Assembly (NCBI GenBank): GCA_947302125.1
Contig: CAMYUL010000003.1
Location: 32,580 to 96,579, forward strand
Reading direction: 5' to 3'
DNA length: 64,000 nucleotides
Source: an uncultured Candidatus Saccharibacteria bacterium
Lineage (GTDB): Bacteria; Patescibacteriota; Saccharimonadia; Saccharimonadales; Saccharimonadaceae
The position numbers were made by a program, and so were the translations under genes. Every line of letters begins with the position of its first letter. The first letter of the stretch is position 1. Positions 1-64,000 of the stretch are shown in pieces. The notes under the pieces were generated by a model that worked only from the letters and a program-made list of their open reading frames with translations, searched no databases and was not told the DNA's origin.

Positions 1-1644
1 ATCATCGACAAATCTAGAGCTCTAGCTGGAGATTACACCGTAACTAGCGACAACTCCTCCCCACTCGTTCCAGAAGTCACCTTACTAGACGACCGTGACG
101 CTGACGGTACTGGTACCAAGAAGAGCTACAAAGTCAGAAAACTAGCAGATGGCAACTGTTGGATGGTAGATAACCTAGAATACGACCTAGTAGGTCTCTA
201 CAACAATGGTAAACGTGGCATCGGCTCTAAGAATGACGGTTCTACCTTCGAGATGACCGACGCTAACCTCGCAACTGGTGTAGGTGGCTACTATACCACC
301 ACGACAAATCAAGCCAACTACGTCCTTAATTCTAACACTAAGTCGCTGACTAATATCACTAAAAACAGCTACCTCGGAAATACCACTAGCCAAGCTGAGT
401 ACTACTACAACTGGACCGCAGCCACTGCTGGCCAAGGGTCCATGAGTAATACTACAGAAGGTGTTTCCATCGATGGCTCCATTTGTCCAGCTGGCTGGAG
501 ACTCCCTACTAACTATACTGACATTACTAACCGAAACATCAGCTGGGGCGCTCTTACTGACACTTATCTAGGTATTACGGTAAGTACTGATACTGCCACC
601 GGCTACCAAACCCTAGAGCAATACCCAATTAACCTTTACCGCGCCGGCGCCGTATACTCTGGCAGCCAGGACTATACCACACGCGGTTACTATTGGTCTT
701 CTACGATCAATAATGCTAACCGCGGCTATTCTATGGCCTACTTCACATCAAGTATCTGGCCTCAGAACTACAATCTTAAAAGCTTTGGTAGCCAAATACG
801 CTGTGTAGCCCCAGCTAAGAAAACCTTCTGGACTATCAACACTATGCAAGAAATGACCCCTGATATCTGTGCCACCGCTACTCTTCCAAGCACTTCCGCC
901 ACCGTAGCCGACACCGACGGCAGCCATGATGGCGACAGCTCCTATGTCCCACAGCGCACAATCATTGATGCTCGCGATAATAACGACTACACTATCCGTA
1001 GACTCGCCGATGGCAACTGCTGGATGATCGTTAATCTCAGATTCCGCCTTACCTCCGGGCAAACCTTGACTAGCGACACGACCGACCTCAACTCTCGTAG
1101 TTCCTGGACGCCGAGCGCCACCACTCAAAATGGCACCAACGCCGTCTGGGATTCTAATGTCACCGAACATTCATACATAGATAGTACGGTTCTAACCGAC
1201 GGGGACGGCGCCTCTCAGTATGTTGGCGCTAAGTATAACTGGTATACCGCCACAGCAATGTCCGGCAATCAATCAACTGGGAGTAGCGGCTCAGAAGTCG
1301 CTCCAGATTCTATCTGTCCTAAAGGCTGGAAACTCCCACCATCCTCATCAACTTACCCTCATTCATATTCTGGCCTCTTTAATACCTATGGCCTCAGCGG
1401 CTCAACCCTCATGACAGCCACTGGCAAATTCCCATTCTCCTACATCTTCTCTGGCTGGTACCAGCCAGACCAAGGTAGACCAAACGGTATGACTAACAAC
1501 TTTACCGAGGTTTGGTCGTCCGAGGCGCTCTCCTCTACCTACGCCTATTACTTTGGCCGCAATAACTCAGTCAACACGGCATCCCCAGCCGCCGACGATA
1601 CACCTAAATCCTACGGCTTCGTAGTCCGCTGCGTCAACCGCTAG
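1..1644 (+). CDS. FISUMP (Fib_succ_major) domain surface protein, 5' truncated by window edge
   Basis: The frame is open from base 1, so the track's Met at 163 is internal and the true start lies upstream of the window. The visible 547 residues hold two Fib_succ_major-type modules. Module 1 shows GNCWMVDNLEYD, EYYYNW, ICPAGWRLP, YWSST and a closing RCV. Module 2 begins at FWTINTMQEMTPDIC and shows GNCWMIVNLRF, AKYNWYTA, ICPKGWKLP, VWSSE and FVVRCVNR. Paired cysteines suggest an extracellular, disulfide-bonded fold. The first 86 or so codons encode the same residues as a stretch of the 58044-60509 gene, with about 15 differences that are all synonymous third positions (hand count). Exact function is unknown; a secreted surface protein or adhesin is inferred. 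It converges with polA. Confidence 0.85.
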   Translation: MIDKSRALAGDYTVTSDNSSPLVPEVTLLDDRDADGTGTKKSYKVRKLADGNCWMVDNLEYDLVGLYNNGKRGIGSKNDGSTFEMTDANLATGVGGYYTTTTNQANYVLNSNTKSLTNITKNSYLGNTTSQAEYYYNWTAATAGQGSMSNTTEGVSIDGSICPAGWRLPTNYTDITNRNISWGALTDTYLGITVSTDTATGYQTLEQYPINLYRAGAVYSGSQDYTTRGYYWSSTINNANRGYSMAYFTSSIWPQNYNLKSFGSQIRCVAPAKKTFWTINTMQEMTPDICATATLPSTSATVADTDGSHDGDSSYVPQRTIIDARDNNDYTIRRLADGNCWMIVNLRFRLTSGQTLTSDTTDLNSRSSWTPSATTQNGTNAVWDSNVTEHSYIDSTVLTDGDGASQYVGAKYNWYTATAMSGNQSTGSSGSEVAPDSICPKGWKLPPSSSTYPHSYSGLFNTYGLSGSTLMTATGKFPFSYIFSGWYQPDQGRPNGMTNNFTEVWSSEALSSTYAYYFGRNNSVNTASPAADDTPKSYGFVVRCVNR

Positions 1645-1660
1645 CTAAACCTAAAAATTT

Positions 1661-4174
1661 CTACAATTCGCCCCAGTTTTCACCACTGGTCACTTCTACC
1701 GCCAGCTTAATATCAAGCTCCGGCGCAATTCCCTCCATCGTCTCACGTAGGATCTTAGACACCTCACCAGCCTGCGCAGCATCACATTCTACAATCAATG
1801 AATCATGCACCTGCAAAATCAGCTCTGCCCCCTCAGGAAGTAATGCATCCACCTTAATCATCGCCCGCTTCATTAGGTCCGCTTCCGTTCCCTGAATCGG
1901 CATATTCTGCGCCGCCCGCTCTGCCGCCTGGCGCACCACAAAGTTCGCCGACTTCACATCCGGCGTTGGCCTACGACGTCCATAGTACGTCTCCACATAG
2001 CCCTCTTCACACGCCTGCTTCAAAATCTGATCTAGGTAATCACGAATCGGTTTCCTCACCGCAAAATAGTCATCAATAAATTGCTTCGCCTCATACACTG
2101 GCATGCCAGTTGCATCCGCCAAACCCTTTGCGCTCATCCCATACATCACGCCGAAATTAATCGTCTTCGCCGCACGACGCTGCTTCTTCGTCACTTGCTC
2201 AAACGGCACGTTGAACACATCCGAAGCCGTCTTTGTATGAATATCTATGCCTGAGTTAAAGTCGGCAATCAGCGCTTTGTCCCCAGATAGCACTGCCGCC
2301 AAGCGCAACTCAAACTGCGAATAATCCGCCGACACCAGCACCTTGCCAGCATCTGCCACAAATCCCGTCCGGATTCTCCGCCCCTCTTCCGTCCGCACTG
2401 GAATATTCTGCAAATTCGGCGCCACCGACGACAATCTCCCCGTCGCCGTCACATTTTGCGTAAATGTCGTATGGATCTTATCTTCCTTATCCGTAATCTG
2501 CAAGAACGGTGCAATATAGGTCGACAGCAGCTTCGCCGCCTCGCGATATTCCATAATTTTTGCTATCACCGGATGCGCCTCGCGCAGCTTGTCTAGCTCC
2601 TTTGCACCCGTCGAGTACCCACGCGAAGTCTTCTTGATTCCCTTCGTCGGCAGCATCAATTTCTCAAACAGCACTTCAGAAAGTTGCAATGGTGAATTTA
2701 CATTAAACTGCATCCCAGCTGATTCATAAATCTCTTGCTCAAGCCCGGACACATATTTTTCATACTCAGAAAGTAGCTCCTCAAAATACTTTCTAGAAAT
2801 CTTAATGCCGTGCTTTTCCATCTTATATAACACTGGGATTAATGGCAAATCGTAGTCAAAATAAATCTGCGACAATTTCGGAATCTTAGAAAGCTCAACT
2901 AAAGCCTCCTTCGCCTTCTGCTTATTTTCCGCTTCATCGTCAAATGCAAATTCACCTTGCCTGCTCGTCTCCTCAACGTTAGTCCTTCTCAAAGGATTGA
3001 TTAAAAACTCCGCCTGATCAATGTCAAAATATTTCGCCTCGCCACGCAAGATCTTCTTCGCCACCTCTGGATTAGCATGCATCTTCGCCTTAATATCCGG
3101 TGCAATAACATACTCATCAAGATCAATATCTATTGCAACATTACCACCTGCACCATCATCCACACCACCATCCGCATTGTCATTCACACCACCAGCGCCA
3201 CCAGTCTCACCATCTGCACCATTCCCTTCATCCGACTCTACAATCTTAAAATCTGTCATTCTCCCGTCCGTCAGCTTCGCAATTTCCGCCTTAAATTTCC
3301 GGAGCACCGAGTTAAATTCCAAGTTAGAAAGTGCCTTCTCGATTCTTGGAACGTTTACGATCAAATCCGGCACCTCATCTAACGATACTGGCGCATCGGT
3401 CATAATTTTTCCAAGCTCATACGACATAAATGCACTATCCTTGCCGGCAGAAAGCTTAGAAATTACACCCGGCTTTGCATCAAGCGTCCCCTTATCTAGC
3501 GCTTCATAAATCCCCTTCACGGAGCCATATTCATTTAGCAGTGCCACCGCCGTCTTCTCGCCAATACCCGGTACGCCCGGAATGTTATCCGAAGCATCGC
3601 CTTTTAGCGCCTTCAGGTCGAGGAACTGTGACTTTAATATCCCGTATTTTTCTTCCACCGCCGGCACATCCATCTCCTCAAGATCAGAAAAGCCCTTGAG
3701 CAAGCGATACATTCTCGTGTTATCGTCCACGATTTGTAGCATATCAAGATCGGAAGACACGATCACCGTGTCCCATTCGCAAACACCATTTTCATCCAAC
3801 TCTTTATCAGCCTGCAACGCCAATGTGCCGATAATATCATCCGCCTCATAGTCGTCACACTCCAAGAATCCCCAACCCAGTGCCGCAATCAGCTCGCGCA
3901 GCAGCGGAATCTGCGTAAAGAAATCCTCTGGCGGCTTCACCCGTCCAGCCTTATAGTCCGGATAAATTTCGCGACGCTTCCTAATTGAAGTCTTTGCCTT
4001 ATCCCAGGCTACCACCACCTTATCTGGCTGCAATTCCCGCACAATTTCTAACGCGATTACTGCGAAACCATACACTCCGCCCGTCGGCGTTCCATCCGAC
4101 TTAGAAAGCGCTCCCATCGCATAATAACCTCGATAGAAAACACTTTTTCCATCGATGATTACTAGCTTCTTCAT
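1661..4174 (-). CDS. polA: DNA polymerase I with degenerate proofreading domain
   Basis: Family A DNA polymerase of 837 residues for Okazaki fragment processing and repair synthesis. The N-terminal 5'-3' exonuclease/flap domain (about 1-290) has the expected acidic motifs, such as ECDDYEADDIIG, and the helix-hairpin-helix region around GVPGIGEKTA. A Gly/Asp/Asn-rich linker follows (about 315-350). The stretch where a 3'-5' exonuclease domain should sit is only about 100 residues and I see no DEDD catalytic set. The polymerase domain is complete: motif A DYSQFELRLA, motif B RRAAKTINFGVMYG, motif C QVHDSLIVEC. The start ATG follows AAGGA. The gene is 9 bases downstream of the P-loop kinase gene and probably cotranscribed with it. 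Confidence 0.95.
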   Translation of the reverse strand: MKKLVIIDGKSVFYRGYYAMGALSKSDGTPTGGVYGFAVIALEIVRELQPDKVVVAWDKAKTSIRKRREIYPDYKAGRVKPPEDFFTQIPLLRELIAALGWGFLECDDYEADDIIGTLALQADKELDENGVCEWDTVIVSSDLDMLQIVDDNTRMYRLLKGFSDLEEMDVPAVEEKYGILKSQFLDLKALKGDASDNIPGVPGIGEKTAVALLNEYGSVKGIYEALDKGTLDAKPGVISKLSAGKDSAFMSYELGKIMTDAPVSLDEVPDLIVNVPRIEKALSNLEFNSVLRKFKAEIAKLTDGRMTDFKIVESDEGNGADGETGGAGGVNDNADGGVDDGAGGNVAIDIDLDEYVIAPDIKAKMHANPEVAKKILRGEAKYFDIDQAEFLINPLRRTNVEETSRQGEFAFDDEAENKQKAKEALVELSKIPKLSQIYFDYDLPLIPVLYKMEKHGIKISRKYFEELLSEYEKYVSGLEQEIYESAGMQFNVNSPLQLSEVLFEKLMLPTKGIKKTSRGYSTGAKELDKLREAHPVIAKIMEYREAAKLLSTYIAPFLQITDKEDKIHTTFTQNVTATGRLSSVAPNLQNIPVRTEEGRRIRTGFVADAGKVLVSADYSQFELRLAAVLSGDKALIADFNSGIDIHTKTASDVFNVPFEQVTKKQRRAAKTINFGVMYGMSAKGLADATGMPVYEAKQFIDDYFAVRKPIRDYLDQILKQACEEGYVETYYGRRRPTPDVKSANFVVRQAAERAAQNMPIQGTEADLMKRAMIKVDALLPEGAELILQVHDSLIVECDAAQAGEVSKILRETMEGIAPELDIKLAVEVTSGENWGEL

Positions 4175-4183
4175 ATCAAATCC

Positions 4184-4756
4184 TTAGAATTCAATTTCCT
4201 TCAAAATGTCAGCAATCTTATTCTGCATATCAAGCACTGTGCCGTCATTTAGTACATAATAATCTGCCGCTGCAATTGGGCCGCCCTTCTCCAGGTTCTC
4301 AATTTCCGAACGATCGCGCTCCTGAATTTCTTCGGCGTTAAATGGTCTTTCTGGACGCACCGCCACGCGCTTATAACGCAATTTCTTTGGCACTACTACA
4401 GCAAGAAAAGTTAACGCACCTGGAAACTCGTGCTTCAAAGTTTTATACTCGGTCCAAGAGTACACACCATCAAGTACGATTCTCTTCTGCCCAGCAGCGA
4501 TCAAGCCCTTCACTTCCTCAATCACCTGACGCACAACCCAATCCTTACCTTCAGTCTCACGAATCATCTCTCTAAAGTCACGCTCAGAATCTGGAGTCCG
4601 CTCTACGCCGCGCTTCTCCATCTCCTTATAAATCATCCCCCCAAAGTAAACTTTTGGATAGCCTTTTGCCGTTAGGTAATCAACTGCCACCGACTTCCCG
4701 GAACCAGACATCCCAACAACAGCAATAATTTTCACATTTTCAATCTTTTCACTCAT
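4184..4756 (-). CDS. UPF0200/dephospho-CoA-kinase-like P-loop kinase
   Basis: A 190-residue P-loop NTPase. Walker A is GMSGSGKS near residue 16. The pattern GGMIYKEMEKRG, then REMIRETEGKDWV, then DGVYSWTEY, then RDRSEIE and AADYYVLND resembles the UPF0200 family of archaeal nucleotide-kinase-like proteins and, more distantly, dephospho-CoA kinase. Substrate cannot be read from sequence; a small-molecule or nucleotide kinase is inferred. TATAAT lies 6 bases before the ATG, so the message should be essentially leaderless. polA follows at once, which suggests a two-gene unit. Confidence 0.7.
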   Translation of the reverse strand: MSEKIENVKIIAVVGMSGSGKSVAVDYLTAKGYPKVYFGGMIYKEMEKRGVERTPDSERDFREMIRETEGKDWVVRQVIEEVKGLIAAGQKRIVLDGVYSWTEYKTLKHEFPGALTFLAVVVPKKLRYKRVAVRPERPFNAEEIQERDRSEIENLEKGGPIAAADYYVLNDGTVLDMQNKIADILKEIEF

Positions 4757-4762
4757 ACGTTT

Positions 4763-4768
4763 ATTATA
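4763..4768 (-). promoter_or_regulatory. -10 box for leaderless kinase-polA transcript
   Basis: TGTTATAAT on the minus strand fits an extended -10 (TGnTATAAT). Only 6 bases separate it from the ATG at 4756, so transcription should begin at or next to the start codon. No good -35 is seen. Confidence 0.6.
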
Positions 4769-4783
4769 ACATAGTACACCGAG

Positions 4784-4963
4784 AGTTTAATAGTTTATAA
4801 AATTCGTCAGTGCATATCAAGGCTGAATTGAAGTCAAAATGACAAAGTTTAATAGTTTATGAAATTCGTCAGTGCATATCAAGGCTGAATTGAAGTCAAA
4901 ATGACAATGAAATGTCATTTTGACAATTCACCTTGCACTGACAATTTTATAAACTATTAAACT
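4784..4963 (-). repeat. Long imperfect hairpin, family A copy 1, with tandem 62-base long arm
   Basis: Two tandem 62-base long arms (4784-4845 and 4846-4907, one mismatch) are followed by a short loop and a 51-base short arm (4913-4963). The short arm's reverse complement matches the long arm except for extra unpaired bases in the long arm around TATCAAGGCTGAATTGAAG. The short arm lies 30 bases past the stop of the glycosyltransferase gene, so in that transcript the order is short arm, loop, long arm, repeated long arm. There is no U-run, so it is not a textbook intrinsic terminator. Confidence 0.85.
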
Positions 4964-4993
4964 TATTACTTACTATTTACTACTTATCACTTA

Positions 4994-6670
4994 CTACTTC
5001 TTAACAACTTTCCGTGTAACATCAAAATTCTCCATATAATGCGCCGTCATAAGCCTCGTCTGCGCATAAAACGCCACAAACGACTGATAGATAATTGCAA
5101 CTAGTGGCGAGAAAATCCACTGCAACACCATCCCCACAGACTTCATCTTGTTATATCGCTTTGGTCTTGGCGGAAGCATCCTTAGCGACATAAAGATCGT
5201 CACCATCAAGCCGACCATCGCACCAAGCTGAATCCACGATACAGTATTTGGCAAATTATAGGTCAGAAGATCCCTGGTCTGCAAGTTAAATAGCCTTGGA
5301 ATCCAGCCACCAAATGCCACCATCGGCGACATCGCCGCAAGCGTTACGTGTCCGTCTAACAGCCGCCAAAACTTCGGGAACAAGATCCAAAGCGACATTC
5401 TGCGTCTCTCTGGATTAATCATCCTATCACCTACATAAGCCACATCACTCGCGCCATAGTCCCACCGCCTTAGCTGCACAAATTGCGCCTTCAAGGTCTT
5501 ACAGAACGTCTCTGCAATCACTGCATCTTGATACATTGGCACCTTAATCGACAGCACCTCGTACTTGCCCCGGAAATGAAACAGCGACCGCCAATATTGA
5601 TGTCCATCTTCCACAATCGTCCTCTTACTCCAGAAATCCATTTCCGAAAGCGCATCCATCGGCTGTGAGTGCGAAGCAAAATTTCGAAGCAGATGTGGCC
5701 TCTTCACGTTAATCACGTTGAAGAACGAATTAGATACCGCAATCACACGCATTGGCGCCGAAGCATCCCAAATATTATTCATAAATAGCGACACCGGCTG
5801 AAATGCCATTCGCTTACGATCTTCATGCACAATGTATTCATATGCCACATAGTCCAAATATTTCGGGCTCATTCTATTGTCCGAATCAAGCGACGTCACC
5901 ACCACATGTTCTAATGGAATATGCTTTTTGAACAAATATTTTTCCAAAAACTTACCCGCATAAGTCAAATTCGGCCCCTTGCCCTTAATTTCCTTCGGCA
6001 ATCCATCCGGATGCTTCACCGCCATAAAATCATAGAATGTCCCCTTAAATTTCTCTTGCAGCTCTAGCGCCCTCTTCTCCATATCCGGACCGCCCCGTTC
6101 CTCATATCCGAGTACAAAAATTATTCGCTCATTCGGAAATTCCGTATCACGCACCGCCTCAACCGTTGGCAACAGTGTCTCCATTCCCTCGTCATACGCC
6201 ACCATAATCACTGCATGATAGATTTTATCCGGATCCGGAAAATCTTTTGGCGACACCGACATCTCGCGCAAATTCTCGATATGCTCGTCAATATTAAATT
6301 CTTTCTCTACCGGTTTCTTCTTTTTTACTAGGCTAGCCGCAGTTTTTACGCCAATTTCTCCTCTGAGCGTCTCAAAATTCCCGTGCGGATCCTTAAGATC
6401 GGCTAATCTCTGGTGCCAATCCACTTTCATTGCCCGCTGAATCTCGTTATACCCCTGTACTGTCCTTACTGCCACCCCCACAGCCTTCACCAAGGTAATT
6501 GTAATAATGATTAACAGATAAATCGCCCCAAGCGTTGGCGACACAATCGACAATACTATCAACAACAAAATCATCGCATACGACAATGCTCCCGGCAAAA
6601 TTTCAAAAAACCGGTACGTTGGCGTCCGTTTTCCAAGTGGTAGCTCTAAATCATCATCCTTCTTGATCAT
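4994..6670 (-). CDS. Membrane-bound processive family 2 glycosyltransferase
   Basis: The protein has 558 residues. There are two N-terminal membrane segments (about 24-66), a cytoplasmic GT2 domain, and about three C-terminal membrane segments (about 440-540). Catalytic signatures of processive GT2 enzymes are visible: SLDSDNRMSPKYLDY (DxD-type metal/nucleotide site), VEDGHQYWRS (ED region) and QLRRW (QxxRW). These features place it near cellulose/hyaluronan synthase-like enzymes. The sugar and product are unknown. Upstream lie a small membrane protein and the cps control genes, so a role in making or modifying surface polysaccharide is likely. Its 3' end abuts a long hairpin element. Confidence 0.85.
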   Translation of the reverse strand: MIKKDDDLELPLGKRTPTYRFFEILPGALSYAMILLLIVLSIVSPTLGAIYLLIIITITLVKAVGVAVRTVQGYNEIQRAMKVDWHQRLADLKDPHGNFETLRGEIGVKTAASLVKKKKPVEKEFNIDEHIENLREMSVSPKDFPDPDKIYHAVIMVAYDEGMETLLPTVEAVRDTEFPNERIIFVLGYEERGGPDMEKRALELQEKFKGTFYDFMAVKHPDGLPKEIKGKGPNLTYAGKFLEKYLFKKHIPLEHVVVTSLDSDNRMSPKYLDYVAYEYIVHEDRKRMAFQPVSLFMNNIWDASAPMRVIAVSNSFFNVINVKRPHLLRNFASHSQPMDALSEMDFWSKRTIVEDGHQYWRSLFHFRGKYEVLSIKVPMYQDAVIAETFCKTLKAQFVQLRRWDYGASDVAYVGDRMINPERRRMSLWILFPKFWRLLDGHVTLAAMSPMVAFGGWIPRLFNLQTRDLLTYNLPNTVSWIQLGAMVGLMVTIFMSLRMLPPRPKRYNKMKSVGMVLQWIFSPLVAIIYQSFVAFYAQTRLMTAHYMENFDVTRKVVKK

Positions 6671-6691
6671 AATAAACCACCCCTATTTTCT

Positions 6692-7099
6692 TTATCCTTC
6701 TCCGAGTAGCCTCACTAGAATAATAAATGCCATGACTATTAGCATCACACTAATCCCGACAAACGCTTTCGCAATTCCCTCCCCGCGCCTTTCGTACAGT
6801 CTCATCGCTACTAGGCTATGCATCACCCCTACAATTATTGCAAAAACTGGGAAAATCAGCATCGTTACCCACTTGCCGGTGCGATATCCACCACCGTTCT
6901 GCATTTCTACGAGATCTCCTCCAGCAAAACTACCGAAGTCGCCGTATCCAGTATTCACGCTAGCCGAAGTTGGCCGCAAATTTACCAAGGAGAAAACTAG
7001 AAAGACTAGCGAAATAATCATCAAGAATATCATCCCCCCAAAAAGCCCTTTGTGCTCTTTGTAAATCTCTTTAAAAATATCAGAAAATTTCTTCTTCAT
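6692..7099 (-). CDS. Small three-helix membrane protein of unknown function
   Basis: About 135 residues with three hydrophobic segments: GGMIFLMIISLVFLVFSLV, a second near WVTMLIFPVFAIIVGV, and a third near AFVGISVMLIVMAFIILV. A short Gly/Asn-rich outer loop separates the first two. I do not recognise a family. The track starts at 7105 (MRMKKK), but TATAAT at 7108-7113 would place the transcript start near 7101. The second Met at 7099 therefore fits better as a leaderless start if that promoter is used. It lies between cpsB and the GT2 synthase gene, which suggests an envelope role. Confidence 0.65.
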   Translation of the reverse strand: MKKKFSDIFKEIYKEHKGLFGGMIFLMIISLVFLVFSLVNLRPTSASVNTGYGDFGSFAGGDLVEMQNGGGYRTGKWVTMLIFPVFAIIVGVMHSLVAMRLYERRGEGIAKAFVGISVMLIVMAFIILVRLLGEG

Positions 7100-7108
7100 T
7101 CTCATTAA

Positions 7109-7879
7109 TTATACCATAGAAAGTATAATTTTCCGAGGATTATCAACAAGAAGTTCTTCTGCTTTTCTTGCATCCTTTAAGATATGAACCAGCTTCTTTT
7201 CCGTCATGTCGAGCATGTATTCGTCTGTGGTTTTGTGGATATCAGACGCCAAGCAAAATATCTTGCCGTCAACCAACATCTTCCTCAAGGTCTTCTCTGC
7301 CCTCTTGCCGTATTTTCCGATCAAAGCTAGATAGTCTCCCTGAAGCACGCAGCCCATCCTAATAAAGTCATCAAAATAACGCGGGTTATTCTGCGCGTAT
7401 ATATACCTTTCCGGATGCGCAATCACTGGGATAAATCCTCTCTGCACCAGCGAAAATAGTGTAGAATACGCGCTCTTATCCTCAGTCCCCACCGGCAATT
7501 CTACTAACACATATTTTCCGCTATTCAGTGTAGACAACTCATAAATCTTCCCCGAAGCAGCGTGCGGATTCGCCGGCATCACCTGCGCGTTCTCATAAGC
7601 CGACAACATTTCCGGAAGCTCCTGGTCAATATAAATCTCGTTTCCAAGATATAGGCGTACCGCGATCCCTGCCTGTTTAGCCTTCTCGCGAAGCTCCATC
7701 AAAAGCTTCCATTTTGTAACATTGTCAGCGTTATACTTTGTTCCAGAAATGTAGTGCGGCGTCAAAATGATATCTGTTACGCCCGCTTTTTCAGCCTTCC
7801 GTAACATGTACAGGCTGTCTTCAAAACTTTTTGACCCGTCATCAATCCCAGGTAATATATGGCAGTGTACATCGATCAT
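7109..7879 (-). CDS. cpsB: CpsB/CapC-type PHP tyrosine-protein phosphatase
   Basis: A 256-residue PHP-domain metallophosphatase. HCHILPGIDDG at the N-terminus, TPHY, VIAHPERY and LASDIH supply the metal-binding His/Asp residues of the CpsB/YwqE family. These Mn-dependent enzymes dephosphorylate the tyrosine-rich tail of CpsD kinases and so control capsule export. The gene lies 3 bases after the CpsD-like gene, giving a CpsC-CpsD-CpsB order. Full length for the family. Confidence 0.9.
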   Translation of the reverse strand: MIDVHCHILPGIDDGSKSFEDSLYMLRKAEKAGVTDIILTPHYISGTKYNADNVTKWKLLMELREKAKQAGIAVRLYLGNEIYIDQELPEMLSAYENAQVMPANPHAASGKIYELSTLNSGKYVLVELPVGTEDKSAYSTLFSLVQRGFIPVIAHPERYIYAQNNPRYFDDFIRMGCVLQGDYLALIGKYGKRAEKTLRKMLVDGKIFCLASDIHKTTDEYMLDMTEKKLVHILKDARKAEELLVDNPRKIILSMV

Positions 7880-7882
7880 TTT

Positions 7883-8665
7883 TTATTTCGAATAATATTC
7901 ATCTGCGTAATAAGAAGAATAAGATCCGCCCTTCACCTTAGCCTTATTAATTACCACCCCAGATATTTTCGAATTAACCTTTTCAAAACTCTTTTTAACG
8001 CTTTCCAACTCTTCAATCTTAGTCTTCGCGTTAGAGACACAGACAACATTTATATCACTATATTTAGACATCACGAGTGCGTCGGAAAGACCAAGCGCTG
8101 GAGGACAGTCGATGATCACAAGATCATACTGATCACGCAAACTATTAATCAACCTACGGTTATTTTCAGAAGAAATTAACTCTAGTGGATTTGGAGGAGT
8201 AGGACCAGCTGGCAATAGATACACGCTCGGCACGCGAGTCTGTCTGATATACATCTCTGGCCTGATAAATGCCATCATTCCAGCATCGTCCATATCCTTA
8301 TATTTCAAAATGTAATTGGAATAACCAGCAGTTGGGTCGTTTACTACACCAAATATCTCATGCTGGCGACCTTTACGCATATCGCCATCGATAATCAATA
8401 CTTTCTTGCCGTCCTGAGAAAACGCAGTAGCAAGGTTAGCAGCGAGGAAGCTTTTACCATCACCAGATTCCGGGGACGTAATCAAAACTACCTTAGCCTC
8501 TTTCTCCACGGAGGAGAACATTAGGTTAGTCTTAATGGATTTCACTGCCTCAGCGAAAGAGGACTTTGGATTAGATGCAACTACTAGATCCTCAATGCCG
8601 CCACGACGAGTACCGTCTTCACGAGTCTTCTGCATAAATGGCAGGTTTTTAAAATCAATTTTCAT
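7883..8665 (-). CDS. cpsD: CpsD-type bacterial tyrosine kinase
   Basis: A 260-residue cytoplasmic BY-kinase. Walker A is SPESGDGKSF, Walker A' is VLIIDGDMRKG and Walker B is LVIIDCPPALG. The C-terminus carries the autophosphorylation cluster YSSYYADEYY. It is 1 base from the membrane chain-length protein gene, matching the split CpsC/CpsD arrangement of Gram-positive bacteria, where the membrane partner activates the kinase. Likely role: control of polysaccharide chain length and export by phosphorylation cycling with CpsB. Confidence 0.9.
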   Translation of the reverse strand: MKIDFKNLPFMQKTREDGTRRGGIEDLVVASNPKSSFAEAVKSIKTNLMFSSVEKEAKVVLITSPESGDGKSFLAANLATAFSQDGKKVLIIDGDMRKGRQHEIFGVVNDPTAGYSNYILKYKDMDDAGMMAFIRPEMYIRQTRVPSVYLLPAGPTPPNPLELISSENNRRLINSLRDQYDLVIIDCPPALGLSDALVMSKYSDINVVCVSNAKTKIEELESVKKSFEKVNSKISGVVINKAKVKGGSYSSYYADEYYSK

Positions 8666-8666
8666 A

Positions 8667-9338
8667 TTATTTCTTCCCCATTTCTGGTACTACACCAAGC
8701 ACCACTAGTCCAACCTTATCTTCAACGACCTGGCTACTCTTAATTGTGTTATCAAGATAGAACATAACTAGCACCACGCCAATACCCATTGCTAAGCCAG
8801 CGACAAAGTACTTAAATGCCGAACTTGCAACGTTGATGTTATATGCAGAGCTAGCGAGGTCCGCTTTGTCAACAATCTGCACGTTATCAATCTTATAGAT
8901 GTTAATAATTTCAGATTTAAAGACTTTTGCAATCTCATTAGCGATCTTCTGAGCTCTTTCCGCATCAGAATCAGCCACAGTTATAGTAATCAACTGAGTG
9001 TTAGCGGCAGGTGATACTGTAACCTTAGAAGAAAGTGCCTCGGCACCGCCTTCAAGCTTCAAGTTATTTGCTACTTTATCAAGTACGTTTTTGCTTTTTG
9101 CAATCTCAGCATAGGTCTTTACGAGATTATTCGAGAGCGTCACATCATTAGTGGTAATTGTGCTCTTAGAGTCCTTTTCAAAAGTCAAAACTGCCTTAGT
9201 AGAGGACTTATACATTGGAGTCTTTAGGTAGACAGAATACAAAACCCCTACAGAGAAAACTGCAACAAGCACCAAAAGAACTATATAGCACTTCGCTAAG
9301 ATGTAACGGAATAGTTCCTTTAGATTAATTTCATCCAT
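8667..9338 (-). CDS. cpsC: CpsC/Wzz-type chain-length determinant and kinase activator
   Basis: A 223-residue membrane protein. The first membrane segment is at about 16-36 (CYIVLLVLVAVFSVGVLY) and the second at about 175-198, with an extracytoplasmic domain between them. This is the Wzz topology without the kinase domain, which is supplied by the next gene. The short cytoplasmic tail would contact CpsD. It is the first gene of the cpsC-D-B unit and has a strong promoter about 75-100 bases upstream. Confidence 0.85.
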   Translation of the reverse strand: MDEINLKELFRYILAKCYIVLLVLVAVFSVGVLYSVYLKTPMYKSSTKAVLTFEKDSKSTITTNDVTLSNNLVKTYAEIAKSKNVLDKVANNLKLEGGAEALSSKVTVSPAANTQLITITVADSDAERAQKIANEIAKVFKSEIINIYKIDNVQIVDKADLASSAYNINVASSAFKYFVAGLAMGIGVVLVMFYLDNTIKSSQVVEDKVGLVVLGVVPEMGKK

Positions 9339-9412
9339 CTTATGTTCCTTTATACGGGGCTCCCACCCCTGTTATAATTAAAATCTAACACCTATTTTTT
9401 AGGATTACAACC

Positions 9413-9441
9413 ATTATACCACACATAAGATAAAAAGTCAA
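9413..9441 (-). promoter_or_regulatory. Consensus promoter for cpsCDB
   Basis: Minus strand TTGACT, 17-base spacer, TATAAT. The leader of about 70 bases to the ATG at 9338 contains two small hairpins, one GGGG/CCCC and one CCTA/TAGG, which could tune expression. Confidence 0.75.
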
Positions 9442-9501
9442 TACCCTAATGGTAAAACGCCGCCTTCCAAAGGCTAAATATGTCTAAGGTTTAATCGCAG
9501 G

Positions 9502-9624
9502 AAATTAGCCGTGAATCATAAAAATGTCAATGCATATCAAGGCTGAATTGAAGTCAAAATGACAATGAAATGTCATTTTGACAATTCACCTTGCATTGAC
9601 ATTTTTATGTGAACGGCTAATTTT
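9502..9624 (-). repeat. Long imperfect hairpin, family A copy 2, with compensatory change and different outer stem
   Basis: The core is the same as at 4.8 kb, but the stem reads GTCAATGCA/TGCATTGAC instead of GTCAGTGCA/TGCACTGAC, a compensated base pair. The outer stem is unrelated in sequence (ATTAGCCGT/ACGGCTAAT plus ATAAAAATG/CATTTTTAT-like) yet still self-complementary. The short arm ends 12 bases from the rmlB stop. There is only one long arm here. Confidence 0.85.
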
Positions 9625-9636
9625 TGAACTAAAGCC

Positions 9637-10650
9637 TTACTTCAGCCATTCCGGATTCTCAGTATACCAATCAATAGTCTTGATAATCCCATCCGCAAAC
9701 TTCGTCTCTGGCAACCACCCCAATTCCTTAGAAATCTTCGTCGGATCAATCGCATAACGAAGATCGTGGCCCTTTCTATCCGTCACAAACTCAATTAAAT
9801 CAAGCGGCTTACCCAGATGGTTCAAGATTAACGTCACGATGTCGATATTTTTCATCTCGTTATGACCGCCGATGCAGTACCTCTCACCCGCAGTAGCCGA
9901 GTGAAATACTCTGTCAATCGCCTTACAATGATCTTCAACATACAGCCAGTCACGGATGTTGATTCCCTGGCCATAGACCGGCACTTTCTCGTCCGCCAAA
10001 GCTTTACGAATCACCGTCGGAATCAGCTTCTCCTTATGCTGATACGGGCCGTAGTTATTCGAGCAGTTCGTAATATTCACATTCATCTTATACGTCTCAA
10101 AATATGCCCGCGCAATCATGTCTGAGCCCGCCTTTGAGGCCGAATATGGCGAATTTGGCTGAATCGACCGCTCCTCGTAGAAGTAATACTGGCGGCGCTC
10201 CTCATCAGACATCGAAGCTAGATCCACGCCCTCCGGAATTGGCGACAATGTGCCAAACACCTCATCTGTAGAAATATGTACGAATTTATTTGGCGATCCC
10301 TCGCCCCATTTCTTGCGCGCTACCTCTAGTAGTACATGCGTACCAAGCACATTAGTTTGCGTAAACACAAATGGCTCACGAATCGAATTATCCACGTGGC
10401 TTTCCGCCGCAAAATGAATCACTCCATCGATATTGAACTCGTCAAAAATCCGAGAAACCGTCGCCTCATCACAAATATCTCCCTGAATAAACTCAATCTG
10501 ATTGTGCACCGGATCAAGATTATGCAAGTTCCCGGCATAGGTCAACTTGTCAAGCACTACAATTTTATCTTCCGGGTATCTCGGCACATAATACTGCACA
10601 AAATTACTACCGATAAACCCTGCCGCCCCTGTTACTAAAATGTTGGCCAT
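9637..10650 (-). CDS. rmlB: dTDP-glucose 4,6-dehydratase
   Basis: A 337-residue extended SDR enzyme, second step of dTDP-L-rhamnose synthesis. GAAGFIGSNF is the NAD-binding motif, STDEVFG precedes the catalytic region, and YSASKAGSD holds the catalytic YxxxK. Full length. The start overlaps the end of rmlC by 16 bases, so translation is probably coupled. It is the last gene of rmlD-A-C-B. Confidence 0.95.
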   Translation of the reverse strand: MANILVTGAAGFIGSNFVQYYVPRYPEDKIVVLDKLTYAGNLHNLDPVHNQIEFIQGDICDEATVSRIFDEFNIDGVIHFAAESHVDNSIREPFVFTQTNVLGTHVLLEVARKKWGEGSPNKFVHISTDEVFGTLSPIPEGVDLASMSDEERRQYYFYEERSIQPNSPYSASKAGSDMIARAYFETYKMNVNITNCSNNYGPYQHKEKLIPTVIRKALADEKVPVYGQGINIRDWLYVEDHCKAIDRVFHSATAGERYCIGGHNEMKNIDIVTLILNHLGKPLDLIEFVTDRKGHDLRYAIDPTKISKELGWLPETKFADGIIKTIDWYTENPEWLK

Positions 10651-11171
10651 TTTTGATCCTTTTCACTTAATATTAATTTTTCCTCGCCACCAATCTTATC
10701 TAGCGGCCAGTCAATTCCTACCGAATTCCACAAAATCCCGCCCTCATCATCTGGGTGATAGAAATCATCGCACTTGTACACAAATTCCGCCTCATCAGAC
10801 AGTACTAGAAATCCATGCGCAAATCCACGTGGAATAAAGAACTGTTTCTTATTCTCTGCTGACAGAATCACGCCGAAATATTTACCATAAGTCTCTGACC
10901 CCTCGCGAAGGTCCACTGCTACGTCATAGACTTCGCCGCGTACCACGCGCACTAGCTTCGCCTGCTGATAAGTCTTCTGAAAATGCAGGCCGCGAAGCAC
11001 ACCCTTAGACGACTTCGACTGATTATCCTGCACGAACTCGCAAGTCACCCCCACCTCTTCAAAATCACGCTTCGAGTACGTCTCCATGAAGTATCCGCGC
11101 GGGTCCTCAAACACCTTCGGCGTCAACACTAAGAGCCCATCAATACCAGTTTCTTCGCGGGAAATCGCCAT
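10635..11171 (-). CDS. rmlC: dTDP-4-dehydrorhamnose 3,5-epimerase
   Basis: A 178-residue cupin, third enzyme of the dTDP-L-rhamnose pathway. Recognisable family stretches are DPRGYFMETY, RGLHFQ, KLVRVVRGEVYDVAVDLR and FIPRGFAHGF. The catalytic His lies in RGLHFQ. The start overlaps the rmlA stop by one base (TAATG), which indicates coupling. Confidence 0.95.
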   Translation of the reverse strand: MAISREETGIDGLLVLTPKVFEDPRGYFMETYSKRDFEEVGVTCEFVQDNQSKSSKGVLRGLHFQKTYQQAKLVRVVRGEVYDVAVDLREGSETYGKYFGVILSAENKKQFFIPRGFAHGFLVLSDEAEFVYKCDDFYHPDDEGGILWNSVGIDWPLDKIGGEEKLILSEKDQKWPTF

Positions 11172-12052
11172 TATCTCTTCCTTTCCGCAAGATCATCAAG
11201 ATACTTGCCATAATCAGTCTTCATAAACGGCTGCGCCAGCTCTTTTAGCTGCGCACGCGTAATCCAGCCGTTCTCATAAGCCAGCTCATCTGGCGAGCAC
11301 ACCTGGAGCCCCTGGCGCTTCTCAATCGTCTGCACAAATTGCGCAGTCTCGAGTAGTGCATCATGCGTACCCGTATCAAACCATGCCATGCCACGATCGA
11401 GCTTCTCGACCTTCAGGCGGCCATCATTAAGGTAAGCCTCCTGCACCGAAGTAATTTCAATCTCGCCGCGCGCACTTGGCTTTACATTCTTAGCAATCTC
11501 CGATACGCCCTTCGGGAAGAAATATAGCCCCGGAATTGCCAGATCAGACTTTGGCTCCTCCGGCTTCTCTTCAATCGAGAGCGCGTTGCCCTCAGCGTCG
11601 CATTCCACCACGCCGTATCTGCGCGGGTCCTTTACTCTGTAACCAAACACCGTCGCATCATCCACGCGTGAGCTTGCCCGGGTCAAAATCCTCTGTAAAT
11701 TCTCGCCATAGAACAAATTATCGCCTAAGATCAGCGCCACCGGGTCATCGCCAATAAATTCCTCGCCCACGATAAACGCGTCCGCCAGCCCCCTCGGCGA
11801 CTCCTGAATCTTATACTCAATCGTCATCCCCCACTTCTTGCCGTCACCAAGCAAATTCTTAAAAATCTCATTGTCGCGCGGCGTGGTAATGATCAAAATC
11901 TCCCTGATTCCTGCCAGCATCAAGGTATACAGCGGATAATAAATCATTGGCTTGTCATAGACTGGCATAATCTGCTTAGAAATCGCCAACGTCAACGGAT
12001 AAAGTCGTGTGCCGCTTCCCCCCGCCAAGATAATTCCTTTTCTATTGATCAT
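11171..12052 (-). CDS. rmlA: Glucose-1-phosphate thymidylyltransferase
   Basis: A 293-residue nucleotidyltransferase that makes dTDP-glucose, the first step of dTDP-L-rhamnose synthesis. The signature [11 protein letters not shown] lies at the N-terminus, followed by [24 protein letters not shown] and EEKPEEPKS. Length and motifs are typical. It lies 15 bases after rmlD. Confidence 0.95.
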
Positions 12053-12067
12053 TTTGCTCCTTCCCTT

Positions 12068-13033
12068 TTACTTAATTAGCTTGCCTTCTCTTCGTAAATA
12101 CTCTGCTAACGCTGGGCTCCAATGACGGATTGCTATGCCAGCATCAGCTAGCTTCTGCTTACTCATCTGCGAGTTCTTCGGCCGTGGCGCCACCTTATAT
12201 TCTTCGCCTTTCTCTGCCGCCCGCGCCATCGCTTGCTGCTCATACTCCTCAGAAGAAACGCCTACCACCTTGCAATTTACCCCCGCCTGGCGATAAATTT
12301 CCTCTGTAAATTCAGCCCAAGTCGTAAAGCCAAGATTTGTCGCATTATAAATCCCAAACGGAATGTTCTTAGAAACTGCCTGGTAGATAATATCCGCTAG
12401 ATCCTCAGCGTATGTCGGACTACCGTGCTGGTCATTAACCACAGTTACCTCATCACGCCCCTCGGCCACAGTCAACATTGTCCGAACAAAATTTTTACCC
12501 TGCCCGTACAACCAAGCCGTCCGAAAGATATAGAATCTATCCGTATTCTCGGCAATCTTTTCCTCGCCGTGCAACTTCGTAATACCATACACCGACTGCG
12601 GTTCCTTCGGATCATCCTCAGAATATTCCTCAGTCACCGGCTTAATTCCGCCAAACACATAGTCGGTAGAAATGTGTACTAGCACCGCACCTGCCTCCTT
12701 AGCCATCTTTGCAAGATTGGCCGGGCCATCGGCATTAATCTTCTCTGCCAGCTCCGCGTTTAGCTCCGCCGCATCGACGTTAGTGTACGCTGCGCAGTTG
12801 ATAATCACCTCTGGGCGAGCCTCAGAAATCACTCTAGAAACTGCCTCAAAATCTGTAATATCAAGTCCAATTGTCGCCAATTTTTCTACCGTCTCTCCAT
12901 GAGTCACCTCAATTTCTCCAGGAACAACATCGGTCAAAACCAGCTCATTTTCTGCACCTTCAGCGTCGCGCAAGAACCTTTCGCGCACCGCCTGTGCTAA
13001 CATCCCCTTAGCCCCCGTGATCAAAATTTTCAT
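12068..13033 (-). CDS. rmlD: dTDP-4-dehydrorhamnose reductase
   Basis: A 321-residue SDR, last step of dTDP-L-rhamnose synthesis. It has the N-terminal ITGAKGMLAQAV motif, STDYVFGG, YGITKLHGE with the YxxxK pair, and FRTAWLYG. It is the first gene of the rml block and has its own TATAAT 6 bases before the ATG. rmlA, C and B follow closely. Confidence 0.93.
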   Translation of the reverse strand: MKILITGAKGMLAQAVRERFLRDAEGAENELVLTDVVPGEIEVTHGETVEKLATIGLDITDFEAVSRVISEARPEVIINCAAYTNVDAAELNAELAEKINADGPANLAKMAKEAGAVLVHISTDYVFGGIKPVTEEYSEDDPKEPQSVYGITKLHGEEKIAENTDRFYIFRTAWLYGQGKNFVRTMLTVAEGRDEVTVVNDQHGSPTYAEDLADIIYQAVSKNIPFGIYNATNLGFTTWAEFTEEIYRQAGVNCKVVGVSSEEYEQQAMARAAEKGEEYKVAPRPKNSQMSKQKLADAGIAIRHWSPALAEYLRREGKLIK

Positions 13034-13039
13034 AGTACT

Positions 13040-13045
13040 ATTATA
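13040..13045 (-). promoter_or_regulatory. -10 box for leaderless rmlDACB transcript
   Basis: TATAAT ends 6 bases before the rmlD ATG. The intergenic gap to ugd is only 50 bases. Confidence 0.55.
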
Positions 13046-13083
13046 CTACAAAATTACCTCAAAATAAATTGCTTCCGCTTCGT

Positions 13084-14391
13084 CTAATCCCTAGAAAACA
13101 GGTCACGCGTATAGACCTTACCCGGCACATCAGAGAGTTCGTCTTCCATCCTGTTTGCCAGAATCACTGAGCATCTATTCTTAAACTCAGAGAGGTCTTT
13201 TATTACTTCAAGCTCCGCCACCCCACCAGCATTATCTACCGTGCCATCGCCATCCACGTCTGCTTTTACCCCATGAATCTCAAACGTATCAGCACTAATC
13301 GTCGGCTCATAAATCACCACCTTCTTCTGCGCCGTGAGAAGCTTCGCGATAATGTCCTGAATTGCGCTCGAGCGGAAATTATCCGAACCAGCCTTCATCG
13401 TTAAACGATACACACCGATAGTCTCCGGCTGCATCTCCAAAATCTCATCCACTATAAACTGTTTACGCGTCTCATTCGCCTTCACGATTGCCTCAATCAA
13501 GTTCTGCGGCACATTGGCGTAATTAGCCAATAGCTGCTTTGTATCTTTCGGTAGACAATACCCGCCATACCCAAACGACGGGTTATTATAATAATCGCCA
13601 ATTCGCGGATCTAGACACACGCCCTTAATGATCTCGCGCGCGTTCAGCCCCTTCACATCCGCATAAGTATCTAGCTCATTAAAGTAAGAAACGCGTAGTG
13701 CCAAATAGGTATTTGCAAACAACTTCACCGCCTCGGCTTCCGTACTTCCCATAAACATCACCGGCACGTCTTCAGAAAGCGCCGCCTCGGTGAGAAGCTC
13801 AGCGAACTTCCGCCCAGCCCGCATCATTAGCCCCTCTTCCTGTCCAACGATCATATCGGCATTCTCCCCCTCAATCTTTCCCCCTACCTCTTCTCTAGAA
13901 CCGACAATAATACGCGATGGATATAAATTATCATACAGCGCCTTCCCTTCTCTCAAAAATTCCGGCGAGAAGAAAATCGTCATTTCTGGATATTGTTCCC
14001 TCATCCTTCTTACAAACCCAACCGGAATGGTAGACTTAATCACCACCGCCGCATTGTTTGTCTGAGCATACATCCTAGAAACCTTGCTCAAAATATCTTC
14101 CACAGAAGACGTATCAAAGAAATTTAACTCCGAATCGTAATTTGTCGGCGTAGAAATAATTACAAATTCCGCACCAGAAAACGCTTCTTCATAGTCTAGT
14201 GTCGCCCGCAGATTTAGATCCTTCTCTGCAAAGAACTTCTCAATATATTCATCCTTAATCGGCGCCTCGCGACGATTAATCATTTCCACTTTTTCCGGAA
14301 TAATATCTAGTGCCACCACCTCGTGTCGCTGTGATAACAACGTCGCAAGACTGAGACCCACATATCCCGTACCAGCAATCGCAATTTTCAT
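13084..14391 (-). CDS. ugd: UDP-glucose/GDP-mannose dehydrogenase family protein (UDP-glucose 6-dehydrogenase)
   Basis: A 435-residue NAD-dependent dehydrogenase. GTGYVGLSLATLL is the Rossmann motif, GYGGYCLPKDTKQL carries the catalytic Cys, and the C-terminal domain follows. The family oxidises UDP-glucose to UDP-glucuronate. An Asp/Gly-rich insert (DVDGDGTVDNAGG) sits in the C-terminal domain. The neighbouring epimerase suggests conversion on to UDP-galacturonate. GDP-mannose or UDP-GlcNAc/ManNAc as substrate cannot be excluded. Confidence 0.88.
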   Translation of the reverse strand: MKIAIAGTGYVGLSLATLLSQRHEVVALDIIPEKVEMINRREAPIKDEYIEKFFAEKDLNLRATLDYEEAFSGAEFVIISTPTNYDSELNFFDTSSVEDILSKVSRMYAQTNNAAVVIKSTIPVGFVRRMREQYPEMTIFFSPEFLREGKALYDNLYPSRIIVGSREEVGGKIEGENADMIVGQEEGLMMRAGRKFAELLTEAALSEDVPVMFMGSTEAEAVKLFANTYLALRVSYFNELDTYADVKGLNAREIIKGVCLDPRIGDYYNNPSFGYGGYCLPKDTKQLLANYANVPQNLIEAIVKANETRKQFIVDEILEMQPETIGVYRLTMKAGSDNFRSSAIQDIIAKLLTAQKKVVIYEPTISADTFEIHGVKADVDGDGTVDNAGGVAELEVIKDLSEFKNRCSVILANRMEDELSDVPGKVYTRDLFSRD

Positions 14392-14398
14392 AACCTTA

Positions 14399-14404
14399 AT
14401 TATA
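14399..14404 (-). promoter_or_regulatory. -10 box for leaderless ugd transcript
   Basis: TATAAT lies 7 bases before the ugd ATG; no clear -35. Confidence 0.55.
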
Positions 14405-14432
14405 GCTTACTAACTCTAAATAATCAATTTCG

Positions 14433-15401
14433 CTACGCTTGTTGATTACTTTTACGCCACTCTACAAATTTTTCAATCCCCTCTTTGAAACTCCACTTTG
14501 GCTCGTACCCAAGCAAGCTCTTCGCCTTAGTTACATCCGCATAAGTTCTATCAACGTCTCCAGGCTGCATTGGCATCTGCTTAATCTTAGGCTCAACACC
14601 TAGAACCTCGCCAATCGTCGCGATCATTTCTTTAAGAGTGATTGGGTTATTGCTGCCAAGATTAATAACCTCGTATACATCACTATTAGCAGTTATATAA
14701 TCAAACGCCCTACAAATCCCATCCACAATATCGTCGACATATGTATAGTCACGATAAGTTGACCCATCGCCATACATTGTAATTTCCTCACCATTCAACA
14801 TCATCCGAGTAAATTTGTTGATCGCTAGATCTGGACGCTGCTTCGGACCGTACACCGTAAAGAAACGTAGCATAATAATATTCATATTGAACAACTTATG
14901 GTACACATGGGCCATCACTTCATTTGCCTTCTTCGTAGCCGCATATGGCGAGATTGCATAATCTACAATCATATCTTCCCTAAATGGCACTTCCTTGCAA
15001 TTCCCGTATACGGAGCTAGAGGAAGCCATCACAAGGTTCTTTACACCATGTGTCTTCGCCTGTTCCAAAACATTCTGCGTGCCTATGCCATTTACGTCTT
15101 GATATAGCATCGGGTCTTCTATTGAAGGACGCACCCCAGCCATTGCCGCAAGATGCATCACTACATCGATTTGGTTCTCGTCAAAAACCCTCTTTAGTCC
15201 AGAAACGTCCCTAATATCAACTTGGTACACGGTAAAATTTGGATTTTCCAAAAACGGCTTAATATTCGCCTTCTTCAGTTCAGGGTCATAAAAATCACAA
15301 AAATTATCTACAATTACGACCTTATTCCCCTCCTTGAGCAGCCTCTCAACTAATGTTGAACCTATAAACCCGGCTCCGCCAGTAATCAGATATGTTTTCA
15401 T
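14433..15401 (-). CDS. NAD-dependent sugar epimerase, UDP-glucuronate 4-epimerase-like
   Basis: A 322-residue extended SDR. GGAGFIGSTLVERL binds NAD, the region around ASSSSVYGN holds the catalytic Ser/Thr, and YAATKKANE the YxxxK pair. FFTVYGPKQRPDLAI resembles UDP-glucuronate 4-epimerases. Being next to ugd supports UDP-GlcA to UDP-GalA, but GalE-like activity is possible. The start overlaps the flippase stop by 4 bases (ATGA), so coupling is likely. Confidence 0.85.
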   Translation of the reverse strand: MKTYLITGGAGFIGSTLVERLLKEGNKVVIVDNFCDFYDPELKKANIKPFLENPNFTVYQVDIRDVSGLKRVFDENQIDVVMHLAAMAGVRPSIEDPMLYQDVNGIGTQNVLEQAKTHGVKNLVMASSSSVYGNCKEVPFREDMIVDYAISPYAATKKANEVMAHVYHKLFNMNIIMLRFFTVYGPKQRPDLAINKFTRMMLNGEEITMYGDGSTYRDYTYVDDIVDGICRAFDYITANSDVYEVINLGSNNPITLKEMIATIGEVLGVEPKIKQMPMQPGDVDRTYADVTKAKSLLGYEPKWSFKEGIEKFVEWRKSNQQA

Positions 15402-16909
15402 TTCCCTTCCCTCTTTATTATTTTTTTCATCATCTCGCCTAATTGTTTAACGTCCTTATGATAACAAACCGCATTTATAATCGCTACCTCCGGCACAACT
15501 ATAGCTACTACCATTATAGCATTCTTGAGCCATTCCCAGTACGAAGCCATCTCCGTCTTGACGAAAAGATTACAGACCAACACACCAATAATACTCTCCA
15601 CCGCAATTACCAGAATCCACGAGAACGACTTCCATACGCTTCTCTTCAAAATATACTTAGAATTGTGATACATAAATTCTACCATTCGGATAGCCATTGC
15701 CACGATGGTACCAATTGCCACACCTATAATTCCAAAATGGAACACCAATATTACGGACAAAATAATATTAGTAATCGCCTCAATCCACGCTCCCCTTCTA
15801 GTCTCCTTGAAATGTCCCGCCGCTAGCGTAACAGAGCTATACGGCATCTTTATTGCCCAAAGGAACTCCGAAATCGTAATCAACACGCCAAAGATTGGCC
15901 TCACATAATCCGCATCTGTTACACCATTCATATAAACACTTACAAACGGCGTTATCAAGACAATCGTACATATAAACAATATCGTCGCCACGGTATGGTA
16001 GAATAATTCATATGCGGAAAATCTCCGATTTAGCGTCTCATGCTCTTTCTTCGCCATCATATCACCAAACGAAGCGTCTATGCCTAGGCTAAATGCCTGT
16101 ATAATATTTTTCACCCCCTTTATGATCACCATATATATCGAATAAACCGACACTTCCTTCAGTGTACTAAAAATCGTCAACACCATGACGTCCGTATTGC
16201 CATGTATCACCGCCGCAATATGCTGTACTAACCCGTCCCATTTTTGCTTTATGACATAACCACTCTTTGCATTACTAATTTTAATTCCATATTTTTTCTT
16301 TACGTATCCACTATATAACAACGGCCTTGCAACAAAGATAATCGCCGTCGCAATCTTTACGATCTGAATACTAAACCCAAACTTAATCAGCAATACTACC
16401 ACAATCGTATTTAGTAGAGTTGTACCGATCTGCACCGCAGATGAAATATACGTTCTTTGCCCAGCCTGTAGATACAGCTGGTACGTCATACCGAAGAAAT
16501 ACTCCGTAAATGTTCCCACGGCCATAATTACAAGCAACGATATTGTAAACAATGGCTCAAATTGATTCTCTACTAGCAACGGATACACTACACACAGTAC
16601 AGCGATATATATCAAGAAAAATCCAGCCACAATTCGGAAAAACTTCTCGGCTGACTTTAAAATACTTTCAATAGTAGATTTGTCGTTCTTGGCGATCGGC
16701 TTATACAGTATAGACTTCACTACCGGCCCAAAACCAGATTCTAGAAGTGTGATATAGGCCAAAAATTGAGTAATAGAATTAACCAAGCCGTTAACTTCGG
16801 AGCCGTACGCGGAAATGATCAACCTTGGTACTACAAACCCATAAACTATCATTACCGCCTGCAAAAGAAGCGAAGTTACGATATTCTTAGCAGCATTTTT
16901 ACTACGCAT
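15398..16909 (-). CDS. Wzx-type polysaccharide flippase
   Basis: A 503-residue integral membrane protein with about 12-14 hydrophobic segments and a short basic C-terminus. The N-terminus (ITSLLLQAVMIVYGFVVPRLII) and the YGSEVNGLVNSITQFLAYITLLESG region are typical of MOP-superfamily oligosaccharide flippases. It would move lipid-linked repeat units across the membrane for polymerisation. A TATAAT lies just before its start, in the gap after the ATP-grasp gene. Confidence 0.85.
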   Translation of the reverse strand: MRSKNAAKNIVTSLLLQAVMIVYGFVVPRLIISAYGSEVNGLVNSITQFLAYITLLESGFGPVVKSILYKPIAKNDKSTIESILKSAEKFFRIVAGFFLIYIAVLCVVYPLLVENQFEPLFTISLLVIMAVGTFTEYFFGMTYQLYLQAGQRTYISSAVQIGTTLLNTIVVVLLIKFGFSIQIVKIATAIIFVARPLLYSGYVKKKYGIKISNAKSGYVIKQKWDGLVQHIAAVIHGNTDVMVLTIFSTLKEVSVYSIYMVIIKGVKNIIQAFSLGIDASFGDMMAKKEHETLNRRFSAYELFYHTVATILFICTIVLITPFVSVYMNGVTDADYVRPIFGVLITISEFLWAIKMPYSSVTLAAGHFKETRRGAWIEAITNIILSVILVFHFGIIGVAIGTIVAMAIRMVEFMYHNSKYILKRSVWKSFSWILVIAVESIIGVLVCNLFVKTEMASYWEWLKNAIMVVAIVVPEVAIINAVCYHKDVKQLGEMMKKIIKREGK

Positions 16910-16917
16910 TAACTCTA

Positions 16918-16923
16918 ATTATA
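16918..16923 (-). promoter_or_regulatory. -10 box before the flippase gene
   Basis: TATAAT lies 8 bases before the flippase ATG, in the 14-base gap after the ATP-grasp gene. It would give a nearly leaderless internal transcript. Confidence 0.45.
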
Positions 16924-17820
16924 TCACTCTATCGGCAGCTTTATCAAATCGCCCAACCTGTAATCCCACTCTTTTGGGCTAAATTTTTCGAAACCAGCCC
17001 CAGGGTAGAATGTTATCTCGCCGAACTTTACAACCCCTGGTCTTGGGTTATAAAAATCTATCCTCACAAAAGACATCCCCTTAGCTAAACGTTCCGACAA
17101 TTCTATCATCTTTTCCAAATCTGGAGGTTTTGGAATGCTTACAGTTGACTTTGGATACTTTCTTTCAAACGGCAATACGTTCCAGTCTCTGTCAAAGAAA
17201 GTCACCTTTAGGCCGTCCTTAGAGAATCTATCGGTACACGTAAAGATACACTTAACCTCCCCACCAAAACACATGAATTTATAGTCGGTCAATTCTTCAC
17301 GATCGTCATCCGTCATGCACTCCTCGATCAAAATTCTTGGCTTTATGCTTTTATATGGCCATTCCCTCGAAACATAATAAAAATTCTTCTTTAGGCCTGT
17401 TTCTATTTTCCGCCTAGCCTTAGCCAAATCCAAATCTTTTCTATCCCTACATACAATTAGCCCGCCAGAGTCATGTGAGCACTTTATTACAAACTGTTCC
17501 GGGAGCTGCCAAAGATTAATCTCGTCAAAATGGTCACAGGTACTAATTGTTGGTATTATATACTCTTCCCCTATCTTCTCCGCCACATATTTCTTTGCTT
17601 CGATCTTATCTACCATCCGCGCATACTCCGGCTTTCTATCATGTAGCTTTAGCCACTGTATCTTTTCATTAAAAGTCTTTGGGTGTCTCAAATTGAGTTT
17701 ATACCCCATCATATCTTTAAATTTCAATTTAAGAAAAAGCCTATCACTAAGTAGTGGAACTCTTTTATCCAATGCAAGCAGCAACTTTCCCGGGTTTCGA
17801 AGATACCTTAAAGCTTTCAT
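16924..17820 (-). CDS. TupA-like ATP-grasp protein
   Basis: A 298-residue protein that resembles the ATP-grasp TupA family, common in polysaccharide and teichuronopeptide loci. Visible features: HPKTFNEKIQWLKLHDRKPEYARMVDK, then QFVIKCSHDSGG (nucleotide-binding loop), DYKFMCFGGE, and FVRIDFY near the C-terminus. Family members probably ligate an amino acid or glycan group using ATP. The exact substrate is unknown. The start overlaps the next gene upstream by 4 bases. Confidence 0.75.
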   Translation of the reverse strand: MKALRYLRNPGKLLLALDKRVPLLSDRLFLKLKFKDMMGYKLNLRHPKTFNEKIQWLKLHDRKPEYARMVDKIEAKKYVAEKIGEEYIIPTISTCDHFDEINLWQLPEQFVIKCSHDSGGLIVCRDRKDLDLAKARRKIETGLKKNFYYVSREWPYKSIKPRILIEECMTDDDREELTDYKFMCFGGEVKCIFTCTDRFSKDGLKVTFFDRDWNVLPFERKYPKSTVSIPKPPDLEKMIELSERLAKGMSFVRIDFYNPRPGVVKFGEITFYPGAGFEKFSPKEWDYRLGDLIKLPIE

Positions 17821-18632
17821 CGTTTCTCCTTATGCAATGTCACTCTTACTAATGGATTCTTATATACATTGTCACCCAAACTTCCGACATCATTAAACTC
17901 GTAACCGAGCTTCCATACCACATACGGCAATGCTATCTGGTCTCTCATCGATTCAGATTTCAAAAACTCCTCCCACCATGCATTCAAGATCTTTTCCGCG
18001 CTCTTGCTATGTAAGTCGGTAGCAATTACGTTGCACTCGTACAGCCCAAATTCCCTAGGGAATCCTTCCTTCTTATATCTTGCGCCCTGCTCGTTCAATT
18101 TCCGTGCATTACCTTTCTTCAAAATCTTACAAGCTTTTATTTCCTTATACACAGAATCTCTTCTTTGATGTCTATGAAATGCTAACCCAGTCTTTTTATC
18201 GATGCCAGGTAGCATCTTTCTAATATCGCCTAAAACTTCTATATTCCCATCAATGTATATCGAATAGTCATACTTCCCTCCAAAAAGTTCAAACGGATGA
18301 AATTTCATATACCTGTTCCGCAATATATTATTGCCCAATGTCTCATCCTCCGGCATCTCACGAATTTTCCAACCATTACGCATCTTCTCGCCTTTAGCCC
18401 CATCTACATATGCAACAAAATCAACATCTTCTATTTTAGGAGCCGAAAGCAGATCATCATACCCGCCAGTGATACTCGTGTAGACCACAGCCTTACCCAC
18501 CTTATCCCAGTCCTCGTCTTGGTGCTGGTAGTTATTTTCCTTTTCGTCATGGCTAAGCATAGAAATTCTAACAATGTTATAGCCCGTCCTAATTTTTCTC
18601 TTTATCGCCCGGAACATTTTATACCTTTCCAA
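17817..18632 (-). CDS. DUF616-type glycosyltransferase-like protein
   Basis: A 271-residue protein. AVVYTSITGGYDDL, VDFVAYVDG, LRNRYMKFHPFELF and YSIYIDGNIEV match the pattern of DUF616 (TOD1/MUCI70-like) glycosyltransferase domains; the IDGN motif probably stands in for DxD. It has no membrane segment. Overlaps of 14 and 4 bases with its neighbours place it inside the polysaccharide operon. The acceptor is unknown. Confidence 0.7.
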   Translation of the reverse strand: MERYKMFRAIKRKIRTGYNIVRISMLSHDEKENNYQHQDEDWDKVGKAVVYTSITGGYDDLLSAPKIEDVDFVAYVDGAKGEKMRNGWKIREMPEDETLGNNILRNRYMKFHPFELFGGKYDYSIYIDGNIEVLGDIRKMLPGIDKKTGLAFHRHQRRDSVYKEIKACKILKKGNARKLNEQGARYKKEGFPREFGLYECNVIATDLHSKSAEKILNAWWEEFLKSESMRDQIALPYVVWKLGYEFNDVGSLGDNVYKNPLVRVTLHKEKR

Positions 18633-19524
18633 ACCTTAGGGCTATTTTGTACGCTAAATTAGTATCTGCCTTTTCAGTCTTGTATCCTTTGTCACTGAGC
18701 ACCATTTTCCTGGCCTTCTTGCTTACACGATACTCCGCCAAAGCTTTCAGCCACTCCTTATCTGACTCATACATTGAGTCAGCATATCCCTTTAGAATTT
18801 CCTTTGCAACTTTTTCTCTTGTATGATCCGGGTTGAAGAACTTCGTAAATCTCCTCCTTACCTTCGACAAAACTCCGTCATTTGCTCCAATTACGTTCCC
18901 CCCATGCTGGCGATATTTGATATACGCATTATTGTCATAAATCGCTTCGCCTTTTACCGCCAGACAAACTCTATAAATCCACGAATCGTGCATCTCTAAA
19001 TACTTCGGCTGGTATTTCAGGACCTCGTCACGCAGGCTAGCATTAAACACCATTGTACAACCGGTTGCTATATTTCTCACTATGCTGGATTTAAAAGATA
19101 CCACCGGAACAACCAGGTCAGACATTCTACCATTTTCCAAATGTTCATCCACAATTTCCTTGTTGCTAAAATATACTGCCGGGACACCTTTTTTAGCAGT
19201 TGCTAGCTTCTTTACTGCCACGCTCAATTTTTCTGGCATCCAATAATCGTCTTGGTCAGAAAATGCATAATAATCATACTTACCTGCCTTATTCAGTAGA
19301 TCCAAGAAACTTCTTGCTGGACCCAAATTCCCACCATCATACCAATCTAGCAATTTCTTCTCTTTATACTCATTTAAAATCGCAATTGTACCGTCACTAG
19401 ACCCGTCGTCGCGGACCAACAAATCAACCTTTACATCCTCCTGGGCCAAAATAGAGTCTATCTGCTCACGCAAATATTTTTCCCCATTGTACGTCGACAT
19501 CAAAACTCTAATTTTTGCTCTCAT
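18619..19524 (-). CDS. Family 2 glycosyltransferase (rhamnosyltransferase-like)
   Basis: A 301-residue GT2 enzyme. MSTYNGEKYLREQIDSIL and VRDDGSSDGT form the nucleotide-sugar site, and FSDQDDYWMPEKL carries the DxD-type motif. This pattern is common in rhamnan and O-antigen rhamnosyltransferases, and dTDP-rhamnose is made by this locus. The donor is inferred. Confidence 0.85.
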   Translation of the reverse strand: MRAKIRVLMSTYNGEKYLREQIDSILAQEDVKVDLLVRDDGSSDGTIAILNEYKEKKLLDWYDGGNLGPARSFLDLLNKAGKYDYYAFSDQDDYWMPEKLSVAVKKLATAKKGVPAVYFSNKEIVDEHLENGRMSDLVVPVVSFKSSIVRNIATGCTMVFNASLRDEVLKYQPKYLEMHDSWIYRVCLAVKGEAIYDNNAYIKYRQHGGNVIGANDGVLSKVRRRFTKFFNPDHTREKVAKEILKGYADSMYESDKEWLKALAEYRVSKKARKMVLSDKGYKTEKADTNLAYKIALRFGKV

Positions 19525-19527
19525 TTT

Positions 19528-20856
19528 TTATTCAATCCTCTTTTTTTCATCAGCGCCCGATATATTATAGCCAACCAATATGTAGTAGAGCATCATAATC
19601 TTTGACGCAATGAAGATATCAATAAAGACCGCCGTCATCAGCAGCGCCATTGTACTATACACCACCATAATATATGTGGTCTTCTTCTTTTTGTCCAAGT
19701 TTTTTAGTATAGTAGCAATGAACACTAACCATAACGTCAAGCCCAGCACGCCACTCTCGGCTAATAGTCTAACATAATTTCCATCTGCAGCTTCCGACGC
19801 AGCCGATGGGCCACAACCGATAACTGGAGACTCCATAAAATCATTAAATAACGCAATCCACTTTCTAATCCTAATGTTATAGGAAGTGTCACCAGCCTGA
19901 GCAGATACATTAGTACTAGGCGGCTTACCACCACTTTCTGTTGTGCTTTCAACTTCTTCAATCGCACCCTTTGTACTCTCGACAATATCCGAAGTTTTTA
20001 TCGAAGCAAATCGGTTCATTAATGTGTTACCTTGAGCCAACGTGACTGTCACCACCGCCATACACAAAATCAAAATTACATTCCGTGCAAGAGCCTTTCT
20101 CTCTTTCCCATACTTTGCCATCTTCAAAAAGTCTCTTGCAATCAACCAGCCAATCAATACTGCTAGCACTATAAGCGATGACCTAGATTGCGACAATAAT
20201 ACGCCTGCCAGTGCAGCCAAAACTGCCACGCCGTAGAAGAAGACTTTCTTCCCCTCTAGGAACATATACAAACAGACTGGCGCCACCATTGTCAAGAAAC
20301 CAGAGAATTCATATGGACCATTAAATGTCGACCATACTCTGCTCCCTCGACTAGTCACCATAGCTCCATCTTTAAGCGCACCAAGCACCCCAAAATACTG
20401 CAAGAATCCTATTGCCACATGAATCAACAAACACCATACTATGAAGTGGAATAGCTTATCTTCCTTGCCATATTTTTTGCCAAACATAATGCCGACTATT
20501 ATGAACAAGAAATATTCTAGGTTTCTTATGCAGAACAATAAACCATGCGCAACATTTATATATCCATTAATTGCACCAAATATCGTACTAATGACCGTCA
20601 GTATAAAGAACACGGAAAATACCTGAGAAATTTTTCTGAGCGATGCGTTCTTAGTAGTAATTCTGTCTTTCTTTTCTTTACGCATCTCTTTTACAAAAAC
20701 GACTAGCAGGAATAATGCGATCATAAAATCTTCAGCGCGAATGCCAATATATGTCCCCGGTACATTGATAAGGTTAAACTTCGGGAACATCAGTACGAAT
20801 CCCAAAATCAGAAAGTAGATTATTTGCCCGAAGCTAAGTTTTCGAATTTTATTCAT
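19528..20856 (-). CDS. O-antigen ligase/Wzy-like polymerase
   Basis: A 442-residue multi-spanning protein with about 11 hydrophobic helices. A large extracytoplasmic loop (about 290-345) precedes SPVIGCGPSAASEAADGNYVRLLAESGVLGLTLWLV, where the GxG...N...LxExGxxG pattern is typical of the Wzy_C/O-antigen ligase family. In a Wzx/CpsC locus it most likely polymerises repeat units. Confidence 0.8.
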   Translation of the reverse strand: MNKIRKLSFGQIIYFLILGFVLMFPKFNLINVPGTYIGIRAEDFMIALFLLVVFVKEMRKEKKDRITTKNASLRKISQVFSVFFILTVISTIFGAINGYINVAHGLLFCIRNLEYFLFIIVGIMFGKKYGKEDKLFHFIVWCLLIHVAIGFLQYFGVLGALKDGAMVTSRGSRVWSTFNGPYEFSGFLTMVAPVCLYMFLEGKKVFFYGVAVLAALAGVLLSQSRSSLIVLAVLIGWLIARDFLKMAKYGKERKALARNVILILCMAVVTVTLAQGNTLMNRFASIKTSDIVESTKGAIEEVESTTESGGKPPSTNVSAQAGDTSYNIRIRKWIALFNDFMESPVIGCGPSAASEAADGNYVRLLAESGVLGLTLWLVFIATILKNLDKKKKTTYIMVVYSTMALLMTAVFIDIFIASKIMMLYYILVGYNISGADEKKRIE

Positions 20857-21760
20857 TTTCCTCCTTTTTATTCCGTTTTGAATCTTTTCTCTTACTCATT
20901 TTTCCTGCCGTCATTCCACTATATCTAGCGGCCATATTTGGAATGTACCCAGCCAACACTTTGAAATTCTTGTCCTTCGCGGCACTCTTTAGGACCGACT
21001 TTGCCATCCCACCACCAGCAGAATTTACTCCATATTTGGCAATCTCCGGATTCGCTTTCATAAATTCACCAGTTAGCTTATATCTCTCGTGTAATTCTGA
21101 CAGAGAAAAATCATGAGAATGATAGACTACGGCTTCTGCCACATATCCGATCTTATAGCCGTGCATAATTAATTTATACGCAAAGTACATATCTTCGGAG
21201 ATTGGGAGGTCTTTTCCATCGTACCCACCAAGCTCCTTAAACACGGCGGTAGAAATTGCCCCAGCCGCATCAGAAAAGAAAAAGGTCTTTAGCCCAAGTT
21301 CCGGCAAATCTTCCTTAGACACTACAAAAGACTTTTCCGGATAATTATGTTCCCTGGTATATTTTTCAATATTGTTATATTTTGTCTTCTGTCTAGCATA
21401 TGTCGCCTGCACTTCACCAGCCACAATCGGAGCTATTAACCTACTCAGGAACTTATCATCCTCAATCACTACATCCTGTGACAAGAAGACGATCACTTCT
21501 CCCTTGGCTGACATAGCCGCCTTTTCTCTTACTAAACTATGAGAAAACTTCTCCTTAGGAATTTTTTCAAAAGAAAGCCCAGCCTCATTCATTATCTTCT
21601 CAGTATTGTCATCACTCTCTGTTAGAATATACTTCACTTCTACTAAGCTAACATCTTCCTGGGACTTAAGGGACTTATCAAAATCAAGAATTTCCTTCTC
21701 AGCATTAAAAACTGGGCAAACCACAGAAACAGTATTAACACCCACATTTTCTTTACTCAT
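20849..21760 (-). CDS. Family 2 glycosyltransferase
   Basis: About 303 residues with a GT2 domain: VSVVCPVFNAEKEI at the start, FLSQDVVIEDD as the metal-site region, and PISEDMYFAYKLIMHGYKIGYV as the acceptor region. This resembles rhamnosyltransferases of capsule loci. The track starts at a TTG (21772), but TTGATT-17-TATAAT at 21772-21800 overlaps that codon. The ATG at 21760 is the better start. The end overlaps the O-antigen ligase-like gene by 8 bases. Confidence 0.82.
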   Translation of the reverse strand: MSKENVGVNTVSVVCPVFNAEKEILDFDKSLKSQEDVSLVEVKYILTESDDNTEKIMNEAGLSFEKIPKEKFSHSLVREKAAMSAKGEVIVFLSQDVVIEDDKFLSRLIAPIVAGEVQATYARQKTKYNNIEKYTREHNYPEKSFVVSKEDLPELGLKTFFFSDAAGAISTAVFKELGGYDGKDLPISEDMYFAYKLIMHGYKIGYVAEAVVYHSHDFSLSELHERYKLTGEFMKANPEIAKYGVNSAGGGMAKSVLKSAAKDKNFKVLAGYIPNMAARYSGMTAGKMSKRKDSKRNKKEENE

Positions 21761-21771
21761 TACTGCCCACA

Positions 21772-21800
21772 ATTATACCGCAAAAACGTCGGAAAATCAA
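21772..21800 (-). promoter_or_regulatory. Promoter for the glycosyltransferase operon
   Basis: TTGATT, 17-base spacer, TATAAT on the minus strand, 11 bases before the ATG at 21760. The 5' leader would be only a few bases. This promoter decides against the TTG start in the ORF track. Confidence 0.65.
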
Positions 21801-21822
21801 CTAGCCATAAGCATCTTCAAGC

Positions 21823-22437
21823 CTACTTTGCGCCACTTTTTCTAAAGACTGCGCCAATTGTTCTAAAGAAGATTTTTACATCTAGGGCAAAGCTCTGGTG
21901 ATCTATATAATAATACTCTAGTTTTAGTCTCTTCTTATAGTCCACATCGCTTCTACCTCTAGTGGTCCAATATCCGGTCATTCCTGGCTTCACCGAATTA
22001 TATTTCTTCGGATCTCCACCATGTTCCTCCAGTTCTCCTGGTACTAACGGCCTCGGCCCAACTACCGACATCTGTCCAATCAGTACATTGAAAAATTGCG
22101 GAATCTCATCTATAGATCCTTTACGGATAATTTTTCCAATCTTCGTAGTCCTTGGGTCGTCCCCCAACTTCTGGTACTCGTCCCATTCCTCTTTATATTT
22201 CTTCTGTTTCAAAAGCTCTTTCAATTTTTTCTCAGCATCCCACACCATTGACCTAAACTTGTAAATCTTGAAAACTTTTCCATTCTTCCCCACTCTTTTT
22301 TGAGAAAAAATCACCCGATGAAAATCGCCAGTGTACATATAACAAATTTTCACAATCAACCAAACTGGCACTAGCACTATCAGCCCAACTAGCCCAATTA
22401 TGATATCAAGAACTCTCTTAAAAAATTTATACACCAT
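21823..22437 (-). CDS. Initiating sugar phosphotransferase (WcaJ/WbaP-like)
   Basis: A 204-residue bacterial sugar transferase. One N-terminal membrane segment (about 9-31) is followed by FKIYKFRSMVWDAEKK, KIIRKGSIDEIPQFFNVL and MSVVGPRPLVPGE, the standard catalytic motifs. It links a sugar-1-phosphate to undecaprenyl phosphate and starts the repeat unit. The short form lacks the extra N-terminal helices of WbaP. It has its own promoter, divergent from the LCP gene. Confidence 0.9.
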   Translation of the reverse strand: MVYKFFKRVLDIIIGLVGLIVLVPVWLIVKICYMYTGDFHRVIFSQKRVGKNGKVFKIYKFRSMVWDAEKKLKELLKQKKYKEEWDEYQKLGDDPRTTKIGKIIRKGSIDEIPQFFNVLIGQMSVVGPRPLVPGELEEHGGDPKKYNSVKPGMTGYWTTRGRSDVDYKKRLKLEYYYIDHQSFALDVKIFFRTIGAVFRKSGAK

Positions 22438-22454
22438 AACTCTTTCTTGTCACA

Positions 22455-22460
22455 ATTATA
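22455..22460 (-). promoter_or_regulatory. Extended -10 for the sugar transferase gene
   Basis: Minus-strand TGCTATAAT lies about 17 bases before the ATG at 22437. Confidence 0.5.
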
Positions 22461-22523
22461 GCATGCTTCACATTCAATGCATAATACTTATGCTAAAAAT
22501 CGCAAAACTAATGCAAATCATGC

Positions 22524-22529
22524 TATAAT
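22524..22529 (+). promoter_or_regulatory. Extended -10 for the LCP gene
   Basis: TGCTATAAT lies 30 bases before the ATG at 22560; CTGGAG in between is a plausible ribosome site. Confidence 0.5.
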
Positions 22530-22559
22530 ATATATCAGTTATTACTAACTGGAGTTTTT

Positions 22560-24671
22560 ATGGCAACAAAGAAGAAAACTAAGAATATTGATGGTGTGAA
22601 AAAGACTAAAAAGTCTGCTTCCAAAAAATCATCAAAATCAACCGCCAAGGTCAAAAAGGTCGAAGTCGTTGATAGTATCGTAGAAGACGCAGTCATCGAT
22701 ACCGCACCAAAAGAAACTCATATTAATATCACAGAGGCTAGCGATATTGAGCCCCTCTCCGAAGAAACTCCAGCAGAAGCAGAAGACATCGAAGCCTCCG
22801 CTTCAGAAATCAACGCCGCCATCGTTGATGAACCAGCTATCGTTGTAGATACTCCAGAAGACGCATCCTCCGAAGAAGATGCCGCCATAGACGACGCCAT
22901 AGATGACACCACTGAAGAAGAATCCGAAGTTGTAGAAATTCCAGTCAGTACCAAGGACATCACCGCTGCCATTTCTTCTCCAGTCGATGAAGATTTTACT
23001 GACGACGATGATGATATCGAGGCTCTTATTAGAGACGTCGCCAACGAAGACGAAAAGAAAGAAAAAGAAAACCAGGAAGAATCTTCCAAGGACAAGAAAG
23101 AAGATCCTATGAAAAAATCCAAAAAAGCCCCAAGGAAGGCTAAGCCTTTCCGCATTATTAGCCGCCTTATTGCTATCTTAGCTACCGGCTCCTTGGTCGC
23201 ATTACTTGTTCGTGTTGCCGTTACTGGCATCCTCCCAGACAAATATCTCTGGCCATCCGTCGGTGTAGCAGCCATCTTATCATTCTTCTTAATGTTCAAG
23301 GCCTTCCGCAAGAAAACTCATCTCAAAATGTTAGCCTTTACCGACCTTCTGGGCATCGCCCTCATTGCCGCCGGCATTTTTGGCTTCCTCAAGATTGATG
23401 AAACTATGCGTTTCCTAGACAACAACCTTGACACTGATAAGGAATACAGTATTTATAATGTTATCGTCTCTAAGGAATCTAATTACAATAGCCTCGACGA
23501 CGTCAAGGGCAAAACTTTCCATAGCATTTCCGATTTCGTAGACACCGCTAAACTTGAAGCTGCCGCCAAAGAGCAAGCTAACGCCACTATTTCTTATGAA
23601 GACGGCATCACTTCCCTGCTCAAAAATACCATGAACAGCACTACTTACATCTCCGTCTTGAACTCCGGTACTTATACCGCCACAATCGATAACGACGACT
23701 CCAAAGCCTACGAAAAAGGACTCAAGGTTATCGGCGAGCTCAAAGTCGAAATTGAGAAAACCGAAAAGAGGGGTAGCGGCAACCTTACAGAAGATAGCTT
23801 TGTCGTATTTATTTCCGGTATTGATACCCGTTCTGGAATGATGCTCGATAGAAGCCTTAGCGACGTTAATATCGTCATGGCTGTTAATCCAAAGACTAAG
23901 CATATCTTGCTCGTCGCCGTCCCTCGCGACTACTACGTCCAGCTTCACGGCACCTCCGGGCTTCCAGACAAGCTCACCCATGCTGGCTCTCTCGGTGGCC
24001 TAGATCTTTCCATGGCAACCATCGAAGACCTCCTCGACCTCAAATTCAACCATTATATCCGCGTCAATTTTAACGCTGTAATTAAACTCGTAGATGCTAT
24101 CGGCGGCATCACCGTCTACTCCGACGTTGACTATCCAATTAGCGCTTGGACCAATCGTGGATGTGTCTTCTATCCTGGCAATAATAATCTCGATGGCAAA
24201 TGCGCCCTCGCCTTTGCTCGCGAACGCTACTCTTACCAGACCGGCGACCGCCACCGCGGTGAGAACCAAGAGCAGGTCATCCAAAAAGTTATCGAAAAGG
24301 TCTCAAAGAGCAGTACGCTCATCAGTAGCTACTCCGACATTCTCGATGCCCTCTCCGGCTCCTTCGAAACCAGCATTGCCACCAAGGACATCACTAGTCT
24401 CGTCAATATGCAGCTTTCTGACATGAGCGGCTGGACCGTCGAAACCTACAACCTCGACGGCACCACTGGCGGCGCATACACCTACAGCTACCCATCCCAG
24501 CAGCTTTCAGTCATGTACCCTGATATGAGCACTGTCGAGATCGCCAAAAAGAAAATTGACGCAGTCCTAGAAGGCGTTGACTACGTCGATCCAGCAACCG
24601 AAGCTACTGAAGCTACCGAGACAAGTAGCACCAAGTCCAGCAGCTCAACTAATACCACCACTAAGAGGTAA
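22560..24671 (+). CDS. LytR-CpsA-Psr family protein with long acidic N-terminal head
   Basis: The protein has 703 residues. Residues 1-190 are a low-complexity cytoplasmic head: Lys/Ser-rich first, then Glu/Asp/Ala-rich. Three membrane segments follow (about 205-285). An accessory domain comes next, and then the LCP catalytic domain from about 420: SGIDTRSGMMLDRSLSDVNIV, VAVPRDYYVQL, NFNAVIKLVDAIGGI and AFARERYSYQTGDRHRGENQ. LCP enzymes transfer polyprenyl-linked polymers to peptidoglycan or protein. Its position beside the polysaccharide locus suggests it attaches that polymer. The head is unusual in length. A Ser/Thr tail ends the protein. Confidence 0.9.
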   Translation: MATKKKTKNIDGVKKTKKSASKKSSKSTAKVKKVEVVDSIVEDAVIDTAPKETHINITEASDIEPLSEETPAEAEDIEASASEINAAIVDEPAIVVDTPEDASSEEDAAIDDAIDDTTEEESEVVEIPVSTKDITAAISSPVDEDFTDDDDDIEALIRDVANEDEKKEKENQEESSKDKKEDPMKKSKKAPRKAKPFRIISRLIAILATGSLVALLVRVAVTGILPDKYLWPSVGVAAILSFFLMFKAFRKKTHLKMLAFTDLLGIALIAAGIFGFLKIDETMRFLDNNLDTDKEYSIYNVIVSKESNYNSLDDVKGKTFHSISDFVDTAKLEAAAKEQANATISYEDGITSLLKNTMNSTTYISVLNSGTYTATIDNDDSKAYEKGLKVIGELKVEIEKTEKRGSGNLTEDSFVVFISGIDTRSGMMLDRSLSDVNIVMAVNPKTKHILLVAVPRDYYVQLHGTSGLPDKLTHAGSLGGLDLSMATIEDLLDLKFNHYIRVNFNAVIKLVDAIGGITVYSDVDYPISAWTNRGCVFYPGNNNLDGKCALAFARERYSYQTGDRHRGENQEQVIQKVIEKVSKSSTLISSYSDILDALSGSFETSIATKDITSLVNMQLSDMSGWTVETYNLDGTTGGAYTYSYPSQQLSVMYPDMSTVEIAKKKIDAVLEGVDYVDPATEATEATETSSTKSSSSTNTTTKR

Positions 24672-24683
24672 GGAAACTTAAAT

Positions 24684-25172
24684 ATGCTCTCTATCATTTA
24701 TAGTTCCCTCCTTGTCTTCCTCGTCTCCATGGTACCTATTATTGAGCTCCGTGGCGCCATTCCTATCGGCGTTGCCCTTGGTCTTCCTGAGCCCGTCGCT
24801 CTTATTATTGCCGTCATCGGCAACCTCATCCCCGTCCCTTTCGTCTACAAATTCTCTCGCAACATCCTCGAATACGGCAAGAATAGCTGCAGTATCCGCT
24901 GGTTCAAGAAATTCTGCACCTGGGTCTTAAAGAAAGGCGAAAAGGCCGGCAAAAAGCTCCAGAAAAAGACTGGCGACAGTATTTATCTTGCTCTTTTCCT
25001 CTTTGTCGGCATTCCTATTCCTGGCACCGGCGCCTGGACTGGCACCCTCGCCGCCTCTATGCTCGACCTTGATTACAAGAAGACCGTTCGCGCCATCATG
25101 TGCGGCGTCCTCCTAGCTGGCGCTATCATGCTTGCCATTTCCTTCGGCCTCTTCAAGGTCATCTTCGGCTAA
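24684..25172 (+). CDS. Small multidrug export family membrane protein
   Basis: A 162-residue membrane protein of the Sm_multidrug_ex type: SMVPIIELRGAIPIGVALG at the N-terminus and FVGIPIPGTGAWTGTLAAS near the middle are characteristic. A Lys-rich cytoplasmic loop lies between. Transport function is known only loosely for the family. It starts 12 bases after the LCP gene and is probably cotranscribed. Confidence 0.8.
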   Translation: MLSIIYSSLLVFLVSMVPIIELRGAIPIGVALGLPEPVALIIAVIGNLIPVPFVYKFSRNILEYGKNSCSIRWFKKFCTWVLKKGEKAGKKLQKKTGDSIYLALFLFVGIPIPGTGAWTGTLAASMLDLDYKKTVRAIMCGVLLAGAIMLAISFGLFKVIFG

Positions 25173-25190
25173 TTCGGACCAAATCTATGC

Positions 25191-25196
25191 TATAAT
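25191..25196 (+). promoter_or_regulatory. Extended -10 for tRNA-Thr
   Basis: ATGCTATAAT ends 9 bases before the mature tRNA 5' end. Confidence 0.55.
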
Positions 25197-25205
25197 AGTG
25201 TAAGT

Positions 25206-25281
25206 GCCGCTGTAGCTCAGTTGGTAGAGCAGCTCATTCGTAACGAGCAGGTCACAGGTTCGATCCCTGCCAGCGGCTCCA
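25206..25281 (+). tRNA. tRNA-Thr (anticodon CGU), CCA encoded
   Basis: A 76-base cloverleaf: acceptor GCCGCTG pairs with CAGCGGC, D-arm TAGCTCAGTTGGTAGAGC, anticodon loop TTCGTAA giving CGU (decodes ACG), and T-arm GGTTCGATCCC. The 3' CCA is genomically encoded. Confidence 0.95.
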
Positions 25282-25307
25282 AACAGCCTAAAACCAGGCA
25301 AAAAGGG

Positions 25308-25336
25308 TTGTCAAATCTTCCCTAGTAGTGTATAAT
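25308..25336 (+). promoter_or_regulatory. Promoter for tRNA-Asp
   Basis: TTGTCA, 17-base spacer, TATAAT, located between the two tRNA genes. The second tRNA therefore has its own promoter. Confidence 0.7.
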
Positions 25337-25358
25337 AAACCTACAATCTTTACAGGTT

Positions 25359-25435
25359 GGATTCGTAGCTCAGTTGGTTAGAGCGCCGCCCTGTCACGGC
25401 GGAGGTCGCGAGTTCGAGTCTCGTCGGATCCGCCA
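25359..25435 (+). tRNA. tRNA-Asp (anticodon GUC), CCA encoded
   Basis: A 77-base cloverleaf: acceptor GGATTCG pairs with CGGATCC (one G-U), D-arm TAGCTCAGTTGGTTAGAGC, anticodon loop CTGTCAC giving GUC, T-arm GAGTTCGAGTCTC. CCA is encoded and a T-run follows. Confidence 0.95.
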
Positions 25436-25470
25436 TTTTTTATTCCCTGAAATTTCGGCATTTAAAAAAT

Positions 25471-25627
25471 GTCAGTGCATATCAAGGCTGAATTGAAGTT
25501 GTAGTGAAAGTTTAATAGTTTATGAAATTCGTCAGTGCATATCAAGGCTGAATTGAAGTCAAAATGACAACTTTAGTGTCATTTTGACAATTCACCTTGC
25601 ACTGACAATTTTATAAACTATTAAACT
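25471..25627 (-). repeat. Long imperfect hairpin, family A copy 3, with truncated extra long arm
   Basis: The 62-base long arm at 25509-25570 and the 51-base short arm at 25577-25627 are identical to those at 4.8 kb, but the loop (CTTTAG) differs. A truncated additional long arm (25471-25499) precedes. The short arm ends 14 bases from the pilC stop, and the element separates convergent tRNA-Asp and pilC. Confidence 0.85.
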
Positions 25628-25641
25628 GTCAAATTTATAGA

Positions 25642-26847
25642 TTATCCAACACTATTAACCAAGCTGTAAATCGGCAATAGCACTGCAAGCACAATAAATC
25701 CAATAAGAAGCGCCATCACTACCATCAGAATCGGCTCAATCATCGTAGAGATTGCCGCAATCTGTTCATCAAGCTCATCTTCATATACTTGCGCTGCCTT
25801 GCCTAGCATTTCGTCAATCTTACCAGACTCCTCACCAATCGAAGACATCTGTGGCACTAGCGGCATCATATATTTCTTATCTTTAAGCGCTTCAGAAAGT
25901 GGCTTACCTGCCTGGACCTTTTCCATGGCCAAGGTAATCTGCTCTTCGTAGACCACGTTATTTGTAGCCTCTCCAGCCATTCTCATCGAATCTAGCAGCG
26001 AAACACCAGTAGATAGCAACATCTGCATAGTACGCGCAAAACGTGCATTGTAAAGCCTTAGCATCAGCTTTTTAAATATTGGCACGTTTAATTTTAGTAC
26101 TGCCATCCATCTAATGCCAGTCTCTGTTTTCTTAAACTGCAAGAATAGCCAAACGATTAAGATCAAAGACGCTACCAGCACATACCATCTTTCTAGGATA
26201 AACTTCTCTACCCCTACTAGAATCACTGTTGCGCCAGGAAGCTCCTGACCCATATCAAGATATAGTTTCTCTACCTGTGGCACCACCATCACCAACATAA
26301 AGACTACTACGGCTATAATTACACCAAGCACAATCCCTGGATAAATCATCGCGCCGCGAATCTTAGAAATCATATTGTCGTCTTTTTCCTGCTGATCAGC
26401 TAGACGCTTCAAAGCTAGATCGAGAGTACCGGAAGCCTCACCAGCTTGGATCAAAGATAGATAAACCTTGTTGAATACCTCTGGATGCTTAGAACAGGCT
26501 TCCATCAAGGTCTTACCTGCTTCCACCTGCGACATGATATCTTCAATCACTCTACGCATTGGCTTACTCTCAGTTTGGTCAACTAGAGTTCTCAGCGCAT
26601 TAGAAAGCGGCAAGCCTGCACCAATCAGTGTCGCAAACTGCCTAGTGAAAACAATCCTATCTTTTGCTTTTACTTTAGAAGAAAGCTTGCCAAGAAGGCC
26701 GCCAGTATCTTCCTCTTCTACTGTATCCGGTACATAACCTTGGTCAAGCAAAAGTTTACCCGCTGCACGCTCATTCTCAGCCTGAATTACCCCCTTAATT
26801 GTCTTTCCAGTCTTACTGTCCTTTGCTTTGTAGGTAAACCTTCTCAT
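25642..26847 (-). CDS. pilC: Type IV pilus inner-membrane platform protein PilC
   Basis: A 401-residue T2SSF-family protein. Two homologous cytoplasmic domains are visible, FTRQFATLIGAGLPLSNAL and RFARTMQMLLSTGVSLLDSM. There are three membrane segments: about 170-190, 215-240 and the C-terminal PILMVVMALLIGFIVLAVLL. It is the platform on which PilB/PilT ATPases act. It ends the pilM-to-pilC gene run and lies 2 bases after pilT. Confidence 0.93.
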   Translation of the reverse strand: MRRFTYKAKDSKTGKTIKGVIQAENERAAGKLLLDQGYVPDTVEEEDTGGLLGKLSSKVKAKDRIVFTRQFATLIGAGLPLSNALRTLVDQTESKPMRRVIEDIMSQVEAGKTLMEACSKHPEVFNKVYLSLIQAGEASGTLDLALKRLADQQEKDDNMISKIRGAMIYPGIVLGVIIAVVVFMLVMVVPQVEKLYLDMGQELPGATVILVGVEKFILERWYVLVASLILIVWLFLQFKKTETGIRWMAVLKLNVPIFKKLMLRLYNARFARTMQMLLSTGVSLLDSMRMAGEATNNVVYEEQITLAMEKVQAGKPLSEALKDKKYMMPLVPQMSSIGEESGKIDEMLGKAAQVYEDELDEQIAAISTMIEPILMVVMALLIGFIVLAVLLPIYSLVNSVG

Positions 26848-26849
26848 AT

Positions 26850-28121
26850 TTATCCTTTAGCTAGTCTCTTGAACTCATTCGGATCAACCGCAAATTCTAG
26901 AGCGCTATCATAAGTAATTGTACCCTGATTTACTAATTTCGCCAAGGTCCTATCCATTGTCTGCATACCTTCATTCACGCCGGTCTGAATAGCCGTATCG
27001 AGCTGATGAGTCTTACCCTCACGGATAATAGATCTTACAGCCGTATTTGCTACTAGGACTTCGCATGCTGCAATACGTCCACCGCCAATTGCTGGCACCA
27101 GCCTCTGAGAACATACTGCCATCAAGATCGACGCAAGCTGCGACCTAATCTGTGGCTGTTGCTCAGCTGGGAACACGTCAATCATACGGTCGATAGACTG
27201 TGCTGCTGAGTTAGTGTGAAGCGTTGCAAACACTAAGTGACCGGTCTCTGCAATCGTAATTGCACTCTGCATCGTCTCAAGGTCACGCATCTCACCCAGA
27301 AGCACTACATCTGGATCTTGGCGAAGCACCGACTTCAAAGCTCTCTGGAACGAGAATGTATCATAGTGCACTTCCCTCTGTACAATTACTGATTTCTTTG
27401 ACTTGTGCGCAAACTCGATTGGATCCTCAATTGTAATAATGTGTAGAGATTTCTCCTGGTTGATCTTATCAATCAACGCTGCAAGTGTAGTAGACTTACC
27501 AGAACCAGTAGGACCAGTCACTAGCACTAATCCTCTTGGATAATCCGCAAACGTAGAAATCACCTGAGGAAGACCAAGATCATTTAGGGTTGGCATCTTA
27601 TTTGGAATCAAACGAAATGCCGCCGCCAGATTTCCTCTTTCCTGGAAAGCGTTAACACGGAACCTAGCTATTGTACCAAAGGCAAACGAGTAGTCAAACT
27701 CTTTGTCCTTTGCAAGCGTATCTCTCTGTTCGGAATCAAGCGTAGAAAATACTAATTTTTGGACAACTTCTTCTGTCAAAGTTGACATTCCAGCAATCGG
27801 AATCAAAGCGCCATCTACGCGCAAAATCGGAGGAAGTCCTACCTGAATATGTAAATCGGATGCGTTCCTTTTTACACACTCTTCGAGGAGGGTCTCAATA
27901 CGTACGTCTTTCTTCACTTCTGCAGCTGCTGTCGCAACTTCCATTTCTGACATTACCTGAGCTGACGTATCAGCTGACACAGCTGGCGCTGCTGGAGTCG
28001 TTGGAGCTGCTGGAGCCGGAGCCGGAGCGGCTGGCATCACAGGCTGAGCCCCCATTTGAGGTTGTTGTGTTGTTGGAGCAGCTGGTTGTGCTCCCATCAT
28101 AGGTTGCCCACTATTATCCAT
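26850..28121 (-). CDS. pilT: Type IV pilus retraction ATPase PilT with Pro/Ala/Gln-rich head
   Basis: The protein has 423 residues. The first 65 or so are a low-complexity Pro/Ala/Gln/Met head not found in standard PilT. The ATPase follows: ASDLHIQVGLPPILRVDG, Walker A TGPTGSGKSTT, Asp box ITIEDPIEF, Walker B DPDVVLLGEMRD and His box ATLHTNSA. It powers pilus retraction and suggests twitching-type motion or host attachment. TATAAT lies 6 bases before the ATG. Confidence 0.93.
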   Translation of the reverse strand: MDNSGQPMMGAQPAAPTTQQPQMGAQPVMPAAPAPAPAAPTTPAAPAVSADTSAQVMSEMEVATAAAEVKKDVRIETLLEECVKRNASDLHIQVGLPPILRVDGALIPIAGMSTLTEEVVQKLVFSTLDSEQRDTLAKDKEFDYSFAFGTIARFRVNAFQERGNLAAAFRLIPNKMPTLNDLGLPQVISTFADYPRGLVLVTGPTGSGKSTTLAALIDKINQEKSLHIITIEDPIEFAHKSKKSVIVQREVHYDTFSFQRALKSVLRQDPDVVLLGEMRDLETMQSAITIAETGHLVFATLHTNSAAQSIDRMIDVFPAEQQPQIRSQLASILMAVCSQRLVPAIGGGRIAACEVLVANTAVRSIIREGKTHQLDTAIQTGVNEGMQTMDRTLAKLVNQGTITYDSALEFAVDPNEFKRLAKG

Positions 28122-28127
28122 ATATAC

Positions 28128-28133
28128 ATTATA
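28128..28133 (-). promoter_or_regulatory. -10 box for leaderless pilT-pilC transcript
   Basis: TGCTATAAT on the minus strand, 6 bases before the pilT ATG. Confidence 0.55.
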
Positions 28134-28172
28134 GCATAAACACTATATTTTCATCAATAGAAAAGCCGCGAT

Positions 28173-29936
28173 TTATGCTAGGTCGGACGCGACCCTATTT
28201 ACCTCTTCCATGGTCGTCACTCCAGACAAGGCCTTTAGCATACCATCTTGCCTCATCGTCACCGTTCCCTTCGCCTTTGCAACCTTCATAATATCATTAG
28301 CCGTTGCGTGCGACACGATCAACTTTTGGATGTCTTCATCGACCGTAATTGTCTCATAAAGACCTGCGCGACCCTTATATCCACCAGGAGAGTCCTTATC
28401 GTCAAAACCTTTAACTAGCGTATATCCTGTTTGAGAAATCACTGGCAGTCCAGTGTAGCCCAAGCTTTCCGATACCACCGGCACTTGGTCCTGACTCTTC
28501 GGCAAAAGATCTCCAAGCACGTCATTTAGCTCCTTCGTCTGGAGCTCCGATGAAGTGTACGAAGTTCTCTTCTCTGTCACTCGGCGCACCAACCTCTGAC
28601 CAATCACCGTATTAAGTGTTGATGCAATCAAGAATGGTTCAATTCCCATTTCAATCAAACGTGGCAAAATACCTGCCGCCGAATTCGTATGCAGTGTCGA
28701 GAATACTAAGTGACCAGTCAGTGCCGCCTGCACTGCCAGGTTCGCCGTTTCCGAGTCACGAATCTCACCGACCATCACTACGTCTGGATCCTGACGCAAA
28801 ATCGAGCGAAGCCCCGAAGCAAACGTCAGTCCAGCATCTGTATTTACCTGAATCTGGTTCACACCGTCCATCTTGTATTCTACTGGGTCCTCAAGCGTCA
28901 CAATGTTAATCTTTACATCTTTAATCTTCTTAATTAACGCATACAAAGTTGTAGACTTACCAGAACCCGTAGGACCAGATGTCAGAATCATCCCATTCGG
29001 CTTAGAAATACCATCCAGTACCATTCTTAGCGCCCGGCCAGTCATACCCATTTGCTCAATATCCATCGTCGTTCCAGTTTTATCAAGCAGACGAATCACC
29101 ACCTGCTCGCCCCATACTACTGGCGCAATCGCAATACGCAAATCGACTTCCTTATCGCCTACCGCCACTGTAAATTGACCGTCTTGCGGCACACGGTGCT
29201 CATCAATTTTCAGGTCGGACAAAATTTTTATACGGGACACCAATGCTGGCTCAATCGACTTAGGCAGCTCCATCACCTGGCGCAACACACCATCAATCCT
29301 ACACCTAATCACTAGCGACTCTTCTAGTGGCTCGATGTGAATATCCGAAGCTTTCGACTTCACCGCAAAGTCCAAAATTGACGTCAATGCCTTAGAAATT
29401 GGTGAGTCCTGTGTAATCGTTTTTACATCTGACGAAGCTTGCCTTGCAACTTCCTCATTAGTAGATTTAACCGCCTGCTTAACGCTCGAGAAATCGCCCA
29501 CATACTGCGACAATACCTGTCTGATTCCCTCTTCCGAGGACATCACAGCTTTAATTGGTCGTCCAGTCAAAGTCGCCAAATAATCCGTCGCCTGAACATT
29601 GGTAACGTCAATCATCGCGACAACTAGCGTGCCACTCACTTCCCCAACTGGCACTACCATACTTCTTGTCGCTACATCTTGTGGAAGATTAAGCAGCACC
29701 TCACGGTCCATCGTCACATTCTTTAGGTCTACATACTGAACACCAATCACCACTGCCGTAGCGTGCGCCACCATCTCATTGTTCACGATTCCCTTAGACG
29801 TTAGATATGCAATCAGTGGCTGTTTAGTCTTTTGTACTTCATCTTGCGCGCTCTTAACTAAGGCTGGATCCGCCAGCCCTTCGTCTACCAGTAGTTTTAC
29901 TACCTTATCTTGAGTTTCGCGAGTTAGAAGCGCCAT
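28173..29936 (-). CDS. pilB: Type IV pilus extension ATPase PilB
   Basis: A 587-residue GspE/PilB ATPase. The N-terminal MshEN-type domain (about 1-150) is followed by KASDIHIEPLEESLVIRCRIDG, Walker A TSGPTGSGKSTT, the Asp box TLEDPVEY, Walker B DPDVVMVGEIRD and the His box STLHTNSA. The tetracysteine zinc motif that many GspE/PilB proteins carry is not visible. The start overlaps the upstream gene's stop by one base. Confidence 0.93.
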   Translation of the reverse strand: MALLTRETQDKVVKLLVDEGLADPALVKSAQDEVQKTKQPLIAYLTSKGIVNNEMVAHATAVVIGVQYVDLKNVTMDREVLLNLPQDVATRSMVVPVGEVSGTLVVAMIDVTNVQATDYLATLTGRPIKAVMSSEEGIRQVLSQYVGDFSSVKQAVKSTNEEVARQASSDVKTITQDSPISKALTSILDFAVKSKASDIHIEPLEESLVIRCRIDGVLRQVMELPKSIEPALVSRIKILSDLKIDEHRVPQDGQFTVAVGDKEVDLRIAIAPVVWGEQVVIRLLDKTGTTMDIEQMGMTGRALRMVLDGISKPNGMILTSGPTGSGKSTTLYALIKKIKDVKINIVTLEDPVEYKMDGVNQIQVNTDAGLTFASGLRSILRQDPDVVMVGEIRDSETANLAVQAALTGHLVFSTLHTNSAAGILPRLIEMGIEPFLIASTLNTVIGQRLVRRVTEKRTSYTSSELQTKELNDVLGDLLPKSQDQVPVVSESLGYTGLPVISQTGYTLVKGFDDKDSPGGYKGRAGLYETITVDEDIQKLIVSHATANDIMKVAKAKGTVTMRQDGMLKALSGVTTMEEVNRVASDLA

Positions 29937-30343
29937 TACTCCCCCTCTTGAATAATGATCACTGTGTCTTGAGTATTATCTTGTGTATTCTGCTGTTCTG
30001 ACTCTTGCCCCTGTGCCTGCTCTTGTTGTGAATTCTCATTGTTATTAACATCGCCACCATGAGGAATTCCACGGCCGCATACTGCAAGCTCTTCATCGGA
30101 GAGTTTACCATCCTGATCCTGGTCCACACAGTTACCTACATAGACTTCGACCGTTGGGTTGATTGCTTCCATATTAAATACCTCAGGGTCTGGTATTGCT
30201 AGTCCTGGCTCTACCACCTGAATATTTTTGAAGCTCACCATCTTATCGTTTGGATCACCAAGCAACATATTACAAAGAATCGCTGCAACTACCGTTCCCA
30301 CAGTTGCCACCATTATTACGGTTAAAATATCCGATTTCTTCAT
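29936..30343 (-). CDS. Pilus-cluster membrane-anchored protein with Cys-flanked EF-hand-like loop
   Basis: A 135-residue protein in the position of PilP, but I see no clear PilP homology. One N-terminal membrane segment (about 6-27) is followed by an extracytoplasmic part. That part contains CVDQDQDGKLSDEELAVC, a canonical D-x-D-x-D-G-x(5)-E calcium loop flanked by cysteines. The C-terminus is Gln/Asn/Glu-rich. One-base overlaps on both sides couple it to pilB and to the PilO-like gene. A calcium-binding pilus assembly subunit is inferred. Confidence 0.7.
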   Translation of the reverse strand: MKKSDILTVIMVATVGTVVAAILCNMLLGDPNDKMVSFKNIQVVEPGLAIPDPEVFNMEAINPTVEVYVGNCVDQDQDGKLSDEELAVCGRGIPHGGDVNNNENSQQEQAQGQESEQQNTQDNTQDTVIIIQEGE

Positions 30344-31230
30344 TAGCTTTTATTTCCTTTCTTCTTCGCGTGATCCGAAGCATAGACTGTCTCGCTTCTT
30401 TCTACTAGGTCAGCATTTTCCGTATAATAAGCCACGCCCTGTGAATGCAAGCTCAAATAATTCTGCCCACTCCATGACACTGTCGCCGTCTGCAAGTCAA
30501 ATGTCCTAATTGATTTCTCAATATTGTTTAATACATTCATCGTAGTTGCAGTAGATGCCTCAACCGAGAGAGATACTGGGATAGTTGACAGGCCCTCGCT
30601 ACTAGAAACCGCGTTGCCTGAAGGTGAAAGTGCTTCCGGCTCCCAGTTAGAGACAATGAAAATCTGGTTAAGTGACGACATCAAAGCCTCTTCGTTTGCC
30701 TGAGCTGGCAAAGCATCTGGCACCACACGAAGCGCTGAACACATCTTAAGCCTTGCTAAATATTCTGCCTGCTTCGTCTCATTGGTTTCGCCATCAATCA
30801 ACTTCTGGAAATCAATCTTTTCGCCATCCTCATCATAACAACCGTCCTGGCTATCACGTGCCACACTTTCAAGATCCGTGTTTTTAGCCATATCGACCAT
30901 CACGTTATATCTCAGTGTCCCTGGCATGTTCGCGCTATCTAGCTCGTCCGGATTACACTTCCTTAATTCCTCGTCAGAGAACTTGCCGTCACGGTTTGTG
31001 TCTCGACAAACGCCAACGTTCTTAATTGTTTTTTCGTAATTAGAAATTGCGCCATTCTTTGCATCAATTACTTTATTGTTAAATTTAATATACTTTGCAA
31101 AGAATACAATCAGCACGCCACATATGCCCAAAATTACAGCTGTGACAAGCGCAATCAAAAGCATCTCTTGTTGCGTTTTCGAGATCTTAATTCTCTTACT
31201 TACTGCTGGGCCATCCGGATTGTTGTCCAT
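30343..31230 (-). CDS. PilO-like pilus assembly protein with EF-hand-like loop
   Basis: A 295-residue bitopic membrane protein. A short basic cytoplasmic start and one membrane segment (about 22-46) lead into a coiled stretch and a C-terminal domain. The position after PilM and PilN suggests PilO. CRDTNRDGKFSDEELRKC (about 75-92) repeats the Cys-bracketed calcium-loop pattern of the next gene; a second acidic CYDEDGEKID follows later. EF-hand-like loops are not typical of PilO. Function is inferred from gene order and topology. Confidence 0.7.
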   Translation of the reverse strand: MDNNPDGPAVSKRIKISKTQQEMLLIALVTAVILGICGVLIVFFAKYIKFNNKVIDAKNGAISNYEKTIKNVGVCRDTNRDGKFSDEELRKCNPDELDSANMPGTLRYNVMVDMAKNTDLESVARDSQDGCYDEDGEKIDFQKLIDGETNETKQAEYLARLKMCSALRVVPDALPAQANEEALMSSLNQIFIVSNWEPEALSPSGNAVSSSEGLSTIPVSLSVEASTATTMNVLNNIEKSIRTFDLQTATVSWSGQNYLSLHSQGVAYYTENADLVERSETVYASDHAKKKGNKS

Positions 31231-32684
31231 TATTCTTCTCCTCCCGAATCAGTTGATGTTGTCGTACAAATTACGTCCGTATCAGAACAGTCCGCTGCTC
31301 TTTCCGCAAACATACCTTCAATCTGGCGGTAAGAGTCAGTCACGTTCTGACCAGTTGGGCTAATCGCTAGAATATGCTTATTTGTAAACTTAAATACTTC
31401 GCCATTTAGCATAATTGTTGCATTAAAGCGTAATACCAAGTTACCATTGGAATCGCGGCCGTTTGAAGAATCTCTAATCGAAGGTTCCTCAATCGCTAGC
31501 ATACAATCGTTCGAAGAAGTCCATTTCATGCCACCGCCTACTGCTGGGCCACCAGTATAAGTAATACAACCGGAATTAAAGTGCGGCACATTAAAGATCT
31601 CACCCTGTTCGTTCATATATCCATCCTTATACCATTCAGAAAATCTTGGACTACGATAAATCTTCTCGACCGCCACGTCTTCCATCTTAATGCCGGCATT
31701 TAACTGATCATACATTAGACTCTTGCCGTAATCATCAAGTGCATCTAGCCTTGCATTAAAGTCATTCTGAACTTTCTCAGCATTAGTATCGCTACCTACA
31801 AAGTCCTCTGCGGTAACTTCGTTTTCTCCGTTCGTAACCGAGAACTCAGATAGCATTTCATTAACCTTGTTTGCTACGCCACTATCGTTTCCTTCAGCTT
31901 CTGCATCTTCCTCTTCACTCATATCGTCACGGCTTGGGTCACAACCCTTTTTGCCCTTCAACCAGTATGCATAAGTATACTCTACGGTCGAAGTTGCAAC
32001 ATTTTCTTTCTCAATCAATAGGTTACCATCGCTATTCGTCTCAACTAAACATCTAGTTGGAATTTCATTATCCTGCGCATCTACATAACGACCATAGTCG
32101 TACTTCATAAGAGAAACGCCCTTCTTGAATGATTCTAGTACACGATAATCAATGTACGGCGACACCTTTGCATCCGCCTGCGCATCAAACCTAATTGTGT
32201 TAGTGGAAAGGTCTACAGAAAGCTCAGAAATCTCAATCGTATCTGGGCCATCAGGCAAAATTGTCGAAACAATTGGGAAGACTCTCGATAGCACTTTCTT
32301 GTTGTTTGAAATTTCATCAAGGTCGTTTAACTGTGTCTGGATCGTTAGAAATTCAGACAAAGAATCATAGCTCTTCAGTTTGTCAGACATCATCTTTAGT
32401 CTATTGTCTTGCGTACCCATTGAAATGTTCTGGCTCTCCCAGATGCCACCCATGATCATCACTGTAGCACCAGCCACCGAAGCCAAAATAATACACACAA
32501 AAAGCATGATATTGCGAACTCTCATCGCCTTAATCATCTGCCTTTTAATCTCTGGAACAAGATTAATCTCATACTCTTTGTTCTGCTCCGTCATCATCGT
32601 TGGAGCTTCTTTCGGCTTAATGCCAAACTGTTTTAGAGTAGCCTTCCACTCTTTAATAGCCCATTCTTTAACCTTGTCAAACAT
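31230..32684 (-). CDS. PilN-like pilus assembly protein
   Basis: The protein has 484 residues. The cytoplasmic segment contains EINLVPEIKRQM (about 39-50), which resembles the PilN motif that binds PilM. A membrane segment follows at about 58-80, then a long extracytoplasmic region. At over 480 residues it is far longer than usual PilN (about 200). The extra part has Cys residues and an acidic stretch (MSEEEDAEAEG). One-base overlaps tie it to pilM and the PilO-like gene. Confidence 0.75.
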   Translation of the reverse strand: MFDKVKEWAIKEWKATLKQFGIKPKEAPTMMTEQNKEYEINLVPEIKRQMIKAMRVRNIMLFVCIILASVAGATVMIMGGIWESQNISMGTQDNRLKMMSDKLKSYDSLSEFLTIQTQLNDLDEISNNKKVLSRVFPIVSTILPDGPDTIEISELSVDLSTNTIRFDAQADAKVSPYIDYRVLESFKKGVSLMKYDYGRYVDAQDNEIPTRCLVETNSDGNLLIEKENVATSTVEYTYAYWLKGKKGCDPSRDDMSEEEDAEAEGNDSGVANKVNEMLSEFSVTNGENEVTAEDFVGSDTNAEKVQNDFNARLDALDDYGKSLMYDQLNAGIKMEDVAVEKIYRSPRFSEWYKDGYMNEQGEIFNVPHFNSGCITYTGGPAVGGGMKWTSSNDCMLAIEEPSIRDSSNGRDSNGNLVLRFNATIMLNGEVFKFTNKHILAISPTGQNVTDSYRQIEGMFAERAADCSDTDVICTTTSTDSGGEE

Positions 32685-33730
32685 TACGCGTTACTCCTCT
32701 CTGCTAGACCAATCGCCACAGAAAACTCACTAGCTACGCCCATCAAAGCTTGTTGTTGCTCAGGGGTAACCTGGACTAATTGCCATGGATTACCCTGAAT
32801 GGTCTGAATACTAGTCTTTACCTCAATATATTCTGCAATGAACGGAATTACGCCGGCAAAGCCAGAAAGCACGATGCCAAGCACTGGTGCGCCCACGTAC
32901 TTGTTCTGGAAGAATCTCACGGATTTCATTAGCTCCTGAGAGAAGTTATCAAGATCACTGTCAAGCGCCTTGAATACCTGACCTTCCAATTTATCTTGAG
33001 CTAAGCCAAATTTCAGAATAAATCTTCTCGCTTGGTCTTCACGTACATTAAGCGTTGTCGATACGGTCTTAACTAACGCATGTAAGCCACCAGGAATCGA
33101 GCGCACTAATCTCGGTGCGCCTTTGTATACTACCACAAGATCCGTAGAGGTTTCACCGAGGTCAACGATGATTCTCGCATCCTGAGAACCAACTGGAGCC
33201 AGAGATCTGGCCATCGCAATTGGCTCCGGTTCCTGAGCGACCACGTTAAGTCCTAACCTCTCAATCATTTCCATTCTCTCTTCGGCATAATCTCTAGCCG
33301 TTGAAGAAATCAAGACTTCGGCCTTATTTGGATCATTTGGGCTCACACCAAGAATAGTGTAATCAACTTCCGCCTCATCAACTGCCATCGGAATATACTG
33401 GTCAAGTTCGTACTTGATCGTCTTTTTCAGTTCTTTCTCGGTCTGGTTAGGGACTTCAATTACAGCGGTGTAAGTCTTACCAGCAGGAAGGCCAAGCGCA
33501 ATATTCTTTGTCTTAATCCCCGCCTGTCTCATTGCCCCAAGAATAGTTTCCCCCATTCTTTTAATGCCAGCATCGCTGGTGTCTTGGACGACGGCCGGAT
33601 CTACCGGCACATAGGCATAGTGCGTCAAAGCAAACCCTCTTTGGGTATCGCCATCAAGCTGTATCAAACGTAACGCGCTTGTCCCTATGTCTAATGCGAA
33701 GAATTCGCCCACACCATGCAATAAGCTCAT
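32684..33730 (-). CDS. pilM: Type IV pilus actin-like ATPase PilM
   Basis: A 348-residue actin-fold protein. FFALDIGTSALRLIQL is the phosphate-1 motif and IIVDLGETSTDLVVV the phosphate-2 motif; GLPAGKTYTAVIEVP and KYELDQYIP are typical of PilM. It is cytoplasmic, binds PilN and couples the motor to the platform. It is first in the pilus run, with TATAAT 6 bases before the ATG. Confidence 0.93.
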   Translation of the reverse strand: MSLLHGVGEFFALDIGTSALRLIQLDGDTQRGFALTHYAYVPVDPAVVQDTSDAGIKRMGETILGAMRQAGIKTKNIALGLPAGKTYTAVIEVPNQTEKELKKTIKYELDQYIPMAVDEAEVDYTILGVSPNDPNKAEVLISSTARDYAEERMEMIERLGLNVVAQEPEPIAMARSLAPVGSQDARIIVDLGETSTDLVVVYKGAPRLVRSIPGGLHALVKTVSTTLNVREDQARRFILKFGLAQDKLEGQVFKALDSDLDNFSQELMKSVRFFQNKYVGAPVLGIVLSGFAGVIPFIAEYIEVKTSIQTIQGNPWQLVQVTPEQQQALMGVASEFSVAIGLAERSNA

Positions 33731-33736
33731 AATAAC

Positions 33737-33742
33737 ATTATA
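33737..33742 (-). promoter_or_regulatory. -10 box for leaderless pilM operon transcript
   Basis: TATAAT ends 6 bases before the pilM ATG. Confidence 0.55.
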
Positions 33743-33761
33743 AGCTTAAGCGTATCTAGTG

Positions 33762-34397
33762 TCAAGAGATTTTGCTAATTTTTAACCAGTAAAAACGCTC
33801 GACATTGCCATTTTTTCCACTTAGCTCATTATCATGCTTGGCAACAGTCAAAAAACCATTCTTTTTTAGCCAATTCTCAAACCCGCGGACAATTTCTCTC
33901 CGCATTTTTTCGTTCTTCACTACCCCTTTGTTTAACTGTTCTGGCCTTGCCTCAAACTGCGGTTTTAGCATCACTAAAAAATCCGTATCTTTCGACGCTA
34001 GATATTTCTTCGCATGCGCCAACACTTTCTTAAGACTCACAAACGACACATCCGCGACAATAACATCAGGAATTAGGCCTAGGAAGACGCATTTGCCCGT
34101 AGGGCAAGTCTCACTAGGCTTAATTCCTGATGTTGTTGTATTAAAGATATCGGTCTTCTCATGCAGCTCCACTCGCGGATCAAACCTAAGCGGTGCCTTC
34201 ATCTGATTAGTCCCCTTCTCTACAGCAATCACCTTTTCTGCCCCTGCAGATAGAGCATACTCTGTAAACCCACCAGTAGACGATCCAATATCCAGTACTG
34301 TTTTTCCTTTAAAATCAAAAGAAAAAGCCTGCGTCGCCCCCGCAAGCTTATTCTCTGCTCTAGATACGAACAATTTAGTTCTTTCCTTGTCTTTCAC
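33762..34397 (-). CDS. TlyA-like rRNA methyltransferase without S4 domain
   Basis: A 211-residue FtsJ-fold methyltransferase resembling TlyA (ribose methylation of 16S/23S rRNA). It begins at the KLFVSRAENKL motif that in TlyA follows the S4 domain, so S4 is absent. VLDIGSSTGGFTEYAL is the SAM site, ADVSFVSLKKVL and MLKPQFEA are family stretches, and a C-terminal GNVERFYWL follows. A palindrome of about 83 bases in frame encodes an extra loop with ETCPTGKC between the core strands. The GTG start overlaps the efp end by 23 bases; no strong ribosome site is seen, so the start is uncertain. Confidence 0.8.
   Translation of the reverse strand: MKDKERTKLFVSRAENKLAGATQAFSFDFKGKTVLDIGSSTGGFTEYALSAGAEKVIAVEKGTNQMKAPLRFDPRVELHEKTDIFNTTTSGIKPSETCPTGKCVFLGLIPDVIVADVSFVSLKKVLAHAKKYLASKDTDFLVMLKPQFEARPEQLNKGVVKNEKMRREIVRGFENWLKKNGFLTVAKHDNELSGKNGNVERFYWLKISKIS
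34057..34139 (-). repeat. In-frame palindromic element inside the tlyA-like gene
   Basis: Arms 34057-34082 and 34114-34139 are reverse complements over 26 bases with two mismatches. They enclose a second stem TTGCCC/GGGCAA with a GTA loop, itself bounded by GAC/GTC. The reading frame stays open. The encoded loop is longer than the corresponding NIR-to-DVSF segment of ordinary TlyA, so this looks like an inserted, tolerated palindrome. Confidence 0.8.
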
Positions 34398-34941
34398 GAT
34401 AGGCTCTAGTCTCAGTATCTACAGATACAACATCACCCTCTTTAATGAATGCTGGCACCTTAATTACTACGCCAGTTTCAAGGGTTGCATCTTTTGTTAC
34501 TGAAGTAGAAGTATCACCCTTCACTGCATTCTCAGTATAGGTAACTCTGAGCCACAAGTTCTTTGGTAAGACTAAGTTAATTGCTGTACCATTGTAGAAC
34601 TGGATCTCCATTTCATCACCATCTTTCATGAAATCAGCCATATCGCCAACCATGTCAGATGATAATTCGTACTGCTCAAAAGATGCTGGATCCATGAAGT
34701 AAAAAGCTGAATCGTCCTTATACAAGTACTGCACCTTCTTCGTAGTAACTTCCGCTGGCTCAATCTTTTCCTGCCCCTTAAAAGTCTTTGGCAAAAGCGC
34801 ACCGGTAATCAAATTTTTTACCTTTACGTTTACAATTGAACCACCACGTCCCATTACTTTCTGAGAGTAATCAACTACTTTGTATGGTTGACCATCCAAA
34901 GTAATCAGCACATTCTTTTTCAAATCTGTTGGTCCGTACAT
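34375..34941 (-). CDS. efp: Translation elongation factor P with Arg at the tip position
   Basis: A 188-residue three-domain EF-P that relieves ribosome stalling at polyproline. It is recognised from DLKKNVLITLDGQPYKVVDYSQ, the EYLYKDD-like middle region and the C-terminal GDVVSVDTETRAYRER. The modifiable loop reads VMGRGGS rather than PGKG, with Arg at residue 32. In some proteobacteria Arg32 is rhamnosylated by EarP using dTDP-rhamnose; this genome makes that donor, but no EarP is in the window. AAGGAG precedes the start. Confidence 0.93.
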   Translation of the reverse strand: MYGPTDLKKNVLITLDGQPYKVVDYSQKVMGRGGSIVNVKVKNLITGALLPKTFKGQEKIEPAEVTTKKVQYLYKDDSAFYFMDPASFEQYELSSDMVGDMADFMKDGDEMEIQFYNGTAINLVLPKNLWLRVTYTENAVKGDTSTSVTKDATLETGVVIKVPAFIKEGDVVSVDTETRAYRERQGKN

Positions 34942-34964
34942 TTCTTCTCCTTACACTTAGATTA

Positions 34965-35156
34965 TTAAGCCACAAATGGCAAAAGTGCCAAATGACGTGC
35001 ACGCTTGATTGCAGTCATAAGCTGTTTCTGCTGTTTTGCAGAAAGACCAGTCTTTGCAATTGGCTCAATACGGCCATAAGCATCGATATAACGCTGCAAA
35101 CTCTTTGCATCACGATAATCAAAGTATAAATCTGGATCAAATTTAGCTTTTCGCAT
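34965..35156 (-). CDS. rpsR: 30S ribosomal protein S18
   Basis: 63 residues, a compact S18 with [32 protein letters not shown] and [13 protein letters not shown]. It partners S6 on the 30S platform. It lies in the classical rpsF-ssb-rpsR order, 19 bases after ssb, with a GGAAG ribosome site. Confidence 0.95.
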
Positions 35157-35175
35157 CTTCTTCCTTTCTTAATCC

Positions 35176-35619
35176 TTAAAATGGAATTTCATCTAATTCT
35201 ACTTCGCCACCATCGGTTGGGATATCGTCAGGAACGATCTCCGCTTCGCTAGTAGCTGCTGCACCTGCATTGTTCCCACCGCCATTACCGCTATCAATAA
35301 AGGTAAAGTCTTCGGCTACAACCTCAGTTCTGGAACGCTTCTGACCAGTGGTCTTATCTTCCCAAGAATGTTGGCTGAGTCTACCAGATACTAGAACTGG
35401 GCGACCTTTCTTTAGATATTGGTTAATCATTTCGCCAGTCTTGCCCCAAGCAGAACAATCAATAAAAGATGTTTGTTCCTGCTGGTTGCCACTGGCATCC
35501 TTGTAGTTACGGTTTACTGCAATCGTAAAAGAGCAGACTGAAGCTCCATTTGGAGTGGTTCTAAGCTCTGGATCTCTTGTTAGATTACCCGCAAGAACTA
35601 CTTTAGAAAAACCACGCAT
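35176..35619 (-). CDS. ssb: Single-stranded DNA-binding protein
   Basis: 147 residues from the ATG at 35619 (MRGFSKVVLAGNLTRDPEL), preceded by GGAGG. The longer ORF in the track adds a basic, non-conserved segment inside rpsF. The OB fold is complete with FIDCSAWGKTGE. The Gly/Asn linker leads to an acidic tip VELDEIPF, close to the DDDIPF protein-interaction tip. The rpsF stop is 1 base upstream. Confidence 0.95.
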   Translation of the reverse strand: MRGFSKVVLAGNLTRDPELRTTPNGASVCSFTIAVNRNYKDASGNQQEQTSFIDCSAWGKTGEMINQYLKKGRPVLVSGRLSQHSWEDKTTGQKRSRTEVVAEDFTFIDSGNGGGNNAGAAATSEAEIVPDDIPTDGGEVELDEIPF

Positions 35620-35620
35620 A

Positions 35621-36013
35621 TTATTCCTCCTTTTCTTTGGCGGCTTCCTCGGCGTCAGCGTCTTCGCTTTCGTCGTCATTGCCACCCTTACGTGCTTTGC
35701 GCTTTGCTTCCATTCTTAGTCGATTTTCATCAACTGTTACTAGCAGACTACGAAGAATCTCGTCTGCGATGTCTAGCATGTCAGTAACTTTCCTTGCCTT
35801 CCCTTTCTCGTCTGGCAAATCAAGCTCAAAGTAGTAGTATACGGCAAAGTCTTGTCCGGCGATTGAATAAGCTAGACGCTTCTTTCCCTCATCTACTTCT
35901 TTGGTAATTTTTCCCCCTGCTTCCTCGATAATTTTCTTCACCTTATCGAGTGCTGGCTGCAAATTCATCTCTAGATCAGGATGAATAAGCACGGTTAATT
36001 CGTACTCTCGCAC
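35621..36013 (-). CDS. rpsF: 30S ribosomal protein S6
   Basis: 130 residues. The S6 core has MREYELTVLIHPDLEM, GGKITKEVDEGKKRLAYSI and YYYFELDLP. A Glu/Asp/Lys-rich tail follows, as in other S6 proteins. It uses a GTG start with AAAGGAG 7-8 bases before it. It leads rpsF-ssb-rpsR and has a defined promoter and leader hairpin. Confidence 0.95.
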   Translation of the reverse strand: MREYELTVLIHPDLEMNLQPALDKVKKIIEEAGGKITKEVDEGKKRLAYSIAGQDFAVYYYFELDLPDEKGKARKVTDMLDIADEILRSLLVTVDENRLRMEAKRKARKGGNDDESEDADAEEAAKEKEE

Positions 36014-36035
36014 TATTATTACTCCTTTGGTTAAA

Positions 36036-36061
36036 GCAAATGCGGCTCTAGACCCACTTGC
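36036..36061 (-). promoter_or_regulatory. Possible S6:S18 autoregulatory leader hairpin
   Basis: The leader folds as GCAAGUG-GGU / GCC-G-CAUUUGC, a stem with one bulged G and a five-base loop, just before the rpsF ribosome site. A CCG sits at the bulge. CCG is the hallmark of known S6:S18-binding leaders, so feedback control of rpsF-ssb-rpsR is plausible. Assignment is by eye. Confidence 0.4.
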
Positions 36062-36083
36062 TGAGTATTTAATATTCCCTATT

Positions 36084-36112
36084 ATTATACCTCAACTCTG
36101 TAGGTTTTGCAA
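36084..36112 (-). promoter_or_regulatory. Promoter of rpsF-ssb-rpsR
   Basis: TTGCAA, 17-base spacer, TATAAT; predicted start near 36077, giving a leader of about 63 bases. Confidence 0.65.
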
Positions 36113-36483
36113 CCCCTTACGGCTGCCGTTCCAATTCGACCGGAAAAGCCGCATTCACCTGCCGTTAGTTAATATTAAGAGCCTATCTAGAATCGTCTCT
36201 TAGGCGCGAGTCGACATACCCTCTTTGCAGTCAACTTCTGCCATAATCTCATTATTAAGCCTTTAGTATAAAAAATAAAACATTAGTATTTAGCTATTCA
36301 AAATTTCCTCTGTTAGATTGTAAGGAAGAGCCCCAATCGTTAACAAAAAGCAACTGCAAAAACATCCAAAAACATATACCACACCACTTTGTCTCAAATT
36401 TTTGTCAACTTTACAAGCATAAGCCCAAAATTTCAAGCTGCTTAATAAGAGCGCTAGACCATATCAAGCCTATTAGCTTCCTA
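36113..36483 (-). other. Gene-free region between ftsK and rpsF with several small stem-loops
   Basis: No credible ORF is seen. On the minus strand there are a stem TGTTA-GATTG/CAATC-TAACA (36311-36345), competing pairings GCCTA/TAGGC and AAGAG/CTCTT near 36185-36220, and a GC-rich CGGCT/AGCCG stem just upstream of the rpsF -35. I checked for hallmark sequences of tmRNA, RNase P RNA and SRP RNA and did not find them. An unidentified structured RNA or a long ftsK 3' region are both possible. Confidence 0.35.
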
Positions 36484-38724
36484 CTATCCGGCCAATTCGT
36501 CAAATTCGTCTAACGAAGAGATCAAGACGTCACGTGGCTTATTACCATTTGCCTCACCAATCACGCCAATCTGCTCTAGCCAAATCGCAAGCCCAGACAC
36601 AAAACCGTGGCCTTTGCCTAGATAAGTCTGCAGCATCGCCGTCGAGAATTTACCCTTAGAAATCGTAATCTCCACTGCCTTTCTCACGATTGGATCATTT
36701 GGATCGTACTTCCTGCCAAGATCACCAATCGAACCGCCATCAGCCGGACCGAGGCCTTTAATTTGTACCGCCTGAGAAATCACCTCATCGTTGTATTCCG
36801 GCGGCCTCTGCTCACGCAAGAAATCTGTCAGGTTGTTTACATCTTCATCCGAAGCCCAAGCACCCTGAATACGGCGTGGCTTGCCCATCATCTCGGTAGT
36901 CAGCATCAGCATGTCACCTTTACCAAGCAGCTTCTCTGCGCCACCCATATCGAGCATAATCCTAGAGTCCATCTGCGACCCCACCGCAAAGGCAATCCTA
37001 CCCGGAATATTCGCTTTAATAAGACCAGTAATAACTTTTACTTCAGGCCTCTGTGTTGCGAGCACTAGGTGAATACCAGCAGCACGACCCTTCTGCGCTA
37101 CGCGCACGATTAGCATCTCCAGGTCTTTCCCTGCCATCATCATTAGATCAGCCATCTCGTCAATCACTACCACGATATATGGCATCTTACCACCATCATG
37201 CTTTTGATCATTTCCATCATCGTCCGGCACTGTCACAGTGCCCTTCTTTGCCATTTTCTTGTTGTAATCAACAATATTCTTTACCTTCTCCTCCGCCATC
37301 AAAGAGTAACGCAACTCCATTTCGTTTACCGCCCACTTCATTGCGGAAAGCGCCTTATCGACGGAAGTAATAATTGGCGTTAGAAGATGTGGAATATCAT
37401 TGTATTGCACCATTTCTACTTGCTTTGGATCCACAATAATTAGCTTCATATCCGAAGGTGCGTTACGATATAGCAGCGAAGAAATCAGTGTATTCGTCAT
37501 CACCGACTTACCAGAACCAGTAGTACCAGCAATGAGAAGGTGTGGCATCTTCGCAAGATTTGCTACTACTGATTTACCGGAAATATCTTTACCTACTGCA
37601 AAGGTCAATGGATCGTCACTCGACTTCCATTCCTTACTCTCTAGCACGCCGCGCAGTCTCACGTCTGCCGGCTTCACATTTGGAATCTCCACGCCCACAG
37701 AGCGCGTACCCGGAATCGGAGCCTCAATACGAATTTTATCTACCGCAAGGTTGAGCGCTAGCTCCTTATCACGTGCCAAAATCTTCGACAAGTTCACACC
37801 TGCTGGCGGCTTCATCGTATACTGCGTAACTCTTGGGCCAACATTTGCCCCTTCCATCTCTACGTCAATCCCAAATTCCGCCAAAGTCGACTTGATAATA
37901 AACGCGTTCTGCTGATGGTTGCCAGGGTCAGCCGGCGATTGCTTGTTTTCTAGAAGATCGATGCTTGGCATCTTCCAATCCGGATCAGACACAGATACTA
38001 GTGCCCTCTCCACTGGAGCTTCCTTCTCAGTAGATTTCGTTGCAATTTTTGGTGCGTGCACCTTCAACTTTGAGGTATCATCCACGACTGACACGCCAGA
38101 ATTAATCTTAATGTCGAGGTCGCCATCCGCCACGGCTTTGTTCGCCGCCTTAGCGATCTTGGCATTTTCTGTATCTTCATCTTTCTTCGTAGAATGGAAC
38201 ATCGAAAATAGCGCTTTGAAGAATGCTACTGGCGAAGTCTGCAAGATAAACAGCGCCGTAATAAAGATCAAGACTACATAAATAAACACCACTACCCCTG
38301 GATCTAACACCTGAACAAAAATCTTATTCAGCCCCTCGCCTAGCACGCCACCTGTCGGACTCTCTTCGCCAATTGTCGGTATACCAGTTACCCCAGCAGC
38401 CCAGCAAATCATCAAGAACGATGCTATCCACATCGCTACTGGCAGCTTATTCCCTGGTGTCCTAAAGATCTTTACAGCCAAATAGACCAGCAGTACCGGC
38501 AATAAGAACTTTGCATATCCAATAATAAACATCGATGCATTATCTACGCCCGTAAGTAACGCGCCACCACTTCCAAACCAAGTCATCACAAGAAACACCG
38601 CTAGCGCGATCATCATCACCGCTGCGCATTGTCGCCAAAAACCACCAGGTAACTCATGTTCTGGGGCTACGTCTTTAGTTTTTCTAGTGGATCTTTTCCT
38701 TGTAGATTTCTTTTTTGCTGGCAT
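36484..38724 (-). CDS. ftsK: DNA translocase FtsK/SpoIIIE
   Basis: 746 residues. The basic N-terminus is followed by four membrane segments (about 30-165), a linker, and the motor domain. Walker A is AGTTGSGKSVM, Walker B is IVVVIDEMADLM, and ATQRPEVKVITG is family-typical. The C-terminal gamma winged helix (about 680-740) starts at DPIVRKAVEIT and would read polarity sequences on DNA. It pumps DNA during division. The leader is short, from TATAAT at 38757-38762. Confidence 0.95.
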   Translation of the reverse strand: MPAKKKSTRKRSTRKTKDVAPEHELPGGFWRQCAAVMMIALAVFLVMTWFGSGGALLTGVDNASMFIIGYAKFLLPVLLVYLAVKIFRTPGNKLPVAMWIASFLMICWAAGVTGIPTIGEESPTGGVLGEGLNKIFVQVLDPGVVVFIYVVLIFITALFILQTSPVAFFKALFSMFHSTKKDEDTENAKIAKAANKAVADGDLDIKINSGVSVVDDTSKLKVHAPKIATKSTEKEAPVERALVSVSDPDWKMPSIDLLENKQSPADPGNHQQNAFIIKSTLAEFGIDVEMEGANVGPRVTQYTMKPPAGVNLSKILARDKELALNLAVDKIRIEAPIPGTRSVGVEIPNVKPADVRLRGVLESKEWKSSDDPLTFAVGKDISGKSVVANLAKMPHLLIAGTTGSGKSVMTNTLISSLLYRNAPSDMKLIIVDPKQVEMVQYNDIPHLLTPIITSVDKALSAMKWAVNEMELRYSLMAEEKVKNIVDYNKKMAKKGTVTVPDDDGNDQKHDGGKMPYIVVVIDEMADLMMMAGKDLEMLIVRVAQKGRAAGIHLVLATQRPEVKVITGLIKANIPGRIAFAVGSQMDSRIMLDMGGAEKLLGKGDMLMLTTEMMGKPRRIQGAWASDEDVNNLTDFLREQRPPEYNDEVISQAVQIKGLGPADGGSIGDLGRKYDPNDPIVRKAVEITISKGKFSTAMLQTYLGKGHGFVSGLAIWLEQIGVIGEANGNKPRDVLISSLDEFDELAG

Positions 38725-38757
38725 ATTATTCCTTATAGTCTCCCACCACTGGTTCTA

Positions 38758-39714
38758 TTATACCACAACCGTTATGCTCTTCTCTGCCTTTTTTACCCTA
38801 AATTCACTAAGTTCCATTTTTTTATATTCACCCTCAGCCTGAATTTCCACTTCTGTCGGGCTAGAAAATTCAATCTTAGTCTCATTCTCCACCTCATGGC
38901 CGGGTATCCTAGAAATCATGCTTTTTAGCATAAATGTCGCCAGTCTAAATAAGCTCTTCAATCGTCCAAAAGCTACATAATATCTCTTTGGGTTCTTCCA
39001 ATAATCTCCGCCTCGCATCACCTTGGCCACCGTCTTGCCGTTCACAAACATCACATCGGATACATGTTTTCCAGAGAACGTATTTACCTTACCATTCTTC
39101 TGCATCTTCTTACGATTCATTGGGATACTATTCATTTTGATATCTGCCGGCAGGAATTCCTTGCGATGGTTCTTGAAATACCATTTCGCAAGCGTCACCA
39201 CTGAAAATGCCAAGCTCTTATTCCCCTTCTTCAAATTATCCCTAGTTTTCGGTGCATCAAAAACCTCCGTGCTCTCCGAAAACATCCCTAGCGTAAAATA
39301 ACATCCTGCATATCTAAAATGCTCTCCATCAACCATCGCTTCAAGCGGGTACAATTTCTTAGTCTTGCCACCCTCAAAGTCCTCAATCACCTCTGCAAAC
39401 TTTTTCTTGCCTAGCATCCTTGCCATGTCATTAAAATTACCGTATCCAATCACCGCCAATGTTACTTTAGCTTCTGTAATCATTGCTGCATTTAACGCCA
39501 TAGTCGCACTGCCATCACCGCCGGCCACCACCACCAAGTCATCATCCTCCAAAATTTTTGCTAGCTCTTTAGCATTTTCTTCAACCGGTGCTTTCTTTAC
39601 CTCAAACTTACCCTTAGCATAGCCTTTCAGCTTCTGCGCCGGCTTGATTACTTCCGTCGCGATTAAACTATGCTTTGACGAGCGCGGATTATAAACTAGG
39701 ATAATTCGTTTCAT
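38758..39714 (-). CDS. Diacylglycerol kinase-like lipid kinase
   Basis: A 318-residue DAGK/sphingosine-kinase-fold protein. IILVYNPRSSKHS starts the N-terminal lobe and VVVAGGDGSATMALNA is the GGDGT-type nucleotide site. The C-terminal lobe is a beta-sandwich ending EVEIQAEGEY. Family members phosphorylate diacylglycerol or undecaprenol-like lipids, or act in glycolipid synthesis; the substrate here is unknown. The stop of the upstream gene is directly adjacent. Confidence 0.82.
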   Translation of the reverse strand: MKRIILVYNPRSSKHSLIATEVIKPAQKLKGYAKGKFEVKKAPVEENAKELAKILEDDDLVVVAGGDGSATMALNAAMITEAKVTLAVIGYGNFNDMARMLGKKKFAEVIEDFEGGKTKKLYPLEAMVDGEHFRYAGCYFTLGMFSESTEVFDAPKTRDNLKKGNKSLAFSVVTLAKWYFKNHRKEFLPADIKMNSIPMNRKKMQKNGKVNTFSGKHVSDVMFVNGKTVAKVMRGGDYWKNPKRYYVAFGRLKSLFRLATFMLKSMISRIPGHEVENETKIEFSSPTEVEIQAEGEYKKMELSEFRVKKAEKSITVVV

Positions 39715-40494
39715 TTAAATCACCCCTCCCGGAATCAGCCAGTTCAAAATTCCCCATAGCATGGCATATAGTAAGAGCCCAATCACGATACCAATAATAC
39801 GTTTGATCGTCTTAGCCATCTGCTCTGCATTGCCTCTAGAAGAGGCATACTGTATACCAGAAAACACAATCCCAACCGTTGCCGCAATCCCAACGCCCCA
39901 AGTCAAAACCGTCAAGCCAGTATTCAAAATACAAAAGATCTTATCATCTCCATCGCAATCAAGCACTACCGTCTCTAACTTCTCCGGCTCGGTCTTTAAT
40001 CCGCCAGTACTACTATACCCCTTGCCCGGCACCGCCGGTATTCCAGAATTATCCTTAACTTCACTGCCACCCGGATCATTATTATCATTCTCGGTTCGCT
40101 CTCTACCCGGATGTGATGGCCGGCTATAATCATTTGGGTCCCCAGTTGCATTATTCTGAGTACTGCTGCCACCGCCACCGCCACCGCCCGGCGTCCCAGC
40201 TTCTCCCGTGAACGGAATCACACACACATACGATCCATGAAATTGTGTTAAGCCACCATACGATCCGCCTTTTGCCTCACATTCCTGCTGAGCTGGCTGA
40301 TCCATAAAACACTGGATCGTTGACCCACTCGTTGTTTGGCTTAAACTATATAGTCCATCGCAAATCGTGGTCGCTTCATCAAACGTCAGCCCCCACGCTG
40401 CTTCTACTTTCACTAAAGTTGTAAGTGTCACAGAAAGTAACATTAGCCCAGCTACAAACAAATTCTTTGCTCTCTGTTTTTGTTTTTCTACCAC
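39715..40494 (-). CDS. TrbC/VirB2-like tail protein with Cys-containing head
   Basis: 259 residues with a GTG start after AGGAGG. An N-terminal signal/anchor segment leads to a Cys-rich head (CDGLYSL, CFMDQPAQQEC, GSYVCVIPF). A Gly/Ser/Asn/Pro-rich linker follows (about 100-165). The tail has two membrane helices, LTVLTWGVGIAATVGIVFSG and IIGIVIGLLLYAMLWGILNW, like T4SS pilin/TrbC proteins. It is paralogous to the next gene. A surface structure or secretion role is inferred. Confidence 0.7.
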   Translation of the reverse strand: MVEKQKQRAKNLFVAGLMLLSVTLTTLVKVEAAWGLTFDEATTICDGLYSLSQTTSGSTIQCFMDQPAQQECEAKGGSYGGLTQFHGSYVCVIPFTGEAGTPGGGGGGGSSTQNNATGDPNDYSRPSHPGRERTENDNNDPGGSEVKDNSGIPAVPGKGYSSTGGLKTEPEKLETVVLDCDGDDKIFCILNTGLTVLTWGVGIAATVGIVFSGIQYASSRGNAEQMAKTIKRIIGIVIGLLLYAMLWGILNWLIPGGVI

Positions 40495-40512
40495 CTCACC
40501 TCCTCTTATTTT

Positions 40513-41325
40513 TTAGAATATTCCACCAGGAATTAGCCAGGTGAGGAAGCCCCACATCACTGCATAGACCACGAGGCCAATCACGATATTGATCAGTCTG
40601 TTCTTTGCCTTAGTTACCTGCTCTGCACTATCTCTAGCTGTCAAATATTGTACGCCAGAAAGCACAATACCAATCGTTGCAGCAATACCAACACCCCAAG
40701 TCAGGACTGTCAAACCAATATTTAAAATACAGAAAATACCTTCACCATTCTGGCCACTTTCACAATCAAGAATACTTGTCTCAAAGTTATCTTTGTGGTC
40801 TAGCCCTGCCCCATACGTATACTCGCCATTATTTTTAATTGTTGTAGCGCTTGTACCAGTTCCGTTTTCACCGCCACCACTAGATCCAGATTCACCACTC
40901 TCGCCACCACTATCACCAGATTGAGCTGATGGATTTGGAATACAGTCTACAATCCAACCACCATTATTCACCTGCTGAGGATTTGTAGGATATCCGCCTC
41001 TGCTGATGCAATCATTCTCTGCTGCTTCCTTGCTATTGCCAGAAACTACAATTCGATTAATAAGAGCGCCACTGGTAGTCGTACTACCGCTGCTACTAGA
41101 TGTGTCCTTGACGCAATCTACTAGCCAGTAGCCGCTACCGCCCTGCCTTGCGTTAGTAGGATGGCCACCGCTGCTATAGCAGTTATTCTCTGCCTGTTCC
41201 TTAGTTCCGCCACCAATTATGCTCTTAGTGGCTGCCCAAGCTGGCGCAGCCTGCACCACTGTCGCAAACCCCATCGACATCAACATCAACCCCGCTATGA
41301 ACAAATTTTTTACTCTATTTTTCAT
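40513..41325 (-). CDS. TrbC/VirB2-like tail protein with duplicated Cys/Trp motif
   Basis: 270 residues. After a signal peptide (about 1-30) there are two copies of a motif of about 27 residues, NCYSSGGHPTN...WLVDC and DCISRGGYPTN...WIVDC. A Ser/Gly linker follows. The C-terminus has two helices (GLTVLTWGVGIAATIGIVLSG and INIVIGLVVYAVMWGFLTWL) nearly matching the preceding paralogue. GAGGAG precedes the start. Function unknown; a small pilin or pore subunit displaying Cys-bonded heads is one reading. Confidence 0.7.
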   Translation of the reverse strand: MKNRVKNLFIAGLMLMSMGFATVVQAAPAWAATKSIIGGGTKEQAENNCYSSGGHPTNARQGGSGYWLVDCVKDTSSSSGSTTTSGALINRIVVSGNSKEAAENDCISRGGYPTNPQQVNNGGWIVDCIPNPSAQSGDSGGESGESGSSGGGENGTGTSATTIKNNGEYTYGAGLDHKDNFETSILDCESGQNGEGIFCILNIGLTVLTWGVGIAATIGIVLSGVQYLTARDSAEQVTKAKNRLINIVIGLVVYAVMWGFLTWLIPGGIF

Positions 41326-41343
41326 CGCGAAATCTCCTCTATT

Positions 41344-42312
41344 CTATCTTAAATATTCGTGCAATTTCTTTGTATCTTTGTGCTTGCGCAACTTAGAAAG
41401 CGCCTTAGCCTCAATCTGGCGAATACGTTCCCTCGTCACTGAGAACTCTGCGCCAACTTCTTCCAAAGTATGTGGTCTACCACCACCAATCCCGAAGCGC
41501 AACTTAATAATCTTCTGTTCCCTTTCAGAAAGCGTCGAGATGATCTCCGCTAGCTGCTCCTTCAAAATCTGGTTCGCTGCAGAATCTTCTGGCGAATCTC
41601 TTTCTTCATCTTCTACGAAATCGCCAAGCACCGAATCCTCATCATCACCATCACGACCCACGCTCTGGTCAAGCGATGCGATATCTTGCTTAATACGCAT
41701 CACATACTCGACCTTCTCTGGGTCCATCTTCATCTCTTTCGCAATTTCATCGATAGTCGGCTCACGGTTTAGTTCCTGAGTCAACTTTCTAGTCGAACGC
41801 ATTACCTTATTAATTGTCTCTACCATGTGCACCGGAATGCGAATCGTTCTTGCTTGATCAGCAATCGCACGCGTAATCGCCTGGCGAATCCACCAAGTTG
41901 CATAAGTAGAAAACTTAAAGCCCTTATCTGGATCAAACTTCTCTACCGCGCGCAAAAGTCCAGTATTTCCTTCCTGGATCAAATCCAAAAAATCTAGACC
42001 TCTACCGGAATACCTCTTTGCAATCGAGACTACAAGACGCATATTAGCCTCAGCCAATTTATCCTTGGCTTTCTTGTCACCCTTTACTACACGTGCCGCA
42101 AGATCCGCTTCCTCCTCTGGGGTTAACAAAGGAATTTTACCAATCTCACGCAAATACAGCCTCACGGAATCATCCGCAAAAGCATCCACGTTATCTACTG
42201 TAATTTCTAGTTCTTCATCAGAAAGTTCTTCTTCCTCTGCAAGATCATCCATTAGAGGCTCATCCGGCTCGAACACACCAGAATCTAAAACTTCTTCTTT
42301 TTCTTTTTCCAT
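41344..42312 (-). CDS. rpoD: Primary RNA polymerase sigma factor
   Basis: A 322-residue sigma-70. An acidic N-terminal segment replaces region 1.1. Region 1.2 is [19 protein letters not shown], region 2 has [23 protein letters not shown] and [14 protein letters not shown], region 3 has IDEIAKEMK, and region 4.2 is [28 protein letters not shown]. All promoter-binding parts are present. TATAAT lies 7 bases before the ATG. Confidence 0.95.
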
Positions 42313-42319
42313 TAGAGAA

Positions 42320-42325
42320 ATTATA
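42320..42325 (-). promoter_or_regulatory. -10 box for leaderless rpoD transcript
   Basis: TATAAT ends 7 bases before the rpoD ATG. Confidence 0.5.
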
Positions 42326-42344
42326 TATTATATATATGTTTTTT

Positions 42345-43961
42345 TCAAGCTTTTTGCAGATTTTGAATCTTCCTCAAAATCTCTTTTGTTTTCTCTTCGT
42401 CATCCTCAAATTCGGAAAGCTTGGCCGTCAGCTCAGCAATTTCCTTCGCCTTCTCTTCCTTCTTGTAACTCTTTTTCAACTCCGCCACCTCAGCCTTCAA
42501 ATCATCCGCACTCATCTTCGCATATTTGTTTTCGTAAATAAATTCCAGCTCGTTCAGCCTCACATCATCTTCTGGCACATCCATATTAATCCCCGCACCA
42601 GCCTCCCCGCCAAACAGCATAATAGCTAAGAGCCCATCTTCAATCACCTTAACCTTGTCCGCATTCACTCCGCCACCTTTAATCGCCTTCAGCCGTCTCG
42701 GTCGAGCATCCCCTACTTTCTTCTGCCTCAAGTCTTCTATGGAAACCTCTAATCTCTCTGCCACTTTTTGCTCGTAATGCTTCTTCTCTACCGGATCCGA
42801 CAAATAAGAAATCACCTTCATTGCTATATCCGAATATTCCTTCTTTCCCTGTGCCGAAGTTAAATCTAATTTTTCCTCATATTTTTCCAACAACCAGTCC
42901 ACCGCCGGCTTATAATTTGCCACCGCATCCTGCCAAAGCTCCGCTCCCCTCTGAATCAGCTCGTCCGGGTCCTTTGCTCCATGATAATCAGAAATCACCG
43001 ATAAATTTATTCCCAAGTTCCCAGCTAGGTTAATTGCTCGTTCGGTCGCCTTCACGCCGGCATCATCACCATCATACGCCAGACGCACATCCGAAGTCAG
43101 CTTCGACAAAATCTTTAGATGCTGCTCCGTCATCGCCGTTCCACTCGTCGCCACCGCCTGCTTCACCCCGGCCTGATGTGAAGAAATCACGTCCATATTC
43201 CCCTCTACAATTACCACGAATCCCGACCGTCTAATCGCTTCTTTCGCCTGATACAATCCAAAGATAAATCGCGATTTATTAAACAGCATCGTCTCCGGCG
43301 TGTTCAAATACTTTGGCTCTCCCCCATCCAGCACCCGCGCCGTATAGCCAATCACCTGCCCATTCGTATCAATAAATGGCACCATCATCCGCCCACGGAA
43401 CAAGTCCCCACCGTATTGATTTAGAAGCCCCGCATCTTCCATTTCCTTCTGAGAAAAACCCTTCTTGCTCAAGAAATCAATCAGCGCCCTCCCCGTCCGC
43501 GGCGAATATCCAATCCTAAATTCCTTCACTGTCTCACGATTCAAATTTCGCTTATAAAATACATACTCACATACCGGCTTATTCTTCGTCAAAGCCACCT
43601 GATAATACTTCGTCGAAAGCTCCAGCTCTTCCCTTGCCCGCACCTTTTTTTGCGCAATTTTTGCATCACCCTCGCTGTATTTTTTGAGCTCCACTCCAGC
43701 CTGCGCCGCCAATTTTTCCAACGCCTCCCGAAAAGAAATCCCCTCAACTTCCATCACAAAAGTAAAAATATCTCCTCCCTTATTTGCTGAGAAATCATGC
43801 CAAATCCCCTTCTCCGGTGACACCATAAAGGACGGCGTCTTGTCTACCCCCCACGGACTTCGCCCCTTCATATTACGGCCAGCACGTTTCAGCTCGATAT
43901 ACTGACCCACCACGTCCTCTACTGCTAGTCTCGCCCGGATTTCCTCTTTAGCATCCTGCAT
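42345..43961 (-). CDS. dnaG: DNA primase lacking zinc ligands
   Basis: 538 residues from the ATG at 43961 (MQDAKEEIRARL). The track's upstream start adds 29 hydrophobic, non-conserved residues and crosses a TATAAT. The N-terminal CHC2-like domain keeps its shape (KGRSPWGVDKTPSFMVSPEKGIWHDFSANKGGDIFTF), but all four zinc ligands are replaced (Ser, Gly, Asp, Ala). TOPRIM motifs are intact: VIVEGNMDVISSHQ and LAYDGDDAGVKA. A C-terminal helicase-binding region follows. It synthesises replication primers. Confidence 0.93.
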   Translation of the reverse strand: MQDAKEEIRARLAVEDVVGQYIELKRAGRNMKGRSPWGVDKTPSFMVSPEKGIWHDFSANKGGDIFTFVMEVEGISFREALEKLAAQAGVELKKYSEGDAKIAQKKVRAREELELSTKYYQVALTKNKPVCEYVFYKRNLNRETVKEFRIGYSPRTGRALIDFLSKKGFSQKEMEDAGLLNQYGGDLFRGRMMVPFIDTNGQVIGYTARVLDGGEPKYLNTPETMLFNKSRFIFGLYQAKEAIRRSGFVVIVEGNMDVISSHQAGVKQAVATSGTAMTEQHLKILSKLTSDVRLAYDGDDAGVKATERAINLAGNLGINLSVISDYHGAKDPDELIQRGAELWQDAVANYKPAVDWLLEKYEEKLDLTSAQGKKEYSDIAMKVISYLSDPVEKKHYEQKVAERLEVSIEDLRQKKVGDARPRRLKAIKGGGVNADKVKVIEDGLLAIMLFGGEAGAGINMDVPEDDVRLNELEFIYENKYAKMSADDLKAEVAELKKSYKKEEKAKEIAELTAKLSEFEDDEEKTKEILRKIQNLQKA

Positions 43962-43967
43962 ACCTAT

Positions 43968-43973
43968 ATTATA
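43968..43973 (-). promoter_or_regulatory. -10 box for leaderless dnaG transcript
   Basis: TATAAT lies 6 bases before the ATG at 43961 and argues against the longer track start. Confidence 0.55.
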
Positions 43974-44009
43974 TATCAGATTACCACTATATTCAAAACC
44001 AAAGTATGC

Positions 44010-44015
44010 TATAAT
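44010..44015 (+). promoter_or_regulatory. Extended -10 for the 44022 gene
   Basis: ATGCTATAAT, 6 bases before the ATG; divergent from the dnaG promoter. Confidence 0.55.
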
Positions 44016-44021
44016 AAGCAT

Positions 44022-44657
44022 ATGGATAATAAAGCCTATCTCGAACAAATCGCCTCAGAAACCCGTGTCAGCAAGCCTAAAGCCTCCGGCTTTCTTGGCA
44101 AGCTCGGCCTCTCCCCTCTGATGAAAAAGCTTCTCATCGGTGGCGTTGTTCTGGCTTTCTTGATTATCATCATTGGTTCGATCGCCGGCGGCGGCAAAGA
44201 CAAGAACACCGATCGCGACCTCGTCGACAAGCTCTCTCTTCGCACTACTAATCTTATCTCTGTCGTTGAAAGAAATAACCGCTACATCAAATCTTCCAGT
44301 CTCCGTTCTCTGTCCAATTCCTGGAAAGCGGTCTTAAGTCAGGTAAATTACGCAACTAACACTTCCCTCGCCGAGGACTTCGAGGCCAAGAATAGTAAGC
44401 CTCAAAAAGAGCAAACCACCTTGGACGAGGATGCCTGGAAGCTTGAGCTCGAAGAAACCTTAGAAAAAGCCCGCTTAAACGGCCTCCTCGATCGCGTCAC
44501 TTCTCGCGAATATGCTTATCAAATCGGCATGCTTATCTCTCTAGAAAACGACATCATCAATAAGAGCAAGAAGGAAAATCTCACTTCCGCCCTCAAGAAC
44601 TCCATCCCTAACCTCGATCAGCTCTATGACCAATTTGACAATTTCGCCGCTGAATAG
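44022..44657 (+). CDS. Membrane-anchored protein of unknown function
   Basis: 211 residues. A 45-residue cytoplasmic start is followed by one membrane segment (LLIGGVVLAFLIIIIGSIAGG, about 45-65). An extracytoplasmic helical domain follows, rich in Lys/Glu/Leu/Asn, with no cysteines. I do not recognise a family. It is divergent from dnaG and directly followed by mscL, whose -10 box begins at the last base of this gene. Confidence 0.7.
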   Translation: MDNKAYLEQIASETRVSKPKASGFLGKLGLSPLMKKLLIGGVVLAFLIIIIGSIAGGGKDKNTDRDLVDKLSLRTTNLISVVERNNRYIKSSSLRSLSNSWKAVLSQVNYATNTSLAEDFEAKNSKPQKEQTTLDEDAWKLELEETLEKARLNGLLDRVTSREYAYQIGMLISLENDIINKSKKENLTSALKNSIPNLDQLYDQFDNFAAE

Positions 44658-44663
44658 TATAAT
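44658..44663 (+). promoter_or_regulatory. -10 box for mscL
   Basis: TATAAT starts directly after the upstream stop codon and lies 9 bases before the mscL ATG. Confidence 0.5.
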
Positions 44664-44672
44664 AATACTATC

Positions 44673-45083
44673 ATGAGTAAATCTAAAGAAAGTGGATTCG
44701 TCCATGAATTCAAAACTTTTATCAACCAAGGTAGCGTCATGGACTTGGCCGTCGGTATGGTTATGGGTACCGCGTTCTCAGCTATCGTTAATTCCCTCGT
44801 CAATGACATTGTCATGCCAGCCGTTGGTCTTCTCCTCGGTGGCGTCAACTTTACTGACCTAAAGGTTGTCATTCCAAACTTCTTTGGCGGAAACACTGCT
44901 GCCATCATTCGCTACGGTAGCTTTATCCAGCAGGTTGTTAACTTCTTAGTTATCGCCCTCTCGATCTTCCTCGTCATCAAGTTCTTGAACAAGATGAACG
45001 CTAAGGCCAAAGAAACCGCCGAAAAAGCTGCTAAGATCGCTAAATCCAAAAAGCCAGCAGCTAAGAAAACCACTAAAAAATAA
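44673..45083 (+). CDS. mscL: Large-conductance mechanosensitive channel
   Basis: A 136-residue MscL. The N-terminal helix is FVHEFKTFINQGSVMDLAVGMVMGTAFSAIVNSLVNDIVMPA, which includes the pore helix TM1. A loop and TM2 (QVVNFLVIALSIFLVIKF) follow, and the C-terminus is a Lys/Ala-rich bundle. It releases osmolytes under membrane tension. The stop codon is part of the long inverted repeat that follows. Confidence 0.95.
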   Translation: MSKSKESGFVHEFKTFINQGSVMDLAVGMVMGTAFSAIVNSLVNDIVMPAVGLLLGGVNFTDLKVVIPNFFGGNTAAIIRYGSFIQQVVNFLVIALSIFLVIKFLNKMNAKAKETAEKAAKIAKSKKPAAKKTTKK

Positions 45084-45231
45084 GTACGAAATATTAGATT
45101 TAAGCTCTATAAACATATCGGATTTGAACTTTAAAAATGTATATTCCTGACGCGAGCGAAGCGAGCCAGTGTATGACATTTTTAAAGTTCAAGTCCTAGA
45201 GCTTAAAACTAATATAAGTACTTATTTTTTA
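45075..45231 (-). repeat. Long imperfect hairpin between mscL and pnp
   Basis: The outer stem AAAAAATAAGTAC pairs with GTACTTATTTTTT. Inner stems TTTAAGCTCTA/TAGAGCTTAAA and TTGAACTTTAAAAATGT/ACATTTTTAAAGTTCAA follow. The tip is CTGACGCGAGCGAAGCGAGC. The mscL-side arm carries about 11 extra unpaired bases (TAAACATATCG). The other arm ends 7 bases from the pnp stop. A/T runs on both sides would let it act as a bidirectional terminator. Confidence 0.8.
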
Positions 45232-45238
45232 TGCCTTA

Positions 45239-47419
45239 TTACTGCTTGACGCCCTTCATCGATAAGCTTAGCTTACCCTTGTCGTCAATCGCCACTAGCT
45301 TCACCTTTACCTCTTGGCCAAGCTTCAAGACGTCTTCAACCTTGTCAACACGCTTGTCGCTAAGCTGAGAAATGTGGAGCATACCATCAATGCCTGGCAA
45401 GATATTTACAAACGCGCCAAAGTCCTTGATAGTTACAACTTTACCAGTATAAATCTTCCCTACTTCCGGCTCTTCAACGAGTGATTTCACCCACTCGAGC
45501 GCCTTAGCAATCGCCTCGCCGTCAGTACCAGAAATCGTGACCAAGCCAGAATCTTCAATATCAACCGCAGCACCAGTCTCAGAAGTAATCTTATTAATGG
45601 TCTCACCACCCTTACCAATTACGGTACCAATTTTATCAGGATTAATCATCAACTTCTCGATACGTGGAGCGTGCTTAGAAATCTCTGCGCGTGGGCCAGG
45701 AAGCACCGAAAGCATATGATCAAGAATAAACATTCTACCGTCGTGGCTCTGAGCAATCGCCTTCTCAAGAATCTCTACTGGAAGACCATGAACCTTCATA
45801 TCCATCTGGAGTGCAGTCACACCCTTAGTTGTACCAGTTACCTTAAAGTCCATGTCGCCGGCAAAGTCCTCAGCATCCATCAAATCGGTAAGCACATAAG
45901 CCTTGTCGATATCCTTTGCGGTAATCTCAGTTCCCTTAGGTACATCCACCATCAAGCCCATTGCTACACCAGACACTGGGCGCACTAGCGGCACACCGGC
46001 ATCCATCAATGCTAGACAAGACGAACAAGTTGCAGCCATAGAAGTCGAGCCGTTCTGAGACATAATCTCTGTTACAGAACGGATAGAATATGGGAAATCC
46101 TCTACGGATGGCAATACTGGAAGCAATGCTCTCTCAGCCAAGTAGCCATGACCAACTTCGCGACGTCCAGGAGAGCCGATCCTACCAATCTCACCGACTG
46201 TATATGGCGCTGCATTGTAATGATGCATATAGCGACGAATCCCGTCAGTTACTTCCATCGTATCAACCACCTGTGCCATAGACATTGGCGCAAGCGTCAC
46301 AATGTTCATCGCCTGAGTTAAGCCGCGGGTAAATAGTGACGAGCCGTGTACGCGTGGCAACACAGAAACTTGTGAAGATAGCGGACGCACCTCAGTCAAT
46401 TTACGACCATCTGGGCGCACACCCTCTTCCACAATTCCCCGACGTACTTCGTGATGTACGGCAAGCTCAAACGCCTCATCATACTTTGCCTTATACTTTG
46501 CCTCATAATCGGCAATTTTCTCTTCCTCAGTCTCGCCTTCGCCAAGTTCCTTAGCAAACTCTTCGTCCATCTCAGCACGCAAGTCGTCGCAGATCTTCTG
46601 ACGCTCAAGTACGTTGCCACGAATCTTACCACCGGCAAATTTTGGTGCGGTCCAAGCATCAACTTTCTCCTGAATAGACTCTTCTGGCAAGGTCAATTCA
46701 TATGGAAGTTCCTCTGGAGCGACTAGCTCACGCAACTTTTCCTGAAGCTCGAGTGCTGGTTTACAATTTTCGCAAGCCCACTTCATCGCCTCGATAATCT
46801 CGGACTCTGGGACTTCCTTCGCCCCAGCTTCTACCATCATCACCTTACCGTCACGTACTGCTACGACTAGGTCAAGATCAGAAGCTTCTCTTTCTTCAGC
46901 GGTAAGGAACGCCTTAAACTCGCCATTCACACGGCCAATACGCACACCCGCTACTGGACCATCAAATGGTACGCCAGCGCAGTGCAATGCTGCCGAAGCC
47001 GCCACCATACCGACACAGTCTGGGCGGAAGTTTGGATCCATCGAAAGCACTGTCGCCACCACCTGAATCTCCTGCCTGTATCCCTTAGGAAATAGCGGAC
47101 GAATCGGACGGTCAATCAAGCGCCCAACAAGGATCGCGTTATCAGAAGGCTTGCCCTCACGCTTGATAAACTTCGAGCCGTTCATCTTGCCTGCAGCATA
47201 AAACTTCTCTTCGTATTCGATCGACAATGGGAAGAAATCCTGCTCCACTGGCTTCTTAGAAACCACTACGGAACCTAGGATTGTAGTATCCCCATAAGTT
47301 ACCAACACCGAAGAAGTCGTCCTAAATCCGACTCTGTTCACCTCTAATGTCAGTTTACGGCCACACCAATCTGTATCAATTCTGATTAGTTTTTTCCCAC
47401 TCGGATTGATAATATCCAT
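45239..47419 (-). CDS. pnp: Polyribonucleotide nucleotidyltransferase
   Basis: A 726-residue PNPase. Two RNase PH domains are visible (SSVLVTYGDTTILGSVVVSKKP and, from about 330, VRPDGRKLTEVRPLS with GSSLFTRG and QNGSTSMAATC). The KH domain has VIGKGGETINKI and the C-terminal S1 domain GKVVTIKDFGAFVNILPGIDGMLHISQLS. It degrades RNA 3' to 5'. The leader is about 95 bases from TATAAT at 47520-47525. Confidence 0.96.
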   Translation of the reverse strand: MDIINPSGKKLIRIDTDWCGRKLTLEVNRVGFRTTSSVLVTYGDTTILGSVVVSKKPVEQDFFPLSIEYEEKFYAAGKMNGSKFIKREGKPSDNAILVGRLIDRPIRPLFPKGYRQEIQVVATVLSMDPNFRPDCVGMVAASAALHCAGVPFDGPVAGVRIGRVNGEFKAFLTAEEREASDLDLVVAVRDGKVMMVEAGAKEVPESEIIEAMKWACENCKPALELQEKLRELVAPEELPYELTLPEESIQEKVDAWTAPKFAGGKIRGNVLERQKICDDLRAEMDEEFAKELGEGETEEEKIADYEAKYKAKYDEAFELAVHHEVRRGIVEEGVRPDGRKLTEVRPLSSQVSVLPRVHGSSLFTRGLTQAMNIVTLAPMSMAQVVDTMEVTDGIRRYMHHYNAAPYTVGEIGRIGSPGRREVGHGYLAERALLPVLPSVEDFPYSIRSVTEIMSQNGSTSMAATCSSCLALMDAGVPLVRPVSGVAMGLMVDVPKGTEITAKDIDKAYVLTDLMDAEDFAGDMDFKVTGTTKGVTALQMDMKVHGLPVEILEKAIAQSHDGRMFILDHMLSVLPGPRAEISKHAPRIEKLMINPDKIGTVIGKGGETINKITSETGAAVDIEDSGLVTISGTDGEAIAKALEWVKSLVEEPEVGKIYTGKVVTIKDFGAFVNILPGIDGMLHISQLSDKRVDKVEDVLKLGQEVKVKLVAIDDKGKLSLSMKGVKQ

Positions 47420-47519
47420 AAAAAATACCTTTCTTGGGAAAATAGCAGAAATCTACGCTGAAATCACCCCTGTTCAGCCCACATTTCCGTCATCTTCCCA
47501 ATTGTTAATATCTGTATCT

Positions 47520-47525
47520 ATTATA
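47520..47525 (-). promoter_or_regulatory. -10 box for pnp
   Basis: TATAAT on the minus strand gives a leader of about 95 bases, one of the longer ones here; the pnp 5' leader could be a site of self-control. Confidence 0.45.
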
Positions 47526-47550
47526 CCACACATTTCTTCCCTTTCTACTA

Positions 47551-47579
47551 TTGACTTTTTAGCATAAGTGTGATATAAT
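47551..47579 (+). promoter_or_regulatory. Consensus promoter for the orphan 47663 gene
   Basis: TTGACT, 17-base spacer, TATAAT. The leader of about 77 bases carries a hairpin. Confidence 0.75.
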
Positions 47580-47592
47580 GAACAATGGAACA

Positions 47593-47628
47593 GGTAGCGC
47601 TGGTCTAGTTTTCTAGTTACCACCTACC
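47593..47628 (+). promoter_or_regulatory. Leader hairpin upstream of the orphan gene
   Basis: Nested stem GGTAG/CTACC, GGT/ACC and CTAG/CTAG around a TTTT loop, in the 5' leader ahead of a GGAGGG ribosome site. A regulatory role is possible but unproven. Confidence 0.5.
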
Positions 47629-47662
47629 AAGTTAGTATTGAACCATACGAAGGAGGGAAAAT

Positions 47663-48259
47663 ATGGTTTCAAAAGAGTTATTAAGTTTGCTTCCAGAAGG
47701 TTTCAGGGACAAAATTATTGTTCCTGAGATAAAAGAGGGATTACACTACGATGAGACTACTGGCTTCATCAAGTTTACAGTGTCGGGAGATGTCAGTCAC
47801 TTCAGTCGGATGGACAATCCGATTATAGAAATCTTCCGTGCAGTAGAGCAAGCCACAAGGGGTGACAACCCTATCAGTATCACCTGTGGCTGCCCACGAT
47901 ATGACTCAGCACTACAAACCACCTCCTGCAACTTTCTCCCGAACAACGTCAATTCGTTAAAAGGAGAAAAATTTACAGGAGAGGTTAAAAAAATGCTGAA
48001 GAAGGTTAAAGAGCCTTTCGAAACGGCTCTTGAATCATATTTTAAGTCAGAAAACGGATTTGCCGACTGGCGGTCCTACCACAGCATCCTCGAGAGGATT
48101 GAAGACAATAAGGACTTAATCGACATGATAATCCGTCTAAGCAATAAAAATCTGAAAGCCTTCATCAAGGCTTCGGGTTACGAACTTCCGAAGCATAGAC
48201 TACACCAAAGCTATAAAGGAGACGCTTTAATCTCTCTTATAGACAGCCTCAAAATCTAA
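47663..48259 (+). CDS. Orphan protein of unknown function
   Basis: 198 residues. No signal peptide or membrane segment is seen. The middle has three clustered cysteines (TCGCPRYDSALQTTSC), then a Lys-rich helical part. The C-terminus ELPKHRLHQSYKGDALISLIDSL looks like a small helical fold. I do not recognise a family. The gene has its own consensus promoter, leader hairpin, strong GGAGGG site and strong terminator. Codon choice seems different from neighbours, with more TTA/AGG/ATA-type codons. It runs against the surrounding minus-strand genes. Acquisition by transfer is possible. Confidence 0.7.
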   Translation: MVSKELLSLLPEGFRDKIIVPEIKEGLHYDETTGFIKFTVSGDVSHFSRMDNPIIEIFRAVEQATRGDNPISITCGCPRYDSALQTTSCNFLPNNVNSLKGEKFTGEVKKMLKKVKEPFETALESYFKSENGFADWRSYHSILERIEDNKDLIDMIIRLSNKNLKAFIKASGYELPKHRLHQSYKGDALISLIDSLKI

Positions 48260-48298
48260 CTGCCACACTCCTCGGCAGTTCAGATAGTTCCTTTCCCA

Positions 48299-48330
48299 AA
48301 AACCCCGCTACATTGTAGCGGGGTTTTCCC
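48299..48330 (+). terminator. Intrinsic terminator after the orphan gene
   Basis: CCCCGCTAC-ATT-GTAGCGGGG followed by TTTT, with an A-run before it, so it may work from both sides and also serve rpsO. Confidence 0.9.
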
Positions 48331-48386
48331 TTTCCTACCGAGCCCGGGCACGACCCTGAGGACCAAGCAGGAAGTTTAATTAGCGG

Positions 48387-48653
48387 TTATTTACGCAAAC
48401 CGAGCTTGGACACTGTATCTTTGTACTTCTCGTAATCAGTGTTCTCAAGGTACTTAAGTAGACGCTTGCGCTTGCCTACCATCTGCATCAAACCACGGCG
48501 AGCCATGAAATCATGCTTGTTTTCCTTGACGTGCTCAGTTACCTCTTTGATACGCTCAGTCAAGATAGCGACCTGGACCTCTGGAGATCCAACGTCCTTC
48601 TTGTTGCGCGCCATCTTAGAGATAGCCTCCGCTTTCTTCTCTTTTGTTATCAT
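48387..48653 (-). CDS. rpsO: 30S ribosomal protein S15
   Basis: 88 residues with the S15 core: GSPEVQVAILTERIKEVTEHVKENKHD, RRGLMQMVGKRKRLLKYL and a Tyr/Lys-rich end. It binds the 16S central domain. TATAAT lies 7 bases before the ATG, so there is no room for the classical S15 leader. Confidence 0.96.
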   Translation of the reverse strand: MITKEKKAEAISKMARNKKDVGSPEVQVAILTERIKEVTEHVKENKHDFMARRGLMQMVGKRKRLLKYLENTDYEKYKDTVSKLGLRK

Positions 48654-48660
48654 GCGCCTA

Positions 48661-48666
48661 ATTATA
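48661..48666 (-). promoter_or_regulatory. -10 box for leaderless rpsO transcript
   Basis: TATAAT ends 7 bases before the rpsO ATG. Confidence 0.55.
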
Positions 48667-48716
48667 TCACACCCCTATAAATTCCGCAACCCCCCTGACA
48701 CACGACTCGCTCGCCC

Positions 48717-50858
48717 CTATGAGTTCGAAACGCACCGAACCGACATTCCGTAGGCCTTCCCACCACCAAGCGATACTCTGCATCCTCTGTTAGAAAACAT
48801 AGGCGAGCATTCTAACGTTTGTGCTACATTTGTAGCCTCAGAATAAGACGACCAATACTTCGTCGAATAGCCGCGTTGATAGGCGTTACCATCCCAAAGA
48901 CCAGCCATAACAATATTATTCGGGAAGCTCTTATATTTATTTGTTATCGTAAATCCAGCCGTTTCTGGAATGTCGCCGATTAACGCACTGTGCAGTTTTA
49001 TAAAATCAGACTCACTATTATTCTTGTCTGCAGTCGGCACCCTCCAACCTGCAGGACAGATTCCCGAGCCAGCGTTCACTTCTCCCTCTCCATATGCAGT
49101 TGTAGTGTCCATGGCAGCCGCCCAAGAATAATAGGCCCCATAACCATACCATCTATGGCCAGTTTCGTCCTCGGACCTAAGGCCATAACCGCTCGAGTCA
49201 ACATATGATTCGAGGCCAGATATTGGCGCACTGTATTCATCTGGAAGGCTTATATTAGAGTAGTTGTATTGCTTTTTAGTATAAGATTGCGAGTCTCTTC
49301 CCCATTCATCCCAGGTATCAATGCTCGCCCCAGCCCCAGCGTACCTAAGGTTTTCTATCATCCAGCATTTACCGTCAGCCAACTTAGCTACCGCATAAGT
49401 TGGGTTCAAGTTAATAGTATCCGTGCGTGTGTCTGTAAGAGCGATAACATCGCCTACGTTAAGACTACTACACCCGGTCCAGTTTTGCATATCACCAACA
49501 GACGGCGCCCATTGAGCATAAAATGATAATCCTTCCGTCGCAAGTTTATAACGCATATCCTGAGTAAGCGTTGTTGGGTTCATCCCACCTTGGTCAACCG
49601 ACTCAGAATAGTCTGAAGCTATCAATGTCTCATTAGGCCCAAACATTATGCCGCTACCATCCGGCTTCGTATTCCAGCCTATAAATCCATAGCCAGGGTT
49701 AACAAAATTCGGCGCTTCAAGCATAAGTCTGTTGGACTTATATTCTATAAGATTAAGCATGCCTCCGTTGTCACTTCTGCCAAACATCGCATCATTTATA
49801 AGAGTTTGTTTTTCCATAGTCCCGCTTGCGCCACTAGCATTGGCATTATAAACCACACTATTGGCGTTCTCTGTTTGCCATACTGCATAAAGCACTTCCG
49901 GCTCTACTGCATTCTGGTCGAGACTTCCATCCACGTACACGCTATCACCAGCGACATAGAGCCTATTTGGTCCAGATCCATAACCGATCAACTCCGTCTT
50001 AGACTTAGACCAACCAGCAAATTCATATCCATCTTTTGTTAAATTTGTCTCCGGAATGACAAACCTCACGCTTGAAGATACGCCTCCACTAGACATCATC
50101 GCTGGCACATCACCAACCACATTATCGCCATTTCTATCAAAAGCCAACTCAGCATACATCTGCGGCATACTCGGTATAGCAACAAAAGCAATTTGATCAG
50201 TATAAGCCCCCGGCATTTTAGCAATATTAATATTCATCCCCACTCCAATTTTAGTACGTGAGTTTATAGCCGGCTTATCAACATCATCACGTATTGTTAA
50301 ATCAGAAAGACTACTTATATTTTCAACATTTACCACTGGAAAATATAGCGAGGGATTGCCGCCAGTATATTCTTCTCCACCAATAGTCTCTGACCAAGAT
50401 TTACTGACCCCCCATTTATTTTGATGCAAAGAACCTGCTACCGAAAAGTCAGCCTCCGTAACGTCGCTATCAATACTTGGGATACTGTCATCGTATGTAC
50501 TATTTTTAAGATCCGTGGTTTCCGCAGTAAAAAACAAGCTATAGCCGCTAGTATTATTGGTGTCCACCTGCACGGTAAAGCCATCTTTTACAAAAGTCCC
50601 AGACTCTGCTGGAGCAACATCTAGGTCAATGCTAGATATGGGTGTAGTCCCAGTGCTATCAAGCACTCGAAGAGCACAGACTGAGCCTACCTCAAAGTCA
50701 ACGTCTACGCTAGTAGAAGAAGCAACTGCACCTTCAGCATAAGTAGTAGCTGGAGTAATAAGGCTGAAACACAAAAATACCGTCAAAAAAATAGCCGTTA
50801 CGCTACTACATACCACAAAAAATGTCTTGTCCCTTACTATAATACCTCTCTTTGCCAT
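48717..50858 (-). CDS. Secreted FISUMP protein with InlB-type repeats
   Basis: 713 residues. The signal peptide is at about 1-41 (TAIFLTVFLCFSLITPATTYA). The N-terminal domain (about 45-225) is shared with the 58044-60509 protein (ALRVLDSTGT, NTSGYSLFF, TIRDDV). Two Listeria-Bacteroides/InlB B-type repeats follow, with the GYEFAGWSKSK and GYGFIGWNTKPDGSG signatures. A C-terminal Fib_succ_major domain ends it: GKCWMIENLRYAG, YGAYYSWAAA, ICPAGWRVP, KYWSSYS and VRCVSNS. Surface adhesin or cell-contact protein is inferred. There is no cell-wall sorting motif. Confidence 0.85.
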   Translation of the reverse strand: MAKRGIIVRDKTFFVVCSSVTAIFLTVFLCFSLITPATTYAEGAVASSTSVDVDFEVGSVCALRVLDSTGTTPISSIDLDVAPAESGTFVKDGFTVQVDTNNTSGYSLFFTAETTDLKNSTYDDSIPSIDSDVTEADFSVAGSLHQNKWGVSKSWSETIGGEEYTGGNPSLYFPVVNVENISSLSDLTIRDDVDKPAINSRTKIGVGMNINIAKMPGAYTDQIAFVAIPSMPQMYAELAFDRNGDNVVGDVPAMMSSGGVSSSVRFVIPETNLTKDGYEFAGWSKSKTELIGYGSGPNRLYVAGDSVYVDGSLDQNAVEPEVLYAVWQTENANSVVYNANASGASGTMEKQTLINDAMFGRSDNGGMLNLIEYKSNRLMLEAPNFVNPGYGFIGWNTKPDGSGIMFGPNETLIASDYSESVDQGGMNPTTLTQDMRYKLATEGLSFYAQWAPSVGDMQNWTGCSSLNVGDVIALTDTRTDTINLNPTYAVAKLADGKCWMIENLRYAGAGASIDTWDEWGRDSQSYTKKQYNYSNISLPDEYSAPISGLESYVDSSGYGLRSEDETGHRWYGYGAYYSWAAAMDTTTAYGEGEVNAGSGICPAGWRVPTADKNNSESDFIKLHSALIGDIPETAGFTITNKYKSFPNNIVMAGLWDGNAYQRGYSTKYWSSYSEATNVAQTLECSPMFSNRGCRVSLGGGKAYGMSVRCVSNS

Positions 50859-50899
50859 ACTCCCTATTTTACCATAAGCATTGCCAAAAAGCCACAGAA

Positions 50900-51610
50900 C
50901 TACTTAGAAATCCCCAAATCGGCAAGCTCCACCGCATTCGCCACCGAGTATTCCCCAATCTCCGTCCTCCTTAGCTCCGTCAAATATCCCCCCACGCCCA
51001 GCGCCCTGCCAATATCTTCGCCTAGCGCCCTTATATACGTCCCCGAGGACACCTTGCAAGCGATTTTCAGCGTCGGCCACTCATACGCCACCAAAGACAG
51101 CTCATACACCTTAATCTTCCTCACCGGCATTTCCACCTCAATTCCCTTCCGCGCGAGGTCATACGCCCTCCGACCATTAATCTTCACCGCCGAATACGCC
51201 GGCACCCGCTGCTCAATTTCCCCCGTAAAACTCTCTAGCACCCGCCTCACAGCATCAGCCTCCGGAATCGCCCCGAGGCCCACCGTCTCCCGAATCTCAC
51301 CCTCAACATCCCCCGTCGAAGACGTTTTTCCAAGCTCAATCGTCGCCTCATACCTCTTGTCCAGCTTCAAAAAATCGCCGGCCTTTTTCGTGCCAGACGA
51401 CCCCAATAATAAAATCAAAAGACCCGTCGCAAACGGATCCAAAGTCCCAGCATGCCCTACCTTCGCCTTCTTTGGCGGAGTCAAACCGCGCTTAAGATAA
51501 TCATCCCGCAGTTGCTCGGTCAACACGCGCCGCACCCTTGCGACCACACCAAACGAGCTCATCCCTGCCGGCTTATCAACTAGCAGAACATCTTTGTCAG
51601 TCAAGTTCAT
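50900..51610 (-). CDS. truB: tRNA pseudouridine-55 synthase
   Basis: A 236-residue TruB. DKPAGMSSF starts the fold, GHAGTLDPFATGLLILLLG holds the catalytic Asp, YEATIELGKTSSTGD and SSGTYIRALGEDIG are family motifs. The C-terminal PUA domain is short or absent, as in small TruBs. TATAAT lies 6 bases before the ATG. Confidence 0.95.
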   Translation of the reverse strand: MNLTDKDVLLVDKPAGMSSFGVVARVRRVLTEQLRDDYLKRGLTPPKKAKVGHAGTLDPFATGLLILLLGSSGTKKAGDFLKLDKRYEATIELGKTSSTGDVEGEIRETVGLGAIPEADAVRRVLESFTGEIEQRVPAYSAVKINGRRAYDLARKGIEVEMPVRKIKVYELSLVAYEWPTLKIACKVSSGTYIRALGEDIGRALGVGGYLTELRRTEIGEYSVANAVELADLGISK

Positions 51611-51616
51611 GTACTA

Positions 51617-51622
51617 ATTATA
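51617..51622 (-). promoter_or_regulatory. -10 box for leaderless truB transcript
   Basis: TATAAT ends 6 bases before the truB ATG. Confidence 0.5.
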
Positions 51623-51624
51623 CA

Positions 51625-51702
51625 CTAATTCATACTCTTGACCAAAACGCCAACCATCCCCGCGGTGATCGCCATGGCCAATATAATAGGTAGCATTACC
51701 AT
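51625..51702 (-). CDS. Candidate 25-residue membrane micropeptide
   Basis: An ORF too short for the track lies between the DHH-like gene (1 base away) and truB: ATG, then LPIILAMAITAGMVGVLV, then KSMN and TAG. The whole peptide is one hydrophobic helix with a basic end. A weak AGGA lies upstream. It may be coupled to the upstream gene. It could be chance. Confidence 0.3.
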   Translation of the reverse strand: MVMLPIILAMAITAGMVGVLVKSMN

Positions 51703-51703
51703 A

Positions 51704-53881
51704 TTACATTCCTGGGATTTTAAATGCGCCTGGATCCTGGACCGGCGGGACCGAGGCCGGATCTGGGCCAGGTTGGACGACTACCGGATTCACAGGCTCC
51801 GCTGGGGCCTCAACCCCTGCCGGAGATTCCGGTATTCCTAGAGCTGCTGAAGTGTCCTGCGGCTCGGCAGGCTGAACAGGCTGTACTGGCTGAGCAACTG
51901 GCTGTTGCATTACCTGTTCCATTACCGGAGGTTGCACAGGTGGCAAACTCGGCGTTTCTGGCATACTCATATCAATTGGCGGCATCGGTGGCGGTGGTAA
52001 TTCTACCCCACCTTGAGGTACCGCTTGCATTACTGGGTTCTCATCAACACTCACTGGCTGCGGCGCAACTGGTGCAACTGGCTCAACTGGTGCAACTGGT
52101 TCAATTGGCACGACCGGTTCAACTGGCGCAACCGGCTCAACCGGCGCCGACACAATTGGCGCCACCGGTTCGCTTCCCGCATACGGCTGCGCATTCGCAA
52201 CCATCTGATCTACCATATTAGAAACGCTCTGCCCTTCCGGCGCCCCTACCATCGGCTCGGCTACCGGCTGAACTTCCGGCTGAGTCGGCGCCATTGGCGC
52301 TGCCATAATTGCCGGATTACCCGCCCCCGGAATATCTTCCGCTAAGGCTTCTTCCATCATCGCACCATAATCTTTCGGCTGCTCAATATCAAGTGGCGCC
52401 ACTACGCCATCTTGCAAATTCGTCATCTCTGACTGCGGCTCATAAACTTCGTCAACTGGCACTGTCGCCGTAGGCACAGCCGCTATTAATTGCTCTTCCG
52501 CCGAAGGCTCAACCTCTGGCCTGCCATTAGCATTCATCATTGGCTCAATCGGCGCAGAAGCTTCCGGCTCGTTATTTGGCTGGACTTCTGGCACAACCGG
52601 CGCAACTGAAACCTCAGGCGCGGTCATCTCAGGCGCAGCCATCTCAACCGGCGCCACCGGAGCCTCAGGCGCAGTCGGCACTTCCGGCACGGCATTTGCC
52701 AACTCATCCATCATCGGCGCAGCTGGTGCAGCCGCTGAACTAATCATTTGTTCAAGTTGCTGTTCTGGAGAAATTTCAGGGGCAGTCGCTACTTCTGGCG
52801 TAGCCTGAATTGCTGGATTTTCTACAACCGGCGCAACTGGCTCAACTGGCGCGACCGGTTCAACCGGAACAACCGGCTCAACTGGCGCAACTGGCGCGAC
52901 CGGAGCCGGCCCCATCGGCACAACCGGCGCAGGCTCAGCAACTGGCTCAACCGGCGCAGGCTCAGCAGCTGGCTCAACCGGCGCCTCATCCCTCACCTCA
53001 ATCGATCCAGGCTCAATTTCCGGAGCGACAGGCTCAGCCGGAGCAGGCTCAGCCGTCGGCACTGGCACCATATGTGCAGCCACTAACTGCTGATCAGCCC
53101 CCGCTTTCATCAGTTCCGAAGCCAAGCTAAGCGTCGATGGCGTAGTCTTCTCATTAGAGAACCTCTCTGTCTCCGCCATAATTCCCGTAAGCAACGCCGT
53201 TGCAATGTCCTTAGACATTTCCTGGCCCATTTTGTCCATCAATTTTACAATCATTTCTGACACGGAAGATGCTTCACCATCATTCCATTCAAGCCCGCCG
53301 ATTCTACCCGGAATTGAATTAGAGATATTGATTACGCCCGCATCGTGCATAATTCTGCCATGCTCGGCAAGCGCCGCATCCAAATCTTCCACCGACTGAA
53401 CGTTCAAGCAAATTACCAAGTCTACATTGACTTCGCCCTCAGAAAATTCCAAATCTTCCGGGCTAATCTTCGTCTTGTATGGCGTAATGTATACTCTTAC
53501 AAAATCCCCCTCGATCTTATATCGTAAATGATCCGCCTTGTCCTTATTCAAAGAAATAATAAAGTCCTGCAGTGAATCAGTGTTCGTCTCAAAAGTACGC
53601 TCCGGCTCTAGGAACTGAATTACACTTGGAGTTTCTCCAGAATAAATTGCCGTTACGTGCTTCCCTACTCTATCAAGAAGTAGCGTCAAACCCAAGGCCG
53701 CAGAAATCTCATCCACACTTGGGTTCTTCGACAATGTCACCAAAATGCTCTCAGCATCGTCAATCTTCTCTGCGACATTAGCAAGAGTCTCATCAAGTGC
53801 GCTATTCGCACCAATGTTTGGCTCTGCCGGCGCCTTCACGCTGTCAGTTATTTCTTGGACCTTTTGATCATCATCTGGCAT
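51704..53881 (-). CDS. Degenerate DHH-fold protein with long Pro/Ala/Val/Glu-rich tail
   Basis: 725 residues. The first 270 or so follow the plan of DHH/NrnA-type phosphoesterases: [24 protein letters not shown], then VDLVICLNV, then [34 protein letters not shown]. The metal-binding residues are missing, however: NPDxDxxGS became NPSVDEIS and DHH became SNS. An inactive or repurposed domain is likely. The remaining 450 residues are low complexity, with many APVEPVAP-type units, and probably extended. No membrane segment is seen. It may be a scaffold or ligand-binding protein. Confidence 0.65.
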
Positions 53882-53960
53882 TTTGATTTTTACTGTTTAT
53901 TTTGATAACTTATACCCCCAGCTTAGCATAAGGGGTAACAAAAGTCAAGCGCAAAATCAG

Positions 53961-54149
53961 GAAAGCAAGTAATAAATAAGGACTAACCCAAAGCAAGCAA
54001 AACGAATACCAAGCGCCAAAGAAAGCAAGTAATAAATAAATTCTAAGGGATAATGAGATTTAGACCAGATTTGTGAGTGTCAAAATTACAATTTTTGTAA
54101 TTTTGACTACGAACAAGTCCATGCCTTAGAATTTATTTATTACTTACTT
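53961..54149 (-). repeat. Long imperfect hairpin downstream of the ABC transporter gene
   Basis: A 54021-54048 arm starting GAAAGCAAGTAATAAATAA pairs with 54123-54149. The inner tip GTCAAAATTACAA/TTGTAATTTTGAC pairs again, and the distal arm carries about 14 extra bases between the two stems. Part of the distal arm recurs 60 bases further out (53961-53979). The proximal arm runs up to the ABC gene's last codons (stop at 54152). Confidence 0.75.
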
Positions 54150-54151
54150 TC

Positions 54152-55837
54152 TTACTTACTTGCTTTCTTATTTACTACTTCTTGTTTATTACTAACTTTT
54201 CTGCAACTCACCACCTTCCCCCTCTCCATCTTCACAATCCTATCCGCCATATTTTTAATCTCATCCTCATGTGTTACCAAAATAATGGTATGATCTTGTT
54301 TCAAATCCGCAAGAATCCCCGCCAGTCCAGGTATCTCCTGCACACCCTCACTTTGCACACCGTCAAACAACAGCACTTCTGCTCGCGACAACACCGCTCG
54401 GGCCACCGCCAGCAGTTGTTTTTCTCCCGCGCCCATTACATCGTTAGTCACCACCGTATCATACCCGTACGGAAGTTGCATAATAAAATCGTGTAGCCCC
54501 ACTCGCTTGCAAGCCGCAATTTGGTGCTTCTGGTTTTTGTCAACCAGCGCCAAATTCTCCCGAACTGTCATTTCGAGCACAAACGGATTCTCAAACACGC
54601 CCGACACATTCGTCCGATACGCCCGTTTACTATAGTTATATATGTTCTCATTATCAACCAAGATCTGCCCAGACGTTACTCGTGAAAACCTAAATATCAA
54701 GTTCATCAGCGACGTTTTCCCTGCGCCTTTCGGACCCACGATTGCCGTAATCTCGTTTGGATACGCCTTAAACGACACCCTTCTAAGGATCCATTTGCCC
54801 TTATCCTTAAAGCTCACGTTCTGGAACTCTACTAGGCCCGCAATGTAATCATTGTCCAGCTCGCCAAATTCAACCTCAGATTTCTGCGTAAAGCTGAGTA
54901 CCTTCAGAATCCTCTTGATGCGCACGCTATATTCAGAAATCGAAACTAGTGTGTCTCGCATCTCGTCCGTACAGCTTACCATCTGCTCGTAATAAGAAAC
55001 TAACAGCACCAAGATGCCAATCGTCATCTGCCCCTCAAGCACCAAATATCCCATAAACACGTACAGGGCAATTTTCCCAACATTCGGGATCCACGGATCC
55101 GTTACAAAAGCCCTCGCTCTTGCGTTCCTTCTTTTCTTGTATTCTTGCACCCAGCGCATCCCAACGTGTTCATATTTTTTGTTCAGCTCCGGCATAAAAT
55201 CCATCGCCCGAATCTGCTTCGAGTTCGCAATCTCTTGGTTTAGAATATCTGCCGCCCTATCTTCGTATTTCCTTGAGCTATTGTAATACTTTGCATATTT
55301 TCGAGAGTTCTTATCCATCAACGCAAAATAAATTACGTCAATTAATGTTGCCGCAATCGCCACCCATATATTGTTAATCGCAAATACCACAAATATCGCT
55401 AGCAACCGCAGAACTTTCGAAAACATCGCCGCCGTACAATCAACCGCGTCCACCACCCATCTCACATCATCTGTGCAAGTTGCAATTATCTTGCCCTTTG
55501 ACACGTCCTCAAAAATCGCATCATTATTAATAATGTGCTCCATCAATTTTTTCTGAATGTGGATATGATAGTATGCAGCTAAATCTCTATACACCGACCA
55601 GTCCCACATTCTTGGCAAATAATACGCCGCAAAGAACACTATATATAATCCAGCCCATAGCCAGACCTGCATAATATCGCCGCCCTCTGTTAAGATATTG
55701 ATAATTTGCGCCGTTGCTATTGGTGGCAATAGCCAAGCAAAGCTAAACAACGTTTGTGCGACAAAAGACATTACCACTAGGGATTTCTTACCCTTTGTTA
55801 TCTTCATAACATCTTTTAGTGTATCAATATAGATCAT
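54152..55837 (-). CDS. ABC transporter (fused membrane and ATPase domains) with altered catalytic motifs
   Basis: 561 residues. Six membrane segments (about 20-310) precede the nucleotide-binding domain. Walker A is VGPKGAGKTSL and the signature is MGAGEKQLLAVARA in place of LSGGQ. Walker B reads VLLFDGVQ, so the catalytic Glu after Asp is Gly. The Q-loop position reads FENPF, with Glu for Gln. The H-loop His is present (VTHEDE). The usual SALD D-loop is not seen. Hydrolysis may be slow, or a partner subunit may supply the second site. Substrate unknown. Confidence 0.85.
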   Translation of the reverse strand: MIYIDTLKDVMKITKGKKSLVVMSFVAQTLFSFAWLLPPIATAQIINILTEGGDIMQVWLWAGLYIVFFAAYYLPRMWDWSVYRDLAAYYHIHIQKKLMEHIINNDAIFEDVSKGKIIATCTDDVRWVVDAVDCTAAMFSKVLRLLAIFVVFAINNIWVAIAATLIDVIYFALMDKNSRKYAKYYNSSRKYEDRAADILNQEIANSKQIRAMDFMPELNKKYEHVGMRWVQEYKKRRNARARAFVTDPWIPNVGKIALYVFMGYLVLEGQMTIGILVLLVSYYEQMVSCTDEMRDTLVSISEYSVRIKRILKVLSFTQKSEVEFGELDNDYIAGLVEFQNVSFKDKGKWILRRVSFKAYPNEITAIVGPKGAGKTSLMNLIFRFSRVTSGQILVDNENIYNYSKRAYRTNVSGVFENPFVLEMTVRENLALVDKNQKHQIAACKRVGLHDFIMQLPYGYDTVVTNDVMGAGEKQLLAVARAVLSRAEVLLFDGVQSEGVQEIPGLAGILADLKQDHTIILVTHEDEIKNMADRIVKMERGKVVSCRKVSNKQEVVNKKASK

Positions 55838-55861
55838 CTCTGCCCAACTTTTATTATTTTT

Positions 55862-55890
55862 AGTATAAGCGATTTGCGCTAGTTTTTCAA
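55862..55890 (-). promoter_or_regulatory. Promoter for the ABC transporter gene
   Basis: TTGAAA, 17-base spacer, TATACT on the minus strand; leader of roughly 20 bases. Confidence 0.55.
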
Positions 55891-55907
55891 GCTCCCCTAT
55901 TTAACCC

Positions 55908-55936
55908 TTTACATTTCCTAGAAAATGATATATAAT
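55908..55936 (+). promoter_or_regulatory. Promoter for rpsT
   Basis: TTTACA, 17-base spacer, TATAAT; the leader of about 40 bases is very A/T-rich. Confidence 0.65.
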
Positions 55937-55982
55937 AAACCACAATATATAATATATTATTAATAACCTATAGGAATTACTA

Positions 55983-56378
55983 ATGCCGATTATTAAATCT
56001 GCCAAGAAGGCTGCTCGCCAAGCTGCAAAGCGCACAGAGCACAATCAACAAATCAAGAAAGACATCAAGGCCGCTTTGAAAGAATTCAAGGCCAAGCCTA
56101 CCGCTGCCAATCTTTCCAAGCTTCAGTCCGAATATGACAAAGCTGCTAAGAAGGGCTTAATCAAGAAGAATACTGCTTCTCGCCGCAAAGCTGCTGCAGT
56201 CAAGATCGCTAAGAAAGCCGGTATCAAGCCTGCCAAAGCTGCTGCTAAGCCAGCTGCAAAACCAGCCGCTAAGAAACCTGCAGCCAAGTCTGCAGCTGCA
56301 AAGCCAGCTGCCAAGAAAGCTCCTGCTAAGAAACCTGCAGCCGCCAAAAAGCCAGCAGCAAAGAAAACTGCAAAATAG
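55983..56378 (+). CDS. rpsT: 30S ribosomal protein S20 with Ala/Lys/Pro histone-like tail
   Basis: 131 residues. The S20 core (about 1-85) is MPIIKSAKKAARQAAKRTEHN... with ASRRKAAAVKIAKKAG. A tail of about 45 residues built of AAKPAAKK-type units follows and is absent from ordinary S20. The tail resembles histone-H1-like bacterial proteins and may bind RNA or DNA. It is monocistronic, ending in a strong terminator shared with convergent holA. Confidence 0.92.
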   Translation: MPIIKSAKKAARQAAKRTEHNQQIKKDIKAALKEFKAKPTAANLSKLQSEYDKAAKKGLIKKNTASRRKAAAVKIAKKAGIKPAKAAAKPAAKPAAKKPAAKSAAAKPAAKKAPAKKPAAAKKPAAKKTAK

Positions 56379-56386
56379 TTTCGTAT

Positions 56387-56418
56387 AAAAAATAGGACTT
56401 TAAAGAGTCCTATTTTTT
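56387..56418 (+). terminator. Bidirectional terminator between rpsT and holA
   Basis: AAAAAATAGGACT, a 6-base loop, AGTCCTATTTTTT. The holA stop codon lies inside the right arm. Confidence 0.9.
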
Positions 56419-57051
56419 TAATCTCATTAGTGCTGCCTTAATTAGCGTCCATGGCTCAATCGTCGAAGATTTCATCTGCATATCTAGTTCCGATAATACC
56501 TCGAGCGCTCTTCTCTGCTCCGCGCCCTGCCGCCACTCAAACTTACGAACCGCCTGCGAAGCCAAAAGTCCAAAGAACATATACGGATCTTCCTCGCTTT
56601 GTACTTTTTCCAGCATCTTCACCGCTCGCTTTCCGTCCACCATCGCCGTGTCGAAAATTTCAAACACTTGCCTCATATCAATCTTCGGCGCCGCATCAAA
56701 TTTTTGTACAGAAACACCCGGCAGCTTAATAAAATCCTTATACGACTTCTTTTGCGACACTGTCGTTTCCCAAATCACAATATCATGCACTGTATTCACA
56801 TATTTTGCAATCTCTTCATAAAAGTCCGCACTAACATTAGAACTTTCCGCAGCCTGCCCCCGCGCCTGAGTCAAATCTTTGATCAAAATTTTTCGCTTGG
56901 TCGCAAACAGCGAGTTCCCCTGAAAAATATTCACAATATCCGCAATCTGCAACCCTTCCATCCCGTCAAAGACTTCATAATCTTCGCCTAGAGTTTTCTT
57001 CACTTCTTGCGCAATTCTCGCCCGGTCATTGCCATAGAATACTTTAATCAT
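56410..57051 (-). CDS. holA: DNA polymerase III delta subunit
   Basis: 213 residues from the ATG at 57051 (MIKVFYGNDRARI), with GGAGG upstream. The start overlaps the mutM stop by 8 bases; the track's longer start adds MWLKEDQ. FYGNDR, LFATKRKILIKDL and DIVIWETTVSQKKSYKDF fit HolA. It is shorter than the usual 330 or so residues, as is common in reduced genomes. It opens the sliding clamp in the clamp loader. Confidence 0.82.
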   Translation of the reverse strand: MIKVFYGNDRARIAQEVKKTLGEDYEVFDGMEGLQIADIVNIFQGNSLFATKRKILIKDLTQARGQAAESSNVSADFYEEIAKYVNTVHDIVIWETTVSQKKSYKDFIKLPGVSVQKFDAAPKIDMRQVFEIFDTAMVDGKRAVKMLEKVQSEEDPYMFFGLLASQAVRKFEWRQGAEQRRALEVLSELDMQMKSSTIEPWTLIKAALMRLKK

Positions 57052-57970
57052 CTGATCCTCCTTTAGCCACACTGGCGCTGCTAGCTCCTATATCCTCCTT
57101 CTGACAATGTGGACATACATGTGTTCCCCGCCCCGCCACACGAATTTTAATGATTTCATTTCCGCACCGCATACACGGCAAGCCTTCCCGTCGAAACACC
57201 TGCGCAAATTTCTCGAGATAATCTCCGCGCGTCCCATCCGCCCGTACATAAGTTGCCATCGTCGAACCACCAGATTCTATCGACGCATCCATCGCCTTGC
57301 AAGCCCCCTCAATAATCTTCGCCGTCTCCGCAAGGCTCAAGCTCCCACATAATCTCCGCGGATGTACTCCAGCATAGAACAGTGCCTCATCCGCATAAAT
57401 ATTTCCAATTCCCGCGATTACTTTCTGGTCTAGTATTACCGCCTTGACCGGTGACCCGCTCCGCCGCTGAAAAACTTCATACAGTGCTTCCGGCCGAGTC
57501 TTCCACGGCTCCGGTGCCAAGCTCGCAATAAACTTATCCGTCTCCACTTCCTCAGTCGGCAGCACTTTCACAAACCCAAATTTCCGCTGGTCATTAAAAT
57601 ACAACGTCCCCTTGTCCATCTCAAATATTACCCGCGTTTGTTTATTCGGCAACGTATCTACAAAGCTCTCACTCGGATGCCCCCCAGCAAAAGAATCTTC
57701 CATTAGACTCTCACCCTGCCCCTGCCCAGCCGCTCTATAAATCAGCTGACCAGTCATCCGAAGATGTATCATCATCGACACCCCATCGGAAAGATCGATA
57801 ACTAGCGCCTTCCCAAACCGTCGGAATCCTATAATTTCTCGTCTAAGGACCACTTCCTTCGGCCCGATAAAAGATTTCTCGCAAGCCACCTCTACTTTCC
57901 GAATTTTCTGATGCACACAAAATTTAGACAGCCCACGTTTAATCGTCTCTACTTCCGGCAACTCTGGCAT
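57044..57970 (-). CDS. mutM: Formamidopyrimidine-DNA glycosylase
   Basis: A 308-residue Fpg. The catalytic N-terminus PELPEVETI is intact, followed by MMIHLRMTGQL, FGFVKVL, AGIGNIYADEALF and the four-Cys zinc finger CMRCGN...CPHCQK near the end. It removes oxidised purines. A short Gln/Gly/Glu insert lies around residue 82. TATAAT lies about 11 bases before the ATG. Confidence 0.95.
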   Translation of the reverse strand: MPELPEVETIKRGLSKFCVHQKIRKVEVACEKSFIGPKEVVLRREIIGFRRFGKALVIDLSDGVSMMIHLRMTGQLIYRAAGQGQGESLMEDSFAGGHPSESFVDTLPNKQTRVIFEMDKGTLYFNDQRKFGFVKVLPTEEVETDKFIASLAPEPWKTRPEALYEVFQRRSGSPVKAVILDQKVIAGIGNIYADEALFYAGVHPRRLCGSLSLAETAKIIEGACKAMDASIESGGSTMATYVRADGTRGDYLEKFAQVFRREGLPCMRCGNEIIKIRVAGRGTHVCPHCQKEDIGASSASVAKGGSDD

Positions 57971-58043
57971 ATATAATATATATTATATCACGACGTTCTT
58001 TTCTTTCTGCTCGGGAAACTAGGAGATAGAAAGAACTAAAGAA

Positions 58044-60509
58044 CTAACGAGACGCTACACAGCGTAGCTGGTAACCGAAGTACTTATTGGCGTTGTACTG
58101 AGGGCCGACGTAGGATGTGTAGTAGCTCAGGCGGTAGCCATTGCTAGCACTATTGGCTGTAGAGGACCAATAGACACCGTAGGCGGCATTGCCCTGGTTG
58201 CCAGAGTACACGTTGCCGGCGCGGTAAAGGCTAATTGGGTATTGTTCTAGGGTTTGGTAGCCGGTAGATGGGTTTGTATTTGCAGTTATACCTAGATAAG
58301 CATTAGTAAGGGCAGACCAGCTGATGTTTTGGTTAGTAGTGTCATTGTAGTTAGTAGGGAGTCTCCAGCCAGCTGGGCAGATAGAGCCGTCGACGGAGAC
58401 ACCGTCTGTAGCATCACTTGAGGAACCTTGGCCAGCAGTGGCAGCTGTCCAGTTGTAGTAGTATTCGGTTTGGCCAGTAACGTCGCCAAGGTAGCTAGTT
58501 CTAGTAGTGTTGACTACTGGCTTAGTATTAGCGTTGATGACGTAGTTGAAGACGTTAGTTGGAGTAGTATAGTAGCCTGCTACACCAGTTGCAAGGTTGG
58601 CGTCGGTCATCTCGAAGGTGGAACCGTCATTCTTAGAACCAATACCACGTTTACCATTGTTGTAGAGACCTAGAAGATCGTATTCTAGGTTTTCTACCAT
58701 CCAGCAGTTACCATCAGCTAGTTTTCTGACTTTGTAGCTCTTCTTGGTACCGGTACCGTCAGCATCACGGTCGTCGAGTAAGGTAACTTCTGGGACGAGT
58801 GGAGAGGAGTTGTCGCTGGTTACTGTATAATCTCCAGCTAAGTAGCGTTCTTTAGTAATGATGTTAGCGTCAGTCATAGAGACGGCGTTAGTAGGGGTAT
58901 AGACCGTCTTACAGATTTCTGGGGTCATTTCTTGCATAGTAGTGATATTCCAGAAGGTCTTTGGGTTGGCTACACAACGTACCTGGTAACCGTAATAATT
59001 ATTGAGGTTGTTCTGAGGGTAGACGAGTGACGTGTTGTAGCGCAGGTAGTAGCCGCGGTAAGGAGTACTGGCTGTAGAGGACCAATAGTTGCCGTTGGCG
59101 GTAGCGCTCTGGTCACCAGAGTACACGTGGCCGGCGCGGTAAAGGTTGATTGGGTATTGGTCTAAGGTTTGGTAACCGGTAGTGGTAGATGCATCTCCAA
59201 TAAAACCTAGATAAGCATTGGTAAGAGCGCTCCAGCTGATATTTTGGTTAGCAGCGTCAGTGTAGTTAGTAGGAAGTCTCCAACCAGCTGGACAGATGGA
59301 GCCGTCGATGGAGACACCGTTTATGGCATTACCTGTGGAGCCTTGGCCAGCTGTGGCGCCAGTCCAGTTGTAGTAGTATTCGATTTGGCCAGTAATGTCG
59401 CCAAGGTAGCTAGTTCTAGTGGTGTTAGCTACTGGCTTAGTGTTAGGGTTGATGACAGAGTTGTAACCGTTAGCTGTAGTAGTATAGTAGACTACACCAG
59501 AAGCGAGGTTCTCATCCGTCATCTCGAAGGTGGAACCATCATTCTTAGAGCCGATACCACGTTTACCATTGTTGTAGAGGCCTACTAGGTCGTATTCTAG
59601 GTTATCTACCATCCAACAGTTACCGTCGGCTAGTTTTCTAACTTTGTAACTCTTCTTGGTACCGGTACCGTCAGCATCGCGGTCGTCTAGTAAGGTGACT
59701 TCTGGAACGAGTGGGGAGGAGTTGTCGCTAGTTACTGTGTAATCTCCAGCTAGAGCTCTAGATTTGTCGATAATGTATTCGTCAGTCATAGAGACGGTAT
59801 TGTTTGGAGTATAGACTGAAGAACAGATTTCTGGAGTCATTTCTTGCATAGTAGTGATGTTCCAGAAGTCTGGAAGAGCTGGTGGAAGCTCATTAGCTAC
59901 AGCTGTAAAGACTAACTTGTTCTTATAAGTTCCTGATGGAATATCGTTGTTTACGTTAACATTAATACCAATAGTAGTCATAGAAGAGTCACTAGGTTCG
60001 GTAACGTCATCTCTAATAGTGTCTGGAGTACCATGAGTAGGGATAACGGTAGCATTACCAGAGCCTACTTTATAGTTCCAGAAGTTAGTGCTAGTAGATA
60101 TAGAAGTAGGGATAGCAACTTCTACAGTAGGGTTAGTGTTAATAAGGCTTGTCGTATCATTATCATCGTTATCTTTATAGTCACTATCCATATACAGCGT
60201 ATAGCCAGTCTCATTACTAGTAGCAACGTCTACTATAGCATTCTTAGTAACCGTAGAACCATTAGGTGTAGGAGCAATATCAATACCAAGAGTAGAAATG
60301 CTACTAGTTCCAGTATCGTCTAGAATACGAATAGCAATAACATCCTTTACTCTTACTGATAAGGTAGAACTACCAACACTTTCTGCGGAGGCAGAGGCAA
60401 AGCTAAATACAGAAGGAATGATAAGACTGCTAACAAATCCTAAAGAAAGAATACCAACACAGACAGACCAAAGCCTACCTTTGTTAATACGTGTAGTTAG
60501 TATTCCCAT
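58044..60509 (-). CDS. Secreted FISUMP protein with two tandem ~300-residue modules
   Basis: 821 residues. The signal peptide is at about 1-42. The N-terminal domain (about 45-212) is shared with the 48717-50858 protein (IRILDDTGT, NETGYTLYM, TIRDDV). Two near-identical modules follow (about 215-518 and 519-821). Each starts FWNITTMQEMTPEIC and holds GNCWMV-NLEYD, EYYYNW, ICPAGWRLPTNY, YWSST and RCVA. The modules diverge mainly in short Asn/Thr/Ser/Tyr patches. It is very close to the gene at 1-1644. A surface adhesin is inferred. There is no sorting motif. Confidence 0.87.
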   Translation of the reverse strand: MGILTTRINKGRLWSVCVGILSLGFVSSLIIPSVFSFASASAESVGSSTLSVRVKDVIAIRILDDTGTSSISTLGIDIAPTPNGSTVTKNAIVDVATSNETGYTLYMDSDYKDNDDNDTTSLINTNPTVEVAIPTSISTSTNFWNYKVGSGNATVIPTHGTPDTIRDDVTEPSDSSMTTIGINVNVNNDIPSGTYKNKLVFTAVANELPPALPDFWNITTMQEMTPEICSSVYTPNNTVSMTDEYIIDKSRALAGDYTVTSDNSSPLVPEVTLLDDRDADGTGTKKSYKVRKLADGNCWMVDNLEYDLVGLYNNGKRGIGSKNDGSTFEMTDENLASGVVYYTTTANGYNSVINPNTKPVANTTRTSYLGDITGQIEYYYNWTGATAGQGSTGNAINGVSIDGSICPAGWRLPTNYTDAANQNISWSALTNAYLGFIGDASTTTGYQTLDQYPINLYRAGHVYSGDQSATANGNYWSSTASTPYRGYYLRYNTSLVYPQNNLNNYYGYQVRCVANPKTFWNITTMQEMTPEICKTVYTPTNAVSMTDANIITKERYLAGDYTVTSDNSSPLVPEVTLLDDRDADGTGTKKSYKVRKLADGNCWMVENLEYDLLGLYNNGKRGIGSKNDGSTFEMTDANLATGVAGYYTTPTNVFNYVINANTKPVVNTTRTSYLGDVTGQTEYYYNWTAATAGQGSSSDATDGVSVDGSICPAGWRLPTNYNDTTNQNISWSALTNAYLGITANTNPSTGYQTLEQYPISLYRAGNVYSGNQGNAAYGVYWSSTANSASNGYRLSYYTSYVGPQYNANKYFGYQLRCVASR

Positions 60510-60590
60510 AACTTATATTAATAATAACATAAGCATATTAAAAGCTACAAGAAAAATCCAGCCAAAATAGCTGGATTTTTCACTAAGGCT

Positions 60591-62213
60591 TTAGTACATT
60601 CCACCCATGTCGCCACCAGCCGGCGCCGCCGGTGTTGGCTCTGGCACATCTACAATCAGCGCGCCCATCGTAATTGTCGTCGCTGCAATAGAAATCGCGT
60701 TCTGTACAGCCTCACGCGTAACGCGCGCTGGATCAATAATCCCCGCTTTCTTAAGGTCAATCACCCCATCAGCCGGCTTAGCTACATTTACGCCATACCC
60801 CGGCTTTGCCTTCCCCACTTCTGCTAGGAGCGCCTGCGCATTTAGTCCTGCATTTTCCATAATTGTAATAAATGGCATAGCTAGTGCATCTTTTACAATC
60901 TTCGCTCCGGCATCATTATCAGAAAGTCCAGCCGCAAGGTTCAGTAGCGTCACGCCACCACCGGCCACAATTCCCTCAGAAAGCGCCGCCTTTGTCGCCG
61001 CCACTGCGTCATCCACACGGAATTTCTTCTCGTCAATTTCAGTCTCGGTCGCACCACCCACCTTGATCACTGCCACTTTCCCAGAAAGTGCCGCAGCGCG
61101 TTTCTCAAACTCGCCACGTTCATAATCAGACGAGGCCATCTCCGCCTGTGAATTAATCAGCGCAATTCTTGCTGCAATTTCCTTAGAGTTTCCAGCCCCC
61201 TTAATAATCGTTGACTCGTCCTTCGTTGCGATCACTTTTGCCGCCGAGCCCAGCACTTCCAGCCCAGCCTCTTCGAGCTTCAGGCCCTTGTCTTCAGAAA
61301 CCACCGTCGCATCGGTCAAAATCGCGATATCCTCCATAATATCCTTGCGGCGCTCGCCAAACGAAGGTGCCTTCAAGACTAGCGTATTAAACGATCCCTT
61401 CAATTTATTCAGAACGAGCAGCGACAATGCCTCGCCCTCAACTTCCTCTGCAATAATTACGAGGTCCTTCTTCCCTGCCTGTGCGCACTTTTCTAGCATT
61501 GGCAAAATGTCCGAAGCCGCAGAAATTTTCTTGTCAGTCACCAGGATCAAAGGCTTCTCAAAAATCGCTTCCTGACGGTTTACGTCCGTCACAAAGAATG
61601 GCGAAGAATAGCCCTTGTCATAAGAAAATCCTTCTACGATTTCCTGTTCCATTTCTAGGCCCTGACCAGCCTCAACCGTCACCACACCATCTTTACCAAT
61701 CTTAGAAATCACCTCAGCAATCAATTTACCAATCTCGGCATCGCCAGCAGAAATCGTCGCCACTTCCGCAACCTTAGAAGAATCCCCTTCAATTTTCTCT
61801 GCTAACTTATCAATTCCCTTTACAATCTCCGCGCCGGCCTTTTCAATCCCTTTGCGAAGTTCCATTGGATTAACCCCAGCAGCAATCAACTTGTTTGCCT
61901 CAGCGATAATATTATATGTTAGTACCGTCACAGTGGTCGTACCGTCACCAGCAACCTTATTTAGCTTCTGCGCCGCAGTCTTAATCAACTTCGCACCAAT
62001 CTGCTCACCCAAATTCTCGTCGGTCGCGCCTAGGTCCACCGCCTCTGCCACCGTTACGCCATCATGTGTAATTGTCGGCGCACCATAGGATTTTTCAATC
62101 ACCACATTCTGGCCCTTTGGACCGTAAGTCACCTTTACAGCATCATATAGCTGCTTTGCACCAGCTAGTACCTTATCTCTCGCTTCTGCTTCGTAAAAAA
62201 TTTTCTTTGCCAT
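60591..62213 (-). CDS. groEL: 60 kDa chaperonin GroEL
   Basis: A 540-residue GroEL. GPKGQNVVIEKSYGAPTITHDGVTVA, GDGTTTVTVLTYNI (ATP site), AVKSPSF-like LKAPSFGERRKDIMEDIA and GIVAGGGVTLL are all present, and the C-terminus is GGDMGGMY. It forms the folding chamber with GroES. AGGAGG precedes the ATG, 9 bases after groES. Confidence 0.97.
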   Translation of the reverse strand: MAKKIFYEAEARDKVLAGAKQLYDAVKVTYGPKGQNVVIEKSYGAPTITHDGVTVAEAVDLGATDENLGEQIGAKLIKTAAQKLNKVAGDGTTTVTVLTYNIIAEANKLIAAGVNPMELRKGIEKAGAEIVKGIDKLAEKIEGDSSKVAEVATISAGDAEIGKLIAEVISKIGKDGVVTVEAGQGLEMEQEIVEGFSYDKGYSSPFFVTDVNRQEAIFEKPLILVTDKKISAASDILPMLEKCAQAGKKDLVIIAEEVEGEALSLLVLNKLKGSFNTLVLKAPSFGERRKDIMEDIAILTDATVVSEDKGLKLEEAGLEVLGSAAKVIATKDESTIIKGAGNSKEIAARIALINSQAEMASSDYERGEFEKRAAALSGKVAVIKVGGATETEIDEKKFRVDDAVAATKAALSEGIVAGGGVTLLNLAAGLSDNDAGAKIVKDALAMPFITIMENAGLNAQALLAEVGKAKPGYGVNVAKPADGVIDLKKAGIIDPARVTREAVQNAISIAATTITMGALIVDVPEPTPAAPAGGDMGGMY

Positions 62214-62222
62214 ACATCCTCC

Positions 62223-62477
62223 TTATAATGTTGCCAAAATATCTTCCGCGGCTACAATGATATAGTCTACGTCATCAATCTTAATATTAGTTGTCGAATA
62301 TTCTTTATAAACGATCTTGTCGCCCTTCTTAATTCCTTCGACCTTTGGCCCCACCGCTTCTACTACTGCATAGGCCGGAGTTTCCTTTGCTTCACCTAGC
62401 AAAATTCCAGATTTTGTCTTCGTTAGCGGCTGCTCTTTCTTTGCTACCACTTTGTCATTTAACGGTTTGATTGCCAT
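62223..62477 (-). CDS. groES: 10 kDa co-chaperonin GroES
   Basis: 84 residues: IKPLNDKVVAKKE, the mobile loop TKTKSGILLGEA and the C-terminal VDYIIVAAEDILATL. It caps GroEL. GGAGT precedes the start, and the promoter is overlapped by a CIRCE operator. Confidence 0.97.
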   Translation of the reverse strand: MAIKPLNDKVVAKKEQPLTKTKSGILLGEAKETPAYAVVEAVGPKVEGIKKGDKIVYKEYSTTNIKIDDVDYIIVAAEDILATL

Positions 62478-62539
62478 ATTTACACTCCTTTTTTACGCGA
62501 ACTTTGCGTTTTTCCTGCATCCTCGCGATTCTTACCCCA

Positions 62540-62568
62540 ATTGTAGCGCACAAAATTAGCACTGTCAA
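62540..62568 (-). promoter_or_regulatory. Promoter of groES-groEL
   Basis: TTGACA, 17-base spacer, TACAAT on the minus strand. The -35 lies inside the CIRCE element. Confidence 0.8.
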
Positions 62569-62582
62569 GCCCCGAGTGCTAA
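62556..62582 (-). promoter_or_regulatory. CIRCE operator (HrcA site)
   Basis: TTAGCACTG-N9-GAGTGCTAA, the CIRCE inverted repeat with one deviation from TTAGCACTC. It covers the groES -35, so HrcA would block polymerase binding. It is also 15 bases from the murE -10. Confidence 0.9.
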
Positions 62583-62596
62583 TTTCCAATATGTGC

Positions 62597-62602
62597 TATA
62601 AT
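62597..62602 (+). promoter_or_regulatory. Extended -10 for leaderless murE
   Basis: TGCTATAAT, 7 bases before the murE ATG. The -35 region abuts CIRCE, so HrcA might affect murE too. Confidence 0.5.
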
Positions 62603-62609
62603 ATATATT

Positions 62610-63941
62610 ATGAGTATCAAAAATCTCCCAGGTTACAACACCGCAGTCTTACCTTATCATTTTGTCAAATCTCTTGCCGCCGGCACCAAGTACGGCTTCC
62701 CTGGCAAGAAACTCCGCGTTATCGGAGTCACTGGCACTAATGGCAAAACCACTACTTGCTTCATGCTCTGGAAGATGCTAAACACCGCCGGCCACAAAAC
62801 CGGCCTCATGACTACCGTTGGCTGGGGCGTTCCAGGACTTACCGAGAAGAAGCTCGCCGCGCGCAAGATTAAAACCGAAATTGCACCTGACCAGGACGGC
62901 CTCATCAAGCAAGTCGAGCACATGACAACTTCGGACAGCTTCACTCTCAATCAACGCATCCGCGCTATCGCCGACGAAGGCGCCGAGTTCCTCATTTTAG
63001 AGACTACCTCTCATGCCCTTTCTCAATTCCGCATCCTTGGCATCCCAATCGAAATTGCCGTCATGACTAATGTCACTCACGAGCATCTTGATTATCACAA
63101 AACTTTTGCCCGCTACGTCGCTGCCAAATCCAAACTTTTCAAGAAAGCTAGCTACGGCATCATCAATCGCGACGACCCATCCTACCAGATTTTTGCCGAC
63201 GCCACCCCGCACAAAAAATATACATTCTATGGTATAAAAAATTCTGCTTCTTACCACGCTACCGATATCAAACTTTCCGCTTCCGGCGTTGAATATACCA
63301 TAAGCGGTATTAGCGAGAAGCCGCTCGCCATCAAGACTCAAATTCCTGGCGAGTTCAATGTTTACAATTCCCTCGCCTGCGTCGCTGTCGGTCAGAAGCT
63401 CGGCTTAACTGACCAAGAGATTAAAGATGGCATTTACGCTCTCTCCGAAGTTGAAGGCCGCATGAACCGCCTCGACCTCGGCCAAGATTTTGAAGTAATC
63501 GTCGACTTTGCACACACACCGGATGCCTTCGAGAAAGTCTTTACTTCCGTCAAAGCTCCTAGCAAGAACGGCCGCATCATTTCCCTCTTTGGTGGCGCCG
63601 GCCAGCGTGACAAGACTACTCGCGCCGAGCGTGGCGAAATCGCCGGAAAATACAGCGACGTCTGCATCCTCACTGAGGACGATCCTCGCGATGAAGACCC
63701 CGCAGCTATCGCCGAAATGTTTAAAGCTGGCTGCAAGAAAGCCGGCATGAAGGATGACCAAATCCTCATCGAGCTCGACCGCAAGAAAGCCATTGAGCTT
63801 GCCATCAAATTAGCTAAGAAAGGCGATCTCGTCCTCGTCCTCGGCAAAGGCCACGAGAAGACTATTTTGCGCGCCGACGGCCCTCACCCGTTCGAAGACT
63901 TAAAAGTCACCGCCGCCGCCCTAAAAAACTTGCACAAATAG
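62610..63941 (+). CDS. murE: MurE-like UDP-N-acetylmuramyl-tripeptide synthetase without N-terminal domain
   Basis: A 443-residue Mur ligase. ATP loop GVTGTNGKTTT starts near residue 39, about 65 residues earlier than in standard MurE, so the UDP-binding N-terminal domain is nearly absent. ETTSHAL, MTNVTHEHLDYH, GRMNRLDLG, VDFAHTPDAFEKV and EDDPRDEDP follow. The usual DNPR amino-acid-binding motif reads DDPR. It adds the third peptide residue (DAP, Lys or other; undetermined) in peptidoglycan synthesis. Confidence 0.85.
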   Translation: MSIKNLPGYNTAVLPYHFVKSLAAGTKYGFPGKKLRVIGVTGTNGKTTTCFMLWKMLNTAGHKTGLMTTVGWGVPGLTEKKLAARKIKTEIAPDQDGLIKQVEHMTTSDSFTLNQRIRAIADEGAEFLILETTSHALSQFRILGIPIEIAVMTNVTHEHLDYHKTFARYVAAKSKLFKKASYGIINRDDPSYQIFADATPHKKYTFYGIKNSASYHATDIKLSASGVEYTISGISEKPLAIKTQIPGEFNVYNSLACVAVGQKLGLTDQEIKDGIYALSEVEGRMNRLDLGQDFEVIVDFAHTPDAFEKVFTSVKAPSKNGRIISLFGGAGQRDKTTRAERGEIAGKYSDVCILTEDDPRDEDPAAIAEMFKAGCKKAGMKDDQILIELDRKKAIELAIKLAKKGDLVLVLGKGHEKTILRADGPHPFEDLKVTAAALKNLHK

Positions 63942-63954
63942 ATTTCGTTTATGC

Positions 63955-63960
63955 TATAAT
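63955..63960 (+). promoter_or_regulatory. Extended -10 for the last gene
   Basis: ATGCTATAAT, 6 bases before the ATG at 63967. Confidence 0.5.
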
Positions 63961-63966
63961 TAACTC

Positions 63967-64000
63967 ATGATTAGTAAGAGAGGTCTAAGGGGGTCTAATA
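63967..64000 (+). CDS. Start of a gene cut by the window edge
   Basis: ATG followed by an open frame (MISKRGLRGSN) for 11 codons to the end. It sits right after a TATAAT, like other leaderless genes here. Product unknown. Confidence 0.45.
   Translation, partial: MISKRGLRGSN

Follow-up and report, generated by a model that had tools for sequence, protein, structure and literature searches.

An in-frame palindromic insertion in a Saccharibacteria tlyA-like gene and its likeness to core-sharing palindromes of CPR bacteria and Bifidobacterium

Rickettsia palindromic elements (RPEs; Ogata et al. 2000, 2002; reviewed in PMC2229807) are dispersed palindromes of about 100 bp that lie between genes, in RNA genes and, in frame, within conserved protein genes; the products are apparently functional and what moves the elements is unknown. 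In-frame palindromic insertion has so far been documented mainly in, and deemed peculiar to, Rickettsia and its relatives. For coding palindromes in mitochondria, correction of one arm by the other through template switching has been discussed (PMC6649704). Our literature searches, which covered open-licence papers only, found no description of palindromic elements in Saccharibacteria, CPR bacteria or Bifidobacterium. Here we analyse a palindrome in a 64,000-nucleotide stretch of DNA (the window) from the draft genome of an uncultured Candidatus Saccharibacteria bacterium (GCA_947302125.1, contig CAMYUL010000003.1).

The palindrome lies in a tlyA-like gene for an rRNA methyltransferase of the FtsJ fold (33762–34397, minus strand; 211 residues, GTG start). 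The GTG start overlaps the 3' end of an upstream EF-P-like open reading frame (34375–34941), and the encoded protein is without the N-terminal S4-type region, the TIGR00478 family model matching from position 52 on. A sequence-only reading had proposed that a two-level palindrome is inserted in frame in this gene, and this was borne out. The insert is 83 bp long, occupies exactly 34057–34139 on the minus strand (residues 87–114, the TTTSGIKPSETCPTGKCVFLGLIPDVIV region) and is free of stop codons. Its 32-nt arms (34057–34088 and 34108–34139) form an inverted repeat that is 88% complementary with a spacing of 19 nt, and the second level is an inner TTGCCC-TAC-GGGCAA hairpin (34093–34107). Folded as DNA, the palindrome reaches a minimum energy of −31.9 kcal/mol, whereas 200 shuffles give −9.85 ± 2.48 kcal/mol and none was as good (z −8.9); the 673-kb genome holds 38 comparable hairpins versus none in three dinucleotide shuffles. 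That the tlyA palindrome exceeds chance expectation is confirmed.

An alignment of TlyA from relatives shows what the insert adds. From the EKTDIF strand to the DVSF motif most short forms have 13 residues (minimum 12) and the window protein has 30; the loop that the insert had been said to add is therefore real, at about 17 residues more than the 13-residue loop of the shortest relatives. The loop is missing in most orthologues, so the objection that it might be universal fails. In the coding direction, the outer part of the second arm (34057–34088) traverses the conserved codons for PDVIV that are native to the gene. The first arm (34108–34139), which encodes TTTSGIKPSE and is absent from most orthologues, is across TTTSGIKP an inverted copy of those codons. 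The arms stand in the same relation in another species, G021, with PDVV as the native segment.

Within the genus, eight species have strong palindromes at this site, with DNA folds of about −27 to −43 kcal/mol: the window genome, G001, G005, G007, G018, G021, G025 and G034. The majority of relatives lack one. Their arms vary by species, the core is found in both orientations and at least two core families are represented: G001, G007, G018 and G034 share GACTTGGCC-n-GGCCCGGAGCG, or a version of it, as their inner sequence, G005 carries the core in the opposite orientation, and G021 and G025 appear, as judged by eye, to share another core. Other relatives have loops of intermediate length with weak or no pairing, which we infer are possibly decayed inserts. 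The closest empty sites among the nearest relatives are only about 74% identical, so insertion itself was not directly observed.

The nearest solved structures are those of TlyA, in which the loop is shorter at the insert point. The TlyA fold is retained in an AlphaFold2 model based on 28 homologues (mean pLDDT 87.5; best PDB match 5ks2, TM 0.80), in which confidence is low only at residues 91–100 inside the insert and at the N and C termini. This prediction fits a tolerated surface loop and says nothing on activity. Translation through the insert is inferred solely from conservation of the frame, from which peptides including DLARAARSVSEGHA-containing ones would be expected.

It had been remarked that a comparable element in CPR bacteria would be notable, and palindromes sharing a core were found in the genus, in other CPR lineages and also in Bifidobacterium. 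The family core, TAA-GACTTGGCC-nnAGC-GGCCCGGAGCG, is flanked by locus-specific complementary arms, such that a conserved core hairpin of about 25 nt and an asymmetric internal loop (5' GTAAGACTT / 3' CGGAGCG) lie within a long stem. The exact core is present in 20 of 60 genomes of the genus at up to ten copies each, with none for the reversed control, and a scan of GTDB genomes found the core in at least 111 stretches. Hosts among the matches listed are Saccharibacteria, Kaiserbacteria, Adlerbacteria, Nomurabacteria, Peregrinibacteria, Parcubacteria and many Bifidobacterium species; 21 Bifidobacterium genomes, selected for having a core match, contain 1–16 exact cores each (control, 0). Nearly all copies sit between complementary arms peculiar to their locus, and five core matches without convincing arms (L129, L205, L213, L216 and L217) were dropped as chance. 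Copies are found in intergenic regions, in a 23S rRNA gene and in frame within conserved protein genes, in both orientations.

The rRNA copy lies in a variable helix of the 23S gene (L097; genome G005, contig C17, reverse strand 1466–1554). Bifidobacterium cores (L361–L367) often form divergent pairs, minus then plus, 139–304 bp apart, with arms that differ between the members. At one locus (L172, reverse strand, about 5463–5546) one arm and half of the core are tandemly duplicated (TAAGACTTGGGCTAACGAGCCGAAAGGTATC...), perhaps a trace of repeated or failed insertion.

The window element has the architecture of this family, a partly diverged core with an internal loop inside complementary, locus-specific arms. 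The stretch matching the core (34088–34114) reads GTGAGACTTGCCCTACGGGCAAATGCG against GTAAGACTTGGCCTAGCGGCCCGGAGCG, and the inner hairpin departs from the family consensus TTGGCC..GGCC by a compensated, paired G/C change. When a covariance model built from 33 elements, all from other organisms, was run against the whole window genome, the tlyA palindrome ranked first (34066–34129, minus strand, 19.7 bits, E 0.06), followed by one stemless fragment (E 3.2); the model picks only the tlyA palindrome among the 38 long hairpins. The core match is weak and partial, and its E value of 0.06 is roughly calibrated. We assign the element to the core family because it comes first among the 38 hairpins, contains the AGACTTG motif and shows the paired inner-stem change. 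It is the sole copy of its kind in the genome, and its exact DNA occurs once. A genome search with the arms, the check that had been proposed for related copies, matched only the element itself, because copies have only the core in common. The same model finds matches in just 5 of 287 genomes across the phylum; the distribution is therefore patchy.

Insertion in frame extends beyond tlyA. For twelve element-bearing open reading frames, the stretches before and after the insert both align with proteins of the window genome, the inserts giving peptides such as CSAEHKDLARAARSVSEGHA and, from the opposite strand, ACPSDTLRAAQAKSSRSVEHT, and in a TsaD-looking protein G007 and G069 have oppositely oriented cores at one site. 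Drawing irrespective of frame from 222 distinct elements, we obtained 33 with both flanks matching one window-genome region. The frame is kept in 27 of these, including cases from Kaiserbacteria, Adlerbacteria and Parcubacteria, where one third would be expected (p 1.4e-8). The 23S rRNA gene accounts for one of the six exceptions; the other five, which were not individually checked, may span gene borders.

The window genome has further in-frame palindromes in TatD (contig C5, 44895–44974), an RsmD-like methyltransferase (contig C10, 17573–17693), a TrwB/TraG-like ATPase and a methyltransferase-like protein. A second hotspot is TatD, where 13 of 30 members of the genus have strong palindromes between HP and VAIGEVGLD and many relatives vary in the loop at this site. 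Several of these palindromes have another core in common (GGAGCGCGGCAGCGCGAG ... CCCGTGGCGACGGG ...), which occurs either way round; some arms extend into native codons, for LVA in G018 and G026 and for HPDEAD in the window genome. At least three further families, their cores constant and their arms varying, are found among the intergenic hairpins. Three intergenic palindromes in the window (4845–4964, 9517–9609 and 25505–25631) have the core AAGGCTGAATTGAAGTCAAAATGACA...TTCACCTT between different arms, with further copies elsewhere in the genome; a fourth (54019–54153), with the core ATAATGAGATTTAGACCAGATTTGTGAGTGT ... CTACGAACAAGTCC, belongs to another family of at least seven genome copies, each with its own arms; and a third repeated family is represented by GGATTTGAACTTTAAAAATGT... 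at 45120–45196, with GCGAGCGAAGCGAGC in the loop.

The arms of the core family covary. In 74 aligned elements, 90% of cells at the 14 core-adjacent arm positions are standard pairs, as against 44% with the partners shuffled, and 13 of these positions show all four Watson–Crick pair types. The CPR subtype shows two-sided changes at all 21 arm pairs and a covariation score of 0.784, compared with 0.186 ± 0.017 for shuffled and 0.16–0.22 for slid partners. G.T mismatches outnumber A.C mismatches in the outer arms by 43 to 15; this excess suggests that folding takes place in the core strand, although strand-biased mutation is also possible.

At one Bifidobacterium intergenic site the element is present in 12 species with paired arm changes, the core is inverted between the arms in two more, and ten other species have just a short spacer. 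In B. callitrichos and B. rousetti (L141 and L199), identical arms at one site enclose an inverted core. Genome G067 has nine copies of a version of about 140 bp, with common ancestral arms, differing flanks and paired differences that reach the ends; no consistent direct repeat was seen at these copies, and no exact empty site was available for comparison. These dispersed, near-identical G067 copies with different flanks show mobility. The paired changes at the Bifidobacterium site and in the G067 copies mean that intergenic arms also change in concert, for which arm-to-arm correction by template switching is, by inference, the simplest account.

The sequence-only reading had likened the tlyA insert to RPEs. 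That likeness stands as regards how the elements behave: like RPEs they occur in frame in conserved protein genes (translation not having been shown), between genes and in RNA genes. It does not make them RPEs, for which 12-bp terminal inverted repeats are listed (PMC2229807); the elements here have a conserved apical core, locus-specific covarying arms and both orientations, with several core families sharing hotspots. Nor are its hosts Rickettsia or relatives, being CPR bacteria and Bifidobacterium among the matches listed, although absence from Rickettsia is unproven. The best reading is that the elements work like RPEs, yet form a distinct family.

Other described systems match in part. 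In the coding palindromes of Nematomorpha (PMC6649704), too, both arms encode residues and change in concert, and template switching has been proposed; those palindromes are, however, mitochondrial, have no common mobile core reported, and encode conserved residues in both arms, whereas here one arm is added. REP/RAYT repeats (GTAG-tagged, PMC3733652) are likewise small, many-copy palindromes that are sometimes intragenic, and the divergent Bifidobacterium pairs resemble REP doublets, but arms of the core family are not conserved between copies. A RAYT-type (Y1) transposase domain was found in just 2 of 80 genomes of the genus and in neither of the core-rich G007 and G067, and for want of co-occurrence with cores a RAYT/Y1 transposase is disfavoured as the mobiliser. 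Bacterial MITEs (Correia/NEMIS, ERIC, RUP; PMC2229807) are similar in their non-autonomous size, inverted repeats and some in-frame fusions, and differ in that the core-family arms change at each locus; neither a parent transposon nor a clear direct duplication of the target was found for core-family elements. TIGR arrays occur in CPR bacteria, some with palindromic units (PMC12045711), and were rejected since core-family elements are solitary and dispersed, with no 9-nt spacer layout seen. Integron attC sites are also palindromes of conserved structure and variable sequence; in the core family, conservation lies at the tip instead. Carriage by phage was rejected as well, there being just two IMG/VR matches, identical around the core and armless, which we read as chance.

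Taken as a whole, the evidence is best explained if a small mobile palindrome, not autonomous, has a copy here that is tolerated in frame, and we regard this as likely. The core would be the part recognised for spreading, which is inferred. On settling in a gene, one arm would be, or become, an inverted copy of adjacent host DNA, either through fold-back or template-switch synthesis at insertion or through later arm-to-arm correction; which of these applies is undecided. Surviving insertions would be those that keep the frame in a tolerant surface loop, the peptide being tolerated rather than used, and on this view TlyA and TatD have tolerant sites of this kind, which more than one core family has struck, and repeatedly.

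The locus could instead record a single fold-back event, in which a polymerase switched template and copied the tlyA PDVIV region in inverted form, with no mobile element involved and the likeness to the core due to chance. The pairing, as arms, of a native PDVIV coding stretch with its own inverted copy, the single genome copy and the weak core match are all as this account would have them. It does not explain the palindromes at the same site in seven other species, several with an exact or near-exact core, nor why AGACTTG and GCG are correctly placed in the window element beside a paired inner-stem change, nor why the covariance model selects the tlyA palindrome alone out of 38 long hairpins, and we consider it improbable. 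The covariation of the arms and the predominance of G.T over A.C mismatches on the core strand (43 versus 15) would also suit a selected regulatory hairpin in the tlyA mRNA that is no insert at all. Most orthologues lack the hairpin, however, and the core recurs within genes unrelated to one another, in intergenic DNA and in rRNA, and it may point either way with respect to the gene. Rfam covariance models gave only sub-threshold matches of microRNA precursors to the long hairpins; with no Rfam family, a known non-coding RNA was rejected, and we hold the regulatory reading to be very unlikely. An artefact of assembly or amplification hardly needs to be entertained: inverted repeats do arise as amplification chimeras and the genome is a draft (13 contigs, 88.6% complete), but the arms are diverged and covarying, the frame is kept and isolate Bifidobacterium genomes show the identical architecture.

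Beyond the preferred reading of a tolerated mobile palindrome, we raise tentatively, and with more doubt than conviction, the possibility of a new class of mobile element. In such a class only the short core would be mobile, the inverted repeats would be rewritten from target DNA at or after insertion, giving an inverted rather than a direct target duplication, and movement would need no transposase of its own, relying on a conserved host activity. Neither a transposase nor any other mover was found for core-family elements. If elements of this class exist, this way of moving would let one core cross phyla and occupy essential genes in frame.

The core-palindrome group is widespread and apparently undescribed. 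With it, in-frame palindromic insertion becomes a frequent feature of a second group of tiny, host-dependent genomes unrelated to the first, in which the same tolerant sites have been hit time and again and by members of more than one core family. Arms that covary and are specific to their locus point to a way of inserting elements, or of maintaining arms, for which ordinary transposition offers no explanation, and because the exact core is also present in culturable Bifidobacterium, the mechanism is testable. In reduced genomes, in-frame palindromes are a source of new protein loops.
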